From assembly GCA_025054955.1 (NCBI GenBank), contig JANWZE010000152.1, positions 1-64,000 on the forward strand: a DNA stretch of 64,000 nucleotides. Direction: 5' to 3'. A model generated the notes under the pieces. The model did not search any database. It was not told the origin of the DNA and was given only the letters and a program-made list of their open reading frames with translations. This DNA comes from Blastocatellia bacterium (GTDB lineage: Bacteria; Acidobacteriota; Blastocatellia; HR10; J050). The translations under genes were made by a program, and so were the position numbers. Positions 1-64,000 of this stretch are shown in pieces; position 1 is the stretch's first letter; every line of letters begins with the position of its first letter.

Positions 1-232
1 TCCAGGGCGCGCGCGCCGGCCGCCCAGAGGAGCTCTTGGCTGATGACTGACCGCTTTTAACATAGGATTTTGTTTTTTTCATAGCGAAAACAAAATACTA
101 ACTTTGACCAACACAGTCAACCCCATGCTCATGGGCCGACAGAGCGCACATGAGGCTGAGCAACACAAGCTCGTCAACGGTGGCGTTGTCATCCTTGATC
201 GGGGCTGGTCGGTCGCTCGGTAGCCAAACCGA

Positions 233-2017
233 TCAGCGAGTGACCACCACCTGATTTGACTCGGCATGATTGCCGACGTTGTCCCACACGCGAATGATGA
301 AGTAATACGTGCCAGGCGGTAGCGAGCGGGGCAAGATCACCTGCTCAACGGTCCCTGCCGGTTGAGGAAACGGGGCATTTGGCAACTTCTGAGCCAGCTT
401 GATATTGTCGGGTGTCATTGGACTGGTCAGGTAACGAATCTCATAGAACATCGCTTGCCCTTGGTCGTCGTCGTCTCCCGTGGCTGTCCAGACAAGCAGT
501 GGCGCATCGTTCGAGCCAAGCACACGCGCATCGCGGATCGGCGCTGGGGCCACTTCGTCGGTTTCGAGCGCGCGCAGCGCATTGACGCGGCCGCCGGCCA
601 CCGTGCGTTCGCGAAAATCGGGCAAGCGATCAACGCTGCCGCGCAATCGGTATTTCACCTGTAACGGGGTGAGTGTAGGAAATTGCGAGTAGATCAGTGC
701 GGCAATGCCGCTGACAATCGCTGTAGCGGCCGACGTACCCTGCCACGTGATGTGTCCCGTCTCGCTGCCCAGCGGGATCGGCGCGCGAGCCGTGATACCG
801 AAGATGCCGCTGCCGGGCGCTGCCAGATCCACGCTGGAGCGGCCATAGTTGGCGAAGAATGGCCGACGATTGAATCGGTCGGTGGCCGTCACCGCGATGA
901 CGTTGTCCATGGTCGTTGAGTACTGCGCCGGGTAGATGGGCGTTAGGTCGTTATCGGCGCCTTGATTGCCGGCTGCTGCGACGACCAGCAATCCGGCTTG
1001 TTGAGCCGCGCGCAAGGCTAGCTCTCGCGTTTGATTAACCGAAGCGCCGCCGAAGCTCATGTTGATCACACGCACGCCGTGCGGCATCATCGCAATCGCA
1101 TAGTTGATGGCTTGCACTTGCTGTGAGATGTAGATGCCCGTTGCATCGCCAGCCTTCAGTGGCAGAATCCGGCTACCCCAACTGACCCCGGCGGCGTCCA
1201 GCGCATTGTTCGTATGCATGGCGGCCAACCCAGCTACCCAAGTTCCGTGCCCGGTTTCCGCCTCAGGGACGTTATCGCGCCGCGTGAAATCCCAACCGAT
1301 GACATCGTCCACGAGTTGGTTCAGGTCATCGTCAATGCCGTTATCGGGGATTTCGCCCGGATTGACGAAGAGCTTGCCACGCAGGTCTGGATGATCCAGG
1401 TCGAAGCCCGCGTCAATCACGGCAATGACCACATCCGGCTCGCCAGTGGTGATGTCCCACGCTTCAGTAGCGAAAATATCAGTCCGCTCACCTGTGCTCA
1501 GCGTCGTCGGATTGAGGTGCCACTGTATAGGAAAGAATTGATCGTTTGGGATCAAGCTCGGTTGATCGAGCGAGTCCGGCTCAGCGAATTCGATCAGGTC
1601 GGGATAACGTTGCACGAGCAGAGCGGCCAGCCGCTGCGGATTGATAGGTCGCGCAAAGCGCAGCAGCACGGTGCGGTCTAGTCCGTAGGCACGCCACAGC
1701 GTCATTGCTTGCGCCGGCGGTGTGAGGCGTAGTCCTTGATTGAGCGGCTGAGCGTTCTCAGACGGCTGACTCAGCGCCGGCGTGAGACGTTCGATTTCAC
1801 TTAATCCCCATTGAGCTGCGAGTTCGTCCAGTGCCCGGTTGAGCGTTGTCGGCAGCCGTTTCGTCAAAGGCACCGTAGGAATCCAGACGCCTGGTTTGAA
1901 ACGCACAATCAGGTGATGATCCACATCACCAATGAACGGTCCGGGCTTTGCCGTTGTCAGCCCAGCATGGGGCATGCTCAGGAGCATCGTGACAAGCAGT
2001 ATTGTCGTTATCCTCAT
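233..2017 (-). CDS. Secreted S8 (subtilisin-like) serine peptidase
   Basis: Predicted exported subtilase of 594 aa. I start it at 2017 rather than further upstream because that ATG opens a typical signal peptide (MRITTILLVTMLLSM...) and a GAGGAAA stretch lies upstream. After the signal comes a pro-region of about 160 residues. The catalytic domain shows the full triad: Asp202 in VIDAGFDLDHPDL, His257 in GHGTWVAGLAA and Ser429 in GTSAATAIVSG. The oxyanion Asn351 lies in AAAGNQG. The last ~90 residues look like a small beta-sandwich C-terminal domain. It probably degrades proteins outside the cytoplasmic membrane. It is downstream of, and on the same strand as, panC, but a ~170-bp gap argues for separate expression. 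The family is certain; the substrate is unknown. Confidence 0.93.
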   Translation of the reverse strand: MRITTILLVTMLLSMPHAGLTTAKPGPFIGDVDHHLIVRFKPGVWIPTVPLTKRLPTTLNRALDELAAQWGLSEIERLTPALSQPSENAQPLNQGLRLTPPAQAMTLWRAYGLDRTVLLRFARPINPQRLAALLVQRYPDLIEFAEPDSLDQPSLIPNDQFFPIQWHLNPTTLSTGERTDIFATEAWDITTGEPDVVIAVIDAGFDLDHPDLRGKLFVNPGEIPDNGIDDDLNQLVDDVIGWDFTRRDNVPEAETGHGTWVAGLAAMHTNNALDAAGVSWGSRILPLKAGDATGIYISQQVQAINYAIAMMPHGVRVINMSFGGASVNQTRELALRAAQQAGLLVVAAAGNQGADNDLTPIYPAQYSTTMDNVIAVTATDRFNRRPFFANYGRSSVDLAAPGSGIFGITARAPIPLGSETGHITWQGTSAATAIVSGIAALIYSQFPTLTPLQVKYRLRGSVDRLPDFRERTVAGGRVNALRALETDEVAPAPIRDARVLGSNDAPLLVWTATGDDDDQGQAMFYEIRYLTSPMTPDNIKLAQKLPNAPFPQPAGTVEQVILPRSLPPGTYYFIIRVWDNVGNHAESNQVVVTR

Positions 2018-2187
2018 GCGTGACACTTTACCATTTCCTCTGAACGCCGGGCCGTCGCTCATTTTAGGCGAGGCCGGCTCAGTTGACAACCATAGAATGA
2101 GTACTCGGCGCTCGTATGCAAAGCCCGAAGGCTCCCGCGCGCATTCAACATGCATCCAACCACGAGGACTAACAGGAAGAGCCTTGG

Positions 2188-3042
2188 TTAGGCCGCTGAT
2201 ACGTTCACCACGAGGTTGTCAATCAATCGCGCAGGTCCCACGAATACAGCCAGCGCAATCAAACACTCGCCTTCGAGCACAGTCAGCGGATCAAGCGTTT
2301 GGGCGTTGACGATTTCGATGTAGTCAATCCGAGCCAGCGGCTCGCGCTGGATCAATTGCCGCATCGCTGCTGTGATCTCCGCCGCTTGTCTCTGCCCGGA
2401 ATCAATCATCTGCCGGGCATGTTGCAGCGACCTATAGAGAATTGTCGCCGCCTGCCGCTCGTCAGGCTGCAAATACCGATTGCGTGAGCTCATGGCCAAT
2501 CCGTCCGGTTCGCGCACAATTGGACAAGCCACGATCTCCACATCCAGATTCAAGTCGGCCACCATTTTCCTGATGATGACCAATTGCTGAGCATCTTTTT
2601 GACCGAAACAGGCCACATGGGGACGAACGATCTCGAATAACTTCAGCACGACGGTGGTGACGCCACGAAAGTGGCCGGGGCGCGACCGACCGCATAAACG
2701 ATCGGCCAGTCCCTCCACCGTCACATAGGTCGCATAGCCAGCGGGGTACATCGCCTCAACCGATGGCGCGAAGAGATACTGCACGCCTTCGCGTTCGAGC
2801 AACGCGATGTCAGTTTGCAAATCACGTGGATAGCGATTGAAGTCTTCATGGGGGCCAAACTGGGTGGGATTGACAAAGACCGATACGATGACCACGTCGG
2901 CGCGTTGCTGCGCAGCGCGAACCAAGCTCAGGTGGCCTTCGTGTAGCGCGCCCATCGTCGGCACGAATCCAATCCGTTGCCCCTGCCGAGCAGTGGCGCG
3001 GGCAACGGCTTTCATTGGCGCTACCTCAGTGATGATCTCCAT
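2188..3042 (-). CDS. panC: Pantothenate synthetase PanC
   Basis: ATP-dependent condensation of pantoate with beta-alanine, the last step of pantothenate synthesis; cytoplasmic. The protein has the usual family length (~284 aa). Visible motifs are the nucleotide-binding PTMGALHEGHL (residues 28-38), FVNPTQFGP, the pantoate-site RSRPGHFRGV, FGQKDAQQL and the KMSKS-like GLAMSSRN. A GTG six bases upstream (3048) is possible, but an AGGA sits about seven bases before the ATG at 3042, so I prefer 3042. It starts about 10 bp after the panB stop, so panB-panC form a two-gene operon covering two steps of the same pathway. Confidence 0.96.
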   Translation of the reverse strand: MEIITEVAPMKAVARATARQGQRIGFVPTMGALHEGHLSLVRAAQQRADVVIVSVFVNPTQFGPHEDFNRYPRDLQTDIALLEREGVQYLFAPSVEAMYPAGYATYVTVEGLADRLCGRSRPGHFRGVTTVVLKLFEIVRPHVACFGQKDAQQLVIIRKMVADLNLDVEIVACPIVREPDGLAMSSRNRYLQPDERQAATILYRSLQHARQMIDSGQRQAAEITAAMRQLIQREPLARIDYIEIVNAQTLDPLTVLEGECLIALAVFVGPARLIDNLVVNVSAA

Positions 3043-3051
3043 AACCACGTC

Positions 3052-3861
3052 CTATTCATCGTAGCTGTGCTCATCGGCGGGAAACAAGCCTGTCTTCACC
3101 TCATCCACATACTGACGACAAGCCTGCACAATCAAAGGGCCAATCTCGGCATAGACCTTGACGAATCGCGGTCGAAACTTATCAAATACGCCGAGCATAT
3201 CATGAATAACCAACACCTGCCCGTCACAGTATGGGCCAGCGCCAATACCGATGGTCGGAATGGACACAGACTCGGTGACTCGCCGCGCCAGCGACTTGGG
3301 AATCTTCTCCAACACGATGGCAAAGCAGCCGGCGTCCTCCAGCGCGCGAGCGCTATCCAATATCTTTTGCGCATCATCGGGCGTGCGCCCTTGCAACTTA
3401 TACCCACCGAACTTATGTACAGATTGTGGCGTCAACCCGATATGCCCCATCACCGGAATGCCCGCGCCAACGATTTTCTTGATCGTCGGCACCATGCGAC
3501 GGCCGCCTTCCAGTTTGACGGCATGGGCGCGCGCTTCTTTCATGAAGCGTCCGGCATTGATCAAGGCTTGTTCGGGATTGACCTGATACGACATGAACGG
3601 CATGTCACCAACCACCATCGCCCGCTTGGCCGCGCGGGCGACAATTTCGGTGTGGTACAACATCTGTTCCAACGTCACGGGAATCGTCGTTGAATGCCCG
3701 GCAAATACCATCGCCAGCGTGTCACCGACTAACAAAATATCTACACCCGCCTGATCCAAAATCTCCGCCGTCAGGTAATCGTAGGCCGTCAGCATGGCGA
3801 TTTTTTCTCCATTGGCCTTCATCTGACGCAGCACACTCACTGTGACCTGGTTGAACGGCAT
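3052..3861 (-). CDS. panB: 3-methyl-2-oxobutanoate hydroxymethyltransferase PanB
   Basis: Transfers a hydroxymethyl group from methylene-tetrahydrofolate to alpha-ketoisovalerate, giving ketopantoate for pantothenate synthesis. The TIM-barrel motifs are present: LTAYDYLTA near the N-terminus, VGDTLAMV (metal-binding Asp), VVGDMPFMSYQ, VKLEGG, PVMGHIGLTPQ and IGIGAGPYCDGQVLV. A start eight codons further upstream is open, but GGAGGAG lies five to six bases before the ATG at 3861, giving 269 aa, close to the family norm. It precedes panC on the same strand. The ketopantoate reductase gene (panE) is not in the window. Confidence 0.96.
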   Translation of the reverse strand: MPFNQVTVSVLRQMKANGEKIAMLTAYDYLTAEILDQAGVDILLVGDTLAMVFAGHSTTIPVTLEQMLYHTEIVARAAKRAMVVGDMPFMSYQVNPEQALINAGRFMKEARAHAVKLEGGRRMVPTIKKIVGAGIPVMGHIGLTPQSVHKFGGYKLQGRTPDDAQKILDSARALEDAGCFAIVLEKIPKSLARRVTESVSIPTIGIGAGPYCDGQVLVIHDMLGVFDKFRPRFVKVYAEIGPLIVQACRQYVDEVKTGLFPADEHSYDE

Positions 3862-3948
3862 GAGCTCCTCCGGAAATACATCCACAGATTCACTGATGAC
3901 CAGATTTTCAATCAGTCAATCAGTGCTTGTTTTCATCGTTTCTCCCGC

Positions 3949-3963
3949 GTCGCCACCGGCGAC
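3949..3963. other. Small hairpin in the panB upstream gap
   Basis: A perfect 6-bp stem with a 3-base loop (GTCGCC ACC GGCGAC) lies in the ~257-bp gap between the acyl-CoA ligase stop (4119) and the panB start (3861). No T-run follows on either strand, so a classical terminator is not supported. The rest of the gap shows no gene or clear promoter. Confidence 0.3.
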
Positions 3964-4118
3964 GTGAGCACCTCCTCCTCTTCCGCACGCGAATCACATG
4001 ATGAGCCAGCAGCGCGTTGTAAGCAAGGTGGCGCCGGCTGTGTCTTGCACGACGCTCTCCCATTGGCCATCACCCACGATGCTTGAGTTCGATCACATTG
4101 GACACTCTCTCCTTGCCC

Positions 4119-5918
4119 TCATCCGCGATACATGGCTTCAATCACGTCGGCATATCTTTCCATAGCCACCTTCCGTTTAATCTTCATGGTTGGCGTCAGC
4201 AAGCCGTCTTCAATCGTGAACTCGTTCTGCAAAATAGCAAACTTCTTGATCTGCTCGAATGAGGCAAGCTGTGCATTGCGCTGGGCGACGACGCGCTCCA
4301 GCAAGGCACGCACCTGAGGATGACGGACCAGTTCGCTGTAAGGTGTATCATCAAGCCCCTGGCTGGCCGCCCACTGCTGGATGGCCGGCGGATTGAGCGT
4401 GATCAACGCCGTCAGATATGGGCGTCGGTCGCCGATGATGATGATCTCGCTGATATATTCAGAAGCTTTGAAAAAATTCTCCAGCTTGGCCGGCGCGATA
4501 TTTTTCCCGCCTGCTGTGATGATCAAGTTTTTCTTACGATCCGTGATTACCAGATAGCCCTGTTCATCAATCATGCCGACATCGCCTGAGTAGTACCAGC
4601 CGTCGCGCAGTGCGCGCGCGGTTTCGTCTGGGTCTTTGAAATAACCTTTGAACACGCCGCCGCCTTTGATCAAGATTTCCCCGTCGTTGGCGATTTTGAT
4701 CTGCACGCCGGGCAGCGGCACTCCGACCGTGCCGATACGCGGAGACTGAGGGCGATTCATGGTGGCCGGACCGCATGTCTCTGTGGCGCCGTAGCCTTCC
4801 AGGAGCGGCAATCCGATGTCACCAAAAAATTCGGCGACATCACGCGCCAGCGGCGCAGCGCCAGAGATGCCGTATCGCGCTCGACCGCCCAGTCGAGCCT
4901 TGATCTTGCTAAGCACCAGCCGCTCAGCCAGCGCGTGCTGTAGCGCCAACCACGGAGAGACGCGACGGCCTGACTCCTGAGCCAATCGTCGCGCCCGCCC
5001 AACGCCAAGCGCCCAGTGGAAAATTTTCTTGGCCACTGGCGAGCTTTGCTCAACGGCGCTCATGACGCGTGCATGAATCTTTTCATAGAATCGCGGAACG
5101 CCGACCAACGTGGAAGGCGCGACCTCTACCAGATTCTCGCCGACCGTTTCCAGGCTTTCGGCAAAGCAGGTCGTACTCCCCATGTAAAGCTGAGCAAACA
5201 ATCCCATCCGTTCCAACGCATGAGCCAGCGGCAAATAACACAGATAAACATTCTGGTCTGAGAGATACTCACGAAACGCTTCCTCAACGGCCCGCAACAC
5301 AAACATGATGTTCCCATGCGTGAGCATCACGCCCTTGGGCTGGCCGGTCGTGCCTGACGTGTAAATAATCGTTGCCAGATCATCGGGCGTGATGGCCGCT
5401 TGCCATTGAGCGCGTTGCTGCACGGTGGCCGAATCGGCCTCCTCACCCAGCCGGCACACGTCATCAAAGCTGAGCCATCGCGCATCGGATTGGGCGGCGA
5501 CTGAGTCAAACACAATGACCTTCTCCAACCCGAACAAACGATCTTCAACCGATTTGATTTTGTCCAACTGATCGCGCTGATCCACAATCAGCAATCGCGC
5601 TTCCGAATGATTCACGATGTAGGCCACATCATCGGCGACGCTGGTAGCATAAATCGGCACCGTCACAGCGCCGGCTGACAAAATCGCTAAATCGGCAAAC
5701 ATGAACTCAGGCCGATTGCGTGAGAGCAAGCAGACGTTTTCGCCCCGCTTGAGGCCCAAGCGAATCAGGCCAAGACTCAACTGGCGCACGCGCTCGCCAC
5801 ATTCGTGCCAGCTTATGTCGGTGTAACGACCGGCTCGTTTGACGCGCAGGGCCGCGCGCGACCCATAGCGCTTGACCTGATGGTTGAACACCTCAACAAT
5901 TGTGCTCGCCGCCTGCAT
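4119..5918 (-). CDS. Long-chain fatty-acid-CoA ligase (AMP-forming)
   Basis: ANL-superfamily adenylate-forming enzyme of 599 aa, FadD15/long-chain acyl-CoA synthetase type. It activates fatty acids with ATP and CoA; probably cytoplasmic or membrane-peripheral. The P-loop TIIYTSGTTGQPKGVMLTH is near residue 190, followed by the A5 motif EGYGATETCG. Next comes the A7/A8 hinge region, YYSGDVGMIDEQGYLVITDRKKNLI. The C-terminal part has the AGGKNIAPAKLEN motif and a Lys in TPTMKIKRK close to the end. A weak GGTGAT lies just upstream of the ATG. It stands alone, with gaps on both sides. The chain length of the substrate cannot be read from sequence. Confidence 0.92.
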   Translation of the reverse strand: MQAASTIVEVFNHQVKRYGSRAALRVKRAGRYTDISWHECGERVRQLSLGLIRLGLKRGENVCLLSRNRPEFMFADLAILSAGAVTVPIYATSVADDVAYIVNHSEARLLIVDQRDQLDKIKSVEDRLFGLEKVIVFDSVAAQSDARWLSFDDVCRLGEEADSATVQQRAQWQAAITPDDLATIIYTSGTTGQPKGVMLTHGNIMFVLRAVEEAFREYLSDQNVYLCYLPLAHALERMGLFAQLYMGSTTCFAESLETVGENLVEVAPSTLVGVPRFYEKIHARVMSAVEQSSPVAKKIFHWALGVGRARRLAQESGRRVSPWLALQHALAERLVLSKIKARLGGRARYGISGAAPLARDVAEFFGDIGLPLLEGYGATETCGPATMNRPQSPRIGTVGVPLPGVQIKIANDGEILIKGGGVFKGYFKDPDETARALRDGWYYSGDVGMIDEQGYLVITDRKKNLIITAGGKNIAPAKLENFFKASEYISEIIIIGDRRPYLTALITLNPPAIQQWAASQGLDDTPYSELVRHPQVRALLERVVAQRNAQLASFEQIKKFAILQNEFTIEDGLLTPTMKIKRKVAMERYADVIEAMYRG

Positions 5919-6038
5919 ATCACCATTGGCGGTGCATTATGACACGGGTGGGGTTTCACTGGCAATTTGTTGGGACAACAACCATCGCTTTGAGTGACTT
6001 GACGGTGACACGACCGAAGTGACAGACTCCGGCGCTCG

Positions 6039-6737
6039 ATGGCCGCGACCAAACGCAAACACGATGGCTTCTCGTTCCTGCTGGGAGCGACCGCTTTGAC
6101 CATTGTCCTCTGGTACGTGCCCTATGCAGACCGGCTCGTTTATCCGCTTCGCATCTTCGTCACATTCATGCATGAGACCGCGCATGCGCTGGCCGCGCTG
6201 GCTACAGGCGGCGCTGTTGAACGCATTGAGATTGCTTCCAATGGCAGTGGCCTGACTTACACGCGAGGTGGCTGGAGCCTGTTGATTGCCAGCGCCGGTT
6301 ACGTGGGCACCATGCTCTATGGTGGACTGCTCCTCATGCTGAGCAAACAGGCGAAGCACGCCAGGCTGGCATTGGTTGGAACGAGTCTGCTCGTGGGATT
6401 GGTTACGCTCTTTTGGGTCAAGCCGATTTTGAGTTTCGGGTTCTCGGCAGGTGTGGCCTTGACTATCGGGCTGGCAGCGACCCTCTATCTGGCGACCGCA
6501 CGAGTAACCCATTTCTTGGTCAGCTTCCTCGGTGTTCAAAGCTGTCTGAACTCGCTCTTCGACTTGAAGACGCTCTTTCTACTCTCGGCTCATACCAATG
6601 TGCCAACTGATGCGATGACCTTGGAACAAATGACCATGATCCCGGCGATCCTCTGGGCGTTGGCGTGGGTTGGCATTTCGCTGCTGATCTTGTTCCTAGC
6701 GCTGCGCAGCTACCGCTCAGCCTTGCCCAAGCTCTGA
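6039..6737 (+). CDS. M50B-like membrane zinc metallopeptidase
   Basis: Membrane protein of 232 aa resembling the Peptidase_M50B-like family (PF13398). The first hydrophobic segment (about residues 12-45) is followed by the metal-binding HETAH (HExxH) in FVTFMHETAHALAALATGG. Further hydrophobic segments include the conserved GWSLLIASAGYVGTMLYGG. A late CLNSLFDLKTLFLLS...TNVPTDA motif probably supplies the third metal ligand (Asp). It is divergent from the upstream ligase and followed by a repeat-rich gap. The substrate is unknown. The family match is firm on motif grounds; proteolytic activity is inferred. Confidence 0.8.
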   Translation: MAATKRKHDGFSFLLGATALTIVLWYVPYADRLVYPLRIFVTFMHETAHALAALATGGAVERIEIASNGSGLTYTRGGWSLLIASAGYVGTMLYGGLLLMLSKQAKHARLALVGTSLLVGLVTLFWVKPILSFGFSAGVALTIGLAATLYLATARVTHFLVSFLGVQSCLNSLFDLKTLFLLSAHTNVPTDAMTLEQMTMIPAILWALAWVGISLLILFLALRSYRSALPKL

Positions 6738-7151
6738 ATAGGTGGACAAAAGGTCTGGGGGATTTTGGCAGACAGACGTTTTGGTTTGCTCTGCTGTCCC
6801 AGACGTTGCACGTCTGGCTACCTTCTTTCCGGCCGCTGACGCGGCCTCCGGATGCTGACCCACCACAGAAGGCGCCACTAAATCGCACCCTCTGGAACTC
6901 GCAACTCGCTTGCGCGGCCTCCGGATGCTGACCCACCACAGAAGGCGCCTGTAAGGCGCATCCCCCGGAAGTTGCAGGCCACTGACGCGCCCTCCGAAGG
7001 CTGACGCACCCCACTGAGGATGTCATAAAATGCGCACAGAAAATCGTAGACTGCCCGCGTGGGACGTTCTGAGCGTGCTCTCCATGTTGCTTTTCAAACA
7101 TGGCTTTTCTCCAGTCTATTGGTATAAGCTGTATAGCCTGTGAGCGGTCGT
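6738..7151. repeat. Gap with degenerate 73-bp tandem repeat
   Basis: This ~410-bp gene-free stretch holds a tandem repeat. A 37-nt block beginning CGCGGCCTCCGGATGCTGAC is identical at 6840-6876 and 6913-6949, and a degraded third copy begins at 6986, each 73 bp apart. The intervening ~36 nt are also weakly alike, so the unit is probably a diverged 73-bp duplication and not a repeat/spacer array. No open frame with coding character was seen. The stretch after 7020 is the leader of the next gene. Confidence 0.75.
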
Positions 7152-8180
7152 ATGAATCTTGAGAAATACTCACGACAAATTCTCTTTGAACCCATTGGCG
7201 CGGAAGGGCAACAGAAATTGCTCAACAGTCGCGTCGCTGTCATCGGTTGCGGCGCGCTGGGCGCCGTTCAGGTGGAATCGCTGGCGCGCGCTGGCGTCGG
7301 CTTTCTGCGGCTGGCTGACCGCGATTTCGTTGAAGAAAGCAATTTGCAACGGCAGATCATGTTTGATGAATCGGACGCAGCCGAGCGACTGCCGAAAGCC
7401 ATTGCTTGCCGGCGACGTGTGCAGCGCATCAACTCGATGATCAACGTTGAAGCTATTGTCGCCAACGTTCATCATGCCAATATCGAACAGATCATCAGCG
7501 ATGTAGACCTCGTGCTGGACGGGACAGACAATTTCGAGACGCGCTACCTGATCAATGACGCGTGCGTTAAGACGGAAACGCCGTGGGTCTATGGCGCGGC
7601 CGTCGGCTCCTACGGGCTAACAATGACCATCATCCCTCACCAGACTCCATGCCTGCGCTGCGTGATCGAGACGCTGCCGCCGCCAGGCTCATCACCCACC
7701 TGTGACACCGCTGGCGTCATCTTGCCGATCATCTTCACCATCGCTTCGATTCAGGTCACGGAAGCGATCAAAATTCTGACCGGCCAGCTCGATCAATTGC
7801 ATCATTCCATTATTCAAATTGACTTATGGCAACACGCTTACAATCGGATTCGGCTCGGCTCGTTACGAGACAAATCAGATTGCCCGGCGTGTAAGCGCGG
7901 CCAGTTTGAATTTCTCGACGCCAAGGCTGGCCACCTGGCTTCGGGACTGTGCGGCCGTCATGCTGTGTACATTTCGCCGAGTCAGCGCGTCACGATTGAC
8001 CTGCCCACATTGGCCGAACGCTTGAAGGCTGTCGGCTCGGTTAAACTCACAGCTCATTTACTCACCGTCAAGCTGGACGAGTACGAAATCAATCTCTTTG
8101 CTGATGGTCACTGCATCGTCAAAGGGACAACCGATGTGGAGACGGCGCGCCGTTTGTACACGCGCTATATCGGCAGTTGA
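7152..8180 (+). CDS. MoeB/ThiF/HesA-family adenylyltransferase
   Basis: E1-like enzyme that adenylates the C-terminal Gly-Gly of a sulfur-carrier protein (MoaD or ThiS type). The N-terminal half is the Rossmann-type ThiF domain: RYSRQ-like start (KYSRQILFEP), VIGCGALGAVQVESLARAG, the Arg of NLQRQ that contacts ATP, and VDLVLDGTDNFETRYLIND. Two Cys pairs (CLRC and CPAC) form the usual zinc site. The last ~80 residues are an extra small domain. I chose the ATG at 7152 because the conserved start follows at once; a GTG at 7140 is also open. No carrier protein gene is adjacent, so molybdopterin versus thiamin use is undecided. Confidence 0.88.
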   Translation: MNLEKYSRQILFEPIGAEGQQKLLNSRVAVIGCGALGAVQVESLARAGVGFLRLADRDFVEESNLQRQIMFDESDAAERLPKAIACRRRVQRINSMINVEAIVANVHHANIEQIISDVDLVLDGTDNFETRYLINDACVKTETPWVYGAAVGSYGLTMTIIPHQTPCLRCVIETLPPPGSSPTCDTAGVILPIIFTIASIQVTEAIKILTGQLDQLHHSIIQIDLWQHAYNRIRLGSLRDKSDCPACKRGQFEFLDAKAGHLASGLCGRHAVYISPSQRVTIDLPTLAERLKAVGSVKLTAHLLTVKLDEYEINLFADGHCIVKGTTDVETARRLYTRYIGS

Positions 8181-8279
8181 CCATCACTCAAGTTCACCAC
8201 GTTCGTAGGCCATAACAGGGACATTCTGTGGTTTTGATGCCAGGTTGACTATCACTCGAGTTCACCATGCTCGTAGGCC
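8176..8279. repeat. Direct-repeat pair at convergent gene ends
   Basis: A 36-nt sequence (GTTGACCATCACTCAAGTTC...) at 8176-8211 recurs with four mismatches at 8244-8279, 68 bp apart. The first copy covers the stop codon of the ThiF-family gene and the second covers the last codons and stop of the CPBP gene on the other strand. It is one of several unrelated repeat pairs of similar period in the window. Confidence 0.75.
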
Positions 8280-8948
8280 GGCCAATCCCAATCCGCTCAG
8301 CGCAACGTGCGCCAAAATCGGCGCGATCAACGATCGTCGCCACAAGTAGACAACACAGAGCCAACCGCCGACATACAAACTACTCGGCACGACAAACCAA
8401 TCCAATGCTACTGCCTCGCCCAATCCAAACGCAGTGTAGGCCAAGACTGCTATCACCACCGAGCTACTCAAACGATAGAGCCGATGCAGCTCGGTCAGCA
8501 CGTAACCGCGCCAGACGATTTCCTCACACACCGCGATGATGATCACATGAATCCACTGCACTGGCGCTGCGAGAGATGGCAACGCGGCAGTTGGCACGTT
8601 GATGTTGAACCATCGGAGCAACCAGACGGGCATCAGAGCGATCAACCATAATCCACATCCCACCAACAGACCGATCAATGCTTCGCGCCCAAACCAATCG
8701 GTTGTCAAGCCAATCTCGGCCAGATGCCGCTTCTGCTGTCGCAGCCGCCAAATTACCCACACAAGCAAACCAACATCGGCTGTGAGCCTCACCCACGGGC
8801 GAACGGGAGCGCCCAGCAGATGATGATTGATCAACCACAATGCCATCCACCACACCGGCGCGCAGGCCACGAACCACCAGATACACCACCGAGGCATGCG
8901 CACCCGACTGTGCGAGAGGGATGATGAGACGGCCGGCTGCTCACTCAT
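8262..8948 (-). CDS. CPBP-family intramembrane metalloprotease
   Basis: Integral membrane protein of 228 aa with about six hydrophobic segments, of the CPBP (CAAX/Abi, PF02517) family. The key first motif is EEIVWRGY (EExxxR form), which supplies the paired glutamates and an arginine. The third motif is probably the His in LIAPILAHVALS. The second motif is less clear (FGLGEAVALDW), so activity is less certain than family. The ATG at 8948 is preferred because AGGG lies seven bases upstream; a GTG at 8954 overlaps that site. It starts 9 bp after the stop of the glycosyltransferase on the same strand, so the two are probably cotranscribed. Confidence 0.8.
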   Translation of the reverse strand: MSEQPAVSSSLSHSRVRMPRWCIWWFVACAPVWWMALWLINHHLLGAPVRPWVRLTADVGLLVWVIWRLRQQKRHLAEIGLTTDWFGREALIGLLVGCGLWLIALMPVWLLRWFNINVPTAALPSLAAPVQWIHVIIIAVCEEIVWRGYVLTELHRLYRLSSSVVIAVLAYTAFGLGEAVALDWFVVPSSLYVGGWLCVVYLWRRSLIAPILAHVALSGLGLAGLRAW

Positions 8949-8957
8949 AGCCACGCC

Positions 8958-10508
8958 CTATAACTGAACGAGGGTCTGCCGTGGGCGATGCACGCGCATC
9001 TGGTCAACGGCGCGCAGCACGTCATCTACCAGCGAGGCAACCGACCACGCTGATTCGACGCACAGTATATTCACCGGCGCAGGCCCACCCGGCGTCCACC
9101 GTTCGACAAATCGTCGGGAGGGATAGCCGGCAAAAATGACCGTCGTCGGAATGCCCAACGCCGCCGCAATGTGCTGCCCCGCAGAATCGTAACCGATATA
9201 CTGGTCTGAATGAGCCACCAGCGCGCTGAACCGTCCAATGCCGCCGTGCCAGGTGAACAGGTCAGCATCAAGATCATCCAACGCAACTCGTGCTGAGGCG
9301 TTCCTCTCGTCCAGTTCAATGACCCGACGCCCTTGTTGGCAAACGGCTCGTATGATCGAATCCACGCGCTGAACCTCTTGGGCGCCCACACCTTTATCTA
9401 CAACGAGAGCCGCTCCTGTTTGAAGCAATCTCGACACCAGCTCCAATTCAAATGACTCGTTGAGGCATTTTCGCGGATTACCGCCGACGCCCAAGCTGAG
9501 CGTAATCAGGTCACGCGGACGTTTCGCGCGAATCCGCTCAACCACGGTCTTGCCAAAAACCACGTCATCACGCCTCAACCAGACGCATGGATAAAGCCGC
9601 TGGCCTTCGCCAAACGTTTCATCGGCCCACGTTGCCGCCAACTGGCTCAACCCGGACAGCCCATCTTTTTGATAACTCCGGCTCTCAAAAAAGTAGGAAT
9701 GCCTTTCATCCTGCGCCAATGGTAACAGCCCCAACTGAGTGAGTCGTGAATCGGGATCAACGATCAAAAATTCATCGTGGGACAATCCCGTTGCCAGCTC
9801 TTTGATCGTTTCAACCACGGCGATCCAACTTGCTAAACGCTCCAGCAGACTGCTGCCACGGTGGTAATCGAGCCGATGAATCCGAAGGGAGGCGCTGCCG
9901 CCGAACAATTCATTCGCCTTCTCGCTCCCCAGCAGGATGATCTCAGCGGACGGCATGAGCTGCCGTAGCTTCTGCCAGATGATGCTGGTGATTTCCACAT
10001 CAGCCCCAAGCGTGACGCGGGACAGGATGAACGCTCTCTTGATGCGACCAGTTCGAGCCGGATCACATGGCTTGATCTGGCGGACTGTTTGCATGCGTTG
10101 ATTGAGGTCACGCGTTGATTGGAGGCCGAATTGGTTCAATTGCCTGTTAAGTTTCTGTTGCTGGGGAAGCTGTCGGCAAAACTCAATCACGTGGGCAAAG
10201 ATGGCATAGTAGGAGGCACAATCACTCGGCTCGAACGAATCCGACAGTGGTTCAACAACGTCACGGAACAAAGCATTCAGGCCGGGCGCAGCCAGCGTCT
10301 CATCGTCGAGCGTCGCGATCTCGCAGAGCAAGCGGAGCGCCTCAGCGCAAACCAGCGGGCGACACGCCATGAGGTCGGTAGCCGCATCCGCGGCCCACTC
10401 GTTGACTTGTTCAAGCGCAAGGCGACCGGCTTGCCTGGCGCGGTGGAAGGCCTGCAATCGAATATGCGCTTGCTGCTTGACCTCTTTGACACGGACTGGT
10501 TCAGCCAT
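8958..10508 (-). CDS. GT9-like (heptosyltransferase-type) glycosyltransferase with N-terminal extension
   Basis: 516-aa protein whose last ~350 residues resemble glycosyltransferase family 9. A Rossmann start lies in RAFILSRVTLGADVEIT and the donor-site region in SDQYIGYDSAGQHIAAALGIPTTVIFAGYPSRR. The first ~155 residues are a helical, Glu/Gln-rich extension that I do not recognise. The typical short GT9 N-terminal motif is altered (SRVTLGADVEIT where GDVI is usual), so heptose transfer itself is doubtful. It probably builds cell-surface glycans. It lies upstream of the CPBP gene on the same strand and is divergent from hisG across a 90-bp gap that must hold both promoters. Confidence 0.7.
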   Translation of the reverse strand: MAEPVRVKEVKQQAHIRLQAFHRARQAGRLALEQVNEWAADAATDLMACRPLVCAEALRLLCEIATLDDETLAAPGLNALFRDVVEPLSDSFEPSDCASYYAIFAHVIEFCRQLPQQQKLNRQLNQFGLQSTRDLNQRMQTVRQIKPCDPARTGRIKRAFILSRVTLGADVEITSIIWQKLRQLMPSAEIILLGSEKANELFGGSASLRIHRLDYHRGSSLLERLASWIAVVETIKELATGLSHDEFLIVDPDSRLTQLGLLPLAQDERHSYFFESRSYQKDGLSGLSQLAATWADETFGEGQRLYPCVWLRRDDVVFGKTVVERIRAKRPRDLITLSLGVGGNPRKCLNESFELELVSRLLQTGAALVVDKGVGAQEVQRVDSIIRAVCQQGRRVIELDERNASARVALDDLDADLFTWHGGIGRFSALVAHSDQYIGYDSAGQHIAAALGIPTTVIFAGYPSRRFVERWTPGGPAPVNILCVESAWSVASLVDDVLRAVDQMRVHRPRQTLVQL

Positions 10509-10598
10509 ACGAAATAAAGGCCAATTGTAGCCAACGGCCTCAGGCTGTGCTAGGCTAGTGCATCTACCAAGCCAACAGAAAACAGCAACAAGCAGTTT

Positions 10599-11585
10599 AT
10601 GATGAAACCGGTGAAATTCGTCATTCCGAAAGGTTCATTGGAAAAAGCGACGTTCGCGCTGCTGGAACGCGCCTGGTATGAAATTCACGGGCAGGATCGC
10701 ACCTACCGGCCAATGGTCAATGATCCGCAGATTGCCCTGAAGCTGCTACGGCCACAGGAAATTCCTATCTTCGTCGCCGAAGGACTGCATGACGTCGGCA
10801 TCACCGGCCAGGACTGGATCCGCGAGACCCAAGCCGACGTCGAAGTGCTGATGAATTTGCAATACGGAAAAATCAAGCTGGTCATGGCTGTGCCGAGAGA
10901 TTACCAGGTCAACTCGCTCAGCGGGCTGATCAAAAAATATGCCGACGGACACAAGCGGCTGCGCATCTCAACCGAGTATTTGAACATTGCCGCTGAGCAC
11001 ATCAAAGCGAATCCGGCCTATCGTAAACTGTTCGGCGCGACTGACCCGATGATGATTACGCCGTGGTGGCACAAGGGCGACAATCCCCGCGTCGGCATTT
11101 ATCTCTCGTTCGGCGCGACGGAAGCCAAGCCGCCGGAAGACACCGACGCAATCCTGGACGTCACCGAGACCGGCACGACGCTGGAGCGAAATAATCTGCG
11201 CATCATCGAAACGGTGATGGAATCCTCAGCCGTGTTAATCGCCAATAAGCGATCGCTCGGCGATCAGCGGAAGCGGGAGAAAATCTTCGACATCGTGACA
11301 CTGCTCAAAGGCGTCATTGATAGCAATACCAAGCTGCACATCTTCGTCAATGTCAAACACGAAAATCTGCAGAAGTTGCTCAAGCAGTTACCCGGACTTA
11401 AGGGGCCGACGGTCAGTCCGTTGTCAACCAAAGGTTGGTATTCCGTCAACACGATCATTGACAAAAGTCAGTTTCTGCGCCTACTGCCCATCTTGCGCCG
11501 ACTTGCCCAAGGTTTGGTCGTGCATGAACCCAAACAAATTCTTCCGCTCGAGGAAATCAGCCGGAGCGAAGATTCACCGTCATAA
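10599..11585 (+). CDS. hisG: ATP phosphoribosyltransferase HisG (long form)
   Basis: First and usually feedback-regulated step of histidine synthesis: ATP plus PRPP to phosphoribosyl-ATP. At 328 aa it is longer than the short HisG that needs HisZ, and the C-terminal ~80 residues (from about LHIFVNVKHENLQKLLKQLP) fit the regulatory histidine-binding domain. N-terminal motifs include FVIPKGSLEKAT, VAEGLHDVGITGQDWI and LDVTETGTTLERNNLRI (PRPP loop). Tandem ATGs open the frame and no strong ribosome site is visible. It is first in the his cluster and hisD follows after one base. Confidence 0.94.
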   Translation: MMKPVKFVIPKGSLEKATFALLERAWYEIHGQDRTYRPMVNDPQIALKLLRPQEIPIFVAEGLHDVGITGQDWIRETQADVEVLMNLQYGKIKLVMAVPRDYQVNSLSGLIKKYADGHKRLRISTEYLNIAAEHIKANPAYRKLFGATDPMMITPWWHKGDNPRVGIYLSFGATEAKPPEDTDAILDVTETGTTLERNNLRIIETVMESSAVLIANKRSLGDQRKREKIFDIVTLLKGVIDSNTKLHIFVNVKHENLQKLLKQLPGLKGPTVSPLSTKGWYSVNTIIDKSQFLRLLPILRRLAQGLVVHEPKQILPLEEISRSEDSPS

Positions 11586-11586
11586 C

Positions 11587-12894
11587 ATGCCTGTTTCTAT
11601 CCACCAACTCACGCGAAGAAACCTTGACCAGCTTCTCGTCCGACTGCGTCCGCACCGGATCGTGGATCAAGCTGTGCAATCGCGCGTGCGGGTGATCATT
11701 GATGATGTTGCCCGTCGAGGTGACGCAGCATTGCTTCAGTACACGGCTCAGTTCGACGGCGTCGTGTTGCATCCTGAGGAACTGCGCGTTCAAGGGCGTG
11801 AGTTTGACCAGGCTCGGCGTCAGGTCACCGGTGAGCAATTGGCCGCGCTGAAAGTATCGTTGGCCAACATCAGGAAAGTCGAGCAACACAGGTTGGCGCG
11901 ATTGTCAGGTCGGATGCAGACAAGCCCCGGCGTGAGCGTGCGAGCCACCGTTCGACCGCTCAGCAGCGTTGGCTGCTACGTGCCTGGCGGGCGCGCCGTT
12001 TATCCAAGTTCCGTCTTGATGAATGTTGTGCCAGCGCAGGTAGCCGGCGTCAAACGCATCGTGCTGTGCTCGCCGCCGTCGGCAACAAAAACGATTCATC
12101 CACTGATTCTGGTGGCTGCCAAGCTGTGTGGCGTTCATGAAGTCTATCGCGTCGGTGGCGCGCAGGCGATTGCCGCGCTGGCCTTCGGCACGCAGACAAT
12201 CAAACCAGTGCAAAAAATCATCGGACCGGGCAGTGCGTATGTCGCCGCCGCCAAGCTGGCCGTGTCTGATCGTGTGGCGATTGATGCGCCGGCCGGGCCG
12301 AGCGAACTGCTGGTCATTGCTGATGAAACAGCCGACCCGGTCAACGTCGCGGCCGACATGCTCTCTCAGGCGGAACATGGCCATGACAGCATTGTTGGGC
12401 TGGTGACAACCTCATCGAAACTAGCTAAACAGGTTGTGGCGGCGCTCCGTGAACGATTGGATGCAGTGGAGCGGTCGGCAACGATTGCGCAGGCGCTGGC
12501 CCAGAACGGCTTCGTGCTGACTTGCAACAGCATGAAACTGGCCGTCGAGTTCACCAACGGGTTTGCGCCTGAGCATCTGGAGATCATCGCCCGACAGGCT
12601 CACTCGCTTGCCAATGAGATTGAGGCAGCGGGCTTGATCCTGCTTGGCAACTATTCGCCGGTGGCGGCCAGCGATTATGTTGTTGGCTCCAATCACGTCC
12701 TGCCGACGGGCGGCGCAGCAAAAACCTATTCAGGGTTATCCGTCATTGATTTTGTGCGGCGAGTCAACATCGTGCACTGCTCGCGCAAAGGACTCAAGGG
12801 TCTGATGCCGTCACTCAGAGCGCTGGCGCTGGCCGAAGGTCTGCCCAATCATTATCGCGCCGCCGCCGAGCGGTTCAGACACAGAAGGCAGTAG
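11587..12894 (+). CDS. hisD: Histidinol dehydrogenase HisD
   Basis: Last two oxidations of histidine synthesis (histidinol to histidine, NAD- and zinc-dependent). 435 aa from the ATG at 11587, one base after the hisG stop; the frame is open upstream but overlaps hisG and lacks homologous character. Motifs: GCYVPGGRAVYPSSVLM, GGAQAIAALAFGT, GPSELLVIADE, the zinc-site Gln/His of LSQAEHGHDS, FAPEHLEI and SNHVLPTGGAAKTYSGLSV. The C-terminal codons lie in a 25-bp sequence repeated beyond the adjacent restriction module. The final HRRQ and stop are therefore probably module-derived, and the catalytic domain is intact. Confidence 0.95.
   Translation: MPVSIHQLTRRNLDQLLVRLRPHRIVDQAVQSRVRVIIDDVARRGDAALLQYTAQFDGVVLHPEELRVQGREFDQARRQVTGEQLAALKVSLANIRKVEQHRLARLSGRMQTSPGVSVRATVRPLSSVGCYVPGGRAVYPSSVLMNVVPAQVAGVKRIVLCSPPSATKTIHPLILVAAKLCGVHEVYRVGGAQAIAALAFGTQTIKPVQKIIGPGSAYVAAAKLAVSDRVAIDAPAGPSELLVIADETADPVNVAADMLSQAEHGHDSIVGLVTTSSKLAKQVVAALRERLDAVERSATIAQALAQNGFVLTCNSMKLAVEFTNGFAPEHLEIIARQAHSLANEIEAAGLILLGNYSPVAASDYVVGSNHVLPTGGAAKTYSGLSVIDFVRRVNIVHCSRKGLKGLMPSLRALALAEGLPNHYRAAAERFRHRRQ
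12857..12881 (+). repeat. Left 25-bp direct repeat flanking the R-M module
   Basis: The 25 bases beginning GCGCCGCCGCCGAGCGGTTC near the 3' end of hisD are repeated exactly at 16138-16162, just before hisC. The bases on either side of the two copies differ. The copies bracket the restriction-modification genes. Confidence 0.95.
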
Positions 12895-13090
12895 GGAGCA
12901 AACGGGAAGCAGTGGTCAGTAGAATGAGTAACGACGGCGGAGCATGCCAATAAACTCCATTGTCTACTGAATGCCAACTACCGTTAGGTGTTCTATATGA
13001 TCAGCGTAGCTCACAATAGTTGGCGAGAAGTATAGTAAAATGGCAACAGCCTGCTCGGCGGGCGACAAGTCATATTGATATGGAGAACTG

Positions 13091-14149
13091 ATGGCAAACC
13101 CTACCAAAAACTATCGGAGGACATTGGAAGAGCTTGAAGAGGTAGCGTCCAAGTTTTGGCCCGCTGAACTGTCTGAGCTTGAAGCCAAGCTGAGTGTCAT
13201 TCCGTTATTGCTGGAGACGCAGGATCAGTTTATTAGCATCCTCAGCGTGAAAACACCCAACTTGGCCAATTTATTCAGCATTCTAGAAGCTTCAAGCCTG
13301 CCCGCAAATCTGTTTCTCAAGCACCTAGCCATCCTCGCTGACTTTGGTGGCGAACTCCTACAGCGAGTGAGCCGTGAATTTGAGATGCTTTTTCCCGAAG
13401 GCAAATTGAGTTACTACTGGCAAGGGAAGCCACACAGCTATATCTTCCGATCTTTGCCCCGTCCTAAGTTCAGTAACCAAAACCTTCATATTGACGGGAG
13501 GCACCTGCTTGAGCCACACCCTCTGGATGACTTAAAGAGAGACGCTATTGCCTTGCTCCTATTTGGTAGCGCATATAGCGGTGAGCATCAAAAAGTCGCC
13601 GAAGCGTTGGCCAAGTGCGAGATTGGAGATTACCTGGGGAAATCGGACGAACTGGCGAATTTTGTCAAGCAACGGTATCTTTGGGTGAGCCGAATCACCG
13701 GCGGAGCAAAGGCGAATAACTTGGGGCAGTTAGCTCAGAGGTTCGTGGCCGAGTACATAGAGAATAACCTTGGATTAGATCATGTAGAGGTCAGGTCGAG
13801 TGGCCGTATACCGGGAGTCACTCATACAGACCCACTGACCGGGCGTGAAACTTCATTCGACTTGGTTGTGACTAATGGGGCGAGATATGTGGCAGTCGAG
13901 GTCAGTTTCCAAGTAACGACCAATAGCACTATTGAGCGCAAAGCAGGCCAAGCAAAGGGCCGTTATGAGCAAATTGAGAAGGCGGGGCATCGGATAGCGT
14001 ATGTCATTGATGGCGCAGGCAACTTCCAAAGGGAAACTGCAATGAAGACCATGCTTTCACATAGCCACTGTTCAGTAGCCTTCTCTCGTAGCGAGCTGGA
14101 GGTTCTTTGCAATTTTCTGAGAGATTTCTTTGCAGAAGATTCGCAATGA
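13091..14149 (+). CDS. Putative type II restriction endonuclease (PD-(D/E)XK-like)
   Basis: 352-aa protein I cannot assign to a named family. The C-terminal third has the shape of a PD-(D/E)XK nuclease core. Asp257 sits in SFDLVV and, 13 residues later, Glu270 in YVAVEVSFQ. A polar, basic helix follows (NSTIERKAGQAKGRYEQI). The usual Lys of ExK is replaced by Ser272. The N-terminal ~200 residues are mostly helical and may bind DNA. GGAG lies six bases before the ATG. The start codon of an adenine methyltransferase follows nine bases after its stop, which is the main reason to call it the cognate nuclease. Base composition is more AT-rich than the flanking his genes. Confidence 0.65.
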   Translation: MANPTKNYRRTLEELEEVASKFWPAELSELEAKLSVIPLLLETQDQFISILSVKTPNLANLFSILEASSLPANLFLKHLAILADFGGELLQRVSREFEMLFPEGKLSYYWQGKPHSYIFRSLPRPKFSNQNLHIDGRHLLEPHPLDDLKRDAIALLLFGSAYSGEHQKVAEALAKCEIGDYLGKSDELANFVKQRYLWVSRITGGAKANNLGQLAQRFVAEYIENNLGLDHVEVRSSGRIPGVTHTDPLTGRETSFDLVVTNGARYVAVEVSFQVTTNSTIERKAGQAKGRYEQIEKAGHRIAYVIDGAGNFQRETAMKTMLSHSHCSVAFSRSELEVLCNFLRDFFAEDSQ

Positions 14150-14158
14150 GGTTAAGCA

Positions 14159-16099
14159 ATGGCGCATCTTTCAGAAGGTAGTCATCCTCTTGTGGCACAA
14201 TACATCTCTGTCCAGAGCGACGAACACCTGTGCAGTTTGGTGCGTAGGTTCCCTGATGTTTGCATGTTAATACTGCCGCCGTGTGCTGAGCCCGATCAAT
14301 ATCGAAGACCCCTACAAGACATTGGGAGTGTGGTTGCCGGTGTTGCTCAAGAGTTAGGTCCGGATGCAACGCTGATTACCGTAGGTGAAGTTATTGACTT
14401 AGTGCAAGTGCAAGCGGCTATGCCTGCCGCAGTGCGATACCAGCATTGGATAGCCATCAAGCGCGCGTCTCCCAGAAGAGTTGACCAGCGTTCCTTGCCG
14501 AATCATCATTTTGGTGCTTTGATCCACACCAGGTATCAGCAGTCCTTACGCCATACTAAGACCAGGATAAAATACACGTACTGTCCCGCCTGTCATAAGA
14601 CTACGAAGGATTACGGTGGCAAGAAACATACTTACCACGAGTATGGCACGTTAGTGTCAGATGTGTGGCGTGACGTGGTGTGTGATCTGGAAGGCGATCT
14701 CACACCTATCATTGACCGATTTCGAGATCTTTTTGGGATTGATTCTTACAAGGAACTGTTAATCCTCGACTGCCGCCAGAGGGACGTTAAACGAGTGCCA
14801 GCGCAGTACAGTCTAAAGTCTGATTGGAACGCTAGCTTTATTGTCGGGCGAGAGGGCTCCCCTAAATATGAAGCAGCCCAACCTGTGATGTCGCAGTCCC
14901 GCCTTTTTCCCTATGACTTCTCAGACCACATCTATGAAGCCACGGAAAGCAAGTTGCCTGCGCATCTGATGAACCAGGTGTTGCATGGTGACTGCTTGCA
15001 GTGGCTGCGAGAAATTCCGGATGACAGCGTCGACTTTGTCTTTGCCGATCCACCTTACAACCTGGGAAAGAACTATCTGGGTTACTCGGATGACCTAGAG
15101 ATCAGAGAGTACTTCAACTGGTGCGATCAGTGGATTGCTGAGTTGGTCCGTGTCTTAAAACCAGGGCGCACGCTCACACTTCTGAATATCCCCCTCTGGG
15201 CGATCCGGCACTTTCTGTTTATGGATTCAACTCTCCAGTTTCAAAATTGGATTGTTTGGGACGCATTGGCTTTCCCTGTGCGTTTGATAATGCCAGCTCA
15301 TTACACAATTCTGGCGTTTTCTAAGGGGAAGCCCCGCGAGCTACCGGGCTTGATCGGGGAAGCGGATCCGGTAGATGTTCAAAGTGCCCCAGATATGTTC
15401 AAAGCTTTGGAACCACTGGCCGAGGGGTATTGTCTCCGTGCCACATGCGTAAAACGGCGACGAGCTTCACAGGCGACTGACCGCGGACCGCTTACTGATT
15501 TGTGGTGGGATATTCACCGCCTGAAACACAATACTCGCCGTGTAGATCATCCAACTCAACTCCCACCACATCTTATGTACCGGCTGATCGCCATTTTCAC
15601 CAAGCGTGGTGAGGTAGTCCTGGATTGTTTCAATGGAGCGGGAACGACAACTCTCGCTGCTCATCAGATGGAGCGCTGCTACGTCGGAATTGAGAAGTCA
15701 AAAAAGTATTGTGACACGGCGAGGAACCGTCATGAGGAGATATTCAGAGGCCTGAACCCATTTCGTAAAGCATTCCGGGAACTCACTGCCAAGAACAGCC
15801 CTGTCCCACGGCTACCTAAACAGAAATATGAGGTTCCCAAGAAAACATTGCAACTGGAAGTTAAGCGAGTGGCACAGCAGTTGGGGCATCTGCCCAGTCG
15901 TGATGAGCTTGCTCAGTACGGCAAGTTTCCAATCAGGTATTACGATGAGTATTTCATAAGCTGGGGCGAGGTTTGCGCTGCCGCCCGTACTACAGGCATG
16001 ACGGAAGAGTTACCGTCCTCTGTGAATCGCCAATCCTCAGTGTCTGAAACACAATTAAGGCTGAGTTTTGAATTGAACAACCATAGCGATGAAAGGTAG
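14159..16099 (+). CDS. DNA (adenine-N6?) methyltransferase, beta-type motif order
   Basis: 646-aa modification enzyme. The active methyltransferase domain begins near residue 272 (MNQVLHGDCLQWLREIP). The catalytic DPPYNLGKNY is at 297-306, and the SAM-binding FNGAGTTTLAAHQM comes later, near residue 491. Motif IV before motif I is the beta-class order, and DPPY favours N6-adenine. Residues ~35-265 resemble a second, decayed methyltransferase half: LPPC (39-42) sits where DPPY would be, and a CPAC zinc-like motif (142-145) follows. The last ~65 residues (VAQQLGHLPSRDELAQYGKF...SWGEVCAAA) resemble the HNH-associated helical repeat. GAGG precedes the start. It pairs with the nuclease gene upstream as an R-M system. 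Confidence 0.87.
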   Translation: MAHLSEGSHPLVAQYISVQSDEHLCSLVRRFPDVCMLILPPCAEPDQYRRPLQDIGSVVAGVAQELGPDATLITVGEVIDLVQVQAAMPAAVRYQHWIAIKRASPRRVDQRSLPNHHFGALIHTRYQQSLRHTKTRIKYTYCPACHKTTKDYGGKKHTYHEYGTLVSDVWRDVVCDLEGDLTPIIDRFRDLFGIDSYKELLILDCRQRDVKRVPAQYSLKSDWNASFIVGREGSPKYEAAQPVMSQSRLFPYDFSDHIYEATESKLPAHLMNQVLHGDCLQWLREIPDDSVDFVFADPPYNLGKNYLGYSDDLEIREYFNWCDQWIAELVRVLKPGRTLTLLNIPLWAIRHFLFMDSTLQFQNWIVWDALAFPVRLIMPAHYTILAFSKGKPRELPGLIGEADPVDVQSAPDMFKALEPLAEGYCLRATCVKRRRASQATDRGPLTDLWWDIHRLKHNTRRVDHPTQLPPHLMYRLIAIFTKRGEVVLDCFNGAGTTTLAAHQMERCYVGIEKSKKYCDTARNRHEEIFRGLNPFRKAFRELTAKNSPVPRLPKQKYEVPKKTLQLEVKRVAQQLGHLPSRDELAQYGKFPIRYYDEYFISWGEVCAAARTTGMTEELPSSVNRQSSVSETQLRLSFELNNHSDER

Positions 16100-16137
16100 A
16101 AGATGCACCTAATCACAGGCTCAGAGGGCACAGGTTT

Positions 16138-16162
16138 GCGCCGCCGCCGAGCGGTTCAGACA
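16138..16162 (+). repeat. Right 25-bp direct repeat flanking the R-M module
   Basis: Exact copy of 12857-12881 from the end of hisD. Read in the hisD frame, the sequence after this copy stays open (Gln/Arg-rich) to a TAA at 16251-16253, 12 bases before the hisC start. This looks like the original hisD tail or the original intergenic junction. Confidence 0.95.
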
Positions 16163-16265
16163 ACGCCGTCGGCAGACAACCGATACACAACAGAACAAGG
16201 CAGCCGGCAGCCAACAACAACGCAATAAACCACCACGACCGGCTCTGGCCTAACGCCTTGATCAC

Positions 16266-17363
16266 ATGGACGAGAAAGTACGAAAACGACTCCAACAACT
16301 AGAACGGCTCGAAGGCTACGTCATGCCTGACTCCACGCCGCTGGAGGGTCAACCTGCGGCTCCGGCTGACATCATCAAGCTGGACGCCAACGAAAATGTG
16401 TTCCTGACCAAAGACTGGCTGCATGCGTTGGCCATGGAGGTCATTGAAGAATTGGACCCGCGCTTTTACTCGACCCATGAGTATCAGCAACTGGTGCGCG
16501 CCCTGAGCATACGTCACGACATCACCCCGCAGCATATCGTGCTCGGCAACGGCGGCGATCAAATTATTGACTTCGTCGCCAAGACGTTTCTTGATGTTGG
16601 CTCAATAGCTGTGTCTGTTGAGCCGACATACTCTTTCTATCGCCTGCGGGCCAAGTTGGCCGGCGCACAGTATGTCACCGTTCCGCTGAACGATGACTTT
16701 TCGCTGAATGTCAACCGGCTGCTCGACGCGGCCCGCGACGCAAGCATGATGTTGCTGTGCTCGCCCAACAATCCGACAGGCAATCAATTTGCCGCCGAGC
16801 ACCTCAGAGAAGTGTTGCAGGCGTTTGATGGCATCGTGTTTGTGGACGAAGCTTACGCTGACTTCGCCGACGAGAACCTGGTTCACTGGGTCGCCGAGTT
16901 CGAGCATCTGGTGATTTTGCGCACATTCTCGAAGGCGTTTGGCTTAGCCGGGCTGCGGCTCGGATACTTAGTGGCTCATCCGACACTGGCGCGGCCGTTC
17001 GCCGAAAAAATTCAATACCCTTATCCGGTCAGCGCATTCACGCTAGCTCTGGCGTTGAAACTCATGCAACAGATTGACGTTGTCCAAGCCGCCATTGAAC
17101 GCATGAAGAGCGAACGCGCGCGGCTCATCCGAGAGCTGGCATCAATCGAAGGCATCAGCCCATTTCAATCCCAGAGTAACTTCGTGCTCTTCCAACTGGC
17201 ATTGCCAGCAGAGAGGGTTCACAGCCAGCTCATTGACCAAGGCATCTTCTTGAAACATGTGGGCACGGTGTTGGGCATGAACAACTGCCTGCGAACGACA
17301 GTCGGCACGCCGCCAATGAACGATCGGCTCCTAGAAACATTGCGGCGAATCTGTCAGAGTTAG
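16266..17363 (+). CDS. hisC: Histidinol-phosphate aminotransferase HisC
   Basis: PLP enzyme converting imidazole-acetol phosphate and glutamate to histidinol phosphate. 365 aa, normal for the family. Motifs: LDANENVF near the N-terminus, GNGGDQIID (phosphate/PLP loop), SPNNPTGN, VDEAYADF (PLP-ring Asp) and the Schiff-base Lys in RTFSKAFGLAGLRLGY. It is the first his gene after the R-M insertion, so its expression may now depend on transcription through the module. hisB follows after 27 bp. Confidence 0.94.
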   Translation: MDEKVRKRLQQLERLEGYVMPDSTPLEGQPAAPADIIKLDANENVFLTKDWLHALAMEVIEELDPRFYSTHEYQQLVRALSIRHDITPQHIVLGNGGDQIIDFVAKTFLDVGSIAVSVEPTYSFYRLRAKLAGAQYVTVPLNDDFSLNVNRLLDAARDASMMLLCSPNNPTGNQFAAEHLREVLQAFDGIVFVDEAYADFADENLVHWVAEFEHLVILRTFSKAFGLAGLRLGYLVAHPTLARPFAEKIQYPYPVSAFTLALALKLMQQIDVVQAAIERMKSERARLIRELASIEGISPFQSQSNFVLFQLALPAERVHSQLIDQGIFLKHVGTVLGMNNCLRTTVGTPPMNDRLLETLRRICQS

Positions 17364-17390
17364 CCATTCTGGCTTATAATCTCCCGCCCT

Positions 17391-17966
17391 ATGCGTACAG
17401 CCAATGTCACCAGAGAAACGCGCGAGACGCAGATTTCTGTTCAGGTCAATGTGGATGGCAGCGGGCAGCATCAGGTTGACACTGAAGTCAAATTCCTCAC
17501 CCATCTTCTCGAGCTGCTGGCCACACACAGCCTGTTCGACATTACGGTTCACGCGCGGGGCGACCTCGTTCATCATCTGGTCGAAGATGTGGCGTTGACG
17601 CTCGGCCAAGCACTGAACCAAGCGCTCGGTGATCGGACGGGCATCGCTCGATTCGGCTGGGCGATGGTTCCACTGGACGAGTCGCTCGCCTACGCGAGCG
17701 TTGATCTGGCTCGACGACCATACCACGTGATTGACCTGAAAATTGACAAGAATGGCGTCGAAGATATGGCTCGCGAGGACATCTACCACTTCACACGCTC
17801 GCTGGCCACAGCCATGGAAGCAACCGTTCATATCATTGTCCAACACGGCGACAATGATCATCACAAAATCGAATCGGGGATCAAGGCATTGGCATGGGCG
17901 TTGCGTCAGGCCGTTGCTCACGATCCACGACGCAGCGGTGTGCCCAGTTCCAAGGGGGTCATCTGA
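17391..17966 (+). CDS. hisB: Imidazoleglycerol-phosphate dehydratase HisB (divergent form)
   Basis: Dehydrates IGP to imidazole-acetol phosphate; a manganese enzyme. 191 aa, the dehydratase alone without the phosphatase domain found in enterobacterial HisB. Recognisable features are TRETRETQISVQVNVDG, HHLVEDVALTLGQAL (metal ligands HHxxED), ARFGWAMVPLDESLA, DNDHHKIESGIKALAWALRQAV and the terminal PSSKGV. The usual GFFDHML is VKFLTHLL here, so the Asp is Thr. Three or so residues are also missing just before the first HH motif. The metal-binding histidines and glutamates are retained, so it is probably an active subfamily variant. Its stop overlaps the hisH start. Confidence 0.88.
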   Translation: MRTANVTRETRETQISVQVNVDGSGQHQVDTEVKFLTHLLELLATHSLFDITVHARGDLVHHLVEDVALTLGQALNQALGDRTGIARFGWAMVPLDESLAYASVDLARRPYHVIDLKIDKNGVEDMAREDIYHFTRSLATAMEATVHIIVQHGDNDHHKIESGIKALAWALRQAVAHDPRRSGVPSSKGVI

Positions 17967-18571
17967 TGACGCGCATCCTGATCCTTGATTACGGCGTCGG
18001 CAATCTGTTTAGCCTCAGCAGCGCGATTGAGCGAGAAGGCGCCACGCCACTGATCAGCGCCGAGATTCCATCCGATCTCTCTTTCGACGGACTGATCTTG
18101 CCTGGTGTAGGGAATTTCTCGCCGGTCGCTGCCCGGCTCCGCGGGCTGCGTGAGCCAATCGAACGAGTCGTTGAAAGCGGGCGTCCCCTGCTGGGCGTGT
18201 GTCTTGGCATGCAAATTCTTTTCCATCGTAGCGAAGAAGGCGAAGGCGAAGGACTGGGCTTGATCGCCGGAGACGTAGTGAAGTTGCCCGCTTTCGTCAA
18301 GACGCCACACATGGGCTGGAATAACCTTGAGCGAGTTCGATTGCATCCACTGCTTGACGAGGTTGCTGACGACGGCTGGGTTTATTTCGTTCATTCGTAC
18401 TATCCGCAACCAGAAGATGAACAAGTAGTGCTGGCACGAACACACTACGGCATTTCATTCCCGGTGATGGTTGCGCGCGAGAACGTCTACGGGATGCAGT
18501 TTCATCCTGAAAAATCCGGTCAAACAGGCCGGACCGTGCTGAGAAATTTTTTGCGCCTCTGCGCGCGTTAG
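17966..18571 (+). CDS. hisH: Imidazole glycerol phosphate synthase glutaminase subunit HisH
   Basis: Class I glutamine amidotransferase that feeds ammonia to HisF. 201 aa. The ATG at 17966 overlaps the hisB stop (TGATG) and GGGGGT lies about seven bases upstream; the longer open frame inside hisB is not needed. Motifs: ILDYGVGNLFSLSSAIE, LPGVGNF (oxyanion strand), nucleophile Cys in LLGVCLGMQILF, YFVHSYY, and the His/Glu pair in GMQFHPEKSG. Translational coupling with hisB is likely. Confidence 0.95.
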   Translation: MTRILILDYGVGNLFSLSSAIEREGATPLISAEIPSDLSFDGLILPGVGNFSPVAARLRGLREPIERVVESGRPLLGVCLGMQILFHRSEEGEGEGLGLIAGDVVKLPAFVKTPHMGWNNLERVRLHPLLDEVADDGWVYFVHSYYPQPEDEQVVLARTHYGISFPVMVARENVYGMQFHPEKSGQTGRTVLRNFLRLCAR

Positions 18572-18605
18572 CCTAGCTCAGATCATTCAATGATGAGTCA
18601 CGAAC

Positions 18606-19331
18606 ATGGAGCTTATACCGGCAATTGATTTGATGGGCGGTCGCGTTGTTCGCTTGCGACGAGGTGATCCAAACCAGGCGACCGTTTATAGCGACGCTCC
18701 GGCGGCTGTTGCGCAACACTGGGAATCTTTGGGAGCCGATGCTCTTCACGTTGTTGATCTGGACAGCGCGTTGCAAGTAAGCAAGGAGCGGCAGACGTCG
18801 CTGATAAGCCAGATCGTCAAAGCCGTGCGTATTCCGGTGCAGGTCGGCGGCGGCATCCGTACCACGGAGCAGATCGCTGAGGTGCTCTCGACCGGCGCCA
18901 GTAAGGCAATTGTCGGGACCATGGCGTTGCAGAATCAACAGGAGCTTGAGATGGCGTTGCGCGAGTTTGGGGCGGAGCGCATCATGGTGGCGCTGGATTA
19001 TGCTGACGGACGAGTGAAGATCAAAGGGTGGCAGCAGGCGACCGACCTTGATCCCATTGAAGCGTTGCAACAGCTTTGCCGACGCGGCGCGCGACAATTT
19101 CTTATGACGGCAATCGCTCAAGACGGCACACTGGCCGGCGCCGATGTGGAAACGCTCGCCGGGGCTGTGCGTGTGGCCGACGCGCAGGTCTACGCCAGCG
19201 GCGGTATCGCAGGACTTGCTGATGTGCAGCGACTCAAACAAATTGGCGTGAAAGGAATCATCATCGGTAAGGCGCTATATGATGGGGTCGTCACCATGAA
19301 GCAACTTTCCGAATGGTGCATGGCTGATTGA
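18606..19331 (+). CDS. hisA: ProFAR isomerase HisA
   Basis: Isomerises ProFAR to PRFAR, a (beta/alpha)8 barrel of 241 aa. The two phosphate-binding half-barrel motifs are clear: VQVGGGIRTTEQI with TGASKAIVGT in the first half, and YASGGIAGLADV with GVKGIIIGKALYDG in the second. Catalytic Asp residues are in IPAIDLMGGRVVRL (Asp8) and in TAIAQDGTLAG. hisF begins seven bases after its stop. Confidence 0.95.
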   Translation: MELIPAIDLMGGRVVRLRRGDPNQATVYSDAPAAVAQHWESLGADALHVVDLDSALQVSKERQTSLISQIVKAVRIPVQVGGGIRTTEQIAEVLSTGASKAIVGTMALQNQQELEMALREFGAERIMVALDYADGRVKIKGWQQATDLDPIEALQQLCRRGARQFLMTAIAQDGTLAGADVETLAGAVRVADAQVYASGGIAGLADVQRLKQIGVKGIIIGKALYDGVVTMKQLSEWCMAD

Positions 19332-19338
19332 AGAGTTT

Positions 19339-20121
19339 ATGCCACTGGTCAAACGAATCATTCCCTGTTTGGACGTCCATGAAGGTCGTGTGTTGAAAGG
19401 CGTGCGATTTCGGCAACTGAAAGATGCCGGTGACCCGGTTGAGCTGGCCAAGCGGTATCGCGATGATGGCGCCGATGAGTTGGTCTTTTTAGACATCACC
19501 GCGTCGGTTGAGAAGCGGGCCACGTTGAGTCGTTTGGTCAGCCAGGTCGCGCGACAACTCGATATTCCCTTCACCGTTGGCGGCGGGATCAAAACGATTG
19601 AGGATGCGCGTGTCATTTTGTGTAGTGGCGCCGATAAAATCTCAATCAATACGGCGGCCGTTGAGCGCCCTGAGTTCATCACCGAGTTGGCTGAGTTGTT
19701 CGGCAGGCAGTGTGTGGTAGTGGCAATTGACGCCAAACGACATCCGACATCGGCTCCATTCAGCCGCCAGCGTTTATTCGACGTGTACACCTACGGTGGA
19801 CGGCAACCAACGAATCGGGGCGTTCTGCAATGGGCTGCTGAAGCCGAGCAACGAGGCGCCGGCGAATTGCTGGTCACATCTATTGATCAGGATGGAACGG
19901 CGCAAGGCTATGACATCGCTTTGCTGGAAGCCGTGGCGGAAACGGTTCACATCCCCATCATTGCTAGTGGCGGCTGTGGTCAACCTATACACATCTACGA
20001 AGCCCTTGCTCACGGCAAAGCCGATGCCGCGTTGGCTGCCTCCATTTTTCACTTTGACACCTATCCGATTCCTTTGGTCAAGCGATTCCTCGCTGAACGA
20101 GGCATCCAGGTGAGGCTATGA
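19339..20121 (+). CDS. hisF: Imidazole glycerol phosphate synthase cyclase subunit HisF
   Basis: Uses ammonia from HisH to convert PRFAR to imidazole glycerol phosphate and AICAR. 260 aa barrel with [18 protein letters not shown] (catalytic Asp11), [33 protein letters not shown], the second catalytic Asp in [13 protein letters not shown], and [13 protein letters not shown] links to the purine genes found elsewhere in the window. It overlaps hisI by four bases (ATGA), implying coupled translation. Confidence 0.96.
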
Positions 20122-20453
20122 AGAGTATCCCAGTCGAACAACTTGATTTTCAGAAAGGCAACGGGTTAATCCCTGTCATCGCGCAAGACGCGACTACAGG
20201 AGAAGTGCTCATGCTGGCTTATGCCAACCGGGAAGCGCTTCGGCTCACGCTAGAAACCGGCTACGCCCACTACTGGAGCCGCTCCCGACAACAACTATGG
20301 AAAAAGGGGGCTTCATCGGGTCACTTGCAAAGAGTTCAACAAGTGCTGGCCGATTGCGACCAGGACACGCTCCTTTACCGGGTGGAGCAAACAGGGCCAG
20401 CCTGCCACACTGGTGAACGAAGTTGTTTCTTTCAATCGGTGCACACAACATGA
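20118..20453 (+). CDS. hisI: Phosphoribosyl-AMP cyclohydrolase HisI
   Basis: Opens the purine ring of phosphoribosyl-AMP, third step of histidine synthesis; zinc/magnesium enzyme. 111 aa with [29 protein letters not shown] (substrate loop) and zinc-site cysteines in [26 protein letters not shown]. It ends after this domain, so it is not fused to HisE. No hisE (PR-ATP pyrophosphatase) is visible in the window, so it must be elsewhere. It is the last gene of the his cluster. Confidence 0.95.
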
Positions 20454-20523
20454 GGGCCTCCGTTTCAATCCTGCAACATCTGCTTAATATTTGAAACAAC
20501 TGAATTTAGACTCGAATTTTTTC

Positions 20524-20552
20524 TTGACGATAAGCGCGTTCTCGTGTATTTA
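20524..20552 (+). promoter_or_regulatory. Predicted sigma70-type promoter for the AAA+ ATPase
   Basis: TTGACG (20524-20529) and TATTTA (20547-20552) are separated by 17 bases, in the 268-bp gap after hisI. This would give a leader of about 160 bases to the ATPase gene starting at 20722. Motif-based only. Confidence 0.5.
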
Positions 20553-20721
20553 ATAACTGTCAAGGCAGTAGGAGCGAGGGAAGCCAACTCATGCAAGGTA
20601 GCCCGTCAGGACAACTGTGCGTGGCATTTTCAGCGGTTGGCACAGGCCAGGGTTCAACGGCAAAAGCTGAACTGAACCCAGAGGAAAAAACACAACATAC
20701 TCTGAGGCTCGAAGGTAACCT

Positions 20722-22140
20722 ATGTCGAATAATCAACTCCACTCCACAGCAAGTTGGCAATCTGATTTGATTCGGACGAGCTTACCGGCGGAGTATCCGC
20801 CCGTGCCCTCATCGTTTGAAGAGCTTGGTTTAGAGCAAGACCTGTTAGTGCAATTGCTCGTGAAAACCCTCTATGTTGTCGGCGAGTTGACAGAAGCGTC
20901 TGCGGCGCAACGGTTGAAAGTGCCTTATGCCATTGTTGAAGAGTTGTTCCGCGTGCTACGCACGGAAAAATTGTGCGAGGTCAAAGGACTCAGTGGCGCG
21001 CGTGGCATTCTCTATCGTTACAACCTGACAGAGCTAGGCCGCGCGCGCGCACGCGACTACATGGAAGTCAGCCAATATGTCGGACCAGCGCCGGTGCCGC
21101 TGATTCAGTACGAGGCAATGATGGCTCGCCAATCGGTGCTGAACGTTCGCATCAACCGGCGGATGCTCGAAGCTGGCGTGACACATCTGGTGTTGCCGAC
21201 GTCACTGATTAACCAACTGGGTGAAGCGGTCAATTCCGGTTGGCCGATTTTCCTGTATGGCGAGCCAGGCAATGGTAAAACGGCATTGGCTGAGGCCATC
21301 GGCGAGATGCTCGGCAGCGTGGCCGGCGGCGAGATGTTCATCCCCTATGCCATCGAGATTGATAATCAGATCATTCAGGTTTATGACCCTGTCACGCACG
21401 TTGCTCTGGAAGTGGTCAGTGGCAATCCCAGCTCACTGATTGAGATCGAATCAGACACGGAGTATGACACGCGCTGGGTCCTCTGCAAACGACCGATTGT
21501 TTTCACCGGCGGCGAATTGACGCTGCCGATGTTGGACCTTTCATTCAATCCCATTTCCAAATACTACGAAGCACCTCCCCAGGTCAAAGCCAGCGGCGGC
21601 GTCTTCATCGTTGACGACTTCGGACGTCAACAGGTTCAACCGCAAGACTTGCTCAACCGCTGGATCGTGCCATTGGAAAAACGTGTAGACTACCTGACCC
21701 TGCACACGGGCAAAAAGTTCCGTGTTCCGTTTGATACCATCGTGGTATTTGCCACGAACCTTGAACCAAGCAAGCTAGCTGATGAAGCTTTCCTGCGACG
21801 TATCCGCAACAAGATTTTCGTCGGCGATCCATCGCTGGATATTTACACGGAAATTTTCAAACGACTCTGCGAGAAGAAGGGTATCCCGTTCGAGCCGGAA
21901 GCCATTGACTACTTGTACAACGAATACTACTTGAAGTACGGCATCGGCATGAGGAGTTGTCAACCACGCGATATTATTGAGCAAATCATGAGCATCGCCA
22001 AGTTCAACGAAATTCCACCCTCACTAGACCGAGACCTGATTGATCGAGCGTGCCAGATTTACTTCATGCTCAAGCCACCAGACCAAGACCTCAGCAGTAT
22101 CTACGAATCGGTGCCCAGCCGTCATACCAACCATTTTTGA
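20722..22140 (+). CDS. AAA+ ATPase with N-terminal winged-helix-like domain
   Basis: 472-aa cytoplasmic ATPase. Residues ~25-110 look like a winged helix (repeated short helices ending in GILYRYNLTELGRARARDY). The AAA+ module follows, with Walker A GEPGNGKTAL near residue 180, a Walker B VFIVDDFG near 297 and sensor-1-like VVFATNLEPSKLADEAFLRRIRNKI. GAAGGT precedes the ATG. The next gene is convergent, so it is probably a single-gene unit. I do not recognise a named function; similar ATPases act as remodelling or MoxR-like chaperones. The winged helix could bind DNA or a partner. Confidence 0.75.
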   Translation: MSNNQLHSTASWQSDLIRTSLPAEYPPVPSSFEELGLEQDLLVQLLVKTLYVVGELTEASAAQRLKVPYAIVEELFRVLRTEKLCEVKGLSGARGILYRYNLTELGRARARDYMEVSQYVGPAPVPLIQYEAMMARQSVLNVRINRRMLEAGVTHLVLPTSLINQLGEAVNSGWPIFLYGEPGNGKTALAEAIGEMLGSVAGGEMFIPYAIEIDNQIIQVYDPVTHVALEVVSGNPSSLIEIESDTEYDTRWVLCKRPIVFTGGELTLPMLDLSFNPISKYYEAPPQVKASGGVFIVDDFGRQQVQPQDLLNRWIVPLEKRVDYLTLHTGKKFRVPFDTIVVFATNLEPSKLADEAFLRRIRNKIFVGDPSLDIYTEIFKRLCEKKGIPFEPEAIDYLYNEYYLKYGIGMRSCQPRDIIEQIMSIAKFNEIPPSLDRDLIDRACQIYFMLKPPDQDLSSIYESVPSRHTNHF

Positions 22141-22167
22141 GCCTACAACCGAAGAGGGTTTAACGCC

Positions 22168-22228
22168 AAGAGAGCAAGGTCGCCAGCCGATACACGTTAT
22201 TGAATCGAGCTGGCGACGTTGGTCTCTT
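22168..22228. terminator. Long hairpin between convergent genes
   Basis: Arms 22168-22187 and 22209-22228 are complementary at 18 of 20 positions (AAGAGAGCAAGGTCGCCAGC against GCTGGCGACGTTGGTCTCTT), with a 21-base loop. It lies between the AAA+ ATPase and the aminotransferase, which converge, so a bidirectional terminator is a reasonable guess although no long T-run follows. The remainder of the ~215-bp gap shows nothing else. Confidence 0.5.
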
Positions 22229-22355
22229 GCCAATCCGTGTTGGCGATTGGCAGGCGCGGCGTGCCCGAATGGATATACGACCCAATATGTCAATGCGCGA
22301 GTTCGTATCTGCCAGATTCGCAGGCACGACAGCCATGTTTTGCTTCAGGCGTTAA

Positions 22356-23522
22356 TCAATCCCCGACTCGATGCAATATCTTCTCGATGCCAGCCTGAAA
22401 TACATCGGGCGGCGGTAGCAAACTAGCGACCAAATATCCATCAGCAGCAAAGTCGAAGAAGTAGCCTGGATGAATCAACACGCCGTCTTGCTCAAGCAGC
22501 GTCAGTACCAGCTCTTCCTCGGGGTATGTACAGGGAACACGAATAACCGCATACCAGCCGCCCTCTGCATCCAGACATTCGCACGTCGAAGTGGCTTTCA
22601 ATCGGTTGAGCAGGTACTGACGATTAACCAATACGCGACTCAGAATTGGTTGACTGAGCCGAACGCGTTGCGCCATCCAGCGCGGCAAAGCGTGTTGCAC
22701 AGGTGTATTGACAGACAGATAAGTATCGGCGATGACCTCCAATCGAGCCAACGCCTCGCCGAGCAGACCGGCGGGACCGCTCGCACAAAGCCATGCTAGC
22801 TTCATCTGCGGCAAGCCTAGCAACTTGGAGATGCCACCAAGCGCAAAAGCCAGCACATCAGTCGCGCCAGCCACCGTGACCACGCGATCAGCATTGGTCG
22901 AGAATGGATAATCGGCAAAAACTTCGTCGCAGATGAGCGCCAGACCATGCGCGCGACAGGCAGCGACCAGCTCGCTCAATTCTTGACGGTGCAACCACGA
23001 GCCGGTCGGATTGTTGGGACTGACGACCACAATGGCCCGCGTCCGAGCCGTGATCAACCGGTGGATGTCAGTCAGATCAATATGCCACTGGCCGCTGTAG
23101 ACCAACGGATATGCAACCAGCTCGACGTCATTGATTGTTGCCAGGAAATCCAACAGCGGATAGCTCGGTCGTGGCACAAGCACGCAGTCGCCCGGATTGG
23201 CCAACAGGCGAAACAGGAATGAATAGGCTTCGCTCGTGCTGGCGGTTAATATGATTTGGTCAGGATCAACAGAAACGCCTTTGCCGGCGTAATAGGCAGC
23301 GACTGCCTGCCGCGCTGGCAACATGCCTTTTGGCGATGGTTCGTAAACAAGGCTTTCAGGTTTGCCTAAGACCGAGAGAATGTCGTCGGGATAGCTCAAG
23401 CCGCAGCGCGTCGGATTTGATTCGGTCAAATCCAGGATCGGCAGCCCGGCGCGGCGCCGTGCCTCGAGCTGTTGACTCAACTTGTTCGGCGTCAATTTCC
23501 AGTCAGTGCGTGAGGCCCACAT
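22356..23522 (-). CDS. Class I/II PLP-dependent aminotransferase
   Basis: 388-aa fold-type I aminotransferase. The ATG at 23522 (MWASRTDWKLTPNKL) is preferred over the TTG at 23561 because the conserved start region ILDLTESNPTRCG follows at the family's usual distance. Motifs: TASTSEAYSFLFRLL, PRPSYPLLD, VVSPNNPTGSWL, ICDEVFADY (PLP Asp) and the Schiff-base Lys in GGISKLLGLPQMKLAW. The C-terminal EGGWYAVIRVP supports an alanine/aspartate-type subgroup. The amino donor cannot be fixed from sequence. No operon partner is adjacent. Confidence 0.88.
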   Translation of the reverse strand: MWASRTDWKLTPNKLSQQLEARRRAGLPILDLTESNPTRCGLSYPDDILSVLGKPESLVYEPSPKGMLPARQAVAAYYAGKGVSVDPDQIILTASTSEAYSFLFRLLANPGDCVLVPRPSYPLLDFLATINDVELVAYPLVYSGQWHIDLTDIHRLITARTRAIVVVSPNNPTGSWLHRQELSELVAACRAHGLALICDEVFADYPFSTNADRVVTVAGATDVLAFALGGISKLLGLPQMKLAWLCASGPAGLLGEALARLEVIADTYLSVNTPVQHALPRWMAQRVRLSQPILSRVLVNRQYLLNRLKATSTCECLDAEGGWYAVIRVPCTYPEEELVLTLLEQDGVLIHPGYFFDFAADGYLVASLLPPPDVFQAGIEKILHRVGD

Positions 23523-23922
23523 CAGGGCATTAGAATACAATGGAGCGGGTACGATGACCAAGCGTGCGCTTTAGCGCCGGTGATTTTGCCTAGCAAAAAT
23601 CAATGCGGAAGAGCAGCGACCAAATCCATCACGCAGCGTCTAGCTGATGCTGCCAGCTTGGCCAAGATGCGCAAATTCTACACCCCGGCGATGAATACCA
23701 AATCAGCAGCCGTCTACTTTGAACCTAACGCACTCAAATCAACCCAACATCACGGTGATGCGATCCATCACCGCGTGGCCTACCGACTCAGTCATCTGGC
23801 CAAGCTGCTGAAGCTGACGGCTGGAGCCGGCTGCGGCAGCGACGGTCTCTCACGGCGATGCCTGCCTCTTCGGTGATGGCATTGCCAATCTGAATCAATT
23901 CGGCTCCCTCAGCGCCAGCCTG
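23523..23922. other. Gene-free 400-bp stretch with a short repeat
   Basis: No convincing gene. A 98-codon open frame on the plus strand (23580-23876) has no ribosome site or recognisable domain. TCACGGCGATGCCTGC occurs at 23850-23865 and again, 73 bp later, at 23923-23938, where it covers the last codons and stop of the cytochrome gene. Confidence 0.6.
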
Positions 23923-24738
23923 TCACGGCGATGCCTGCGGATAGAGCTTCTTCATCAGTTGATCTTTGACTTTGGTTCCTGCCTCGAATGAGGCGTCGGC
24001 TTTCTCTCGCGCAGCGGCGAAATTCAACGCATGCCACTGAGTTTTGCCTGCTTTCAACAGGCTCCGAACCGTCTTCATTTGGTCTGTTTCCTTCGTCAGG
24101 TCCAGCTTTTTATCCTGACCAACTTCCAGCAACCGGTCTGCCCAGATGAGCATCGCATTGGCACGACTGATGGCTTCCATCACCTCCTGTGCCTTTTGTG
24201 GAATTTCGGGTCGAGCCGGTAACGGGCCGTTGATGGTGTTGTGACAACTCGCGCACAAGGCAGCGGCTTGCGTCGGCGAATGCACAACGGCTGACGCCAT
24301 GTGGGCATGACAGGTCGTGCAGTTGGGGCCTAACCCGGACGCCTTCAATTTTTCGTAATGCCGACTCGTCGTGAACGCGGCGACAGTTTCGGCATGGCAG
24401 GTTCCACACGTTTGCGGCAATTGATTGGGATGAACTTTGCTCTGTGGATTGGCCACCGGCAGCACAATCTCCTGATGCGATTTGGCCTTGTCCTTCACCG
24501 TCGGGTCGCCGCCGTGGCATTGCTCACAGCCGACAAGATGGTCGCGATGTACCGACACATGCCATTCAAAATAGCGATTACTCACCGACAACGGCGACTT
24601 GATCTGAGCATGACACGTGACGCACGTATTCTGTGGCAAGATATTCTGGCTCTGCTGCTCGGGCTTGGCCGTCAACCAGCCGGGCAGAAGCGCCAGCCAC
24701 AGCGCCAGAACGAAAAGCGTGCAGAGTTGTTTGCACAT
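23923..24738 (-). CDS. Secreted pentaheme cytochrome c
   Basis: 271-aa exported electron carrier. The start at 24738 is chosen because GGAGG lies about ten bases upstream and a clean signal peptide follows (MCKQLCTLFVLALWLALLPGWLTA). Five CxxCH heme sites are visible in the first two-thirds: CVTCH, CEQCH, CGTCH, CTTCH and CASCH, with several extra His for distal ligation. The last ~90 residues are a heme-free helical domain (RANAMLIWADRLLEVGQ...AREKADASFEAG). It probably shuttles electrons in the periplasm. No terminal reductase or quinol oxidase is adjacent, so the partner is unknown. Confidence 0.9.
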   Translation of the reverse strand: MCKQLCTLFVLALWLALLPGWLTAKPEQQSQNILPQNTCVTCHAQIKSPLSVSNRYFEWHVSVHRDHLVGCEQCHGGDPTVKDKAKSHQEIVLPVANPQSKVHPNQLPQTCGTCHAETVAAFTTSRHYEKLKASGLGPNCTTCHAHMASAVVHSPTQAAALCASCHNTINGPLPARPEIPQKAQEVMEAISRANAMLIWADRLLEVGQDKKLDLTKETDQMKTVRSLLKAGKTQWHALNFAAAREKADASFEAGTKVKDQLMKKLYPQASP

Positions 24739-24949
24739 AGCTGTTGACCTCCATAGCCGAACGTAATACGTGAGAATGGATAATCGTTGCAAAGCCCATG
24801 CCGTAGCAGTTCAAGCGCAGCGCAGTCGGCTTCTTGTTGCCACCGAACGAGATGAACATGAATCAAGAGTAGGAGCAGAGGAGAATCAATCCGACAGGTG
24901 GAATTTTCACCACCTCAAACGGGCGATAAAACCCAACCTGATGAATTGC

Positions 24950-24978
24950 TTGACAGGCACAATAAGCTGTGCCAGCAT
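24950..24978 (+). promoter_or_regulatory. Possible purD promoter with overlapping dyad
   Basis: A perfect TTGACA (24950-24955) is followed after 17 bases by CAGCAT, a weak -10. The spacer contains the inverted repeat GGCACA-N6-TGTGCC (24956-24973), placed where a repressor could act. It ends about 20 bases before the purD ATG (24998). Confidence 0.4.
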
Positions 24979-24997
24979 CTGTGGCCTGAAGTGAGCG

Positions 24998-26281
24998 ATG
25001 AACGTTTTAGTCATTGGGTCAGGCGGACGCGAGCACGCGCTGGCGTGGAAACTCCAACAGAGCCGTCATACTTCACAGTTACTCTGCGCGCCAGGAAATG
25101 CAGGCATGGCGCAGATGGCTACGTGTCACTCACTTGACCTGACGCAGATCGAGCCGCTGCTTGCGTTAATAGAGTCAGCCTCCGTGGAGTTGACGATTGT
25201 AGGCCCTGAAGCGCCGTTGGTGGCCGGTGTTGTTGATGCATTGGCTTCGCGTGGGGTGAAAGTCCTCGGCCCAACGCGGGCAGCGGCGCAATTGGAAGGA
25301 TCAAAGGTTTTTGCCAAGGAGTTCATGGTGCGACATGGCATTCCGACGGCTCGGTTTCAGGTTTGTGATTCACCCGAAGCGGCGCGCCGCGTGATTGAAT
25401 CAGGCCAATTCGAGTTTCCGCTTGTGGTGAAGGCCGATGGACTGGCTGCCGGCAAAGGCGTGACAGTGGCTCATACGCGCCAACAGGCGCAAGAAGCGAT
25501 TGAACAGGCGATGGTGCGGCGCGTGTTCGGCGCTGCTGGCGACCGTGTGGTCATTGAAGAATGCCTGTTCGGGCGCGAGCGGAGCTTCTTGCTTTTCACC
25601 GATGGCGAAACGATCGCTCCGATGCCGGCGGCGCAGGATTACAAACGCGCGTATGATCACGATCAAGGCCCGAACACAGGCGGCATGGGAACAATTTCCT
25701 ATCCCGGCTTAGTTGATGACTCAACGTGGGCGATGATCGCTCAGACCATTGCTCGGCCGACCATCCAGGCAATGAGCCGAGAAGGCCATCCGTATCGAGG
25801 TGTGCTCTACATTGGCTTGATGTTCACGCAAGAAGGGCCGAAAGTGCTTGAATACAATGTGCGGATGGGCGATCCGGAAACGCAGGCGATCATGCCCCGC
25901 TTGGAAACCGATCTGGTGGAAATCAGTGAGGCCATTACAGCCGGTGAGTTATCCCGCATTGACCTGCGCTGGAACCAACGAGCGGTGGCCTGCGTAGTGA
26001 TAGCCTCCGGCGGCTATCCAGCAACTTATCAAACAGGGTTGCCGATTGACGGCCTTGAGGCGGCGGCAAGCATGCCAAACGTTGTTCTCTTTCATGCTGG
26101 AACAGCGACATCTGCTCAAGGGCAGATCATCACAGCCGGCGGGCGCGTGCTGGGCGTGACAGCCTGGGATGAAACGCTGCCGGCAGCCCTCGATCGCGCG
26201 TATGGCGCTGTCTCGCAGATTCACTTCGAGCAGATGCACTATCGGCGCGACATCGGACGCACAACGCCTCACCAAGGATGA
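24998..26281 (+). CDS. purD: Phosphoribosylamine-glycine ligase PurD
   Basis: ATP-grasp enzyme making GAR, second step of purine synthesis. 427 aa, family length. Motifs: VLVIGSGGREHALAWKL at the N-terminus, PLVVKADGLAAGKGVTVA (ATP-binding), QDYKRAYDHDQGPNTGGMG and EYNVRMGDPETQ with metal ligands (usually EFNVRFGDPETQ). It is monocistronic here; the other purine genes (purB, purS, purQ) are 33 kb away. A 6-bp-stem hairpin (26284-26299) follows the stop. Confidence 0.95.
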   Translation: MNVLVIGSGGREHALAWKLQQSRHTSQLLCAPGNAGMAQMATCHSLDLTQIEPLLALIESASVELTIVGPEAPLVAGVVDALASRGVKVLGPTRAAAQLEGSKVFAKEFMVRHGIPTARFQVCDSPEAARRVIESGQFEFPLVVKADGLAAGKGVTVAHTRQQAQEAIEQAMVRRVFGAAGDRVVIEECLFGRERSFLLFTDGETIAPMPAAQDYKRAYDHDQGPNTGGMGTISYPGLVDDSTWAMIAQTIARPTIQAMSREGHPYRGVLYIGLMFTQEGPKVLEYNVRMGDPETQAIMPRLETDLVEISEAITAGELSRIDLRWNQRAVACVVIASGGYPATYQTGLPIDGLEAAASMPNVVLFHAGTATSAQGQIITAGGRVLGVTAWDETLPAALDRAYGAVSQIHFEQMHYRRDIGRTTPHQG

Positions 26282-26283
26282 GA

Positions 26284-26299
26284 GAGACGCGAGCGTCTC
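26284..26299. terminator. Hairpin just after purD
   Basis: GAGACG-CGAG-CGTCTC forms a perfect 6-bp stem two bases after the purD stop codon. There is no T-run, so a Rho-independent terminator is only weakly supported. Confidence 0.35.
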
Positions 26300-26341
26300 A
26301 GAGCCAAACGCTTGAGCAATGCCCACACCTGCAAACATCCG

Positions 26342-26422
26342 CCGGAAGGTCATTCATGAATGGCTCCGCCAGGTTGGCCGATCTGAATTTTCCTTCCGGT
26401 CTCGCGCGGGAGTGGTTATAAT
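26342..26422. promoter_or_regulatory. Nested palindromes and -10 box upstream of pspA
   Basis: CCGGAAGG (26342-26349) and CCTTCCGG (26392-26399) are inverted copies. Between them is a perfect 12-bp palindrome CATTCATGAATG (26351-26362). A consensus TATAAT lies at 26417-26422, without a good -35 at 17 bases, 29 bases before the pspA ATG. The arrangement fits an activator- or repressor-controlled promoter, but no known site was recognised. Confidence 0.4.
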
Positions 26423-26450
26423 CGAACGAAACAGTTAGGAGGCAAACGCC

Positions 26451-27206
26451 ATGTGGGAACGATTAAAACGGCTGCTCCGGTCAATCTTTGGCGGCCTGAT
26501 TGAGAGGGCCGAAGACCCGGAACTGATTTTGCAACAGGTCATCCGCGACATGCGCGACAAGATACCGCAGATGAATGAAAACGTCGCCCAGGTGATGGCA
26601 ACGCAGAAATTGCTGGAAAAAGAGGTTGCCACGTTGGAGCGCGAGATCAAAGAACTGGATGGCAAAATTCGCGCAGCGATCAAACAGGGTCGCGATGATA
26701 TTGCGACGATGTTCATCAGCGCCATGCAAGAGAAGCAAAACTCGATGGAACGCGCCACACAAGAACTGGCGTCGGCCCGCGCTGCATCTGAGCAAGCCAA
26801 AAAATTCCGTGATAGCTACTTGCTACAACTGAAAAAGAAACAGGCCGAAGCCATGCAGCTCATCTCCGAACATAAGCGCGCCCGCTTGCAAGAACAACTG
26901 GCGCAAACGATGGCCAGCTTCCAGATCGGCGATGATGCGGCGACGTTTGACGAGATGCGCGAAAAGGTCGCCCGGCGCGTTGCCAGCGCTGAAGCTAAAA
27001 TAGATTTGGCCACCAGTAGCGTTGAATCGGAAATCGCCGAAATTGAGCGTGAAGCATTCTCCATGCAGGTGAACGATACGCTGGCCGCCTACAAACGCCA
27101 GATGGGGCTGGCTGTCGAAGGACCAGCGTCGTCACCCTCGGTCAGTGTCGAATCGTCACAAGAAAAAACGCTGGGACCGTCCGAACAAGCGCGTGCGACA
27201 GAATGA
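26451..27206 (+). CDS. pspA: PspA/IM30 (ESCRT-III family) membrane-remodelling protein
   Basis: 251-aa peripheral membrane protein of the PspA/Vipp1 family, which forms rods or rings on damaged inner membrane. It opens with the amphipathic helix MWERLKRLLRSIFGGLIERAEDPELILQQ, then has the long coiled coil typical of the family (roughly 25-215: MRDKIPQMNENVAQVMATQ, LEREIKELDGKIRAA, ASEQAKKFRDSYLLQLKKK). The last ~35 residues are a polar Ser/Glu tail. AGGAGG sits eight bases before the ATG. Two genes follow on the same strand (membrane coiled-coil protein, AAA+ ATPase) and form an apparent operon. No pspF or pspBC is present. Confidence 0.9.
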   Translation: MWERLKRLLRSIFGGLIERAEDPELILQQVIRDMRDKIPQMNENVAQVMATQKLLEKEVATLEREIKELDGKIRAAIKQGRDDIATMFISAMQEKQNSMERATQELASARAASEQAKKFRDSYLLQLKKKQAEAMQLISEHKRARLQEQLAQTMASFQIGDDAATFDEMREKVARRVASAEAKIDLATSSVESEIAEIEREAFSMQVNDTLAAYKRQMGLAVEGPASSPSVSVESSQEKTLGPSEQARATE

Positions 27207-27297
27207 CCGCTGGCCAACGATGCGAGACCGATCCGCTATGACCTTCTACTGATTGACGGATGACTGACTGCGGTTCACTGCCTACTCAAGAGCAACC

Positions 27298-28143
27298 ATG
27301 CCGGACAAGATCAACTACTACTGGGAAGCGTTCAAAGAACCATTAAATCTGTGGCCATTGGCCGGCCTGCTTGTTGCCTCCGCCATTGCCGCAGGACAAG
27401 GTCCAATGGGTGAATTAACCGGCTTGCTGATGCTAGGCGGCGGATTGCTGGCCGAAGCCATCTATATGATCACTGTGCCGACGAGCGGTTTCTACCGGCG
27501 ATTGATCGAACGCCGTCAAGCCAGAAAACTGAGCGATCAACGCCGAAAAGCGCGCGAAGAGGTGATTAAAAAATTTGATCCACGCGAGCGTGAAGCCGTC
27601 GCCTATTTGCAATGGCTGAAAAATCAAATCTACGCCAATTATCAGCGATTCTCCGGCTCCAAACAGATTCCGGCTGACATCCTGCAACTGGAGACCATGT
27701 GGGAACGGTTCGTTGACTTCCTCGACTTATACCGTCGGTGCAAATTGCACCTGCGCTCGTTTAACCGGCAAGCAATCGAAAATCAGATTGCGCAGGCCGA
27801 GCGGAATCTAGCGTCAGCCGACGATAAGACGCGCCGGGTGATTGAAAATAACCTGCAAATTCTCAAAGGCCGACTGGCCGAGTACGAAAGCATTCAACGG
27901 GCGGTGAAGCTGCTGGAAGCTCAACTGCAGTCCATCGAAAACTTTTTCGGTCTGGTCAATGATAAAGTCGTCACGATGTCTTCGATTGACAGCATTGCCT
28001 CGCTCGACTTCGATTCGGTCATTTCCAGCATTGAAATCACTCGCTCGTTGTTGGAAGAAACGGCGCCGATGATGAGCGCGTTGGAGTCATTGCAACGCGA
28101 GGAAACGCCGCGTCTACCACCAGAATTGCGCATCAGACAATAG
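27298..28143 (+). CDS. Membrane-anchored coiled-coil protein, unknown function
   Basis: 281-aa protein without a family I recognise. The N-terminus has two hydrophobic segments (LWPLAGLLVASAIAAGQG and LTGLLMLGGGLLAEAIYMITV, about residues 18-60). The rest is a charged, helical cytoplasmic part. A coiled coil is likely in IENQIAQAERNLASADDKTRRVIENNLQILKGRLAEYESIQRAVKLLEAQLQSIENFF (split across ~160-220). It lies between pspA (91 bp upstream) and an AAA+ ATPase (3 bp downstream). I infer that it anchors the ATPase or PspA to the membrane. Confidence 0.75.
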   Translation: MPDKINYYWEAFKEPLNLWPLAGLLVASAIAAGQGPMGELTGLLMLGGGLLAEAIYMITVPTSGFYRRLIERRQARKLSDQRRKAREEVIKKFDPREREAVAYLQWLKNQIYANYQRFSGSKQIPADILQLETMWERFVDFLDLYRRCKLHLRSFNRQAIENQIAQAERNLASADDKTRRVIENNLQILKGRLAEYESIQRAVKLLEAQLQSIENFFGLVNDKVVTMSSIDSIASLDFDSVISSIEITRSLLEETAPMMSALESLQREETPRLPPELRIRQ

Positions 28144-28146
28144 GCT

Positions 28147-29862
28147 ATGAGTGAAGCAAAACCTTATCGTTCGACCTCAGATGTCTCATCCTTGCCGGCG
28201 TGGGCTCAACAGATGGTTAAGAAGTACTACGCCGGTGAGGCAAGTCATTTCCTGCTCCATCACAATGTGCACGATTTAGTTCGCACGCGGGACGGCCAAT
28301 ATGTCGGGCTTGTGTCATTCTTGCGGCGCGAGCTACTGGGCAACAAAAACGTCGTCATGTACGATCGTAGCCAGGGCATCACGTTTGGCTCGCCGGAGGT
28401 TGAGCGCGCGTTCATCGCTCAACTGCGCGTGATGGACCCGCTTATGTCGAAAGAGGTGCTGGCCAAGCTGCCGAAAGATCCGGGGCGGGCGCTGCCGTTG
28501 ATTGAGCACTACATTTTCTATGGCGATCAAGCAGCCGTGATCATTGACTTTCTGGAGACCATCGTGCCGACCGGTGAAGTCAGTTACATGGGCCACGAAG
28601 ACCGCAATAACCTGGTCGCGCTGCAACGCTGGATCACCAGCTCACGACTGCTCAGCACAGATAATATCGTCATCCTCATTGCCGAATCGCTGGCTGATGT
28701 CAATCAGCGCATCCGCGAGAATTCGCGGCTGGCCACGATCCAAATTCCTTATCCCGATGAGGCCGAGCGATTGGATTACATTCGCTCGTTCCTGGCCAAC
28801 AACCCCGACCTGAAAATGGAAATGACCCCTGAGCAACTGGCTCACCTGACCTCCGGGTTGAATCGCGTTCACATCAACTCCATGATGCGCAGCTCGCAAC
28901 TGGACGAAGCCGGCTTGACGTTTGAATCAGTCCGATTGAAGAAGAAAGAAATCATCGAAGCAGAATGCTTCGGACTGATTGAATGGATCACGCCAAAATA
29001 TGGCCTGGAGCACGTTGGTGGATTGACTTATGCGAAGGATTTTCTGCGCCACATCGCCGAGACAATCAGACAGGGACGGACCGAGGAAGCGCCAATGGGT
29101 ATCTTGCTGAGCGGGCCGGTCGGCACAGGCAAGACATTCTTGGCCGAATGCTTCGCCCGCGACTGCGGCCTGAACGTCGTCGAGTTCAAAAATTTCCGCG
29201 AAAAGTGGGTTGGCTCAACCGAAGCCAATCTGGAGAAGATCCTGCACCTGCTGCACACACTGGCGCCAATTGTTGTGCTGATTGACGAAGCCGATGCCGC
29301 GCTGGGCAATCGCGTCAGCGAAGGCGATAGCGGCGTCAATGCCCGCGTCTTTTCTAAGATCGCCAGCGCCATGGGCGACACGACCAATCGTGGACGGATA
29401 CTCTGGATCCTCATGACCTGCCGCCCAGACCTGCTGCCCATTGACTTGAAGCGCCAAGGCCGCTGCGAAGAGCACATTTCGTTGTTCTATCCGCAAACTG
29501 AGCAGGAACGCCTGGAGATCACGCAGGCAATGGTCAAGAAGAACAAGATTCAAGTCGAAGATGGCATTGACTACGCCCCGATTCTGAAACACCCGCTGGA
29601 GATCTCCGGAGCAGACATTGAATCTATGCTGATCCGCGCCCGCCGTGAAGCGCGTCGCCAACAACGGCAACACGTCACGCAACACGATTTGGTAAAAGTC
29701 GCCAACGAATTCATTCCCGCGCGCGATGAACTGGAATTGGAATATCAAACGCTGGTTGCTGTGCTGGAAGCGACTTCGCGTGAGATGATCCCGCAGAAGT
29801 ACCGTGACATGCCTGCCTCGGAAATCAGCCGGCGCGTGGAAGAGTTGAAGATGCTGGTCTAG
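28147..29862 (+). CDS. Two-domain AAA+ ATPase (Cdc48/Vps4-like D2)
   Basis: 571-aa ATPase. The second domain is a full AAA module: Walker A GPVGTGKTFLAE near residue 325, pore-loop-like FREKWVGSTEANLEKI, Walker B VVLIDEADAALG, sensor ILMTCRPDLLPIDLKRQGRCEEHI. The first ~250 residues look like a degenerate AAA domain. VIIDFLETIVP resembles Walker B, and NIVILIAESLADVNQRIRENSR resembles sensor 1 plus Arg finger, but no P-loop is present. The start lies three bases after the preceding stop. Context with PspA suggests it disassembles or remodels PspA polymers, as Vps4 does for ESCRT-III; this is inference. Confidence 0.85.
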   Translation: MSEAKPYRSTSDVSSLPAWAQQMVKKYYAGEASHFLLHHNVHDLVRTRDGQYVGLVSFLRRELLGNKNVVMYDRSQGITFGSPEVERAFIAQLRVMDPLMSKEVLAKLPKDPGRALPLIEHYIFYGDQAAVIIDFLETIVPTGEVSYMGHEDRNNLVALQRWITSSRLLSTDNIVILIAESLADVNQRIRENSRLATIQIPYPDEAERLDYIRSFLANNPDLKMEMTPEQLAHLTSGLNRVHINSMMRSSQLDEAGLTFESVRLKKKEIIEAECFGLIEWITPKYGLEHVGGLTYAKDFLRHIAETIRQGRTEEAPMGILLSGPVGTGKTFLAECFARDCGLNVVEFKNFREKWVGSTEANLEKILHLLHTLAPIVVLIDEADAALGNRVSEGDSGVNARVFSKIASAMGDTTNRGRILWILMTCRPDLLPIDLKRQGRCEEHISLFYPQTEQERLEITQAMVKKNKIQVEDGIDYAPILKHPLEISGADIESMLIRARREARRQQRQHVTQHDLVKVANEFIPARDELELEYQTLVAVLEATSREMIPQKYRDMPASEISRRVEELKMLV

Positions 29863-30065
29863 TGTGGCGCCGAGATTAACCGGACGGGACGAGAGCTGAT
29901 GAATGCTTCGTCATGGCCTGAATTGATCGGTTGCCGGATCAGGGCTGGTGGTGCTGTCACAATGCCGCATCTTGCAATTCGATGGTCACTGTGGCCGCCG
30001 GCACCGGCTAGCGCCTATCAATCCGAAACAGCATTACGCAGTCAGCGATTGGTATAAGGTTGATC

Positions 30066-30095
30066 TGGACAGAGCTGTGAATGCCATGATATGCT
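30066..30095 (+). promoter_or_regulatory. Predicted promoter of the tRNA-Arg pair
   Basis: TGGACA (30066-30071) and TATGCT (30090-30095) with an 18-base spacer, ending 12 bases before the mature tRNA 5' end, so transcription would begin just upstream of the tRNA. The rest of the gap from 29863 shows no gene. Confidence 0.45.
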
Positions 30096-30107
30096 AGCCG
30101 CCGTTGT

Positions 30108-30181
30108 GCGCCTGTAGCTCAATTGGACAGAGCAGCGGACTTCGGATCCGCAGGTTGGAGGTTCGAGTCCTCTCGGGCGCG
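30108..30181 (+). tRNA. tRNA-Arg (anticodon UCG)
   Basis: Full cloverleaf: acceptor GCGCCTG pairs with CGGGCGC, D-stem GCTC/GAGC, anticodon stem GCGGA/TCCGC around loop CTTCGGA (anticodon TCG at 30142-30144) and T-arm GGAGG-TTCGAGT-CCTCT. It reads CGA. CCA is not encoded. It is 26 bp upstream of a second tRNA-Arg and likely cotranscribed. Confidence 0.95.
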
Positions 30182-30207
30182 CGACGAAAAAAGGAACCAA
30201 CATAAAC

Positions 30208-30281
<74 letters not shown>

Positions 30282-30289
30282 CTTTTTTC

Positions 30290-30420
30290 TTCTCGTGAGT
30301 TCGTGTAACCGGCCGGGTGCAGCCTTCGACAAAATCAGTTTTGAGTACGTTTGCTGACTCTTCTGGTGAATTCGTGTAACCGGCCGGGTGCAGCCTTCAA
30401 CAAAATCAGTTTTCAGTACG
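30290..30420 (+). repeat. Two ~60-bp repeats resembling the tRNA 3' end
   Basis: Copies at 30290-30349 and 30361-30420 (71 bp apart) share TTCGTGTAACCGGCCGGGTG and most flanking bases. Their first half resembles the T-arm and acceptor of the tRNA just upstream (TCGTGAGTTCG and GCCGGGTGC are shared). They could be remnants of att sites left by integrations at the tRNA gene. Confidence 0.65.
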
Positions 30421-30785
30421 CTCGCCTTCGTGGCGTGCACGGAGCACATGAGCGACTCCTCTGAAAATCCTCATCATCCATTCCTGCGAAGGGAAATGTC
30501 GCGCTCGTGTGCAAAAACCGAATGAGATTGTCAAGCCGGATCGTGCGAGGTTGTTCACCCACCAATGAAGAGCATCTGCCGGTGTGGACTCATCAGCCGG
30601 GTACCTTTTGCCAAGACTTGACGGCGATTTTGGATTAGGCTTCCCCTGAGGCGCTTTCGTTCTCCCAACAGGAGGCTTCCAAAAAAATTCAGCTTGACAG
30701 CGCAAGGCGCATGGGTGCAAGATAAACGCCGCAGGTTTGAGAAACGTCGGGTGGCGTAGTGGGGAGCACCCGAAAGGAGGGAAAA
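30421..30785. other. Gene-free stretch before the WD40/beta-helix gene
   Basis: About 365 bp with no supportable gene. A 171-codon minus-strand frame (30406-30921) runs into the next gene's signal-peptide region and has a low-complexity, Pro/Arg-rich translation. The last bases carry the ribosome site of the following gene. Confidence 0.5.
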
Positions 30786-33700
30786 ATGATCTCCCCGACG
30801 ACGCATAGGATCTTCTTGGTTGTGGTTCTCTGCCTGTTGGCCGATTGGCTTCTCTTGGCCGGTCTCTCGACGCGGGCGGAGACGTTTCTGGTGTGCGCGC
30901 AGGGCTGTCCTTACAGCTCAATACAGGAAGCTATCGGTCGGGCAAGTCCCGGCGACACGATCCTCGTTCAGGCCGGGACCTATACAGAGAATCTGGTCAT
31001 TACAAAGCAAGGCCTCATCCTTCGCGGGGAAGACCCGGAGAAGGTCATTGTGCAAGCGCGATTTTCGGATGAGCCAGTTGTCCTCGTGCGTGAATCGAAT
31101 GTGCGCGTGAGCAGTCTCACCGTGACGGGGGGCGCGCGGGGGGTTCAGATCGAACCCAGGGGGAATAATCCCACGCTCTCAAACCTCATTGTGCGCGGGA
31201 ATCAGGGCGAAGGGCTCTTCATCGAGGCAACTCAAGCTGGAGAAGCGCGCGGCTGCTTGATCCGGGGGAACACGATTGGTGTCTTCGTGGGGTTGCGAGG
31301 GGCTTTTCGGTTCACCGCGAACCGGATTCGCGACAATCGGGACGGCGTAGAGGCTCTGGACGCCGATCGCGTGGAAGTGCGGGAGAATGTGATCACGGGT
31401 AATCTGGGCTGTGGGGTGAAAGCTGATGATCGCTCTCAGCTTCTTGGCTCCAACAACGCCATCTTTGCCAACGGTCAGAATCTCTGCGGCCGTGCGCAGA
31501 ATCGCCCAGACCTCTTGGATCAGACTCCACCCCCTCCTCCGCAGAACCTCGTGGTCACTCCAGCCGAGTGGACCAATCAAGGGCGATTTGAAATTACGTG
31601 GGAGGATTCGGTGGACCTGGCGGGCATCGTCGCTTACTTCTTCAAGCTGGGCGCTGCGCCTGCGAGCGCTACCGATGGAATACGTCGGGAGATCGCCCAG
31701 AAGCCGCTTGTCCTCGAGAATCCATCGGAAGGAGAGCGACCCGTCTTCGTTTGGCTTGAAGATGGGATGGGAAATCGGAGTCATCTGAATGCCGCTCGCG
31801 GCACGCTTCGGTTTGATCGCACGCCGCCGTCGGGCACGCTGCTGATCAATCGGGGAGCGCGGCAGACGACGGAGCTGCGGGTCGCCCTCACGCTTCAGGT
31901 TCAGGATGCAGCGAGCGGATTGGCCGAGATGCGATTCTCTAACGATGGGCAGACCTGGTCGCCCTGGGAGCCCTTCGCCGCAGAGAAGGCCATTTGGGAC
32001 CTTTCGCAATTCGGTGGAAATGCCGATTCCGGTCGCAAGACCGTGTCCGCTCAAGTGCGAGATCGGGCGGGCAATGTGGCCTCGCTCTCGGCACAAATTG
32101 AGTACATTCGACTCCAACCTCCCTCGGTTCGATTCACGTTCACACCCCAAACCCCACGTCCTGCTCAGCGGGTGACCTTCGACGCTTCAGGTTCCTCCAG
32201 TCCGAATGGCGCCCTCACCCGCTACGTCTGGAACTTCGGCGACGGGACGGAACGGCAGGCGAATCAACCGACCATCCAGCACACGTATGCTTCCGAGGGA
32301 CGCTACACCATTCGCCTGACGGTAACAGACGCCTTGGGCATGACGGCTTCCGCCGAGCGAACATTGGTGGTGGAAGCTCGCTCGGATACGCTGCGTGTGC
32401 CTCAGGACTTCTCCAGTGTGGAGGATGCCGTCAGAGCTGCTCAGCCGGGAGATGTCATCGTCATCAGCGCCGGGTTCTACAGCGTGAATTTGGTGCTCGA
32501 TAAGCCTCTGACGCTCCGAGGCGTCGGGCCTCAGACGCTGCTTCGGGGGCAGGATTTGAGCCGACCCGTGCTTGTTGTTCAAGGCGAAGGCTTTCAAATG
32601 CGCGTGGAGAATATGAGGCTCACAACACAATCCGCGGCGACAGCAGCCACGGTCTCTGCCCAAAGCGGGTCACTCACAATAGCGTCGGCAGTGCTTGAGA
32701 ACCTCAGTGCTGCGCCAGCGCTGGAGATGGCTGGATCAGCTCGTGTTTCCCTGGAGGGTACGGAAATGGCGCCGATCCGTTTATCCAGCGCTCGTGGGAC
32801 GACTCTTCGCGCTCGCGATCAAGCCCAGCTTACCACTGCCCATGTCCAGTTCGCCGGGGAGGCGGGATTGGCTTTCACTGGATCGGCCACAGCCGTTGTG
32901 GAGGATTCGGCGATTGCTGCTGCTAGCGGTAGCGGTTTCGCCTTCGATGGCTCAGGGAATCTAGCCCTCACTGGTGTGAGCATCGAGGCTGGGGGCGATG
33001 GGCTGTCATTTTCTTCCTCCGGTTCGCTCACTATAGAAGGTGTCGAGATTGTGGCGGGCAAAACGGCCGTGCGGCTTGCGGGATCGGCCGAGCTGGCGCT
33101 CGATCTCACAGATTCGGCGTTGGCGGGAGCCGAGGTTGGGCTCTCTCTGAGGGGAACGGTTCGCGTGACCGCCATGGACGGCACGATCCAGGGAGGTCTG
33201 ATCGGCCTCGATGTCGGAGAGAATGCGTGGCTTGTGATGGAGGGCACGGAGGTCACCGGCGATGGGCTCAATGTGAAAGTCAGCGGGCGGGCGGGCGCAC
33301 GACTTCAGCGGATGAAGCTTTACGGTGGATTGGCTGGCGCGCTGGCCAGGGATTCGGCGACGCTTATTCTTGAGGGTAACACGATCACCGACCACGCCCT
33401 GTGGGGCGTTTTCCTGCCTCAACTTCCTTGCTTGGTGACGAGCACGCTCAGCGGGCATACCGATTGGGTCAACTCCGTCGCCTTCAGTCCGGGTACGAAG
33501 CTTCTGGCCTCGGGGTCCGGGGATCAAACGATCCGGGTGTGGGATGTGGGGACGGGCAATCTCGTGCGCACGCTCAGTGGGCATACCGCTTGGGTCAGCT
33601 CCATCGCCTTCAGTCCGGATGGGAAGGTTTTGGCGTCAGGGTCAGGGTCAGGGTTCTTGGATGGGACGGTTCGGCTGTGGGACGCAGCGACGGGAGCTCT

Positions 33701-34262
33701 GGTGCGCACGCTCAGCGGGCATACGGGTGGGGTTAGCTCCGTCGCCTTCAGTCCGGATGGGAAGCTTCTGGCATCAGGGTCATGGTACGGGGATCAGACG
33801 GTTAGGGTGTGGGACGTAGCGACGGGAGCTCTGGTGCGCACGCTCAGCGGGCATACAGGTGGGGTTAGCTCCGTCGCCTTCAGTCCGGATGGGAAGCTTT
33901 TGGCATTGGGGTCCGATGATCAAACGGTCCGGTTGTGGGATGTAGGGACGGGCAATCTCGTGCGCACGCTTAGCGGGCATACCAATTTGGTCCGCTCCGT
34001 TGCCTTCAGTCGGGATGGAAAGCTTCTGGCATCGGGCTCTGCGGATCGGACGGTCAAGTTGTGGAATGTCGGTATGGGAGTTGAGTTGGTTGATGTGGCG
34101 TTAGAGCTTTCATCCGGTCCGGCTGCGGAATTCACGGGTGTGCTGACAGGGAGCGAGAACGAGATGGAGCGGAACGGACAGCGATTGCCCCAACAGGCAC
34201 TACAAGATGCTCAGGCAGATGTCTGTCCCGCCTACCTGCGCTTCCTGATTAAGCCAAAATGA
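30786..34262 (+). CDS. Secreted beta-helix/PKD protein with inserted WD40 array
   Basis: 1158-aa surface protein; the start at 30786 has GGAGG five bases upstream and a signal peptide (IFLVVVLCLLADWLLLAGL). Domains in order: a right-handed beta-helix (~40-215, NosD/pectate-lyase-like, with SSIQEAIGRASPGDTILVQAGTY split over its start), Ig-like linker domains (~225-440), a PKD domain (~445-535, FDASGSSSPNGALTRYVWNFGDG), and a second beta-helix (~540-875). Then come five WD40 repeats (~886-1098, TLSGHTxxVxSVAFSPDGKLLASGS). The short tail (FTGVLTGSENEMERNGQ, CPAYLRFLIKPK) reads like the resumed end of the beta-helix. It follows the tRNA-Arg repeats. Function is probably adhesion or glycan binding. 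Confidence 0.85.
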   Translation: MISPTTHRIFLVVVLCLLADWLLLAGLSTRAETFLVCAQGCPYSSIQEAIGRASPGDTILVQAGTYTENLVITKQGLILRGEDPEKVIVQARFSDEPVVLVRESNVRVSSLTVTGGARGVQIEPRGNNPTLSNLIVRGNQGEGLFIEATQAGEARGCLIRGNTIGVFVGLRGAFRFTANRIRDNRDGVEALDADRVEVRENVITGNLGCGVKADDRSQLLGSNNAIFANGQNLCGRAQNRPDLLDQTPPPPPQNLVVTPAEWTNQGRFEITWEDSVDLAGIVAYFFKLGAAPASATDGIRREIAQKPLVLENPSEGERPVFVWLEDGMGNRSHLNAARGTLRFDRTPPSGTLLINRGARQTTELRVALTLQVQDAASGLAEMRFSNDGQTWSPWEPFAAEKAIWDLSQFGGNADSGRKTVSAQVRDRAGNVASLSAQIEYIRLQPPSVRFTFTPQTPRPAQRVTFDASGSSSPNGALTRYVWNFGDGTERQANQPTIQHTYASEGRYTIRLTVTDALGMTASAERTLVVEARSDTLRVPQDFSSVEDAVRAAQPGDVIVISAGFYSVNLVLDKPLTLRGVGPQTLLRGQDLSRPVLVVQGEGFQMRVENMRLTTQSAATAATVSAQSGSLTIASAVLENLSAAPALEMAGSARVSLEGTEMAPIRLSSARGTTLRARDQAQLTTAHVQFAGEAGLAFTGSATAVVEDSAIAAASGSGFAFDGSGNLALTGVSIEAGGDGLSFSSSGSLTIEGVEIVAGKTAVRLAGSAELALDLTDSALAGAEVGLSLRGTVRVTAMDGTIQGGLIGLDVGENAWLVMEGTEVTGDGLNVKVSGRAGARLQRMKLYGGLAGALARDSATLILEGNTITDHALWGVFLPQLPCLVTSTLSGHTDWVNSVAFSPGTKLLASGSGDQTIRVWDVGTGNLVRTLSGHTAWVSSIAFSPDGKVLASGSGSGFLDGTVRLWDAATGALVRTLSGHTGGVSSVAFSPDGKLLASGSWYGDQTVRVWDVATGALVRTLSGHTGGVSSVAFSPDGKLLALGSDDQTVRLWDVGTGNLVRTLSGHTNLVRSVAFSRDGKLLASGSADRTVKLWNVGMGVELVDVALELSSGPAAEFTGVLTGSENEMERNGQRLPQQALQDAQADVCPAYLRFLIKPK
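33444..34091 (+). repeat. Five tandem WD40-coding repeats
   Basis: Near-identical DNA units begin at 33444, 33570, 33708, 33840 and 33966 (126-138 bp each), each starting with ACGCT(C/T)AG(C/T)GGGCATAC. The close DNA similarity points to recent tandem expansion. Length differences come from short insertions in the SGS loop. Confidence 0.9.
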
Positions 34263-34459
34263 TACCAATTGACCTTCAAAAGACCATCCTCTCGTGGGCT
34301 TCAATGGCGAAGGTCGCGTTTCTTAAGCGTCAGCAGTGGATGTTGTGTTCCCCCTGTTGCACGGTGCCTACGGAGAGGACGGCTGGGATTTCGCAGCAGT
34401 GAGTAAGAGGTGTAGAGTGTTGATGCTATGAATAAGATTCGACTCACTCACCCCTGCAC

Positions 34460-35382
34460 TTGAAGCAATACTTGATCGGCTTGATCTACTGCGACACACG
34501 AACGACCTGTTTATCCCTGTCGGCGCTGCGCCCGTGGGTATCCCACGACACATTGAGTCGTTTGCTGCAAGCCGGGTTGTCCCGGTCAGGACAACTGTGG
34601 ACAGGCATGGCTTGTCGGTCGGTGCAGGCAGGCGGCGACTTGATGCTCGATGATACCCGTTGACAACGGTGGGCGAAGAAGGCGGAGACCGTCGGTTTGG
34701 TTTGGTGTGGAGGATTGAATCAAGTCGTCACAGGGATGCAAGCGGTGTTATTGATCTGGACCGATGGCCACTGGAAAGTGCCGATCGGGTTGCGACGGTG
34801 GCGCACAGGCGACCCATCGAAGATCAGCTTCGCGCTTGAGTTGATCCAGACGGCGGCGCAAGCGGGTCTGACGCCAACCCATGTCGTCTTCGGCAGTTGG
34901 TATGCGGCGGCGGTGCTGTTGAATCGGCTCGATGACCTGATTTGGCGCTCTGTGGCTCAGCTCAAGAGCCATCGCACAGTGGATGGCCACTCGATTCGTC
35001 ATCGCTGGTCGCATCGGTTTGGTCACACCGACGGTCACCTGAGGCACGTGCCTCACCTAGTGAGAGTCATCAAAGATGGGCGCCGCTTCTGGGTCACCAA
35101 TGAGCTGAGGCTGACCCCGGCGCAGATCAAACAGCACTATCAAGTCAGACAGTCGAAGAAACCTTTCGTCTGCGCAAACAGGAATTGGATTGGGGAGTTG
35201 CCGGGCAGGCAAGGCCCAGGCCCAGATCGTTCATCTGCACATGGAATTGGTGGCTCTGTGGTTTGACACAACAGATGGCCTTTGCTCAAGGGCTCACGAT
35301 CTATGGCTTCAAGCGCCGGTTATTCCGTCACCCCATCCCAGACCATCTCCCTTGGTTGTAACCGTTTCTTGACATTGCGTAA
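34460..35382 (+). pseudogene. Decayed DDE transposase (IS4-superfamily-like)
   Basis: Remnant of an insertion-sequence transposase. The frame from 34460 (YLIGLIYCDTRTTCLSL, GLSRSGQLW, LMLDDT) meets an in-frame TGA at 34661-34663 and continues in the same frame from 34697 (QAVLLIWTDGHWKVPIGLRRW, HVVFGSWYAAAVLLNRL). The expected Asp of an FDSWY-type motif reads Gly. The C-terminal part is shifted to other frames (CRAGKAQAQIVHLHMELVAL, then LFRHPIPDHLPWL), with a probable end at LDIA and TAA at 35382. At least three disabling changes are present. Terminal inverted repeats were not identified. The IS family is assigned only by general resemblance. Confidence 0.75.
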
Positions 35383-35385
35383 TTT

Positions 35386-35477
35386 CAGTGAGTTTGTCTT
35401 GGGAGCGCACGCATGCAGCGTGCATCAGCCCGCAAGGATGCGGAGCCCCCAAGCTAAAGGCAATTGAAAATCGCTCT
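35386..35477 (-). repeat. Dispersed palindromic repeat, copy A
   Basis: On the minus strand it begins AGCGATTTTCAATTGCCTTT, followed by TTGCGGGCTGATGCACGCTG. It matches copies at 38209-38312 and 62813-62913. Its far end has lost the AAATCGCT inverted terminus. It lies directly beyond the transposase remnant. Confidence 0.8.
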
Positions 35478-35504
35478 AAGAGTTTGCTTCCGACAAAACG
35501 GCAA

Positions 35505-35558
35505 CCGTTGGCACTTTTCCTCCATGGGCGATCTCATCGGGAAAACCGCTGCCAACGG
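35505..35558. repeat. Inverted repeat beside the second cassette gene
   Basis: CCGTTGGC (35505-35512) and GCCAACGG (35551-35558) are perfect inverted copies, and the inner TTTTCC/GGGAAAA also pair approximately. It sits just beyond the 3' end of the truncated cassette gene, where an attC would be expected, but the core boxes do not fit GTTRRRY, so it may be a decayed site or a simple hairpin. Confidence 0.45.
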
Positions 35559-35588
35559 ATGAAAGGTTCCAACGGATAGAAAAATCAG

Positions 35589-35876
35589 TTAGCACGTTTC
35601 GGCGATTCGTTTCCAGTGATGTTCGGTTCTGCTGTCATACGCGTACAGAAATCCGGGACGGGCCGCGTGGCTGTAGCCGGCGCACAGCCGCCGGCCGACC
35701 AACCGCCCTGCCAAGATGACCGCCAGAAGCATGAAAGGAGCTTCGATCAGCTCCGCCGTCCGCACACCGAGGCGTGGCTCCAACCACACAACGCAGATCG
35801 GACCGAGAGCAAACCCGACGCCGAACACGATAGCGATATAGGTCGCGGACGGTTTCACCCACCGCAGTACGTTCAA
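35589..35876 (-). pseudogene. Truncated small membrane-protein gene of an integron cassette
   Basis: A TTG-started 95-aa frame begins 33 bp after the attC site. Residues 1-65 look genuine: two hydrophobic segments (YIAIVFGVGFALGPICVVWL and ELIEAPFMLLAVILAGRLV). They resemble a small membrane family often seen in mobile gene cassettes. From about residue 66 the translation (CAGYSHAARPGFLYAYDSR) is no longer hydrophobic and lacks the further helices expected, so a frameshift or truncation is likely. Family resemblance is from memory. Confidence 0.5.
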
Positions 35877-35908
35877 TCGCGGCTCGCAGTGCCGACCACC
35901 GGTTCGTC

Positions 35909-35974
35909 GCGCCTAACGGCTCGCGTTCCAGCCGCAGCATGGAACATTGTTGGCTGGAAACGCTTGTTAGGCGC
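35909..35974 (-). repeat. Integron attC recombination site
   Basis: 66-bp imperfect palindrome. Outer boxes GCGCCTAAC (35909-35917) and GTTAGGCGC (35966-35974) match RYYYAAC/GTTRRRY. The inner boxes GCGTTCCAGCC and GGCTGGAAACGC pair perfectly except for one extra A, the extrahelical base that gives attC its polarity. A central ~18-base loop completes the structure. It lies immediately after the hicA end on the minus strand, as expected for the 3' end of a hicBA cassette. Confidence 0.88.
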
Positions 35975-35997
35975 AATCCCAATTGGGAAGCTGCGAA

Positions 35998-36222
35998 TCA
36001 TCTGTACTTCAACAACTCTTCTAAGGCAACTCCGATGTCTTTGGCTATCTACCGTAGCAGAATCGGTGAAATGTCTCGTCCTTTGTGAAAAGGGACGGTT
36101 GTACTCCGACCATCTGGATGCCGATACTGCTTGTGTGAACCTCTTTGGCGCACTTGAACAAAGCCAAGTTTTTCCAAGATTGCTACTACTTCGTGAGGCT
36201 TGAGAAGGGGGTACTTACCCAT
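35998..36222 (-). pseudogene. hicA: hicA toxin gene with premature amber codon
   Basis: HicA is the mRNA-interferase toxin of the HicAB toxin-antitoxin pair. The minus-strand frame begins MGKYPLLKPHEVVAILEKLG and carries the family's catalytic His in RQRGSHKQY and HPDGRSTTVPFHKGRDI. Codon 58 is TAG (36049-36051), where related proteins usually have Gln (LLRQIAKDIG). After the stop the frame continues correctly (IAKDIGVALEELLKYR) to a TGA at 35998-36000, giving 74 residues if read through. The start is two bases after the hicB stop. It is probably inactivated or shortened, although the catalytic His lies before the stop. Confidence 0.82.
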
Positions 36223-36224
36223 TG

Positions 36225-36434
36225 TTAGGCAACCATCACCATTTGTGTACCAATGAATTCGGCTTCCAGCACTGGCTCACCATCCTCCAGCAGCATTTCA
36301 ATGACTTCGCGGAGGTTTTTTTGTAGTTCATCCAGTGTTTCTGCTTGCGTGTGAGCACCTGGGAAACCTGGCACATAGCCAATGTACAAACCAGTATCAG
36401 GACACTTTTCAACAACCGCTGGAAAAATTCTCAT
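36225..36434 (-). CDS. hicB: HicB-type antitoxin
   Basis: 69-aa antitoxin with the partial RNase H-like HicB fold (FPAVVEKCPDTGLYIGYVPGFPGAHTQAETLDELQKNLREVIEML). GGAGG lies eight bases before the ATG at 36434; the longer frame to 36470 is not needed. The C-terminus has no helix-turn-helix domain, as in the short HicB class. The gene order hicB-hicA and the location between a GTTGGGC core (minus strand, 36478-36484) and an attC show a gene cassette. It is intact although its toxin is not. Confidence 0.85.
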   Translation of the reverse strand: MRIFPAVVEKCPDTGLYIGYVPGFPGAHTQAETLDELQKNLREVIEMLLEDGEPVLEAEFIGTQMVMVA

Positions 36435-36477
36435 ATTGTCCACCTCCATTGCAATTCTACATCGTGACACCCCTTGC

Positions 36478-36484
36478 GCCCAAC
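36478..36484 (-). other. Cassette boundary core site (attI- or attC-like)
   Basis: On the minus strand this reads GTTGGGC (GTTRRRY), 44 bases before the hicB start, flanked by GC as at the attC. It marks the 5' boundary of the hicBA cassette. The bases up to the intI remnant could be attI, but no attI sequence is recognised. A TTTAGGC...GCCTAAA hairpin lies at about 36521-36546. Confidence 0.5.
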
Positions 36485-36645
36485 TCCTGATTAGACAGTT
36501 TCTATTATCACCTTTAGGCCGCGTTCTAGCAGCCTAAAACTCCAGTGTTGCTTCTCACATTCTGTGCTGCCAATGATCTCATCTTGTTTTTCCAGCTTCT
36601 TCGGAGTGTTATATGGTTTCCACACAGCACACCGTTGCATTCCGG

Positions 36646-37173
36646 TTACAACGTGTCAACCGGACTGCGAACGCCTTTTCCACCACGGTTCAACACGTGC
36701 GTGTAGATCATCGTCATCAGCACATCCTTGTGGCCGACAAACTCTTGCACCACCCCGGTGCCATAGCCCGCTTCGATCAGATGCATGCCAAATGAATGTC
36801 TCAGTGTGTGACAGGTTGCCCTTTTTGTCAATCCTGCCTTCTCCACGGCCTGCTCGAACGCCTTTTGCAAGGATACGAGCTTCGCGCTATCGAAGCTTGC
36901 CATTCGCGCCTTCTCAATTGCCCGCTTGAACGCCTTTTGCACGATGGACTCATCAACGTGATGGCGCTCTTGCTCACTCCTCCAGCAATTCTTCCGCGGA
37001 TGCCTCTGCCGCAACATCCACTGCCAGCGCCATTCACCAGAGGCGTTTGGATACTTCCGATCCAGTGCATCGGGCAATGGAACCAAACCACCGGCCACTG
37101 CCAGCCGCCACTTTGTCCGCCCAAGCGATGACCGGCTGTGTGCAACATCCCCATGGGCTGCCAGTTTCGTCAT
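36646..37173 (-). pseudogene. Truncated integron integrase (IntI-like)
   Basis: C-terminal part of a tyrosine recombinase of the integron type: [73 protein letters not shown] and GVRSPVDTL. Box II (HxLRH) and the Tyr are present. The N-terminal core-binding region and the first catalytic Arg are missing. An internal duplication ([13 protein letters not shown] / [13 protein letters not shown]) interrupts the box II region, and the WVFP-type segment is altered. The first ~28 residues of the frame are not homologous. It lies in the same direction as the cassettes, which are beyond its 3' end. Confidence 0.85.
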
Positions 37174-37567
37174 AAAACCTCATTTGCGACCCGCTACTGC
37201 CATCGGTGTGCGTTCAACACTTCAGATGGTCGCGATGCTAGCCAGTGGCTATAACAAAGTCAAGCGTTGACCTGTACACTTGCACCAACCGGTCGCGCAG
37301 GTCCTCTCACCTACTCCCACAGACTGACGTGGAAGGTTGTGTTCATGGTGATTTCCTTTCTCCAGATCAAGCCAATTGGGGTCGCGTGGGAGAGGTTGGC
37401 CGCGGCAGTAGTTCATCATGAGCAATGATAGCGAGCGTCGTGAGCGTGAGCCTGCATGGCTGGCCATACGATTTTTGAAAATTGAACACTGTTCACTTTC
37501 TTCTGGCCTGTCGGTGTAGTAAGCTACGCGCGGCCCGAAATCCAAAATCTCTTCTAAAGGAGGAACT
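37174..37567. other. Gene-free stretch after the intI remnant
   Basis: About 390 bp in which the missing 5' part of intI should lie but is not recognisable in any frame. The last bases carry AAAGGAGG for the next gene. GAACACTGTTC (a short palindrome) occurs near 37482 but its half-site spacing does not fit a known LexA box. Confidence 0.5.
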
Positions 37568-38068
37568 ATGCAGAACAATCGAAGCTTTGCCGTTGCCGTC
37601 ACCATTACAATTGGCCTGGTCGCCTTAGCAGCCGTGTTGTGGTTGTCCAATCAACGACTGGCTCATTCAGCCGCGGCTGAACCGTTCCAAGGCGCACCGG
37701 CCACGGGCGGCGCCGTTAACGCGAGCAACAACGTCTCAACCGGATCAGGTGCTTTCGTGGACATCCCCAATATGTCCATCACTACATCGTTCATTCGCAC
37801 AGGTGATCTTCTGATCACGTTCTCAGCCGAGTCTTTTGTCAGCAACGCTGCCACGCGATTGCAGGTACGCTGCCTCGTTGACGGCAATGTGATCCCACCG
37901 AATGAATTGACGTTTGATTCAACAACCACTCGTGAAGCGCACTCGATGAGTTTCCTTGCCCAGAACGTCGGTTTAGGCCCTCACCAGATTCGCATGCAGT
38001 GGCGCCAAACCGGTGGTGGAACGGTGACGGTTGACGAACGGAACCTGTCATACGCCAATGTGAATTAG
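37568..38068 (+). CDS. Small secreted or membrane-anchored protein, unknown
   Basis: 166-aa protein with AAAGGAGG just before the ATG. It has an N-terminal hydrophobic segment (SFAVAVTITIGLVALAAVLWL) that could be a signal peptide or anchor. The remaining ~130 residues are Ser/Thr/Asn-rich with a beta-strand pattern (FVDIPNMSITTSFIRTGDLLITFSAESF, VRCLVDGNVIPPNELTF), like a small jelly-roll domain. No family is recognised. It stands alone at the right border of the accessory region. Confidence 0.7.
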   Translation: MQNNRSFAVAVTITIGLVALAAVLWLSNQRLAHSAAAEPFQGAPATGGAVNASNNVSTGSGAFVDIPNMSITTSFIRTGDLLITFSAESFVSNAATRLQVRCLVDGNVIPPNELTFDSTTTREAHSMSFLAQNVGLGPHQIRMQWRQTGGGTVTVDERNLSYANVN

Positions 38069-38566
38069 AACCGCTCGAAATTCTTTGGTTCACCACTGAA
38101 CTCCTCAACCAGCAAGGGATTGTTCGATTAACGCAGAGGTCATTAATCACACGAGCTGAGTGAGACCATGCTCCAATGAGTTAATCTTCAATCCCTCCCA
38201 ATCACCTAAAGCGATTTTCAATTGCACTTAGCCTGGTTGCCCCGCATCTTGTTGCGGGCTGATGCACGCTGCAAGCCGCGCGCCCTAGCGTAAACTCATT
38301 CACAAATCGCTCTCATCGAGCGTTGGATGGATTGCGACATCGTGACGCGAAGCCGCTGCTCAGCGGTGAGCTGAGCGCGCAACACCACAATGCTGTGGAT
38401 TCAGACCTGACGAACGAGAGGGTCAAGGCATCCTCAGCTTCAAGCTGAACGAGCAACAACCCTTGCTTGTGGAGTCAAATTGTCAGCCGTTGCCATTGTG
38501 ATGCTCATTGGTCAGGCAGCAATCGTCGGTCAAGCGGGTTGTGGGTGCATAAGCGTTTCCCTGTTA
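38069..38566. other. Gap holding dispersed repeat copy B
   Basis: About 500 bp without a gene. Copy B of the palindromic repeat occupies 38209-38312. A small dyad GCTCAGCGGTGAGC lies near 38360. Nothing else was seen. Confidence 0.6.
38209..38312 (+). repeat. Dispersed palindromic repeat, copy B
   Basis: Starts AGCGATTTTCAATTGCACTT and ends CACAAATCGCTC, so its termini are inverted copies (AGCGATTT/AAATCGCT). Internal dyads include CCCGCAT...TTGCGGG and GCACGCTGCAAG. It matches copies A and C over most of its ~100 bp. Confidence 0.88.
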
Positions 38567-40054
38567 TCACCCGGACGTTTGAACTTCCGAGCGTGAGGCA
38601 GCCGCGGCCCTGGGTTGCATCGCCGGCAGATAAGAGAGTCCAACACACAACAGCAGATTGACGACCCAGCCAATAAGCCCAGCATGAAAACCGGCCAATT
38701 TTGGATAGCCAGCCGCTGCTAAACCGAGCGACAGTCCAACACCAACCACCATGCCGGTCAAGGCAGCGCGCGCGGTCAAGCGCGGCCAGAGCAAGCTCAG
38801 GATGAACATGGGCGACACTTGCGCCAACACTTCCATCTTCAGCTCCGTCAAGCCCCACAAAGTGATACGCGGCACGAGTGCCAACAGGATCAGGACGCCG
38901 ACGATACCCCACGATAGGTATTTGCCAATTCGTGTCAGCCGCTCTTCGGGAGCGTGTTTGAGCACGGTTTTGCCGAGGCAGTCCTTGGCAAGGATGGATG
39001 ACAAGCTAAGCAGCACTGAATCGGCAGTGGACATGATTGCAGCGAGTGTGCCGGTGAAAACAAGCGCGCCCATCACGTACATCCACGGCGACTGATGAGC
39101 CCATTCCCGCACCAGCAGCGGCATGACTTGATCGGCGGCCACGCCTTTCAAACTGGCGAAGTGCGGAATGCTCAAGATGCCGATCAAATAAACCACCAAC
39201 ATGGTCACCAGCGGCATGAAGACCATCATGCTGAGCGAGCGTTTCAGCGTGGTTGCATTGCGTGCAGCATAGATGCGCTGAATGGCTTGCGGATAGACAG
39301 CGGCAGAAAAACCGACAAGCAACGTCGTGCTCAACCACGTGCTGCACATTTCAAGTGAAGGCACGGCCGCCTTGTGTGGTTGATGCGCCATAATCCATTC
39401 GGTGGTCACACGCAAATGATCTGGTCCGGGCGTAGCCGCGATTAACATACCAAGCAGCCCGATCAGCAGCATCAAGCCTTGCACACAATCGGTCCACGCT
39501 ACCGCCCGCATGCCGCCCATTGTCTCGTACATGGCAACCGTCAATGTGAGAACCACCACGCCAACCCAGTAGGGCACGGCATTGCCTGATAATCCGGCCA
39601 CGACATGTCCCATGGCCATCAGTTGGGCCAGCAGGTAATTGGAGAGCGTGATGACAAACAACCCATTGGCGAACCACGTCAAGGCCGGTGAACCAAAGCG
39701 GTGCTCAATCCAATCCCCCGGTGTGACGTAATTGTATTGCTTGGCCAGGCGGTGCAAGCGTGGCGCAAACAGCAAATAGATGACGATGATGGCCATCATG
39801 AAGCCGACGCTCATGATCCAGGCGTAGCCGATCCGGTAGGCTTCGCCCGGATATCCGACTAGCGCGTTGCCACTGTACTGGGTCGCATAGAGCGTCAGAA
39901 AGAGCACAAATGGGCCCAGCGTTTTTCCCGCCAAATAAAAATCCGTCAGCGAGTGATTGCGGCGCGCACGCCGAGCGACATAGCCGGCTACCACCATCAT
40001 GAGTAAGTAGAGGCCGATCACCACGGCCACGCCCCAGCCGAAAGTAAGGTTCAT
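38567..40054 (-). CDS. Sodium:solute symporter (SSS family)
   Basis: 495-aa inner-membrane transporter with about 13 hydrophobic segments. Family signs are SLTDFYLAGKTLGPFVLFLTLYAT split near residue 35, GYPGEAYRIGYAW, the GGMRAVAWTDCVQG segment and TGTLAAIMSTADSVLLSLSSILAKD (sodium-site Ser/Thr). It probably imports an organic acid or similar solute with sodium; the substrate is not readable. Its start overlaps by four bases the stop of the small upstream membrane gene, the same pairing seen for PanF/YhdT-type systems. Confidence 0.9.
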   Translation of the reverse strand: MNLTFGWGVAVVIGLYLLMMVVAGYVARRARRNHSLTDFYLAGKTLGPFVLFLTLYATQYSGNALVGYPGEAYRIGYAWIMSVGFMMAIIVIYLLFAPRLHRLAKQYNYVTPGDWIEHRFGSPALTWFANGLFVITLSNYLLAQLMAMGHVVAGLSGNAVPYWVGVVVLTLTVAMYETMGGMRAVAWTDCVQGLMLLIGLLGMLIAATPGPDHLRVTTEWIMAHQPHKAAVPSLEMCSTWLSTTLLVGFSAAVYPQAIQRIYAARNATTLKRSLSMMVFMPLVTMLVVYLIGILSIPHFASLKGVAADQVMPLLVREWAHQSPWMYVMGALVFTGTLAAIMSTADSVLLSLSSILAKDCLGKTVLKHAPEERLTRIGKYLSWGIVGVLILLALVPRITLWGLTELKMEVLAQVSPMFILSLLWPRLTARAALTGMVVGVGLSLGLAAAGYPKLAGFHAGLIGWVVNLLLCVGLSYLPAMQPRAAAASRSEVQTSG

Positions 40055-40347
40055 GATGGTTCCTCCTGCCGGCGTGATGCACTGTTCGCCTCGTCATCAT
40101 CTTTCCAGTAACGATGCACCACAAAGGCCGTGAAGCACGCGATGCCAATGGTGGCAAGTAATGAGACGACGACCCAATAAGGCAGTCCAAACCAAATCGG
40201 CGGCGTTGAATCTGACGGCAAATACCAGGGAATGGCCACTGCAAACAGCGCGAGGTACACCAACCAAATCCAACGCCGTTGAACCAAGCCACTATCGGCG
40301 CGGCCGGTTGCTGAAGAAAAAATAGGATGTTGGTTCTGATCGTTCAT
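40051..40347 (-). CDS. Small two-helix membrane protein (DUF3311-like)
   Basis: 98 aa with two hydrophobic segments (WIWLVYLALFAVAIPWYL and YWVVVSLLATIGIACFTAFVV) joined by a short loop containing FGLPYW, and a charged C-terminus. Proteins of this kind (DUF3311/DUF997-like) are commonly encoded just upstream of SSS symporters. The stop overlaps the symporter start (ATGA), so the two are translationally coupled and probably form one transport system. Confidence 0.75.
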   Translation of the reverse strand: MNDQNQHPIFSSATGRADSGLVQRRWIWLVYLALFAVAIPWYLPSDSTPPIWFGLPYWVVVSLLATIGIACFTAFVVHRYWKDDDEANSASRRQEEPS

Positions 40348-40570
40348 GCCACAGTCAACAAGTCGGGACTATCGTGAGCGCAACGGTCAACTTTCATCAT
40401 CCGTACCGTCAATTTTTCCAGAAGCTCCTTAAGCTCCTTGCCGGATTGTTCTGTGAAGCGCCATGCTCAACCTTTATCATCGGTGACGCCAGCGCTGAAG
40501 CTAATTGCTACTGTTCGCCGTCCACGATTGACCGATCGTGAGCGCAGTGCCTTTGCCGCAACGATGTGGC

Positions 40571-41173
40571 TTAACGTCCTTCTGACCAGGGCGGCGTCAC
40601 TTTGTTCATGCGGGCGTAGGCGATGGATTGTCCCAGATGCTCGTGCATGTGGTTGAGCAGAATCATCAGCGCCTCACGATGGGTGCTATCGCGGCCAAAC
40701 AGCTTGACTGCTTTGTCCATATCGGCGTCAGACATCTTCATGACCGATTTGCGCACATGATCGAACGAGGCCTTCAGCGTGTCGAGCACTTTATTCTTAT
40801 CGGTCACCTTTTCCATCTCGCGGCCCGGCATGGTTCCTTCCGGCGGCGCAATGCCGAGCGCGCGCAGGATGAAGAAATTGGCGGCTGCCAGATGCATATA
40901 CACCTCGCTAATAGAGCGCACCCCCTCTGCCGGACGCCATGTGTATTTATCGGCTGACACAGCATCAGCAAGCTTGACAACTTTCGCTTGGACGTCGTCA
41001 ATTTGCCGCAGGTATTCAGCGCGGAATCCGCCGACCTGGGATGGTTCTGGCACAACTTTTTTCTCAGGCATCGGCTGCGTGGCCGGCGCTGTTTTATCCT
41101 GAGCTAATCCGATGGCGACGCTGCCAACGAGCAGTAGAGTGAAGGCAAAGATCAGTTGGCAAAAATCTCTCAT
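40571..41173 (-). CDS. Exported DinB-family protein
   Basis: 200-aa protein with a signal peptide (LIFAFTLLLVGSVAIGLAQ) and a DinB/YfiT four-helix bundle. The putative metal ligands are in VYMHLAAANFF and LLNHMHEHLGQSIAYARMN. GGGAGGATC lies just before the ATG. Most DinB proteins are cytoplasmic thiol-dependent enzymes; an exported version is typical of Acidobacteriota and relatives from memory. The substrate is unknown. It is divergent from htpX and separated from the symporter pair by ~220 bp. Confidence 0.85.
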   Translation of the reverse strand: MRDFCQLIFAFTLLLVGSVAIGLAQDKTAPATQPMPEKKVVPEPSQVGGFRAEYLRQIDDVQAKVVKLADAVSADKYTWRPAEGVRSISEVYMHLAAANFFILRALGIAPPEGTMPGREMEKVTDKNKVLDTLKASFDHVRKSVMKMSDADMDKAVKLFGRDSTHREALMILLNHMHEHLGQSIAYARMNKVTPPWSEGR

Positions 41174-41288
41174 GCGATCCTCCCGCTACACGGTTGATTG
41201 AAAACCCGAGAGGCGACATTGTACTGCCCTTACCGGATGCCGACAAGCAAGCCTGCCCTACCCGGATGCCAATCGGCAATGACTGGTG

Positions 41289-41294
41289 TATAAT
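41289..41294 (+). promoter_or_regulatory. -10 box upstream of htpX
   Basis: Consensus TATAAT 50 bases before the htpX start; no good -35 at 16-18 bases. Suggestive only. Confidence 0.35.
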
Positions 41295-41344
41295 CATAGC
41301 CGGACACTGAGCATCGAAGGAGAGAACAAAATAGGGGGCAGTTG

Positions 41345-42199
41345 ATGGGGAATAATTTGAAAACGGCGCTGCTGCTGGGATTGATGACAGGCTTGTTCAT
41401 TCTCGGCGGCGATCTGATTGCTGGTCAGGAGGGCATGGTGGCAGCGTTGGTCATGGCTGCCATGATGAATCTGGGCGCATACTTTTTCTCTGATAAACTT
41501 GCGTTGGCGGCTTATCGCGCGCAGCCGGTCAGCGAGCGGCAGTTGCCCGAAGTGTACGCCATCATGAGAGGGTTGGTCGAGCGAAACAGGTTGATCATGC
41601 CGCGAATTTACCTGATTCCGAGCCAGTCGCCCAATGCTTTTGCCACCGGACGCAGCCCGCAGAACGCGGTGGTGGCCGTCACGCAGGGCTTGTTACAGAT
41701 GCTGGACCGAGACGAATTGGAGGGCGTCTTAGCTCACGAGCTGGCACACGTGCAGAATCGTGACATCCTGATTCAATCCATTGCAGCCACCGTTGCCGGG
41801 GCGTTGACGATGTTAGCCCGTATGTTTTACTTCACGGGTGGCCGACGCGGTGGCAGTCGCAGCGCGCTGGGTCCACTGGGCGGCATGCTGTTTTTGTTGC
41901 TGGCCCCGCTGGCAGCGATGCTGGTGCAAATGGCCATTTCGCGGGCGCGCGAGTTTGAGGCTGACGCTACTGGCGCGCGATTGGCCGGCAGTCCCTACGG
42001 GCTGGCTCGGGCGCTGGAAAAGCTGGAGCGTGGGGCAACACAAATTCCTATGCACAACGCCAATCCCGCCACAGCGCACATGATGATTGTCAGCCCATTG
42101 CGCGGCGATGGCCTGATGTCGCTGTTTCGCACACATCCTCCCACACGTGATCGTATCGAGCGACTGATCGGTCATGCGCCCCAATCAATGTGGGAGTAA
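41345..42199 (+). CDS. htpX: HtpX-type membrane zinc metalloprotease
   Basis: M48 membrane protease (284 aa) for quality control of inner-membrane proteins. Two N-terminal hydrophobic segments precede IYLIPSQSPNAFATGRSPQNAVVAVTQGLL, the catalytic HELAH in VLAHELAHVQNRD, another hydrophobic stretch, and the third zinc ligand region SRAREFEADATGARLAG. It ends with FRTHPPTRDRIERL. The ATG at 41345 has GGGGG upstream; a TTG one codon before is less likely. It leads a stress-type cluster with grpE and a ClpC-like gene. Confidence 0.93.
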   Translation: MGNNLKTALLLGLMTGLFILGGDLIAGQEGMVAALVMAAMMNLGAYFFSDKLALAAYRAQPVSERQLPEVYAIMRGLVERNRLIMPRIYLIPSQSPNAFATGRSPQNAVVAVTQGLLQMLDRDELEGVLAHELAHVQNRDILIQSIAATVAGALTMLARMFYFTGGRRGGSRSALGPLGGMLFLLLAPLAAMLVQMAISRAREFEADATGARLAGSPYGLARALEKLERGATQIPMHNANPATAHMMIVSPLRGDGLMSLFRTHPPTRDRIERLIGHAPQSMWE

Positions 42200-42220
42200 T
42201 TCTATCTGAGCGAGGCTCGC

Positions 42221-42892
42221 ATGGAGAATCATCCTATGGAACCAACCAATCCAACGAATGGACGTGAACGATCGAGCATCAACGGAGACGCCGGAGATGA
42301 CAAACCACGAGTGGTAGATAAGCGTCGTTTCCGGCGATTGCTTGACGAGGATGTACCGACGGGCGAGCTGTTGCCGGAACCGCCGCGGTACCCGTCATAC
42401 GTTGAAGAACTCCAGAGCAAGTTGCAGGCCGGCGAAGCGCGGCTACTGGAATACGCCGAACAGATGCGGCAGGCGCGTCAGCAAATGGATGCCGAACTGG
42501 AGGCCATTCGAGAGCGGTTGCGCCGCAACATGCAAGAGCAAGTGGAGCAAAGCAAGAGCCAGTTTGTCGGGCCGATGCTGGATGTGTTGGACAATCTCAA
42601 GCGGGCCATTGAAGCGGCTGAAGCGACGCGCAATTTTGACGCTCTGTTGGATGGCTTGAAAGTTACCGCGGCGATGTTTGAGCGGCACCTGCAAGCCTTC
42701 GGCGTCGTGTTGATCGGCTCTCCCGGCGAGCCATTCGATCCACGGTTTCACGAAGCCGTTGAATCGGTGGCGGTCGAGCCGGAACGCGACGGACAGATCG
42801 TCGAGGTGATACAGCCAGGCTATCGGCTCGGCGATGCCGTGCTCATCCGTCCGGCGCGCGTGCGTGTCGGGCAGTGCAGCCACACAGAGTGA
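42221..42892 (+). CDS. grpE: Nucleotide exchange factor GrpE
   Basis: DnaK co-chaperone that drives ADP release. 223 aa. A disordered, charged N-terminus (~70 residues) precedes a long coiled coil (YVEELQSKLQAGEARLLEYAEQMRQ), a helical bundle and the C-terminal beta domain PFDPRFHEAVESVAVEPERDGQIVEVIQPGYRLGD...RPARVRVG. An alternative ATG at 42236 has GGAG nine bases upstream and would remove five residues. It follows htpX by 21 bp. dnaK and dnaJ are not in the window. Confidence 0.92.
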   Translation: MENHPMEPTNPTNGRERSSINGDAGDDKPRVVDKRRFRRLLDEDVPTGELLPEPPRYPSYVEELQSKLQAGEARLLEYAEQMRQARQQMDAELEAIRERLRRNMQEQVEQSKSQFVGPMLDVLDNLKRAIEAAEATRNFDALLDGLKVTAAMFERHLQAFGVVLIGSPGEPFDPRFHEAVESVAVEPERDGQIVEVIQPGYRLGDAVLIRPARVRVGQCSHTE

Positions 42893-43007
42893 GGAGCGAT
42901 GAAACACGTCACCCATGGTGACAAACCATCGAGCCAGCGCGCCAGGCGCACGCGCTGCGGCGTCGGCCTGAGCAAAATTTCAGCTTTTATGTTTTCTCTT
43001 TTGCTTT

Positions 43008-43013
43008 TATAAT
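43008..43013 (+). promoter_or_regulatory. Consensus -10 just upstream of the Clp unfoldase gene
   Basis: TATAAT at 43008-43013 after an AT-rich, pyrimidine-rich tract. Transcription from here would start almost at the GGAGG site (43020-43024), giving an unusually short leader. The -35 is poor (TTTTAT). Confidence 0.3.
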
Positions 43014-43032
43014 ACCGGCGGAGGTTGCACCG

Positions 43033-45342
43033 ATGATTGACCTTGGACCTTATCAATTTTCTGAAAGTGGCAAGCGGGTGATGCAACGCGCGATGGAAGA
43101 ATCGCGCCAGCACGACCATAATTTCATCGGGCCTGAACATATTTTTATGGCTCTGATTGAAGTCGAACGGAGCCTGTTCAACGAGGTGATGCAGAGCCTG
43201 AATCTAGACCCCGAAGTGGTCATTCGCGCGCTGCATCAAGCGCTTCAACTACCCAAGCAATATACCGGGCGCGGCATGCGGATGCATCCATCAGGCCAGT
43301 CGGTCTTGCGCATCGCCTACGATCGAGCTCGTCAACGAGGCCGCAAAGAAGTTGACGCGGCTGATTTGTTCGTCGGGTTGTTCCAAAGTCGCCAGGGCGC
43401 GCCGGTAGACCTACTGCGGCAGTTGGGCGCTGATCCAGAACTGGTGCTGAAGAAAATCATGACGCGGGTTAATACCCGTGAAGAAACTGAAGAACGTTAC
43501 AAGCGACGTTATGAGTTGCCGCCATATCTCAAACACTTCGGCATCAGCTTCAATCGGCTGGCGCGACAGGACAAAATCCCGCCGATGATCGGCCGACAAC
43601 GCGAACTGCGACAGATTATCGAGATTCTCTGCCATCGCGAACGGGCGAACTCGCCGATGCTGGTTGGTGAGCCGGGGGTCGGCAAGACAGCCGTTGTGGA
43701 GGGCTTAGCCCGCATGATCGAATTTGAGAGCGACAAACTGCCGCCACGATTGCGTAATATTCACCTGGTCGGGTTGCAGATGTCCGGCGTCGTGGCTGGA
43801 ACCATGTTGCGGGGCATGTTTGAAGAGCGCCTGCACGGCATCATCAACGAAGTCAAAGAACGCGAGAACATTGTCTTGTTCATTGACGAAGCGCATACCA
43901 TCATCGGCGCTGGCGCAGCGCTCGGCGTCTCTAACGACGCAGCCAACATCTTTAAGTCAAGTCTGGCGCGCGGTGAAATTCGCATCATCGGCGCAACGAC
44001 GATGAATGAATACAAAGAATACATTGCCGAAGATGAAGCGTTGGCCCGGCGTTTCCGTCTGGTCAAGATTGAAGAGCCGACGCTGGATGAAACGCGACAG
44101 ATTCTGATGGGCGTCAAGCCACGATTGGAGCGGAATTACTCGGTGACGATTTCCAATGAAGCGATTGACACGGCGCTGGAAATGGCGCCCCGCTACATCC
44201 GCAATCTGCACTTGCCAGACAAAGTGATCGGGTGGCTCGACACGGCGTCGGTCAAGGTGGAGATCAGTCAGGGTGATTTGGCGTTGGTGCGACCGGAACA
44301 CGTCATTGAGGTCATCTCACAAGACGCCCGCATCCCACGCGATATGATCTTCCGCGATGTGACCGAGCGATTCAAAGACATGGAACAGGCGCTGGCCCGG
44401 CGCGTCGTCGGACAAACGGAGGCTATCAACGCGGTGGCCCGACGGCTGCGCCTCAATAAAGGGCCGCTTAAGGAAAATTACTATCGGCCCGATGGCGTGT
44501 TGCTGTTTCTCGGTCCGACCGGTGTGGGCAAAACCGAACTGGCCAAAGCGGTCGCCGAATTTATGTTCGGTGATGAACAGAAGATGATCCGCATTGATTG
44601 TTCGGAATATCAGGACGGCACGATCGGCGTCGAGAAGCTGATCGGCATGCCGCGTGGCATCGTAGGCAGCGAACGTGGCGGGCTGTTGACCGAGAAACTG
44701 CGCGATAATCCGTTCACGGTGCTGCTGCTGGATGAAATTGAAAAAGCCTCCACCTACTTGCTCAACATCTTCCTGCAAGCCTTCGATGAAGGCTGGATCA
44801 CCGACGGTCGCGGGAAGCGCGTTTATCTATCCGATGCGATCGTCATCATGACATCCAATCTGGGCAGCGAGAAATACAAGCGCCATCTGAAACCGCTGGG
44901 ATTTGCTCCTCAGGACCAAGCTGAACAGGCGGCGATCAAACGGGAAATCTTGAAGTCAGCCGAAGAGCGGTTCTCGCCGGAGTTTCGCAACCGGCTTGAC
45001 GAAATCGTTGTCTTCTCACCGCTGACGCGCGATGAGGTTCGGCAGATCGCACAGATGTACCTGGGCAGCATCGAACAAAAAATGCGACGGTTCGACAAAT
45101 CGTTAACGGTGACCGAAGCCGGTCTGGATCAAATCGTCAACCTCGGTTACTCAGAAGCCTTCGGCGCGCGGTATCTGAAGCGCACGATTGATGAGCGAGT
45201 GAAGTTGCCCATCACGCTGATGTGGAAAGAGCACCGAGCATTCACTGTAGACGCTCAAGGGGGTGAGCTGGTCGTTCTGCCTGGCGAACCGGCGTGGGAA
45301 ACGACGCCGGCGCTTGGCTCCGACTTGCTCGGTAACCGGTGA
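43033..45342 (+). CDS. ClpC/ClpA-type AAA+ unfoldase
   Basis: 769-aa Hsp100 unfoldase. The N-terminal Clp repeat domain covers ~1-145 (FSESGKRVMQRAMEESRQHDHNFIGPEHIFMAL). D1 has GEPGVGKTAVVEGLA and VLFIDEAHTIIGAGA. D2 has GPTGVGKTELAKAVAE, VLLLDEIEKAS and the sensor region EAFGARYLKRTI. There is little or no coiled-coil M-domain between them, unlike ClpB. A PLGFAPQD loop in D2 fits the [LIV]-G-[FL] tripeptide that docks ClpP, so I favour a ClpP partner. GGAGG lies eight bases upstream. It follows grpE by 140 bp. Confidence 0.9.
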   Translation: MIDLGPYQFSESGKRVMQRAMEESRQHDHNFIGPEHIFMALIEVERSLFNEVMQSLNLDPEVVIRALHQALQLPKQYTGRGMRMHPSGQSVLRIAYDRARQRGRKEVDAADLFVGLFQSRQGAPVDLLRQLGADPELVLKKIMTRVNTREETEERYKRRYELPPYLKHFGISFNRLARQDKIPPMIGRQRELRQIIEILCHRERANSPMLVGEPGVGKTAVVEGLARMIEFESDKLPPRLRNIHLVGLQMSGVVAGTMLRGMFEERLHGIINEVKERENIVLFIDEAHTIIGAGAALGVSNDAANIFKSSLARGEIRIIGATTMNEYKEYIAEDEALARRFRLVKIEEPTLDETRQILMGVKPRLERNYSVTISNEAIDTALEMAPRYIRNLHLPDKVIGWLDTASVKVEISQGDLALVRPEHVIEVISQDARIPRDMIFRDVTERFKDMEQALARRVVGQTEAINAVARRLRLNKGPLKENYYRPDGVLLFLGPTGVGKTELAKAVAEFMFGDEQKMIRIDCSEYQDGTIGVEKLIGMPRGIVGSERGGLLTEKLRDNPFTVLLLDEIEKASTYLLNIFLQAFDEGWITDGRGKRVYLSDAIVIMTSNLGSEKYKRHLKPLGFAPQDQAEQAAIKREILKSAEERFSPEFRNRLDEIVVFSPLTRDEVRQIAQMYLGSIEQKMRRFDKSLTVTEAGLDQIVNLGYSEAFGARYLKRTIDERVKLPITLMWKEHRAFTVDAQGGELVVLPGEPAWETTPALGSDLLGNR

Positions 45343-45357
45343 AGCCTTCCCAGCATC

Positions 45358-46134
45358 ATGAAACATCTGTTGTCATGGTTCTCGTGTCTATTGCTGCTGG
45401 GACTCCCACTGCCTGATTCAGAACCGCAACCTGTACAGAGCCGCGCCGACGCGCAGGCGCGCGCCGTGCTGGAGATGGCCATTCAGTCAATGGGCGGCCA
45501 AGCGTTGCTCAATGTTCGCACCATGATCGGCAAAGGGAAGTTTTCCCAGTTCAATCCCAAGGGCGATCTGGTCGCCTTCTCCGACTTCGTTGATTACATC
45601 GTCTATCCTGACCGTGAACGCACGGAGTTCGGCAAAGGTAAGAAACGCTATATCCAGACTAATGTGGCCGACACCGGCTGGATATACGATGGCGAACAAA
45701 AAGCGGTGCGCGATCAAAAGCCTGAACAAATTGAGATGATCCAACGGGCCTTGCGCCGCAACCTGGACAATGTGCTGCGCCGAAGCCGCCAACCTGACGT
45801 GACGCTACGCGACCTGGGCGAGAAAGAGCTGTGGCCCCGCCAACGCGGCCGTGGCGTGCAGATCCGTTTCCCATTGGCCGACGGAAGCGAGGAAGTCATC
45901 GAGTTGTATGTTGACCCGCTGACGCACAAGCCGGTCCGCATCGTGTTTCAGGATAAAGAAGAACAGCGGTTCTTCCTCTATCGCGAGTTCGATGGCGTCC
46001 TCTGGCCGGTGCGCATTGACCAGTACAAAGACGGGGTTCAATCGAGCCGTATTGCCTACGATTCGGTCAGCTTCAATCAACAGATTGACCCGCGGCTGTT
46101 CGACAAGCCAGAACATGCCGACAAAATCAAGTAA
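45358..46134 (+). CDS. LolA/RseB-like exported protein
   Basis: 258-aa protein with a signal peptide (LLSWFSCLLLLGLPLP) and the beta-rich pattern of outer-membrane lipoprotein-sorting or RseB-like proteins. Signs are ALLNVRTMIGKGKFSQFNPKG, YPDRERTEFGKGKKRYIQT, DTGWIYDGEQKAVRDQ and ELYVDPLTHKPVRIVFQD. It begins 15 bp after the Clp unfoldase gene and could be cotranscribed. The exact ligand (lipoprotein, lipid or other) is unknown; 'LolA-like fold' is as far as the sequence goes. Confidence 0.75.
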   Translation: MKHLLSWFSCLLLLGLPLPDSEPQPVQSRADAQARAVLEMAIQSMGGQALLNVRTMIGKGKFSQFNPKGDLVAFSDFVDYIVYPDRERTEFGKGKKRYIQTNVADTGWIYDGEQKAVRDQKPEQIEMIQRALRRNLDNVLRRSRQPDVTLRDLGEKELWPRQRGRGVQIRFPLADGSEEVIELYVDPLTHKPVRIVFQDKEEQRFFLYREFDGVLWPVRIDQYKDGVQSSRIAYDSVSFNQQIDPRLFDKPEHADKIK

Positions 46135-46186
46135 GGCCAATAGTCCGAAGAAACGCCATATCGAATGAGCTGGCGAGCAGAGCCAG

Positions 46187-46276
46187 GCGGTCGTCTCTGC
46201 GCGCGTGGCGTCACCGCGAACAATCTATGCAACTAAATTCCCATTCTGCGGGCGTCTCTGCGCGCGCAGCGTCACC
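46187..46276. repeat. Direct-repeat pair, 61-bp period
   Basis: A 29-nt sequence (GCGGTCGTCTCTGCGCGCGT...) at 46187-46215 recurs with three mismatches at 46248-46276, between the convergent LolA-like and lysS genes, just beyond the lysS stop (46297). Confidence 0.7.
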
Positions 46277-46296
46277 TGCTCCAACATACGAGGACG

Positions 46297-47865
46297 TCAA
46301 CCAGCGGCGTCGTCGGCATTACCGGCTCTGGCAGGCGATCCTTCCGGTCGCATGTGGGGAAACAAGATCACATCTCGAATGGATTTTTGATCGGTCAATA
46401 GCATGACCAAACGATCAATCCCAAGCCCTTCGCCGGCTGTCGGCGGCATTCCATAGGCCAGCGCCCGCACGTAATCCTCATCCATGACCATAGCTTCTTC
46501 GTCGCCACGTTGACGTCTCTGCATCTGCTCTTCAAAGCGACGACGTTGCTCTTCATGATCATTCAACTCGCAAAAGGCATTGGCCAGTTCCATGCCGGCG
46601 ATATACAACTCAAATCGGTGGGTGACATCGGGATTAGTTTCGCTCTGTTTGGCCAGCGGACTCATCGCGGTCGGAAATTCGGTGATGAATGTCGGTTGAA
46701 TTAAGTGCGGCTCGGCCACGTGCTCAAACAGCTTCGCAATTTTCTGGCCGACGCTGGCCTGAAAGTCAGCATGGCACGCCGTCGCGCGTAAGAGCGCGTC
46801 GAGCTGAGCCGGGTCCCACAACTGATCCGGCGTCGGACGCGGCATGTCGGCAGGCCAATACTGAACAATCGCTTCGGTCAGCGTCAGTCGTCGCCACGGC
46901 CGCGCCAAACTGATGTGTTGGCCGTCGTATACAAATTCCAATGAGCCGTTGACTGCGTGAGCAACGTGCGTCAGCAACTCTTCCGTGAGTTCGATCAGGT
47001 CTTCGTAACTGCTGTAGGCTTGATACCACTCCAGCATGGTGAATTCCGGATTGTGACGGATGGATAGACCTTCGTTGCGGAAATTCCGATTCAGCTCATA
47101 GACCTTTTCAAATCCGCCCACGACGAGTCGCTTCAGATACAATTCCGGCGCAATCCGCGCGTATAAGTCAATATCCAGCGCGTTATGATGAGTCACAAAG
47201 GGTCGAGCTGCCGCGCCTGTAGCCAGCGGCGAGAGCATCGGCGTTTCAACTTCCACGTACCCGCGTTCGTCAAAGAACGAGCGGATCGCGCGAATGATGT
47301 GCGCGCGTTTGATGAACACTTGGCGCGAGCTGCGATTCACCATCAAGTCCAGATAGCGACGGCGATGGCGCAATTCAACATCTTGCAAGCCGTGCCACTT
47401 CTCCGGCCAAGGCAGGAAAGCCTTGGCAAGAAAATGAAGCTGTTGCACATGAACAGAAAGCTCGCCTGTTTTGGTGACAAACAAATAGCCTTCAGCGCCG
47501 ATAATATCGCCCAGATCGAGCAGGCGCTTGAACAAATCCCACTCACGCTCGGCCACGTCGTCGCGGCGCACGTAGATTTGTAAGCGGTGATCGCCATCAG
47601 AAAGATGCGCAAATCCGGCCTTGCCCATCAATCGTTTGGTCATCATGCGCCCGGCTACGCGCACGCTCACAGCATTGAGCGTTTGGTTGAACTGGGCCAA
47701 TACCTCGGTTGAGTGGGCGCCGGCATATTGACCGTACTGCTGAACAATCTGCGTGATCGTGTGGCTGCGGTCGAATCGGTGAGGGTACGGGTCAAAACCA
47801 AGCTCCACGATGGCTTCAAAATTTTTCCGGCGCTGCATCGTTAATTCATTTTCTTCCTCTGCCAC
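46297..47865 (-). CDS. lysS: Lysine-tRNA ligase (class II) LysS
   Basis: Charges tRNA-Lys. 522 aa from a GTG at 47865 with AGGAGG eight bases upstream. An OB-fold anticodon domain ([24 protein letters not shown]) is followed by the class II core: motif 1 region [19 protein letters not shown], motif 2 [33 protein letters not shown] (split here as a long run of the family) and motif 3 [16 protein letters not shown]. Family length and all motifs are normal. No T-box or other leader signal was seen. Confidence 0.96.
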
Positions 47866-48079
47866 GATCAGGCCTCCTTGTGGGAAAAGGTCGAACGATG
47901 AGCGGCAATAGTATCAAACGATCCAGGGTTTGTCAGCTTTGAGGTGAAGCCTGCCATGTCCCGGACGCGCGCGTCTGAGAAACTAATTACCGATTGTGCA
48001 GGGAAAGACCACGTTCTTTGTAGGGGCGTCGGCGGTCACACAACGGCTTGCATCAACAGCGGGAACATGGAACGCATCA

Positions 48080-48592
48080 TCAAAACGACTCGATCTGCCG
48101 TAGCGCCTCATACAGCACGATGGCCACTGCGGTGGCCAGGTTGAGGCTTCGCACGTGTGGCGAGCGCATAGGAATTTTCAAAGCACGATCCCAGTTTGCT
48201 TCGAGTAAATGGCGTGGCAGTCCGCTCGTTTCACTACCAAACACCAGGCAATCGTTCGGCTGGTACGTGACCGACGTGTAGGGCTTCGTCGCTTTGGTGG
48301 TGTAGTAGTAAAACCGCGCCTGCGGCAAAGCTGCGTAAAATTCCTCCAGCGAGTGATGCCGACGCAGGTCAACGTAAGGCCAATAATCAAGCCCAGCGCG
48401 CCGCACCGCTTTATCATCAATGCGAAAGCCAAGCCGCCCGACCAAATGCAAGGTGACATCGTTGGCAGCGCACAAGCGGGCAATGTTGCCCGTATTGGGG
48501 TGAATCTCCGGCTCGATAAGCGCCACGTGCAGCCGCGCCGATGATGATGCGATAGCCGTTGCCGATGTGATCTGACTTGGATTGTCTGGCAT
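48080..48592 (-). CDS. trmL: tRNA (cytidine/uridine-34 2'-O)-methyltransferase TrmL
   Basis: SPOUT-family methyltransferase modifying the wobble nucleotide of tRNA-Leu. 170 aa from the ATG at 48592. The frame is open further upstream, but the family start (LHVALIEPEIHPNTGNIARLCAA) follows within about 20 residues. The knot motifs are CLVFGSETSGLPRHLL and RSLNLATAVAIVLYEALRQ. Tyr- and Arg-rich substrate segments (GLDYWPYVDLRRH) are typical. It is divergent from the AAA-like gene whose promoter lies just upstream. Confidence 0.9.
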   Translation of the reverse strand: MPDNPSQITSATAIASSSARLHVALIEPEIHPNTGNIARLCAANDVTLHLVGRLGFRIDDKAVRRAGLDYWPYVDLRRHHSLEEFYAALPQARFYYYTTKATKPYTSVTYQPNDCLVFGSETSGLPRHLLEANWDRALKIPMRSPHVRSLNLATAVAIVLYEALRQIESF

Positions 48593-48607
48593 TTTGGCTC
48601 GTCCACG

Positions 48608-48635
48608 TTGATGCCGTTTAACGGGGTAGTATAAA
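48608..48635 (+). promoter_or_regulatory. Predicted promoter for the AAA-like gene
   Basis: TTGATG (48608-48613) and TATAAA (48630-48635) with a 16-base spacer. The expected start of transcription is within about ten bases of the ATG at 48650, so the leader would be very short. Confidence 0.45.
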
Positions 48636-48649
48636 ATGGTCATCGGTTT

Positions 48650-49447
48650 ATGGGCAATTCGCGGCCATCGGCTTATGACAAAGGAAATGGGTTGAAGCAC
48701 GAAATCGAGCGCCTCCGGCAGATGATTCGGCTGGCGTTGGCGCACGCGCCGATGTTTGAGTCATTGGGCATCGCTCCACCCCGCGTGATTCTGCTCTCAG
48801 GTCCGGCCAACATGAGCTGTTCGCTGATGGAACAACTCTTGACGGAAACGATGCCGATGACGTTTCTCTCGACCAGCGGCCCGGAAATTCTGAGCCGGTA
48901 TTTCCACCACGAAGACCCTTATTTGCCCAAGCTGTTTGAACAAGCATTGCAAAGTCAACCGGCTATCATTTTCATTGACGAGCTGGAGCACATCGCCTCC
49001 AGACATGCGTTTGTAACAACAGAGACGGAGAAACACATTGCAGCGGATTTGCTGACGTTGCTGGATCGCTTGGAGCCGCATGCGCAGGTCGTGGTCATCG
49101 GCGCCAGCGCGCAAATTGAAGCGATTGATCCGATATTCCGTCGTCACGGGCGATTCACGCAGTCGGTGGAATTGCCGCTGCCAGACCATCAGATGCTGAA
49201 AGAAATTTTGCACATCTATCTGCGGGAGCGGCCGCTGGCCGACGATGTTGACCTGGAGCGATTGGCGGAGCTGGCGAATGGATTCAGCGGGATGGATGTG
49301 GAAGCAGCCTGTCAGATGGCGGCCACCTATGCCGTCACCGATTATCTGCTGGCCAACCCGCCGGCGGGCACTCCCGTGCACATCACTTACCAGCATTTGG
49401 CGAGAGCCATCACCGAACTGTGTATGAAAAAGCTGGAAGAAAAATGA
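48650..49447 (+). CDS. AAA-family protein with degenerate Walker A
   Basis: 265-aa single AAA domain similar to Cdc48/FtsH-type modules. The P-loop position reads LLSGPANMSCSLMEQLL in place of GPPGTGKT, so the ATP-binding Lys is lost. Walker B (IIFIDELEHIASRH), a sensor-1-like VVVIGASAQIEAIDPIFRRHGRF with Arg fingers, and the C-terminal lid (GFSGMDVEAACQMAA) are retained. It may be a non-hydrolysing regulatory or scaffold subunit. rsmI follows after nine bases. No partner ATPase is adjacent; the complete AAA genes in this window are candidates only by presence. Confidence 0.8.
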   Translation: MGNSRPSAYDKGNGLKHEIERLRQMIRLALAHAPMFESLGIAPPRVILLSGPANMSCSLMEQLLTETMPMTFLSTSGPEILSRYFHHEDPYLPKLFEQALQSQPAIIFIDELEHIASRHAFVTTETEKHIAADLLTLLDRLEPHAQVVVIGASAQIEAIDPIFRRHGRFTQSVELPLPDHQMLKEILHIYLRERPLADDVDLERLAELANGFSGMDVEAACQMAATYAVTDYLLANPPAGTPVHITYQHLARAITELCMKKLEEK

Positions 49448-49456
49448 CCGGCAATT

Positions 49457-50329
49457 ATGGCGGGAACGCTCTACGTTGTGGCCACGCCGATTGGCCACCT
49501 GGAAGACATCACCTACCGGGCTGTGCGCATCCTGGGAGAGGTTGATCTGATTGCGTGTGAAGATACGCGGCAAACCAGAAAGCTGCTGACGCGATACCAA
49601 ATTGCCACGCCGACGATCAGCTATCACGAACATAATGAGCGGCAGCGCGCTCGCTACCTGATTGAACAACTGGAAGCCGGCAGGAGCGTTGCGCTAGTGA
49701 GCGATGCCGGCACGCCGACGATCGCTGATCCCGGCCTTACGTTGATCCAGCAGGCTATCGCCCACAATATTCGCGTTGTGCCGATTCCCGGCCCTTCGGC
49801 GCTGATCACCGCGTTAATGGCGGCAGGCATCTCAGCCGAACCGTTTCTCTTCATCGGCTTTCTTCCAGCCAGACAGAGCGCGCGGCGCAACCAACTGGAG
49901 GCGCTCCGGTCGTGGCCATACACGCTGATCTGTTATGAAGCGCCGCATCGCATTCGAGCTGCCCTCAAGGACATGCTGCTTGTCTGGGGAGATCGCCAGG
50001 TCGTACTCGCACGCGAACTGACGAAACTTCATGAGGAATTCCACCGCGGGCACTTGAGCGAATTAGCCGAGCAATTCCACCAACGCTCGATCAAAGGGGA
50101 AATCGTCTTGGTCGTTGCCGGCGCGACGACGGCAGAGGCGCCATCCCAGCGGCCAACGACGCATGTTCAATCGAGCATCTATCAGCGCGTCATGGAGCTG
50201 ATGCAAGCCAATGCGCTGTCGCTCAACGCAGCGATCAAACAGGTTTCACAAGAGCGTCGGCTGAGCAAGAAGAGCGTTTACCACGCCTATATCCAACAAC
50301 GGCCTCAAGAGCGCAATGATGGAGGATGA
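49457..50329 (+). CDS. rsmI: 16S rRNA (cytidine-1402 2'-O)-methyltransferase RsmI
   Basis: Methylates C1402 in the ribosomal P-site. 290 aa. Tetrapyrrole-methylase fold with LYVVATPIGHLEDITYRAVRIL at the start, CEDTRQTRKLL, VALVSDAGTPTIADPG, PIPGPSALITALMAAG, YEAPHRI, and LARELTKLHEEFHRG. The C-terminal helical extension (LNAAIKQVSQERRLSKKSVYHAYI) is usual for the family. The stop codon is near-contiguous with the start of the next gene. Confidence 0.95.
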   Translation: MAGTLYVVATPIGHLEDITYRAVRILGEVDLIACEDTRQTRKLLTRYQIATPTISYHEHNERQRARYLIEQLEAGRSVALVSDAGTPTIADPGLTLIQQAIAHNIRVVPIPGPSALITALMAAGISAEPFLFIGFLPARQSARRNQLEALRSWPYTLICYEAPHRIRAALKDMLLVWGDRQVVLARELTKLHEEFHRGHLSELAEQFHQRSIKGEIVLVVAGATTAEAPSQRPTTHVQSSIYQRVMELMQANALSLNAAIKQVSQERRLSKKSVYHAYIQQRPQERNDGG

Positions 50330-50331
50330 GT

Positions 50332-51279
50332 ATGGCACTGATGAAACCATCAACGGCGATTATCGTGGCGTTGGTAATGACAACAACGGTCAGTTCGCAA
50401 TCAGGCATTCGTCAACATAGAAGCGCACGCGCCTATGGTGTCAACTGCACGTTGGCGCTGTATCAATATGATGAAGCTGCCTCGCAGCCGCTGGAATCCG
50501 AATTCCGACTGCCGCACACGTTTGACAGCGCAGAAGGGGAGACGACCTTTTTGAAGCGAAACTACCGACTGGAGGACTTGCTCGTGCGGCACATTCGCTC
50601 GGTTGGGTTGATGCCTGGCGAGCGATTCCGCGACGCTGCCCAACTGGGTGACACTCTGCTGATGATCGCGCTTCAGGCTGTGGCAGTGACGGACTCGTTG
50701 GCTACGCTGAGCATTAAAATTACCGCCGATCAAACCAACTTGCTGGAGAAAGCCGACCTGCGACTGAAAAACTATGAAACCCGCGCTGTCAGAGGCGGTC
50801 GAGCGCGATTCGGCGCGCTCGTTTTTGTAGGACCCCAGGGAAAAGAACAGGCCACCGTGGATCGAACGCTGCTGCTCACTGTGACTGCCGTGATTGTGCC
50901 TGAGCATCAGTTGCAGAACCGCCCCACTGATGTGGCCTTCCCGACGGATGAATACGGCACCAGACTAGAACTGAAAGATGAAGACGAATTCCTGCCACCT
51001 GTCATCATTGAACGGGTTGCTCCACGCGGGCAGATTAAGCGCCAGCGAGCTGCTTCCATCCTGGTGGAAGCCTTGGTAACACCCACCGGCAAATTTACCA
51101 ACATCCGCGTGCTGCGCACTTTTGATTCAGAGTTGAATGAGCGGGCCATCGAGGCAGTCAGCCAATACAAGGCGCTTCCTGCTCGTCTCAATGGCCAACC
51201 TGTCTACGCCGTTTTTCGAGAAGAAGTCAGCTTCCTGCCCGCTCCGCCAACGAGCGTCATGCCGACTCAACGCCCCTGA
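50332..51279 (+). CDS. Exported TonB-C-terminal-domain protein
   Basis: 315-aa protein with a weak signal peptide (STAIIVALVMTTTVSS). The last ~75 residues resemble the TonB C-terminal domain (ASILVEALVTPTGKFTNIRVLRTFDSELNERAIEAVSQYK...VYAVFREEVSF, shown split). The middle is an unassigned beta-rich region. I place the start at 50332, where GGAGG is six bases upstream; the ATG at 50326 overlaps the rsmI stop but abuts that ribosome site. There is no transmembrane helix plus Pro-rich linker, so it is not a classical TonB energiser. Confidence 0.72.
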   Translation: MALMKPSTAIIVALVMTTTVSSQSGIRQHRSARAYGVNCTLALYQYDEAASQPLESEFRLPHTFDSAEGETTFLKRNYRLEDLLVRHIRSVGLMPGERFRDAAQLGDTLLMIALQAVAVTDSLATLSIKITADQTNLLEKADLRLKNYETRAVRGGRARFGALVFVGPQGKEQATVDRTLLLTVTAVIVPEHQLQNRPTDVAFPTDEYGTRLELKDEDEFLPPVIIERVAPRGQIKRQRAASILVEALVTPTGKFTNIRVLRTFDSELNERAIEAVSQYKALPARLNGQPVYAVFREEVSFLPAPPTSVMPTQRP

Positions 51280-51316
51280 TTGACTGTGCTACGCCAACAG
51301 CCTACGATTACAACCT

Positions 51317-51859
51317 ATGAGCAAGCTGACAGCGGCGCCCGGTCAAGCGACTGTTCAAGACGTGGTTCAGGAGATCAAACGAGCGCTGGACCAGCAGTGG
51401 ATTCCGCGGCTTTACAGCGAACAGATTCGCTCTATTCGCACGCGGCGCTATCAACTGAATATGAGTCGTGGGGCCAGCGCGGTGCAGATCAATGAGACGC
51501 TGCTCGGCATTGAGCTGAAAGTCGGACGACGTCGCCTGATGCTGCCTGATCGAGCGACAGGGCGCTACCTCTCGGTCTTTGCGCGCATCGGGTTGCAGGC
51601 CGTCGCCGTGCCGTACGACATCACGCGCGTAGCGCGTCTGGCCGATCAGTTGGAAGCCGCCTGGCAACGCATGATGCAGCTCGTTGAACATTACACGGCG
51701 TCACGCTCGACGCGGTTCGCGTCACTGGTCAAGGCTGCGCTCATCCGGTCTTTGCGTCACGAGCTCAACACGCTCGGCGCGGGTCAACCTTATCCATCAT
51801 TCGCAACCACTACCAGAGTTTACGCCCAGCGCCGAACTCAGGCCGGCGGCCCAGCGTAA
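51317..51859 (+). CDS. Hypothetical protein
   Basis: 180-aa, arginine-rich soluble protein with no signal peptide or domain I recognise. The N-terminal ~25 residues are helical (VQDVVQEIKRALDQQW), the centre beta-rich (VQINETLLGIELKVGRRRLMLPDRATGRYLSVFARIG, split) and the C-terminal half helical and basic. The gene order with a TonB-C gene upstream and a GT9 gene 14 bp downstream suggests cotranscription. Confidence 0.65.
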   Translation: MSKLTAAPGQATVQDVVQEIKRALDQQWIPRLYSEQIRSIRTRRYQLNMSRGASAVQINETLLGIELKVGRRRLMLPDRATGRYLSVFARIGLQAVAVPYDITRVARLADQLEAAWQRMMQLVEHYTASRSTRFASLVKAALIRSLRHELNTLGAGQPYPSFATTTRVYAQRRTQAGGPA

Positions 51860-51873
51860 CAGAGTCGTCATCC

Positions 51874-52890
51874 ATGCCGATACCACCATTGCAGCGCGAG
51901 CCACACCGTATTCTGATCCTTCATCTAGGCTCGTTGGCCGAGGTCATTCTCAGTCTTCCAGCCTTGCACGCCGTGCGTGAACGATTCGCACGAGCGCATC
52001 TGACGTTGTTAGCTACGGAGCCAGCCTGCGAAACGGTTGCTATGACCTCACTCATGGATGAGTATGTGCCCGTTGCGACGCAGCGCCTGCGCCAGTTAGC
52101 CACGCCGTGGGGCGCCTATCGTTGGCTGCGACTACCACGATACCTTCGCCAGCAATCGTACAACTGGGTGCTTGACCTGCCTTCATACAGCTCAACCAGC
52201 CTGTTGACCAAAGTGACACAGGCGCGCGTGCATTGGTCGTTGCACCCGTCAATGCGGATTGCGAATCTGCTTGGCTACGTATGGCCACCAAGAAGCGCTC
52301 CACGGCAGCACGTGCTCGAACGCTACTTGGGCCTGATACGCTCATGGGGCATACAACCTACTCAGCGTCGGCCTGTTCTGCCCTTGTCGTTGGATGTGCG
52401 CGACGCCATTGATAAACAACTGCGGCAAAAAGGCTACCACCGCGACCGGCTTCTGATTGGGCTTTATCCACAAGCGGCTCACGGATTGCGGCAGTGGCCG
52501 CCCGACTGGTTCGTTGCGCTTGGCGAGCGACTGAACCATGATCTAGCAGTTCGACTGCTGCTGGCGAGTCATCTGAAAAAAGATAGAATCATTCGCCAAG
52601 TCGCTAAGCAGGTGGCTGAGGCAATTACCCTACAAGGATTGACGATGCCAGAGCTGGCTGCGGCCATGGCAGCATGCACGCTGCTGGTCACTGATGATCC
52701 AGGCCTCGCTAATCTGGCTGCTGCTGTGCAGACGCCGGTGCTGGGGTTGGGCTTAAACGCCTCGCTGGCTCCCAGAGGCGACGAGCACCGGATGATTCAA
52801 CCGGGAAGATTCGCTTCAACCTTGGAAGAAGCTGTGGCGACCATCACCGAGATGGTCACACGTCAACGCAGTACCACGCTGTTTCAATGA
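51874..52890 (+). CDS. GT9-family (heptosyltransferase-like) glycosyltransferase
   Basis: 338-aa GT-B protein. The N-terminus matches the family (RILILHLGSLAEVILSLPALHAVRERF), where LGSLAEV takes the place of the usual GDxV. The C-terminal donor-site pattern is TMPELAAAMAACTLLVTDDPGLANLAAAVQTPVLGLGL (split), with Asp before the Gly-Leu-Ala segment. LIGLYPQAAHGLRQWPPDWFVALGERL is the typical GxxxxRxWP stretch. It probably adds sugars to the lipopolysaccharide core or another surface glycan. It is the second GT9-like gene of the window. Confidence 0.85.
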   Translation: MPIPPLQREPHRILILHLGSLAEVILSLPALHAVRERFARAHLTLLATEPACETVAMTSLMDEYVPVATQRLRQLATPWGAYRWLRLPRYLRQQSYNWVLDLPSYSSTSLLTKVTQARVHWSLHPSMRIANLLGYVWPPRSAPRQHVLERYLGLIRSWGIQPTQRRPVLPLSLDVRDAIDKQLRQKGYHRDRLLIGLYPQAAHGLRQWPPDWFVALGERLNHDLAVRLLLASHLKKDRIIRQVAKQVAEAITLQGLTMPELAAAMAACTLLVTDDPGLANLAAAVQTPVLGLGLNASLAPRGDEHRMIQPGRFASTLEEAVATITEMVTRQRSTTLFQ

Positions 52891-52950
52891 TGAAAACGGC
52901 TCGGTCTGTGGCGCGTCCGTGATTGAGCCAGGGACGAACGCGAACGAACA

Positions 52951-53457
52951 TTATTGGATAGACCTGGCATCAGCCGGCAGTGATAGCTCGCCATTGGCCT
53001 GCGTGATGGGCGACATCGCCTCATAAATCGTGCCGCTGGTGTCAGCGCCGAAGTAACGATCACCCGATGTCCCTGGTGTTGTCGGATGCAGCTCGATGGC
53101 ATACTTGGTGCCTAAACCGTTTTGCGCGTCACCGCTATGCGACGCGCTGCCTTCATAGCCGCTCTTAGAAACCGGCGTCCCATTGGCGCCGAGCTGCTCA
53201 GCCAGTCCTTGACTAATGGCGCCGGCCTGCACCAAGTCGGCTGGTCCGCCATAGTACCCTCGATTGGAAGCGGAAAACATCAACTGCCCTTGAATGTAGT
53301 TTTTGATCGCTTGGATGGCAGCAGCCTCGTTGGCAGCCTTTTGCGCGCCGCCCAACCGAGGCAAAATTACCGCGGCCAGAATGCCGATGATCAATATCAC
53401 AATCAATAGCTCAATCAAAGAAAAACCTGCTTGGTTTCTTCCCAAACGTTTGGTCAT
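52951..53457 (-). CDS. Type II/IV pseudopilin (prepilin) protein
   Basis: 168-aa prepilin. The ATG at 53457 has AGGAG about five bases upstream and gives a short basic leader (MTKRLGRNQAG) before the prepilin peptidase site G/FSLIELLIVILIIGILAAVILP. Glu at +5 is present. The remaining part is a Gly/Ser-rich soluble domain with no disulfide pair, like GspG/PilA-type subunits. No assembly ATPase or platform gene is adjacent. Cleaved subunits would assemble at the inner membrane. Confidence 0.88.
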   Translation of the reverse strand: MTKRLGRNQAGFSLIELLIVILIIGILAAVILPRLGGAQKAANEAAAIQAIKNYIQGQLMFSASNRGYYGGPADLVQAGAISQGLAEQLGANGTPVSKSGYEGSASHSGDAQNGLGTKYAIELHPTTPGTSGDRYFGADTSGTIYEAMSPITQANGELSLPADARSIQ

Positions 53458-53596
53458 ACCGTCTCCTTCATCAAACGATCGCTCAAGTCTGTCCACCTGA
53501 ACGTCACCGCTCTGTGCCTGTCAGGCCCACGCCGGGACGCTGAGAAAGTTCCTGATTGCGGCATCCTGCATGGTCAATCGTTGATCGGCCTCAGCT

Positions 53597-54820
53597 TTAT
53601 TTCTTCTTCTTCGGCTGTGTTTTCATGGCTTCCTTCAGCGCGAAGATGACTTGATTGGCTTCTTCAACTTCCTGCGCTCGCTTCGGGTTGCTGGCAGCTT
53701 CCTTGGCCGCTTTGTCGGTAAACTTGCTCAGCACGTCAACGACTTCTTGATATTTCGATTCATCGCCGGTCTGTACAAGCGCCATGCCAAGGCCACGCAA
53801 GGCATCCAGATTATTGGGATCAGCCGCCAGCGTTTTACGATAGTTTTCAGCCGCTTCATTGGGCATGGTAGCGTTCAGGTAGATGTCGCCGATGGCATTT
53901 TGCGCTTTCAGCTTCTCTTCCGGCGTGGTGTACATCTGGATCAATTGCTCGTAAGCGGCGACGGCCTCGGGGACCCGCTTGTTGTCAAGCCGCGCGATGA
54001 CGCCGAGCGACTGCGCATGCAGTTGTAGCAGTTTGGGTTTTTCGACGGCTTTATCGGCGGGAACCATGTCGGCTCCTTTTTTCGCCGTTTCGGCAGCCAG
54101 CGCGAACGACTCTACCGCCAATTGGCGATTGCCGCTGTTGTTGCGCTCAACGCCCAGATTGAAATAGGCCTCGGCCATTTTGCCAACGACGACATAGAGC
54201 TGAGGGTGATCGGGGCTGGCTTCCAATGCCAGTTTGTATTCAGCTATAGCTGGCTCGTACTGATTGGTGCTGGCCAACTGCTTGCCAGCCTCAAAGTGCT
54301 TAATCATGACCTGGTCAGCCGCGGCCTTCTTCCTGGACTCCTCGTATTTCTTCTGCGCCTCTTCCATCTGCTTTTGCTGCTCGGCCTGCTGAGCGGGCGT
54401 CAGGGGTTGCTGCGTGCCAGCTTGCGCTTGAATGCGTTCAATGTCGGCCAGTGAGAGCCGGCGACCGTCGCCAGGGAATAGCTCAAACGTTCGTTCTATC
54501 GGCTGACCCGGCGGGATCTGAACATTGTACTCATAATACGGAGCCAATCCCTCGCCAGAGACGGCGATCGCATAGCGTCCATAGGGCAACCCAATGTGAG
54601 CAAATCGTCCATTCTTATCGGTCTCCGCTTTGTAACTGCCTTTGATACCGAGGCGATACAGATCAACCACGGCTTTGGCAACAGGAGTTTTGGTTCCATC
54701 GGCGTTGCGTCGCAACACCTGACCTTCGATGCCACCTGTTTGCGCCGACGCGGGCAACGAGAAGACCGCCAACAATCCCAGCGCAAAGATGCCGGTCATA
54801 ATCAGATTGATTTTCTTCAT
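53597..54820 (-). CDS. Exported carboxypeptidase-regulatory-like/TPR protein
   Basis: 407-aa periplasmic protein. The start at 54820 has GGAGG seven bases upstream and a standard signal peptide (IMTGIFALGLLAVFSLPASAQ). Next is a carboxypeptidase-regulatory-like domain (~30-110: GGIEGQVLRRNADGT, YKAETDKNGRFAHIGLPYGRYAIAV), a Gln/Glu/Lys-rich coiled segment (~130-180) and four or more TPR motifs (ASTNQYEPAIAEYKLALEASPDHPQLYVVVGKMAEAYFNLGVE; LAADPNNLDALRGLGMALVQTGD, each quoted in part). It ends in PKKKK. A scaffold role is inferred. It is downstream of queC on the same strand by 61 bp. Confidence 0.85.
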   Translation of the reverse strand: MKKINLIMTGIFALGLLAVFSLPASAQTGGIEGQVLRRNADGTKTPVAKAVVDLYRLGIKGSYKAETDKNGRFAHIGLPYGRYAIAVSGEGLAPYYEYNVQIPPGQPIERTFELFPGDGRRLSLADIERIQAQAGTQQPLTPAQQAEQQKQMEEAQKKYEESRKKAAADQVMIKHFEAGKQLASTNQYEPAIAEYKLALEASPDHPQLYVVVGKMAEAYFNLGVERNNSGNRQLAVESFALAAETAKKGADMVPADKAVEKPKLLQLHAQSLGVIARLDNKRVPEAVAAYEQLIQMYTTPEEKLKAQNAIGDIYLNATMPNEAAENYRKTLAADPNNLDALRGLGMALVQTGDESKYQEVVDVLSKFTDKAAKEAASNPKRAQEVEEANQVIFALKEAMKTQPKKKK

Positions 54821-54881
54821 ATCTGTCCCTCCGTTACGGGTGACGAAGCACTGGTTGACAGTGCTCATCTCATCTTCAATT

Positions 54882-55637
54882 TCACACCTCATGCTGAAGA
54901 GCAAATCTCTGACTGCCCATCTCCACCTGCCAGTTTGCATGCTCGCTGTATGAGATCGGGTCGGGCACGCCGGCCTGGCGAAAGGCGCGAATTCGCAAGA
55001 GGCAACTTTCGCATCGGCCGCAGGCGCGATCTTCTGCTTGGTAACACGACCACGTCAAATGAAGCGGCGCGCCCAGCGCCACTCCTTTGCGAACAATCTC
55101 GCTTTTGTGCAGATGAATCAGGGGCGTCTCAACTTCAATGTGCGTTCCCGGTTTCGTGCCAACCGCCACGAGCTGGTTGAACACAGCGTAATATTCCGGT
55201 CGGCAATCAGGATATCCGGAACTATCCTGCGCGACCGCGCCAATGAAAATGCGTGTGGCTCCAAGCACCTCGGCCCATGACACGGCAATGGCCAACAGGT
55301 GCGTATTGCGAAATGGAACATAGGTCAGCGGGATTTGACCGGTGGCCGACAACTCCGTGGTGAACCCATCCAATCCATGCTGGGAGGTCGGCACCGGAAT
55401 GCGATCGTCGGTCAAAGCCGAGCCACCAATCTGACGGAGATAACCAAGATCAGCCACCAGTCGGCGTTGCACGCGGTAAAAATCGGCGATCTGGTCGAAC
55501 GCCTGGCGTTCGCGCCGTGCCGTTCGCTGACCATAGCTGACATGCAACAGGGCCAATGGGTGTCGTTCGGCTGCTATCGCCGTCGTCACGCAACTGTCCA
55601 GGCCGCCGCTCAGTAAGATGATGGCTAGTTCGCTCAT
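54882..55637 (-). CDS. queC: 7-cyano-7-deazaguanine synthase QueC
   Basis: Makes preQ0 from 7-carboxy-7-deazaguanine with ammonia and ATP, in queuosine synthesis. 251 aa. Motifs: the PP-loop IILLSGGLDSCVTTAIA, LHVSYGQRTARRE, VPFRNTHLLAIAVSWAE, GYPDCRPEYY and the zinc-binding Cys set SCYQAEDRACGRCESC near residues 195-210. No other que gene and no preQ1 riboswitch-like sequence is visible upstream. Confidence 0.94.
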   Translation of the reverse strand: MSELAIILLSGGLDSCVTTAIAAERHPLALLHVSYGQRTARRERQAFDQIADFYRVQRRLVADLGYLRQIGGSALTDDRIPVPTSQHGLDGFTTELSATGQIPLTYVPFRNTHLLAIAVSWAEVLGATRIFIGAVAQDSSGYPDCRPEYYAVFNQLVAVGTKPGTHIEVETPLIHLHKSEIVRKGVALGAPLHLTWSCYQAEDRACGRCESCLLRIRAFRQAGVPDPISYSEHANWQVEMGSQRFALQHEV

Positions 55638-55838
55638 GGAAGGTCACCCTTTTGTCGTTACTTCATGCAAATTGGTTGCCTCGGTTCATGCCGCGCTCGC
55701 CCGCCTCAACCAACTATCTCGCGTTCAGCGCATGGCCAGTTTCAGGTTTTGATGAGAGCGACTCATCTTTGTGACAACCATTGACCAAGTTGCATTCTAC
55801 AAGTTTGAGACGTTATTCTACTCTGCCGACAAAAGGCG

Positions 55839-56546
55839 ATGCAAGTAAACACGACCAGCAAAGGCGCTCAGGTTCGGCAGATGTTCGCTGCCATTGCTCA
55901 CCGTTATGACCTGTTGAATCATCTGCTCTCACTGAACACTGACCGACGCTGGCGGCGCGTGACAGCTCAAAAGCTTGCCTCGGTATTGCAGCGGCCCGGA
56001 GCCGTTGCGCTAGACCTATGCTGCGGGACAGCCGACCTGTCGTTGGCGCTCAGTCGGCACGCGCAGGTCGTTGGCCTAGACTTCTGTCATCCGATGCTCG
56101 TGCGTGGGCAGGAAAAAATTGCCTCCCGCCGCGCGCGCGTGGTCTTGGCCGAAGGCGATGCCTTGAGCTTGCCCTTTCCCGACGGCCAATTCGATGCTGT
56201 GACAATTGCCTTTGGATTGCGAAATCTGGACGACGTCACTCAGGGACTGAACGAGATGTATCGTATGCTCAGACCTGGAGGGGCGGCAGCAATCTTGGAA
56301 TTTTCTCGACCTGTTGTGCCGGTGTTTCGGCAGCTCTTTGCGATCTACTTCAGGCACGTCGTGCCGCGCCTCGGTGCAATCGTCTCAGGCGTCAACGGCG
56401 CCTATCAATATCTGCATGACTCGGTTCAATCCTTCCCCGATCAAGAACAGCTTGCCGCCAAGATGCGACAGCTTGGATTTGTGAATGTGGTCTATCACAA
56501 CCTCACCGGCGGCATTGCGGCTCTTCATATTGGAGAGAAACCTTGA
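55839..56546 (+). CDS. menG: Demethylmenaquinone methyltransferase MenG/UbiE
   Basis: C-methylation of the quinone ring, the last step of menaquinone synthesis. 235 aa class I methyltransferase with the family start VRQMFAAIAHRYDLLNHLLSLNTDRRWRR, the SAM-binding LDLCCGTADLSLAL, PFPDGQFDAVTIAFGLRNL and YRMLRPGGAAAILEFSRP. The C-terminal YQYLHDSVQSFPDQEQLAAKM is also typical. It indicates a respiratory chain based on menaquinone, which would be a natural partner for the pentaheme cytochrome. It is monocistronic. Confidence 0.94.
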   Translation: MQVNTTSKGAQVRQMFAAIAHRYDLLNHLLSLNTDRRWRRVTAQKLASVLQRPGAVALDLCCGTADLSLALSRHAQVVGLDFCHPMLVRGQEKIASRRARVVLAEGDALSLPFPDGQFDAVTIAFGLRNLDDVTQGLNEMYRMLRPGGAAAILEFSRPVVPVFRQLFAIYFRHVVPRLGAIVSGVNGAYQYLHDSVQSFPDQEQLAAKMRQLGFVNVVYHNLTGGIAALHIGEKP

Positions 56547-56777
56547 TCCTAACCCTTCTAGGCCAATGCCATCATGCTAGGTGAGGCAGGCCGCCACCTC
56601 AGGCACCCGCGTGTCGGCAATCCAGTGATCAACCCCGCCTCCCTCATGGTGGCGCTGCTGGCCCAGGCGTTCATTCATCAGCCCGCCAGACCATGATTAC
56701 ACCCACCCAACACTGACCTATCCTTATGTTGCCAGCCTCTGACCGCTATGCTACCATTGCCGCCTTTTAGAGAGGAC

Positions 56778-58043
56778 ATGAGACAACGCATACAGAAGAC
56801 CGTCTTGCCAAACGGTCTAACAATACTGACCGAAGAGATGGATCATCTGCGGTCGGCTAGTATTGGCATCTGGGTTCGCTGCGGGTCACGTCATGAGCCG
56901 ATCACCCAAAGCGGCATTTCACACTTCATCGAACACATGTTATTCAAGGGGACCGAGCACCGCTCGATTCATGACATCGCTTATGAGACTGACCTGCTGG
57001 GCGGCAACCTGGACGCATTCACCAGCTATGAATGTGCCGGTTATTCAACTAAAGTCCTCGATGAACACGTGGGACGCGCATTTGATCTGCTGGCCGATTT
57101 GGTTTCGGCCCCGCTGTTTGATCCGACGGAAATCGCCAAAGAACGACAAGTCATCCTCGAAGAAATCAAGATGATTGAAGATGCGCCTGACGAGTTGACG
57201 ACGGAACTCTTCCTGAAAAACTTTTGGCCGGATCACCGGCTGGGCACGCCGATTTCCGGCACCGAAGAGAGTCTCAACCGGATCACCCGCGACGACCTGG
57301 TGAGCTACTGGCAGCAAGTCTACTCGCCGAGCAATCTCATTGTTTCAGCCGCCGGGCATCTCTGTCACGAGGAGATCGTGGCGATGGCCGACGCCGCCTT
57401 CGGGCAGCGAGTCAGTAACGGCGCCCGCCCGCCCGATAATCAACCACGCGCTCATGTCTGTGTCGTGGTTCATCGGAAAAACCATCTGGAACAAGTCCAC
57501 ATGCTGCTGGGAGCCGAGTGTCCATCGCTACGGTCGGACGACCATTTTCCGCTGCTCATGCTCAACACGATTCTCGGCGGGGGCGTCAGTTCGCGATTGT
57601 TTCTGAAAATTCGTGAAGAACACGGCCTGGCCTATGCCATTGATGCGGCGCCGTTGCTGTTTTCCGACGCTGGCATCTTTGCCATTCACGCGGCCACATC
57701 GCCGGAAAAAGTCGAGACACTCTTGGAACTGACCATCCAAGAGCTGCGCCGACTAAAAATCGAACCTCCGCCGCCAGAGGAATTCGATCGCGCCAAGCAA
57801 CTGGTCAAGGCATCACTTGTGCTCAGCTTGGATTCGTGCTCAGCGCGCATGGCACAAATGGCTCGACATGAAATTTTCTTTGGCCGTCAATTGACTGCCG
57901 AAGAGATTTTGCAGCAAGTTGAAGCGGTCACCGTTGAAGACATCAATCGCCTGGCCAACGAGGTGTTCAAGCCGGAGGCGCTGGCCCTAGTAGTTGTCGG
58001 CTGTGTCAACTCATTGCAGTTTGAGCCAGCCCGGTTAGCCTAG
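56778..58043 (+). CDS. M16-family zinc peptidase
   Basis: Peptidase of the processing-peptidase/PqqL class, 421 aa from 56778 (an ATG at 56748 would add ten residues; the conserved TVLPNGLTILTEEM starts just after 56778). The inverted zinc motif HFIEHMLFKGTEH (HxxEH) is near residue 52, with the second Glu in TSYECAGYSTKV further on. The C-terminal half is the usual inactive partner domain (GGGVSSRLFLKIREEHGLAYAIDA). There is no clear signal peptide, so it is probably cytoplasmic. The substrate is unknown. Confidence 0.9.
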   Translation: MRQRIQKTVLPNGLTILTEEMDHLRSASIGIWVRCGSRHEPITQSGISHFIEHMLFKGTEHRSIHDIAYETDLLGGNLDAFTSYECAGYSTKVLDEHVGRAFDLLADLVSAPLFDPTEIAKERQVILEEIKMIEDAPDELTTELFLKNFWPDHRLGTPISGTEESLNRITRDDLVSYWQQVYSPSNLIVSAAGHLCHEEIVAMADAAFGQRVSNGARPPDNQPRAHVCVVVHRKNHLEQVHMLLGAECPSLRSDDHFPLLMLNTILGGGVSSRLFLKIREEHGLAYAIDAAPLLFSDAGIFAIHAATSPEKVETLLELTIQELRRLKIEPPPPEEFDRAKQLVKASLVLSLDSCSARMAQMARHEIFFGRQLTAEEILQQVEAVTVEDINRLANEVFKPEALALVVVGCVNSLQFEPARLA

Positions 58044-58119
58044 TCAATGACCAGGCGTGCATTGAGTCCAGGGAGATATAGCAGCTCGTTCATTATTGGA
58101 CAGGCATCATCGTTTGAGT

Positions 58120-58914
58120 ATGCGGATTAACGTTCTGGGTAGTTCCAGCGCAGGCAATGCGACACTGATCGAGAGCGGCTCGACCCGTGTGCTGGTGGAT
58201 GCCGGTTTCTCAGGGCGTGAGATCAAGCGCCGGCTTGAGGCCATTGGCCAAGATATTGCCACCATCTCAGCAATCGTCATCACGCATGAGCATGCCGATC
58301 ATATTCGTGGCGCGCCGGTTCTGTCGCGCTCACTGGAGATTCCGGTGTTTGTCGGGCAACGGGCGCTGGCCTCATGGCGCCAAGGCAAGAACGACGAGTT
58401 GATTCAAACCTGCCGGTTCATCGCCGCGCAGGAGCCGTTCCAGATCGGTTCGCTGACGTTCTATCCATTTGAAGTGCCGCACGACGCGGCGGAGACGCTG
58501 GCGTTCACCATCGAGTCGGCGGGCGTCAAACTCGGTTTTCTGACCGATCTGGGCTACATCCCGCAAATGGTCGCGCACCATCTGAAAGGGTGTGACGCTC
58601 TTATCCTGGAGGCCAACCATGACCTGGAGATGTTGCGCGTTGGACCCTATCCCTGGGCGCTCAAACAGCGTGTCATGAGCCGGCACGGGCATCTGTCCAA
58701 CGATGAGACGGCACGCTTTCTGCGCGAACAGTTCGACGGACAGGCAGAATATGTCGTGCTGGCTCATCTGAGCCAGAAGAATAATCATCCAGACCTTGCG
58801 CGCCTGGCGGCTGTCGAAGCTCTCGCTTCACGCAATCCGCTGTGGGCGCGCGAAGCCGAGCGACGCGTGCGCCTCTCCTACCATGATCGTCCGAGCGAAT
58901 GGATTGAATTATGA
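58120..58914 (+). CDS. MBL-fold metallohydrolase (YycJ/WalJ-like)
   Basis: 264-aa metallo-beta-lactamase-fold hydrolase. Starts MRINVLGSSSAGNATLIESG, then the metal motif THEHADHIRG (HxHxDH), VPHDAAETLAFTIE (His), GFLTDLGYIP (Asp) and EANHDLEML, with HGHLSNDE and VLAHLSQKNNHP near the end. This pattern matches the YycJ/WalJ group, linked to cell-wall or DNA metabolism in other bacteria. Eight codons upstream are open but not conserved. Its stop overlaps the purB start by four bases, so it leads the purine operon. Confidence 0.88.
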   Translation: MRINVLGSSSAGNATLIESGSTRVLVDAGFSGREIKRRLEAIGQDIATISAIVITHEHADHIRGAPVLSRSLEIPVFVGQRALASWRQGKNDELIQTCRFIAAQEPFQIGSLTFYPFEVPHDAAETLAFTIESAGVKLGFLTDLGYIPQMVAHHLKGCDALILEANHDLEMLRVGPYPWALKQRVMSRHGHLSNDETARFLREQFDGQAEYVVLAHLSQKNNHPDLARLAAVEALASRNPLWAREAERRVRLSYHDRPSEWIEL

Positions 58915-60215
58915 TTCCGCGATATACGCTGCCCCAGATGGGGCGCATCTGGACAGAAGAGAACAAATTTCGCACATGGCTGGACGTGGAAATCGCCGTC
59001 TGCGAAGCGCAGGCGGAAATGGGCATGATCCCTGCCGAAGCCGTGCACGTGATCAAACAAAAAGCCGCCTTCGATGTCACCCGGATTCACCAGATCGAAC
59101 AAACAGTGCGCCACGATGTGATAGCCTTCTTGACGAACGTGGCCGAATACGTCGGCCCAGAAGCTCGATTCATTCATTACGGATTGACGTCATCTGATGT
59201 GATTGACACAGCCAACGCGCTCTTATTGAAACAAGCCGGCGCATTGATCATCGCCGATTTGGAACAGCTCGCTCAAACGCTTCAGCGGCGCGCTATTGAG
59301 TTCAAGCATACGCCGATGGTGGGCCGCACGCATGGGATGCACGCTGAGCCGACAACATTTGGATTGAAACTGGCCCTCTGGTATGCTGACACACAACGCA
59401 ACCATCAACGCATGCAACGCGCGTTGGAAACGATCAGCGTCGGCAAAATTTCCGGCGCTGTCGGCACGTTCGCGCATCTGGATCCGGAAGTTGAAGAGCG
59501 CGTCTGCGCCCGCTTAGGACTAAAGCCAGCGCCAATCTCCACGCAAATTATCCAACGTGACCGACACGCCGAATTTCTTGCTACACTGGCAATCATCGCC
59601 GCCTGCGTGGAGAAAATCGCTCTGGAAATTCGGCACCTTCAGCGAACAGAAGTCGGTGAAGTCCACGAGCATTTTGGCGAAGGCCAAAAAGGATCATCGG
59701 CAATGCCGCACAAACGAAATCCAATCATCTGTGAACAACTTTGTGGTCTGGCGCGGCTAGTCCGATCTAATCTGCAAGCAAGCCTGGAAAATGTGGCGCT
59801 CTGGCATGAACGAGATATTTCTCACTCCTCCGTTGAGCGCGTCATCTTCGCCGACAGTTGCATCCTGACAGACTATCTTCTGCAGAAGGTAGCCATCTTG
59901 ATTGACAAACTGGTGGTGCATCCTGACCGGATGCGCAAGAACATGGATGCCTCGCGCGGACTCATCTTCAGCGGCGCATTGCTGCTAGCCCTGACGCAAG
60001 CGGGACTGGCTCGCGAGGAAGCTTACCGACTTGTGCAACAGTGCGCCATGCGGGCGCTGGACGAAGGCGAAGATTTCCGCCAGTTGGTTCTGGCTGACCC
60101 GGAGATCACGGCCATCATGCCGCCCCAGCAAATCGAGCGCGTGTTTGATTTGAATCTCCAATTGCGCAATGTGGATAAGATTTTTGCGCGAGTGTTCCAG
60201 CGGGAGAAGGCATGA
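58911..60215 (+). CDS. purB: Adenylosuccinate lyase PurB
   Basis: Cleaves SAICAR and adenylosuccinate, releasing fumarate, in purine synthesis. 434 aa, the bacterial short form. Motifs: RYTLPQMGRIWTEENKF at the N-terminus, HYGLTSSDVIDTANAL, MVGRTHGMHAEPTTFGLK (catalytic His) and the signature GSSAMPHKRNP with catalytic Ser. It overlaps both the upstream hydrolase gene and the downstream coiled-coil gene by four bases (ATGA), so translation is coupled across the operon. Confidence 0.96.
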   Translation: MIPRYTLPQMGRIWTEENKFRTWLDVEIAVCEAQAEMGMIPAEAVHVIKQKAAFDVTRIHQIEQTVRHDVIAFLTNVAEYVGPEARFIHYGLTSSDVIDTANALLLKQAGALIIADLEQLAQTLQRRAIEFKHTPMVGRTHGMHAEPTTFGLKLALWYADTQRNHQRMQRALETISVGKISGAVGTFAHLDPEVEERVCARLGLKPAPISTQIIQRDRHAEFLATLAIIAACVEKIALEIRHLQRTEVGEVHEHFGEGQKGSSAMPHKRNPIICEQLCGLARLVRSNLQASLENVALWHERDISHSSVERVIFADSCILTDYLLQKVAILIDKLVVHPDRMRKNMDASRGLIFSGALLLALTQAGLAREEAYRLVQQCAMRALDEGEDFRQLVLADPEITAIMPPQQIERVFDLNLQLRNVDKIFARVFQREKA

Positions 60216-60550
60216 CCCACAGAGGCAAAATCCAAACGTTGGAGTCTTTCACCGAAGCCTGCAGGAAGGTCGTTCTGCCTGAATTGAAAAAGGACTACGC
60301 AACACTCGATCGCATGGCTGCCATACAGAATGAGGCGCGCAATCAGATTGATGTTTCATTCAAGCAGTGCGAGAAACCGGAAGTCGGATATGCCGCGATC
60401 AAGGAGGCTTCGTTGCGAATCGAGCGACGATTGGATTCGTTCCAAAAATTTAAGTCCGAGTGGGAAAAAGAAGTGAAATTATTGAAAGGCGAGATGAATT
60501 CACTGCAACAACGCCTGACCCAGATCGAAAAACGACTGAGAGCCTTATGA
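60212..60550 (+). CDS. Unknown small coiled-coil protein in the purine operon
   Basis: 112 aa with no recognised family. It is almost all helical and highly charged. A coiled coil is likely in the second half (LRIERRLDSFQKFKSEWEKEVKLL, MNSLQQRLTQIEKRL). It overlaps purB at its start and purS at its end, each by four bases, so it is firmly part of the operon and is translated with the purine enzymes. A structural role with PurB or the PurS-PurQ-PurL complex is conceivable but unproved. Confidence 0.78.
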   Translation: MTHRGKIQTLESFTEACRKVVLPELKKDYATLDRMAAIQNEARNQIDVSFKQCEKPEVGYAAIKEASLRIERRLDSFQKFKSEWEKEVKLLKGEMNSLQQRLTQIEKRLRAL

Positions 60551-60798
60551 AAGCCAAGATTCTGGTGACGTTGAAAAAGACCGTCCTTGATCCGCAAGGG
60601 CAAACAATTTTACAGGCAGTGAGAACATTAGGATACGAGACGATCCACGAGATCCGGCAAGGGAAATACTTTGAAATCACACTGGACGATTCAGTGAATC
60701 CTGATGACGCTCGCGCCCAGATGGAGCAACTGGCCCGCGACGTTCTTTCCAATCCGGTGCTGGAAGAATATAACGTGCTGTTGGAGGAGTCCTCATGA
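60547..60798 (+). CDS. purS: FGAM synthase subunit PurS
   Basis: 83-aa bridging subunit of the PurLQS complex that makes formylglycinamidine ribonucleotide. Sequence from the ATG at 60547: [37 protein letters not shown] and a Glu-rich C-terminus ([15 protein letters not shown]). The longer open frame lies inside the preceding gene and is not used. ATGA overlaps join it to both neighbours. The large subunit purL is not in the window. Confidence 0.94.
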
Positions 60799-61499
60799 AG
60801 TTTGGCGTGGTGGTCTTCCCTGGCTCCAACTGCGATCATGATGCCTATCACGTCATCAGCAAAGTCATCGGTCAACCGGTTGACTTCATCTGGCATCGCG
60901 ACACACATCTGAGCGGATATGACGCCGTCATCCTGCCGGGCGGCTTTTCCTATGGCGATTACTTGCGACCCGGCGCCATTGCGCGGTTCAGTCCAATCAT
61001 GAAAGCCGTGAAAGCATTTGCAGCCGAGGGCGGGCTGGTCTTAGGAATTTGTAACGGATTTCAAATTCTCTGCGAGAGCGGCCTGCTGCCGGGCGCGTTG
61101 ATGCGCAATCGTACCCTCAAGTTCATCTGCACATTTGTCCACATCCGCGTCGAGGCTACGGATACCCCATTTACGCGGATGTATCAGCCGGGACAGGTCT
61201 TGAAAATTCCTATCGCCCACGCCGACGGAAATTATTATTGCGACCCAGAGACACTGGACGAATTACGCCGCGAAAATCGCATCATCTTTCGTTATTGCGA
61301 CGTTGATGGGAATCTTTCAGACGAAGCCAATCCTAACGGATCACTCGATCACATTGCCGGCATCTGCAATCGCCAACGGAACGTGCTCGGCCTCATGCCA
61401 CATCCGGAACGAGCCTCGGAAGAGATTCTCGGCAGCAGTGATGGACGTCTGCTGTTTCACTCGATGGCTACTGTGCTAGCCGAGCTGGCACGGCTTTGA
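60795..61499 (+). CDS. purQ: FGAM synthase glutaminase subunit PurQ
   Basis: Class I glutaminase that supplies ammonia to PurL. 234 aa: [34 protein letters not shown], nucleophile Cys in [20 protein letters not shown] and the His/Glu pair in [10 protein letters not shown]. All catalytic residues are present. It ends the operon; a pair of 35-nt repeats and a YihY remnant follow. Confidence 0.95.
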
Positions 61500-61506
61500 T
61501 TGTGCC

Positions 61507-61613
61507 GGCGACTCAATGACCAATTGACACCATCACACGGTTGCCGATTGCACAGGCCGCTGCTGGTGACATCTGCAAGGCGACTCAATGACCAATTGAC
61601 ACCATCACACGGT
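61507..61613. repeat. 35-nt direct-repeat pair, 72-bp period
   Basis: A 35-nt sequence beginning GGCGACTCAATGACCAATTG is identical at 61507-61541 and 61579-61613. It lies between purQ and the YihY fragment. Two units only and no cas gene, so it is not treated as CRISPR. Confidence 0.85.
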
Positions 61614-61627
61614 CACCCCCCTCAATC

Positions 61628-61963
61628 ATGAAGCATGTCAACCGCTGGCGCCACGCTATTCGCTGCACCGTGATCCGTCTGATTCGTCACGTGCTGACTG
61701 GCGCATTCCTAGCGACCGGCCTGTGGATGCTCACCACACTTGGATTCAGCGCCTACGCGAACAACTTCGGCAAGCGCGACGTCCTCTACGGCAGTCGTGG
61801 AGCAGGCATTGTGTTGTTGATCGGGGGGTACATCAGTTCGCTGGTCGTATTCATCGGTGGCGAGTTCAATGCTGCATCGGAAACCAATGTGAACGATGCG
61901 GCATGGACCTTGATCGAACACGCTTGTTGCCGGTATAGTCTGGATGGGTTTGATGCACGATGA
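61628..61963 (+). pseudogene. C-terminal fragment of a YihY/BrkB-type membrane protein
   Basis: 111-aa frame. Residues ~24-85 match the last two helices of YihY/UPF0761 proteins: VLTGAFLATGLWMLTTLGFSAYA, NFGKRDVLYGSRGAGIVLLIGGYISSLVVFIGGEFNAA (shown split). The preceding ~200 residues of a normal protein are absent; the repeat pair lies in their place. The tail (WTLIEHACCRYSLDGFDAR) is not typical either. It is probably a remnant, although the open frame is intact and its stop overlaps the next gene. Confidence 0.72.
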
Positions 61964-62700
61964 CACGTGAAGAAGTATTACAGTGGCTGAGAACGGAGCT
62001 TCCTCCTATGCTCCGCGAAGACCCGATGTTTCGGGCGCAAGTCATCGGTTTGCTTAGCGAGGCATTGGTCACCAAGGCCGAATTCACACAGATGCTGGAT
62101 GAATTGAGAGCCATGCGCCTTGAATCTGAACGACAGTTCGCCCAGGGTCATGCGCGCCACGATGCTCACGACCAACGCTTCGATCAGGTTGACCAACGCT
62201 TCGACCAGGTTGAGCAGCACCTGACCGCTCACGATCAACGCTTCGATCAGGTTGACCAACGTCTGTCCACTCATGATCAACTCTTGGAAGACTTGCGCGC
62301 AGAGGTCGCTAAAGTCGCTGTCAGTGTTGGAGCCCTAGGCGGGCGCATGGGCTGGAAGATGGAGGATGTCATTCGCAGGGTTATCGAACACTTCTCCGGT
62401 TTACGAAAATTGAAAGCCAAGCCGTTCACCATCATTGATGATACCGGCGAATGTTTTCAGTCCGGAGCGACTATTGAGTTCGATGCGCTTGTCACCAACG
62501 GTCGCAAGTTTCTCGTCGAAGTAAAAAGCTACGCCAAGCCGGGTGACGTCTGGGCATTCCATCGCAAAGCCCGATTCGCGGAGAAGAAGCTCAACGAAAC
62601 GTTCGACAAGGTGTTGATCGCGCCGGCTGCTTCGCAAGCGGCATTGGACTTAGCCAACGAGCTAGGCATCACTTGTTACACATTTAGTGTCGAGGGATAG
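61960..62700 (+). CDS. DUF3782-like protein with PD-(D/E)XK nuclease fold
   Basis: 246-aa protein. After a ~60-residue helical start, residues ~65-110 form a repetitive coiled coil (HDQRFDQVDQRFDQVEQHL and variants). The C-terminal domain has nuclease-type residues in TIEFDALVTNGRKFLVEVKSYAK (Asp, then ExK), followed by helices and a final beta strand (ITCYTFSVEG). This arrangement fits DUF3782/endonuclease-like proteins abundant in some bacteria and of unknown role. The start overlaps the YihY remnant's stop (ATGA). Confidence 0.78.
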   Translation: MTREEVLQWLRTELPPMLREDPMFRAQVIGLLSEALVTKAEFTQMLDELRAMRLESERQFAQGHARHDAHDQRFDQVDQRFDQVEQHLTAHDQRFDQVDQRLSTHDQLLEDLRAEVAKVAVSVGALGGRMGWKMEDVIRRVIEHFSGLRKLKAKPFTIIDDTGECFQSGATIEFDALVTNGRKFLVEVKSYAKPGDVWAFHRKARFAEKKLNETFDKVLIAPAASQAALDLANELGITCYTFSVEG

Positions 62701-62812
62701 CGCGGCAGCGACCGCTTGGCGAGCGACGGGACGCTGCCCGAACCGAGATGCAGGCAGATGACCTCAAGACCATTGAGAGTTTCTCGTTCTGCGCCTCGGC
62801 TGTGAGATTTCT

Positions 62813-62913
62813 AGAGCGATTTCCAATTGCCTTTAGCCTGGAGGCCCCGCATCGTGCGGGCGAGCGCACGCTGAAGTGTGCGCTCCCTGGGTAAACACAT
62901 TCCCAAATCGCTC
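62813..62913 (+). repeat. Dispersed palindromic repeat, copy C
   Basis: Starts AGAGCGATTTCCAATTGCCT and ends CCCAAATCGCTC. Inner dyads are CCCCGCATCGTGCGGG and GCGCACGCTGAAGTGTGCGC. It matches copies A and B. It lies in the 220-bp gap between two convergent genes and could act as a transcription stop. Confidence 0.88.
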
Positions 62914-62922
62914 GAATCAGCG

Positions 62923-64000
62923 TCATTCCATCGGCAATCTGCCCAGCGCGAGCTGCGCTCCCAGCATGGCTGCGTCGGTGACGGGCCTCTGGCAGGTGAA
63001 GTTCTGACAAACATAGGCTGTTGCCCGACCATCAATGGCGCTTCGATCCCTCAGTAAAGGAATCAACTCACCGACCAGTTCCTCATCATCAGGCTCCTTC
63101 AGCGCGACGATCTTATTTGGCAAAAACCTATCGAAGATGACGCGCAGTAACGCTTGCGTATCGGCAGCAGCCCGCCGTCCCACCACCGCGATTTCTTTTG
63201 GCGCTCCACAGTAAAAATCCAAAGCGCCGAGCAGATGCCCGAATGCGCTCGGAAATCGCCTGACCGACTCAATTGTTGCGCGCAGGATGCGTTCAGCACG
63301 CTGCCGATACTCCGGAACATCGAAGTACAGCGCCAATCGCAGTAAGACGTCAGCCGCCACCGAATTGCCGGACGGCGTCGCATTGTCGTAGAACTCCTTG
63401 GCCCGCGTGATCAACCGTTCATGATCGTGGCTGGTGAAATAAAAGCCCCCGGCCACGTCATCCCAGAACTGCTCAATCATGATGTCAGCCAAGCGCCGCG
63501 CTTCCTGCAGATACCGCAGCTCGAACGTGGCTTCATACAAGGCGAGCAATCCGTCAATCAGCAGCGCGTAATCCTCCAAGTAAGCGTTCAGTTTGCTGAT
63601 GCCATCGCGGTATGTTCGGAGCAACCGCCCATCACGCTGTAGATGCGTCAGTAGAAACTCAGCATTGGCGATGGCGACCTGCCGATAATCGTCACGGTTC
63701 AAGATGGCGGCCGCTTCGGCAAAACTTCTGAGCATCAGGCCATTCCAACAGGTGATGATCTTGTCATCACGCAGCGGTTTGATCCGTTGCTCACGATGCT
63801 CGAACAATTTCTTCCGCCCGCGTTCGATGACCTGGCGCAGCTCATCCTCGCTCAACCCTTCCAGTTTGGCGAGAACGCTCATTGGCCGCGGAACATTCAG
63901 AATGCTGTGGCCTTCCCAATTGCCCCATGTCGTCACGTCGAAATACTTGCACAACAGCGTTCCATCCGCCTCACCCAACACGCGCATGATTTCATCCGGC
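62923..64000 (-). CDS. YyaL/SSP411-type protein (DUF255), C-terminal part
   Basis: Incomplete: the frame runs off the window edge (PDEIMRVLGEADG is the first readable part). The portion seen (~358 aa) is the (alpha/alpha)6-barrel half: RIKPLRDDKIITCWNGLMLRSFAEAA, NAYLEDYALLIDGLLALYEAT, FYDNATPSGNSVAADVLLRLAL and a terminal YVCQNFTCQRPVTD. In complete members a thioredoxin-like domain precedes this part. The cellular role is not established. The stop lies ten bases beyond repeat copy C. Confidence 0.92.
   Translation of the reverse strand, partial: PDEIMRVLGEADGTLLCKYFDVTTWGNWEGHSILNVPRPMSVLAKLEGLSEDELRQVIERGRKKLFEHREQRIKPLRDDKIITCWNGLMLRSFAEAAAILNRDDYRQVAIANAEFLLTHLQRDGRLLRTYRDGISKLNAYLEDYALLIDGLLALYEATFELRYLQEARRLADIMIEQFWDDVAGGFYFTSHDHERLITRAKEFYDNATPSGNSVAADVLLRLALYFDVPEYRQRAERILRATIESVRRFPSAFGHLLGALDFYCGAPKEIAVVGRRAAADTQALLRVIFDRFLPNKIVALKEPDDEELVGELIPLLRDRSAIDGRATAYVCQNFTCQRPVTDAAMLGAQLALGRLPME

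Follow-up and report, generated by a model that had tools for sequence, protein, structure and literature searches.

The window, a stretch of 64,000 nucleotides from a Blastocatellia bacterium, contains a gene for a two-domain DNA methyltransferase which raises the question of why an enzyme with one apparently complete catalytic domain should carry in front of it a second methyltransferase-like half lacking the catalytic motif, and what this half may do. In a sequence-only reading an LPPC motif at the place of DPPY and a CPAC motif had been pointed out in a "decayed" N-terminal half (N-half), and both are present in the open reading frame, at residues 39–42 and 142–145. The features identified are collected in Table 1.

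Table 1. Features of the methyltransferase gene, its product and the adjoining nuclease gene
Feature	Position (nt)	Strand	Details
BanI-family Type II restriction endonuclease gene, probable methyltransferase partner	13091..14149	+	352 aa
Two-domain methyltransferase gene	14159..16099	+	ATG start, 646 aa, single ORF
N-half, residues 1–215, predicted catalytically dead beta-class methyltransferase half	14159..14803	+	fold, hhalign, motif audit
LPPC, residues 39–42, at motif IV (DPPY/DPPF) place	14273..14284	+	motif audit, alignment
C-x2-C-x4-KDYGGKKH-...-SDVWRD element, residues 142–172	14582..14674	+	12 invariant columns, 33/33
CPAC, residues 142–145, within N-half 142–172 element			
Linker, residues 216–270, mostly low-confidence, length variable	14804..14968	+	pLDDT, alignment
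C-half, residues 271–530, predicted active beta-class amino-methyltransferase	14969..15748	+	N6_N4_Mtase, fold
C-half motif IV DPPY, residues 297–300	15047..15058	+	33/33 sequences
C-half Cys pair C425-x4-C430, near N-half Cys pair place	15431..15448	+	33/33
C-half motif I D-C-F-N-G-A-G-T-T-T, residues 489–498	15623..15652	+	motif audit
C-terminal helical tail, residues 556–617 (HNH_repeat 562–609)	15824..16009	+	PF18780

The adjoining nuclease gene

The gene directly upstream encodes a protein that matched the Pfam family RE_BanI (PF24447) with 473.5 bits (cut-off 28) and the PADLOC model REase_II with an E value of 7.4e-90, and its end is separated from the methyltransferase start by 9 nt. 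Among 40 related loci a BanI-like ORF was found directly upstream on the same strand in 34, or 34 of the 37 with upstream DNA, at spacings from a 23 nt overlap to 107 nt, where the spacing in L024 and L039 (72 and 107 nt) is counted to a shortened methyltransferase frame and the BanI-like ORF of L016 is cut by a contig edge. Loci without such an ORF were L007, L035 and L037, which begin at a contig edge, and L023, L033 and L038; the next gene downstream in L038 resembled DpnII (E 0.0072) and RE_BanI (E 0.0086) at scores short of the cut-offs. No BanI-like ORF was present in the stretches fetched for the distant two-domain relatives L175–L178. By eye, the ORF following the L177 methyltransferase contains a nuclease-like D-x-K pattern, and it gave no significant match to any family model.

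A Type III Res helicase-nuclease gene was absent beside the window methyltransferase, the preceding gene being that of the BanI-type nuclease, and the other neighbours in the window were read as his genes. On sequence grounds, the methyltransferase and the BanI-family nuclease are best read as a Type II restriction-modification pair.

The C-terminal half and the helical tail

Conservation was followed in an alignment of 33 rows, which comprised the window protein and 32 of the 40 related loci (genome contigs). Left out were L007, L034, L035 and L037, which run into a contig edge; L001 and L036, in which the frame is disrupted; L040, which has an internal gap; and L023, whose first match starts at residue 53 though its open frame looks complete. 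L024 and L039 were included.

The active beta-type domain that had been proposed to follow the N-half was recovered as a match to Pfam N6_N4_Mtase at residues 291–522, with 141 bits against a cut-off of 26.7. Motif IV (DPPY, residue 297) precedes motif I (FNGAG, residue 491), which is the order of the beta class, and DPPY as well as the motif I pattern F-x-G...T were kept in all 33 sequences; the strict form FxGxG was found in 20 of 21 sampled C-halves, the other being FNGVA in L030. When Foldseek matches were re-aligned (VIA-align), the closest structures to the C-half model included MboIIA (Z 23.5), CcrM (Z 21.4) and M.RsrI (Z 19.2), with a rotifer N4 enzyme also among the best fold matches (Z 21.1), and the chains of METTL3-METTL14 scored lower than the bacterial enzymes for the N-half and C-half alike. 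Taken together, the sequence and the model indicate that the C-half is a complete beta-class amino-methyltransferase domain, predicted to be active. It shares class and fold with CcrM, M.RsrI and M.MboIIA, which differ from the window protein in being dimers of identical complete domains.

The tail had been likened to the HNH-associated repeat, and here too the match held, with 28.5 bits to PF18780 HNH_repeat at residues 562–609 (cut-off 26) and a match at E <= 0.01 in 33/33 sequences. In the full-length model it forms helices at residues 561–575, 581–587, 592–598 and 602–608. CcrM carries a SAND-like domain instead. The Pfam search of the whole protein gave no MT-A70 row at E <= 1.

Fold and kinship of the N-terminal half

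A model of residues 1–268 was built with AlphaFold2 from the 33-row alignment (pLDDT 80.8, pTM 0.75) and compared with the PDB. The best Foldseek match had an E value of 1.3e-5; among the 50 matches listed, query TM-scores were 0.29–0.46 with large rmsd, and these matches were DNA enzymes of the beta class, a rotifer cytosine-N4 methyltransferase, and METTL3-METTL14 and MTA1 complex chains. With VIA-align, MboIIA was the best match (Z 11.1, rmsd 4.7, 178 residues aligned), M.BceJIV and CcrM reached Z 10.3 and 9.9, and chains B of the METTL3-METTL14 entries, which we take to be METTL14, gave Z values of about 7.6–8.0. For the predicted model, the fold match is real but loose. In a profile-profile comparison (hhalign) the N-half aligned to the C-half over 174 columns with E 3e-6 and probability 88.

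The kinship with methyltransferases is visible by profile-profile and fold comparison alone, given the weak results of the other searches. No Pfam family matched the N-terminal 268 residues of the window protein at E <= 1, and over the N-halves of the 33 members no match was better than E 0.009, the weak rows being CarbpepA_inh in 10/33 (best E 0.0091) and N6_N4_Mtase in 3/33 (best E 0.055). A PDB sequence search with the N-half profile returned two ribosomal-protein rows only, at E 0.13.

By its predicted fold and its profile-level ancestry the N-half is thus a methyltransferase. Structure prediction had been proposed as the check on this part of the protein, and the fold obtained was that of a beta-class methyltransferase; a half unrelated to methyltransferases is ruled out by predicted fold and profile alignment together. 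The likeness had been drawn at residues ~35–265, and while its methyltransferase character was upheld, the extent was not: the range aligned to MboIIA is approximately residues 14–209, and residues 220–261 are mostly low-confidence linker, so that 265 lies too far. By our reading of the alignment, the N-half appears to contain the scaffold of motifs IV–VIII, the loop, motif X and the first strand of motif I, without FxGxG.

The full-length 646-residue model had a pTM of 0.79 with 109 residues below pLDDT 50, among them linker residues 220–253 and 257–259. From this pTM we infer that the predicted halves are placed relative to each other and are not freely floating. The KDYGGKKH stretch was predicted with low confidence both in the N-half model and in the full-length model, so neither model gives evidence that this loop contacts DNA or the C-half.

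Loss of the catalytic motifs and conservation of a single block

The catalytic motif (D/N/S)PP(Y/F/W) was found in 0/33 N-halves and the FxGxG cofactor motif likewise in 0/33. At the LPPC site, position 39 is L in 29/33 and position 40 is P in 28/33, and position 41 is P in 4/33 only; LPPC was rejected as a meaningful conserved remnant, with positions 41 and 42 varying freely. LPPC and DPPY are in direct register in the MAFFT alignment and one residue off in hhalign, and the Asp is lost in both.

What is conserved lies elsewhere. C-x2-C-x11-H was kept in 33/33 N-halves, and twelve columns were invariant (C142, C145, K150, D151, G153, G154, K155, H157, G163, S167, D168 and D172), all of them within the block at residues 142–172 and none spread over the scaffold. 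The C-x2-C...KDYGGK...SDVWRD block ranks with the most strongly conserved stretches of the protein, and its Cys pair C142/C145, likewise invariant in 33/33, would form the core of a putative zinc element. In close pairs, N-half dN/dS (Nei-Gojobori) was 0.055–0.153 (six pairs) and C-half dN/dS was 0.042–0.076 (five pairs, the sixth being saturated), ratios which are rough at the high dS of 0.9–2.2.

One explanation for such a half is that it is a functionless remnant in the course of being lost. In its favour, all 33 N-halves are without motif IV and FxGxG, and several loci carry lesions in the N-half: there is an in-frame stop in L001 and L024, and in L039 the open frame starts only after about residue 35, with the C-half open in all three; in L040 roughly residues 140–419 are missing. 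All four are metagenome assemblies in which assembly error is possible. Against these stand the low dN/dS in all six close pairs, the twelve columns held invariant at an N-half identity to the window of 20–52%, and the recurrence of this N-half type in 13 two-domain proteins (two-domain by definition) from several phylum-wide samples, and we regard the remnant explanation as highly improbable. The N-half is, as judged from its sequence, dead as an enzyme yet preserved, and because of the purifying selection in close pairs and the conserved 142–172 block it looks repurposed rather than decaying. The word "decayed" is thus misleading for a half under purifying selection with a conserved block.

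Relatives and the reciprocal distribution of motifs

Searches with the N-half profile led to single-domain proteins, mostly 290–420 residues long, that share its Cys pair and KD(Y/W)GG and have an intact DPPF. Such enzymes (L133, L140 and L151, for example) share with the N-half the Cys pair, KD(Y/W)GG and an SDVW-type block, and differ from it in having one domain, with DPPF in 20/21 and FxGxG in 20/21. We compared 72 domains, made up of 21 N-halves, 21 C-halves, 21 single-domain relatives and 9 other beta-class proteins, a tenth having yielded no usable frame. Motif IV was present in 0/21 N-halves, 21/21 C-halves, 20/21 single-domain relatives and 9/9 other proteins, and KD[YW]GG in 21/21, 0/21, 21/21 and 0/9, respectively. 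The presence of KDYGG in the single-domain proteins and N-halves is partly built in, these having been recruited with a profile that contains it; the bias does not extend to whether motif IV is kept or lost, nor to the lack of KD(Y/W)GG in C-halves.

In a maximum likelihood tree of these domains (183 columns, LG+G4) the 21 N-halves formed one clade with support 100, joined first by 8 active-looking KD(Y/W)GG single-domain proteins (94), with the remaining 13 branching next (71). The single-domain proteins are the nearest relatives of the N-half in this tree, although the node uniting all N-halves and singles apart from the C-halves has a support of only 71. The 21 C-halves also formed one clade (100), and all halves and singles stood apart from the 9 other beta-class proteins (100).

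Phylum-wide samples of 396, 339, 375 and 372 genomes contained 19, 8, 12 and 13 genomes with a match, counts which are lower bounds because scoring was confined to the top first-look candidates of each genome. In a wider set, 60 loci were examined and yielded 57 distinct proteins with the pattern, after a duplicate (L143) and two non-matching loci (L210, L220) were dropped. Thirteen were two-domain proteins, including those of the window, L038 and the similar pair L214 and L215, and 44 were single-domain. Motif IV was found in the KD(Y/W)GG half of 0/13 two-domain proteins versus 43/44 single-domain proteins, the exception (L138) having DPPR. The eroded forms were APPF in L216, VPPF in L217, LPPC in the window and FNPEDR, YDPADR and FDPKDK in L129–L131. 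No two-domain protein with both halves intact was found in the 33-row, 72-domain or wider sets.

Matches were found in 410 plasmid records and 414 phage records, in none of which a single place covered 80% of the query, and the 30 matches listed of each start at query residue 172 or later and are thus C-half matches. Viral contigs gave no match when scanned with the single protein as query; with alignment queries at least two carry a two-domain protein (one of the lists being the best 80 of 174).

A probable one-chain pair with divided labour

Beta-class amino-methyltransferases of known structure are commonly dimers in which the subunits have uneven roles. From what was computed (the fold, the kinship of the two halves, which motifs each has lost or kept, the purifying selection and the pairing with the nuclease gene) we think it probable that the protein is a one-chain pseudodimer with divided labour, in which the N-half replaces the recognition subunit of a beta-class dimer and the C-half catalyses. 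Two beta-class subunits would have been fused in one chain; the N-half would have lost the catalytic motif and cofactor loop and kept the scaffold with the C-x2-C...KD(Y/W)GGK...SDVW loop, and the C-half would have kept catalysis and cofactor binding and lost KD(Y/W)GG. We infer that the two halves pack together as the subunits of such a dimer do, that the N-half, in the place of the second subunit, helps to recognise the DNA site, that the HNH-repeat tail may add DNA grip, and that the C-half methylates the site which the BanI-like nuclease would cut. In its simplest form this would be a fused, fixed-role pair of N-half reader or support, C-half writer and tail grip. Target recognition or dimerisation, the roles suggested from sequence alone, would be the best-supported ones for the N-half.

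Division of labour is known in the Type III enzyme EcoP15I, where one Mod subunit reads the DNA and the other methylates, and where the recognition domain sits between motif block IV–VIII and block X, I–III (PMC4490356). The conserved loop of the N-half occupies the corresponding place, between motifs VIII and X. The likeness is that reading and methylation would be divided between units of one class; the differences are that the Mod subunits are identical, both with DPPY, and have a helicase-nuclease partner, whereas in the window protein the asymmetry is built into the sequence and a gene for a BanI-type nuclease lies alongside. The N-half is not necessarily the recognising part, however, because in CcrM, a dimer with uneven roles, the catalytic subunit itself is described as reading the target strand, and a separate C-terminal DNA-binding domain works in trans (PMC6787082).

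A second possibility is that the N-half serves as an appendage, structural or regulatory, acting in stability, allosteric activation or nuclease contact, and that chains homodimerise through C-halves which do both recognition and catalysis. The C-half is after all a complete beta-class domain as predicted, the frequent adjacency of the BanI-like ORF (34/37 loci with upstream DNA) makes contact with the nuclease conceivable, and METTL14 and DNMT3L are described as mainly regulating their active partners (PMC10908127). An appendage fits poorly, on the other hand, with twelve invariant residues confined to one block and not spread over the scaffold, with C-halves that have no KD(Y/W)GG loop, and with distant two-domain relatives (L129–L132) that keep the same N-half type with no BanI-type match nearby. 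We consider it unlikely.

Lower still we rate another activity of the N-half that has nothing to do with recognising the restriction site, such as sensing or binding to methylated DNA or RNA. The Cys pair and basic GGKKH loop would suit nucleic-acid binding, and that inactive halves can bind nucleic acid is suggested by MTA9, in which charge mutations weaken DNA binding of the complex (PMC9852454). Cofactor sensing is improbable without FxGxG, though, and so close a link to a restriction enzyme gene speaks for a part in modifying the site.

Returning to the one-chain pair, among its closest analogues are the eukaryotic complexes METTL3-METTL14, which marks human mRNA, and MTA1-MTA9 of ciliates. 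In these, motif IV is eroded to EPPL in METTL14 (PMC4490356) and to NALW in MTA9, MTA1-MTA9 being a pair of an active and an eroded subunit (PMC9852454), and the EcoP15I authors suggested the same division of labour for METTL3-METTL14 (PMC4490356). Common to these and the window protein are an active domain with motif IV and cofactor and an eroded domain of the same fold without cofactor; in the complexes the inactive domain supports substrate binding. METTL3-METTL14 differs in consisting of two chains, whereas the window protein has both domains in one, and its N-half is also without part of the cofactor loop, a restriction enzyme gene adjoins it and Pfam gave no MT-A70 row. Sporadic METTL3/METTL14 homologues are reported from bacteria (Anabaena; PMC8868631). 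A one-chain arrangement is known from PRMT7, whose tandem methyltransferase domains, one of them inactive but required for activity, form a pseudodimer (PMC10908127); PRMT7 resembles the window protein in this respect and differs in being a protein arginine methyltransferase of another family.

More tentatively, and with somewhat less than an even chance in our judgement, the protein could be a bacterial one-chain counterpart of METTL3-METTL14, in which two beta-class domains split the work, the N-half being reduced to the recognition loop and the C-half to catalysis, a fixed reader-writer monomer passed among phyla in restriction-modification cassettes. The boldest form of the one-chain reading adds a hypothetical Cys4 metal site shared by C142/C145 and C425/C430, which would lock the halves together.

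The architecture is best called a conserved, uncommon one: a methyltransferase of the beta class that incorporates a pseudo-methyltransferase half and belongs to a restriction-modification cassette of the BanI type. No description of a fused active/inactive bacterial DNA methyltransferase was found in searches of the open-access literature. Studies of how the inactive member of an adenine methyltransferase pair contributes, by reading the substrate or mainly by supporting the active one, have dealt chiefly with eukaryotic complexes. The window protein offers a one-gene version whose relatives include active-looking single-domain enzymes as well as two-domain proteins that have lost the motif to differing degrees, which makes the role of the dead half amenable to deletion and domain swaps; if the N-half is the reader, N-half swaps could change specificity. 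For annotation, the case shows BanI-type nucleases standing beside an amino-methyltransferase whose first third escapes Pfam (best E 0.009 over 33 members).

Candidate target site and methylated base

BanI cleaves at GGYRCC, and its companion enzyme M.BanI methylates cytosine at C5. The present system has the BanI-family endonuclease in common with it and differs in that an amino-methyltransferase takes the place of M.BanI. GGYRCC occurred 656 times in 347 kb of the organism's own genome against 888 expected (0.74), where many palindromes were avoided more. In the 40 pooled loci, with an order-2 expectation, GGCGCC was found 128 times against 362 expected, the second lowest of 66 words, GGTACC 40 times against 129 and GGCACC/GGTGCC 99 times against 192; CAGCTG was the lowest word and many palindromes were similarly low, and because palindromes are low in general there, we draw no conclusion on the site from these counts.

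If the partner does cut GGYRCC, in which no adenine is common to all variants, the enzyme should make N4-methylcytosine, and an N6-methyladenine product would mean a site other than GGYRCC. DPPY with the beta order of motifs is common in N6-adenine enzymes. N4-cytosine methylation would nevertheless be compatible with the DPPY of the C-half, since the rotifer N4 enzyme is among its best fold matches.

Chromosomal setting of the restriction-modification pair

The genes for the BanI-family endonuclease and the two-domain methyltransferase lie between putative hisD and hisC genes, both assigned by reading. Two genomes from the same family, G001 and G002, have their matches to the putative hisD and hisC proteins on one contig, with 2 nt between them. 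The pair in the window looks like a recent insertion because the GC content is 0.49–0.50 in both of its genes versus 0.557 across the window. The longest exact direct repeat common to the two flanks was 8 nt, which is probably due to chance.

Features flanking and enclosing the restriction-modification pair in the window
Feature	Start	End
Putative hisD (by reading)		12894
Stretch holding the pair	12895	16265
Putative hisC (by reading)	16266	

Palindrome avoidance in the genome of origin

Some palindromes were very strongly avoided in the 347 kb sample of the bacterium's own genome (L155–L174 and the window, both strands): CAGCTG (14 observed, 227 expected), ATCGAT (6 versus 166) and GTCGAC (4 versus 73). 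This avoidance is perhaps due to other restriction systems.

Related loci

No BanI-like ORF was found near the two-domain methyltransferase in loci L033 and L023; the neighbours include an AAA_14/DUF4143 protein in L033 and a Bro-N protein in L023. The BanI-like gene was broken into two or three ORFs in five loci (L017, L022, L024, L025 and L039). The methyltransferase frame was open in L017, L022 and L025, and in L024 and L039 it was open outside the start region. The nuclease may have been lost first, or these splits may be assembly errors. The same two-domain methyltransferase was also observed on two IMG/VR contigs classed as viral (L041 and L042), which hints either at phage-borne spread or at host sequence wrongly sorted into the viral set. 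The single-domain relative L138 (415 residues) carries DPPR in place of DPPF with FxGxG intact, perhaps a separate loss of activity.

Follow-up and report, generated by a model that had tools for sequence, protein, structure and literature searches.

A PspA, membrane protein, and tandem AAA+ ATPase gene set of Blastocatellia as a candidate ESCRT-III/Vps4-like unit

Proteins of the PspA family form polymers on the inner membrane. Their classical partners are PspF, an AAA+ protein, and PspBC and PspM, which are membrane proteins. In Acidobacteriota, Popp et al. 2022 (PMC9239133) described band-7 and HTH proteins as the partners of PspA, and the available portion of that paper mentions no ATPase of the kind discussed here. 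Complete ESCRT-III/Vps4 systems are reported only from archaea and eukaryotes (Makarova et al. 2024, PMC10936438), and the remodeling of bacterial PspA/Vipp1 polymers by an external ATPase was left as a question by Liu et al. 2021 (PMC8281802). An ATPase with two AAA domains, the first of them inactive, encoded beside bacterial PspA was reported by Ravi et al. 2024 (mSystems, PMC11237479), who proposed ATP-dependent membrane remodeling and described longer operons with an ABC ATPase, a permease, and a PBP-OmpA protein. Because of that report, the link between PspA and such an ATPase is not new. The main-text passages of the same paper that we consulted describe no tag at the PspA tail, no class-wide three-gene unit, and no losses, and a search of open-access papers brought up no account of the tail tag, the natural losses, or the class-wide unit.

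The locus and its three products

The window, by which we mean the whole 64,000-nucleotide stretch of a Blastocatellia genome that was analyzed (contig JANWZE010000152.1), had been given a preliminary description in which PspA, a coiled-coil membrane protein (TMcc below), and an AAA+ ATPase lie on one strand with a 3-bp gap before the last gene. The three open reading frames are there as described; PspA and TMcc are separated by 91 bp, and TMcc and the ATPase by 3 bp. The features are as follows.

26437-26442, + strand: AGGAGG, Shine-Dalgarno-like, read directly, 8 bp upstream of the PspA start
26451-27206, + strand: PspA gene, 251 aa
27165-27203, + strand: C-terminal tag and end of PspA, K239-T-L-G-P-S-E-Q-A-R-A-T-E, residues 239-251
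27298-28143, + strand: TMcc gene (membrane-anchored helical protein), 281 aa
27340-27477, + strand: hydrophobic segments of TMcc, residues 15-33 and 42-60 by hydropathy (model helices 15-32 and 36-62)
28147-29862, + strand: tandem AAA+ ATPase gene, 571 aa
28195-28986, + strand: first AAA domain, degenerate and without Walker A, approximately residues 17-280, from sequence, model fold, and p97 alignment
29113-29136, + strand: Walker A GPVGTGKT of the second AAA domain, residues 323-330; G323, G326, G328, and K329 invariant in 55 homologs
29206-29214, + strand: pore loop W354-V-G356; W354 and G356 invariant in 55 homologs
29272-29289, + strand: Walker B VVLIDE, residues 376-381; D380 and E381 invariant in 55 homologs
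29452-29463, + strand: arginine-finger residues R436 and R439, invariant in 55 homologs; role by analogy with p97

Directly past the three-gene unit are tandem tRNA-Arg genes with anticodons TCG and CCG (30108-30282). A large open reading frame at 30759-34262 appears to encode right-handed beta-helix-like repeats, a PKD-like domain, and WD-40 repeats, and another at 20722-22140 carries an apparent AAA-type ATPase motif, GEPGNGKT.

The placement of PspA in the ESCRT-III superfamily is borne out by a Pfam search, in which the protein matches PF04012 at 108.1 bits against a gathering cutoff of 33.9, and its relatives of solved structure are Vipp1 and PspA (E 3e-17). For TMcc, an AlphaFold2 model (pLDDT 87.7) predicts an all-helical protein with a short N-terminal hairpin and then long helices, which would be cytosolic. 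TMcc matches no curated family (Pfam and other curated models) and no solved chain by sequence, and the PspB, PspC, PspM, and PspF models match neither TMcc nor the ATPase. We also considered TMcc as an ESCRT-III/Snf7 homolog. The model gives Z scores of 8.4-8.6 with ESCRT-III chains, amid rows of unrelated BAR and coiled-coil proteins at 8-9.7; a Foldseek search with the model returned no match with E under 0.1, no Snf7 or PspA Pfam match was found at E up to 1, and hhalign of TMcc with PspA gave a probability of 1.3%. The assignment is thus without sequence support, and the present evidence does not place TMcc in that family. TMcc may be what Ravi et al. call "Snf7 homologs with a TM segment". 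TMcc was also looked for on plasmids, and none was found.

The preliminary description called the third product a Vps4/Cdc48-like module, a label of which one half survives. Pfam matches AAA at residues 319-445 with 94 bits, the predicted structure (pLDDT 91.5) folds residues 17-280 into a second AAA-like domain, and p97 aligns over residues 7-543, that is, with a tandem AAA fold. The top sequence matches of the second AAA domain are Cdc48/p97, and by sequence and predicted fold the motor module is nearest to Cdc48/p97, not Vps4. Judged by analogy to p97 and Vps4, its motor residues are what one expects of an AAA+ unfoldase that threads its substrates. The tandem pair and a second domain with Walker A, Walker B, and arginine fingers are as expected of Cdc48/p97; a Walker A in both domains and an N domain are not found, the latter because the first AAA domain begins near residue 17 and leaves no room for it. 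Curated models score below their cutoffs, at 94.9 bits for CDC48 (cutoff 802.65) and 46.6 bits for CdvC (cutoff 650), and Pfam finds neither an MIT nor a Vps4_C domain at E up to 1. Membership of Vps4 is excluded because the MIT domain is missing and the AAA domains are in tandem, so that the Vps4 half of the label falls and the Cdc48 half, which describes the sequence and fold of the second domain, holds. A literature search on a suspected likeness to cyanobacterial Ycf46 gave nothing usable.

Distribution and gene order

We surveyed 98 Blastocatellia genomes with an ATPase threshold of E up to 1e-40 and found PspA in all 98, TMcc in 96, and the ATPase in 44. The near-universal presence of PspA and TMcc in the class puts the three-gene set beyond chance. 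Four of the 44 ATPase-bearing genomes have only a long-operon form. A manual tally of the remaining 40 over three tables gives 27 with the order PspA-TMcc-(0 or 1 gene)-ATPase, one in which a contig end splits the locus, and 12 with the ATPase elsewhere, 10 of these in family f6 and two in family f9. Family f5 (55 genomes) has no ATPase of the window type, and PspA adjoins TMcc in 53 of its genomes; in several f5 genera the pair still lies downstream of purD, as in the window. In one genome of family f8 (G037), PspA, TMcc, and the next gene are kept and the ATPase is gone. As TMcc stays beside PspA where the ATPase is absent, it probably serves PspA in the first place, the simplest possibilities being an anchor or a nucleator. 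At the f8 loci (L075:4283-5362, L288:5502-6659, and others), a protein of ∼340-390 aa lies between TMcc and the ATPase; it has a TonB C-terminal domain in L075 and is retained in the ATPase-less G037.

Beyond the class, the ATPase family ranges over other Acidobacteriota, Myxococcota, Bacteroidota (Rhodothermales and Balneolaceae included), Armatimonadetes, and Cyanobacteria. Three arrangements recur: PspA-TMcc-ATPase; PspA-[PBP-OmpA]-permease-ABC ATPase-TMcc-ATPase, which is the long operon of Ravi et al.; and, in Balneolaceae, PspA, TMcc, a 261-aa protein, a 427-aa protein, and the ATPase. Loci L067-L074 are long operons encoding a PBP-OmpA protein, a permease, an ABC ATPase, a TMcc of divergent sequence, and a protein of 250-300 aa with the N-terminal motif [TS]-[ED]-[DE]-I-L-R-E-M. 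Several of them have no PspA or ATPase nearby, and the same genomes carry the short unit elsewhere.

In our sample of 247 Acidobacteriota genomes, every genome outside Blastocatellia with both genes has PspA beside the ATPase (14/14, 13 by coordinates and the last being L216). Among 156 Myxococcota genomes, 102 have both genes, five PspA only, 11 the ATPase only, and 38 neither, as raw counts with kin included. The expectation that the three-gene order would be conserved across the phylum therefore stands for linkage in the other Acidobacteriota but not as a universal order within the class, where it is seen in 27 of 40 genomes. These data bear on the reading of the locus as a common stress operon whose genes have little to do with one another, with the ATPase a general unfoldase that came to lie near PspA by accident. 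Such an accident would fit the relatives in which the ATPase is found elsewhere, for example, in Rhodothermales beside a gene that looks aldolase-like, but it sits badly with the unbroken linkage in Acidobacteriota outside the class and the strong co-occurrence in Myxococcota, and we regard it as highly improbable.

The C-terminal tag of PspA and its candidate reader

The PspAs of ATPase-bearing Blastocatellia end in EK[ST]LGP[SA][ED]..., and the tails of f5 are variable. In the window PspA the core of this tag is EKTLGPSE; the tail peptide is QEKTLGPSEQARATE, and that of Myxococcota is EKTIGKKVEVK. K239 is kept in at least 90% of 34 PspAs. For counting we used the pattern [KR][TS][LIMV] within the last 25 residues, a short pattern, originally found by inspection and fixed from Blastocatellia tails, that shuffled tails match at a rate of ∼8%. 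The tag is present in 126/141 sampled PspA genes from ATPase-bearing genomes (Acidobacteriota, Myxococcota, Bacteroidota, and others) versus 1/41 from genomes without the ATPase. Within Blastocatellia, the figures are 32/35 with the ATPase and 0/22 in the ATPase-less f5. Outside the class, 46 of 53 ATPase-linked PspAs are tagged, where shuffled tails would give ∼4, compared with none of 19 unlinked controls; many control PspAs belong to a different PspA clade. A wider form, K[TSEDQ][LIMV], which was designed after these sequences had been inspected, covers 53/53 linked PspAs. In Myxococcota, 40/41 sampled PspAs of ATPase-bearing genomes and 1/5 of those without it are tagged; G467 has a tagged PspA, located on a 5-kb contig, and no ATPase was found in that genome.

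The tag also follows the ATPase where the two genes are apart. When no PspA neighbors the ATPase, the main PspA elsewhere in the genome is tagged in 15 of 20 cases; two of the 20 (L276 and L277) are Blastocatellia that also figure in the count for the class. Scattering of the genes among relatives, which the preliminary description had named as evidence against a functional set, does occur in part of the class, and the PspA tag persists there, as in the scattered genomes of f6. Seven genomes have two PspAs (G062, G089, G090, G133, G264, G271, and G308; the ATPase locus of G090 is split between contigs), and in all seven the tag or a variant of it ends the copy at the ATPase locus but not the second copy. 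The tag is missing from both Blastocatellia lineages that have PspA-TMcc and no ATPase (f5 and G037). Family f9 keeps the ATPase with a PspA tail reduced to the end RAKALE, some Bacteroidia have degenerate PspA tails, and at PspA-less loci the ATPase-adjacent genes yield only chance-like matches to the tag. The tag is kept with the ATPase and lost without it despite the presence of TMcc, which makes the ATPase a better candidate than TMcc for the protein that reads it.

We considered the tag as a general protein label and rejected this, as the coding pattern K-[ST]-L-G-P occurs 19 times in the genome and its reversed-pattern control 17 times. These sites include the PspA tail and that of a VOC (glyoxalase-like) protein containing a stretch similar to late PspA helices; the protein is found in this genome and two relatives in its family (G000 contig C108 near 15320, L080:5343-6365; L242:681-1514; L243:1122-1949). 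The VOC fusion ends in KPV[RQ]KTL[GA]PAPD. Judged from these sequences, the PspA-like helix and tag behave as if they were a portable module.

The tag counts are dominated by shared ancestry, as related genomes inherit the tag by descent. We therefore built a PspA tree without the tails and counted independent changes in ATPase presence, of which there are ∼5; the tag is concordant in three, opposite in none, and without difference in two (sign test, p 0.25). With fewer than six informative pairs this test cannot reach 0.05; the direction is consistent, and the independent changes are too few for significance. Their small number favors the view that the tail is a self-regulatory or membrane-contact element, like that of plant VIPP1, and that it agrees with the ATPase through shared lineage; a functional disordered C-terminal tail has been reported for VIPP1 (a title cited in PMC11237479). 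That view does not accommodate the recurrence of the motif in PspAs that are only 20-40% identical, its presence on linked and absence from unlinked copies of the same genome, or its occurrence at the end of the VOC-domain protein with a PspA-like helix. We consider it improbable.

A further reading, unlikely although the most credible of the alternatives, has the ATPase act mainly on TMcc or a TMcc-centered complex, such as the ABC transporter of the long operon, pulling out or refolding TMcc with PspA as a mere partner. TMcc is directly upstream of the ATPase in many loci, both belong to the long operon with its ABC transporter genes, and the mean charge of the last ten TMcc residues is +1.4 where the genome has the ATPase versus −0.3 in f5. 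Left unexplained would be the tracking of the ATPase by the PspA tail, including in genomes with PspA far from the ATPase, and f5, which keeps TMcc yet lost the tag. Since the TMcc C-terminus differs where the ATPase is missing, TMcc may be a second client of the ATPase; the ATPase adjoins TMcc as often as PspA, so that PspA may not be its sole substrate.

Proposed function and relation to known systems

Taken together, sequence, structural models, and analogy make it probable that PspA, TMcc, and the ATPase form a bacterial PspA-remodeling unit that works like ESCRT-III/Vps4. The preliminary proposal of an ATPase dedicated to PspA, parallel to Vps4, gained support from the linkage, the Myxococcota co-occurrence, and the tracking tag. 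In the proposed scheme, PspA would polymerize on the inner membrane, and TMcc, with its N-terminal hairpin in the membrane, would most likely tether it there or organize it. The ATPase, as an AAA+ ring of two tandem domains of which only the second works, would bind the C-terminal tag of PspA and thread the subunits through its W-V-G pore, and PspA coats could thereby be recycled after stress. Evenly balanced, in our judgment, is the broader proposal that several phyla possess a complete ESCRT-III-plus-motor system in which PspA and a membrane anchor work with an ATPase of Cdc48-like, not Vps4, type, and in which the PspA tag would play the role that MIM motifs have for Vps4. If so, a Vps4-like recognition logic was reached from a different ATPase. 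The tracking of a tag with a dedicated ATPase opens the external-ATPase question raised by Liu et al. to a direct test, for which a single peptide, the ATPase, and PspA rods would be enough. Myxococcota carry both genes.

The likeness to ESCRT-III/Vps4 is one of working principle; the ATPase itself is not a Vps4. The window shares with the pair of Ravi et al., who name AEY64321.1 and OGG56892.1 as examples, a PspA beside an ATPase with an inactive first AAA domain. Like Cdc48/p97, the ATPase has a tandem AAA fold and a second domain of that sequence type, but unlike them it is without an N domain and its first AAA domain is without Walker A. As in Vps4/CdvC, an AAA+ motor whose pore loop has the form W-x-G goes together with an ESCRT-III superfamily partner with a C-terminal recognition element, putative in PspA; unlike Vps4/CdvC, the motor has no MIT domain and carries its AAA domains in tandem.
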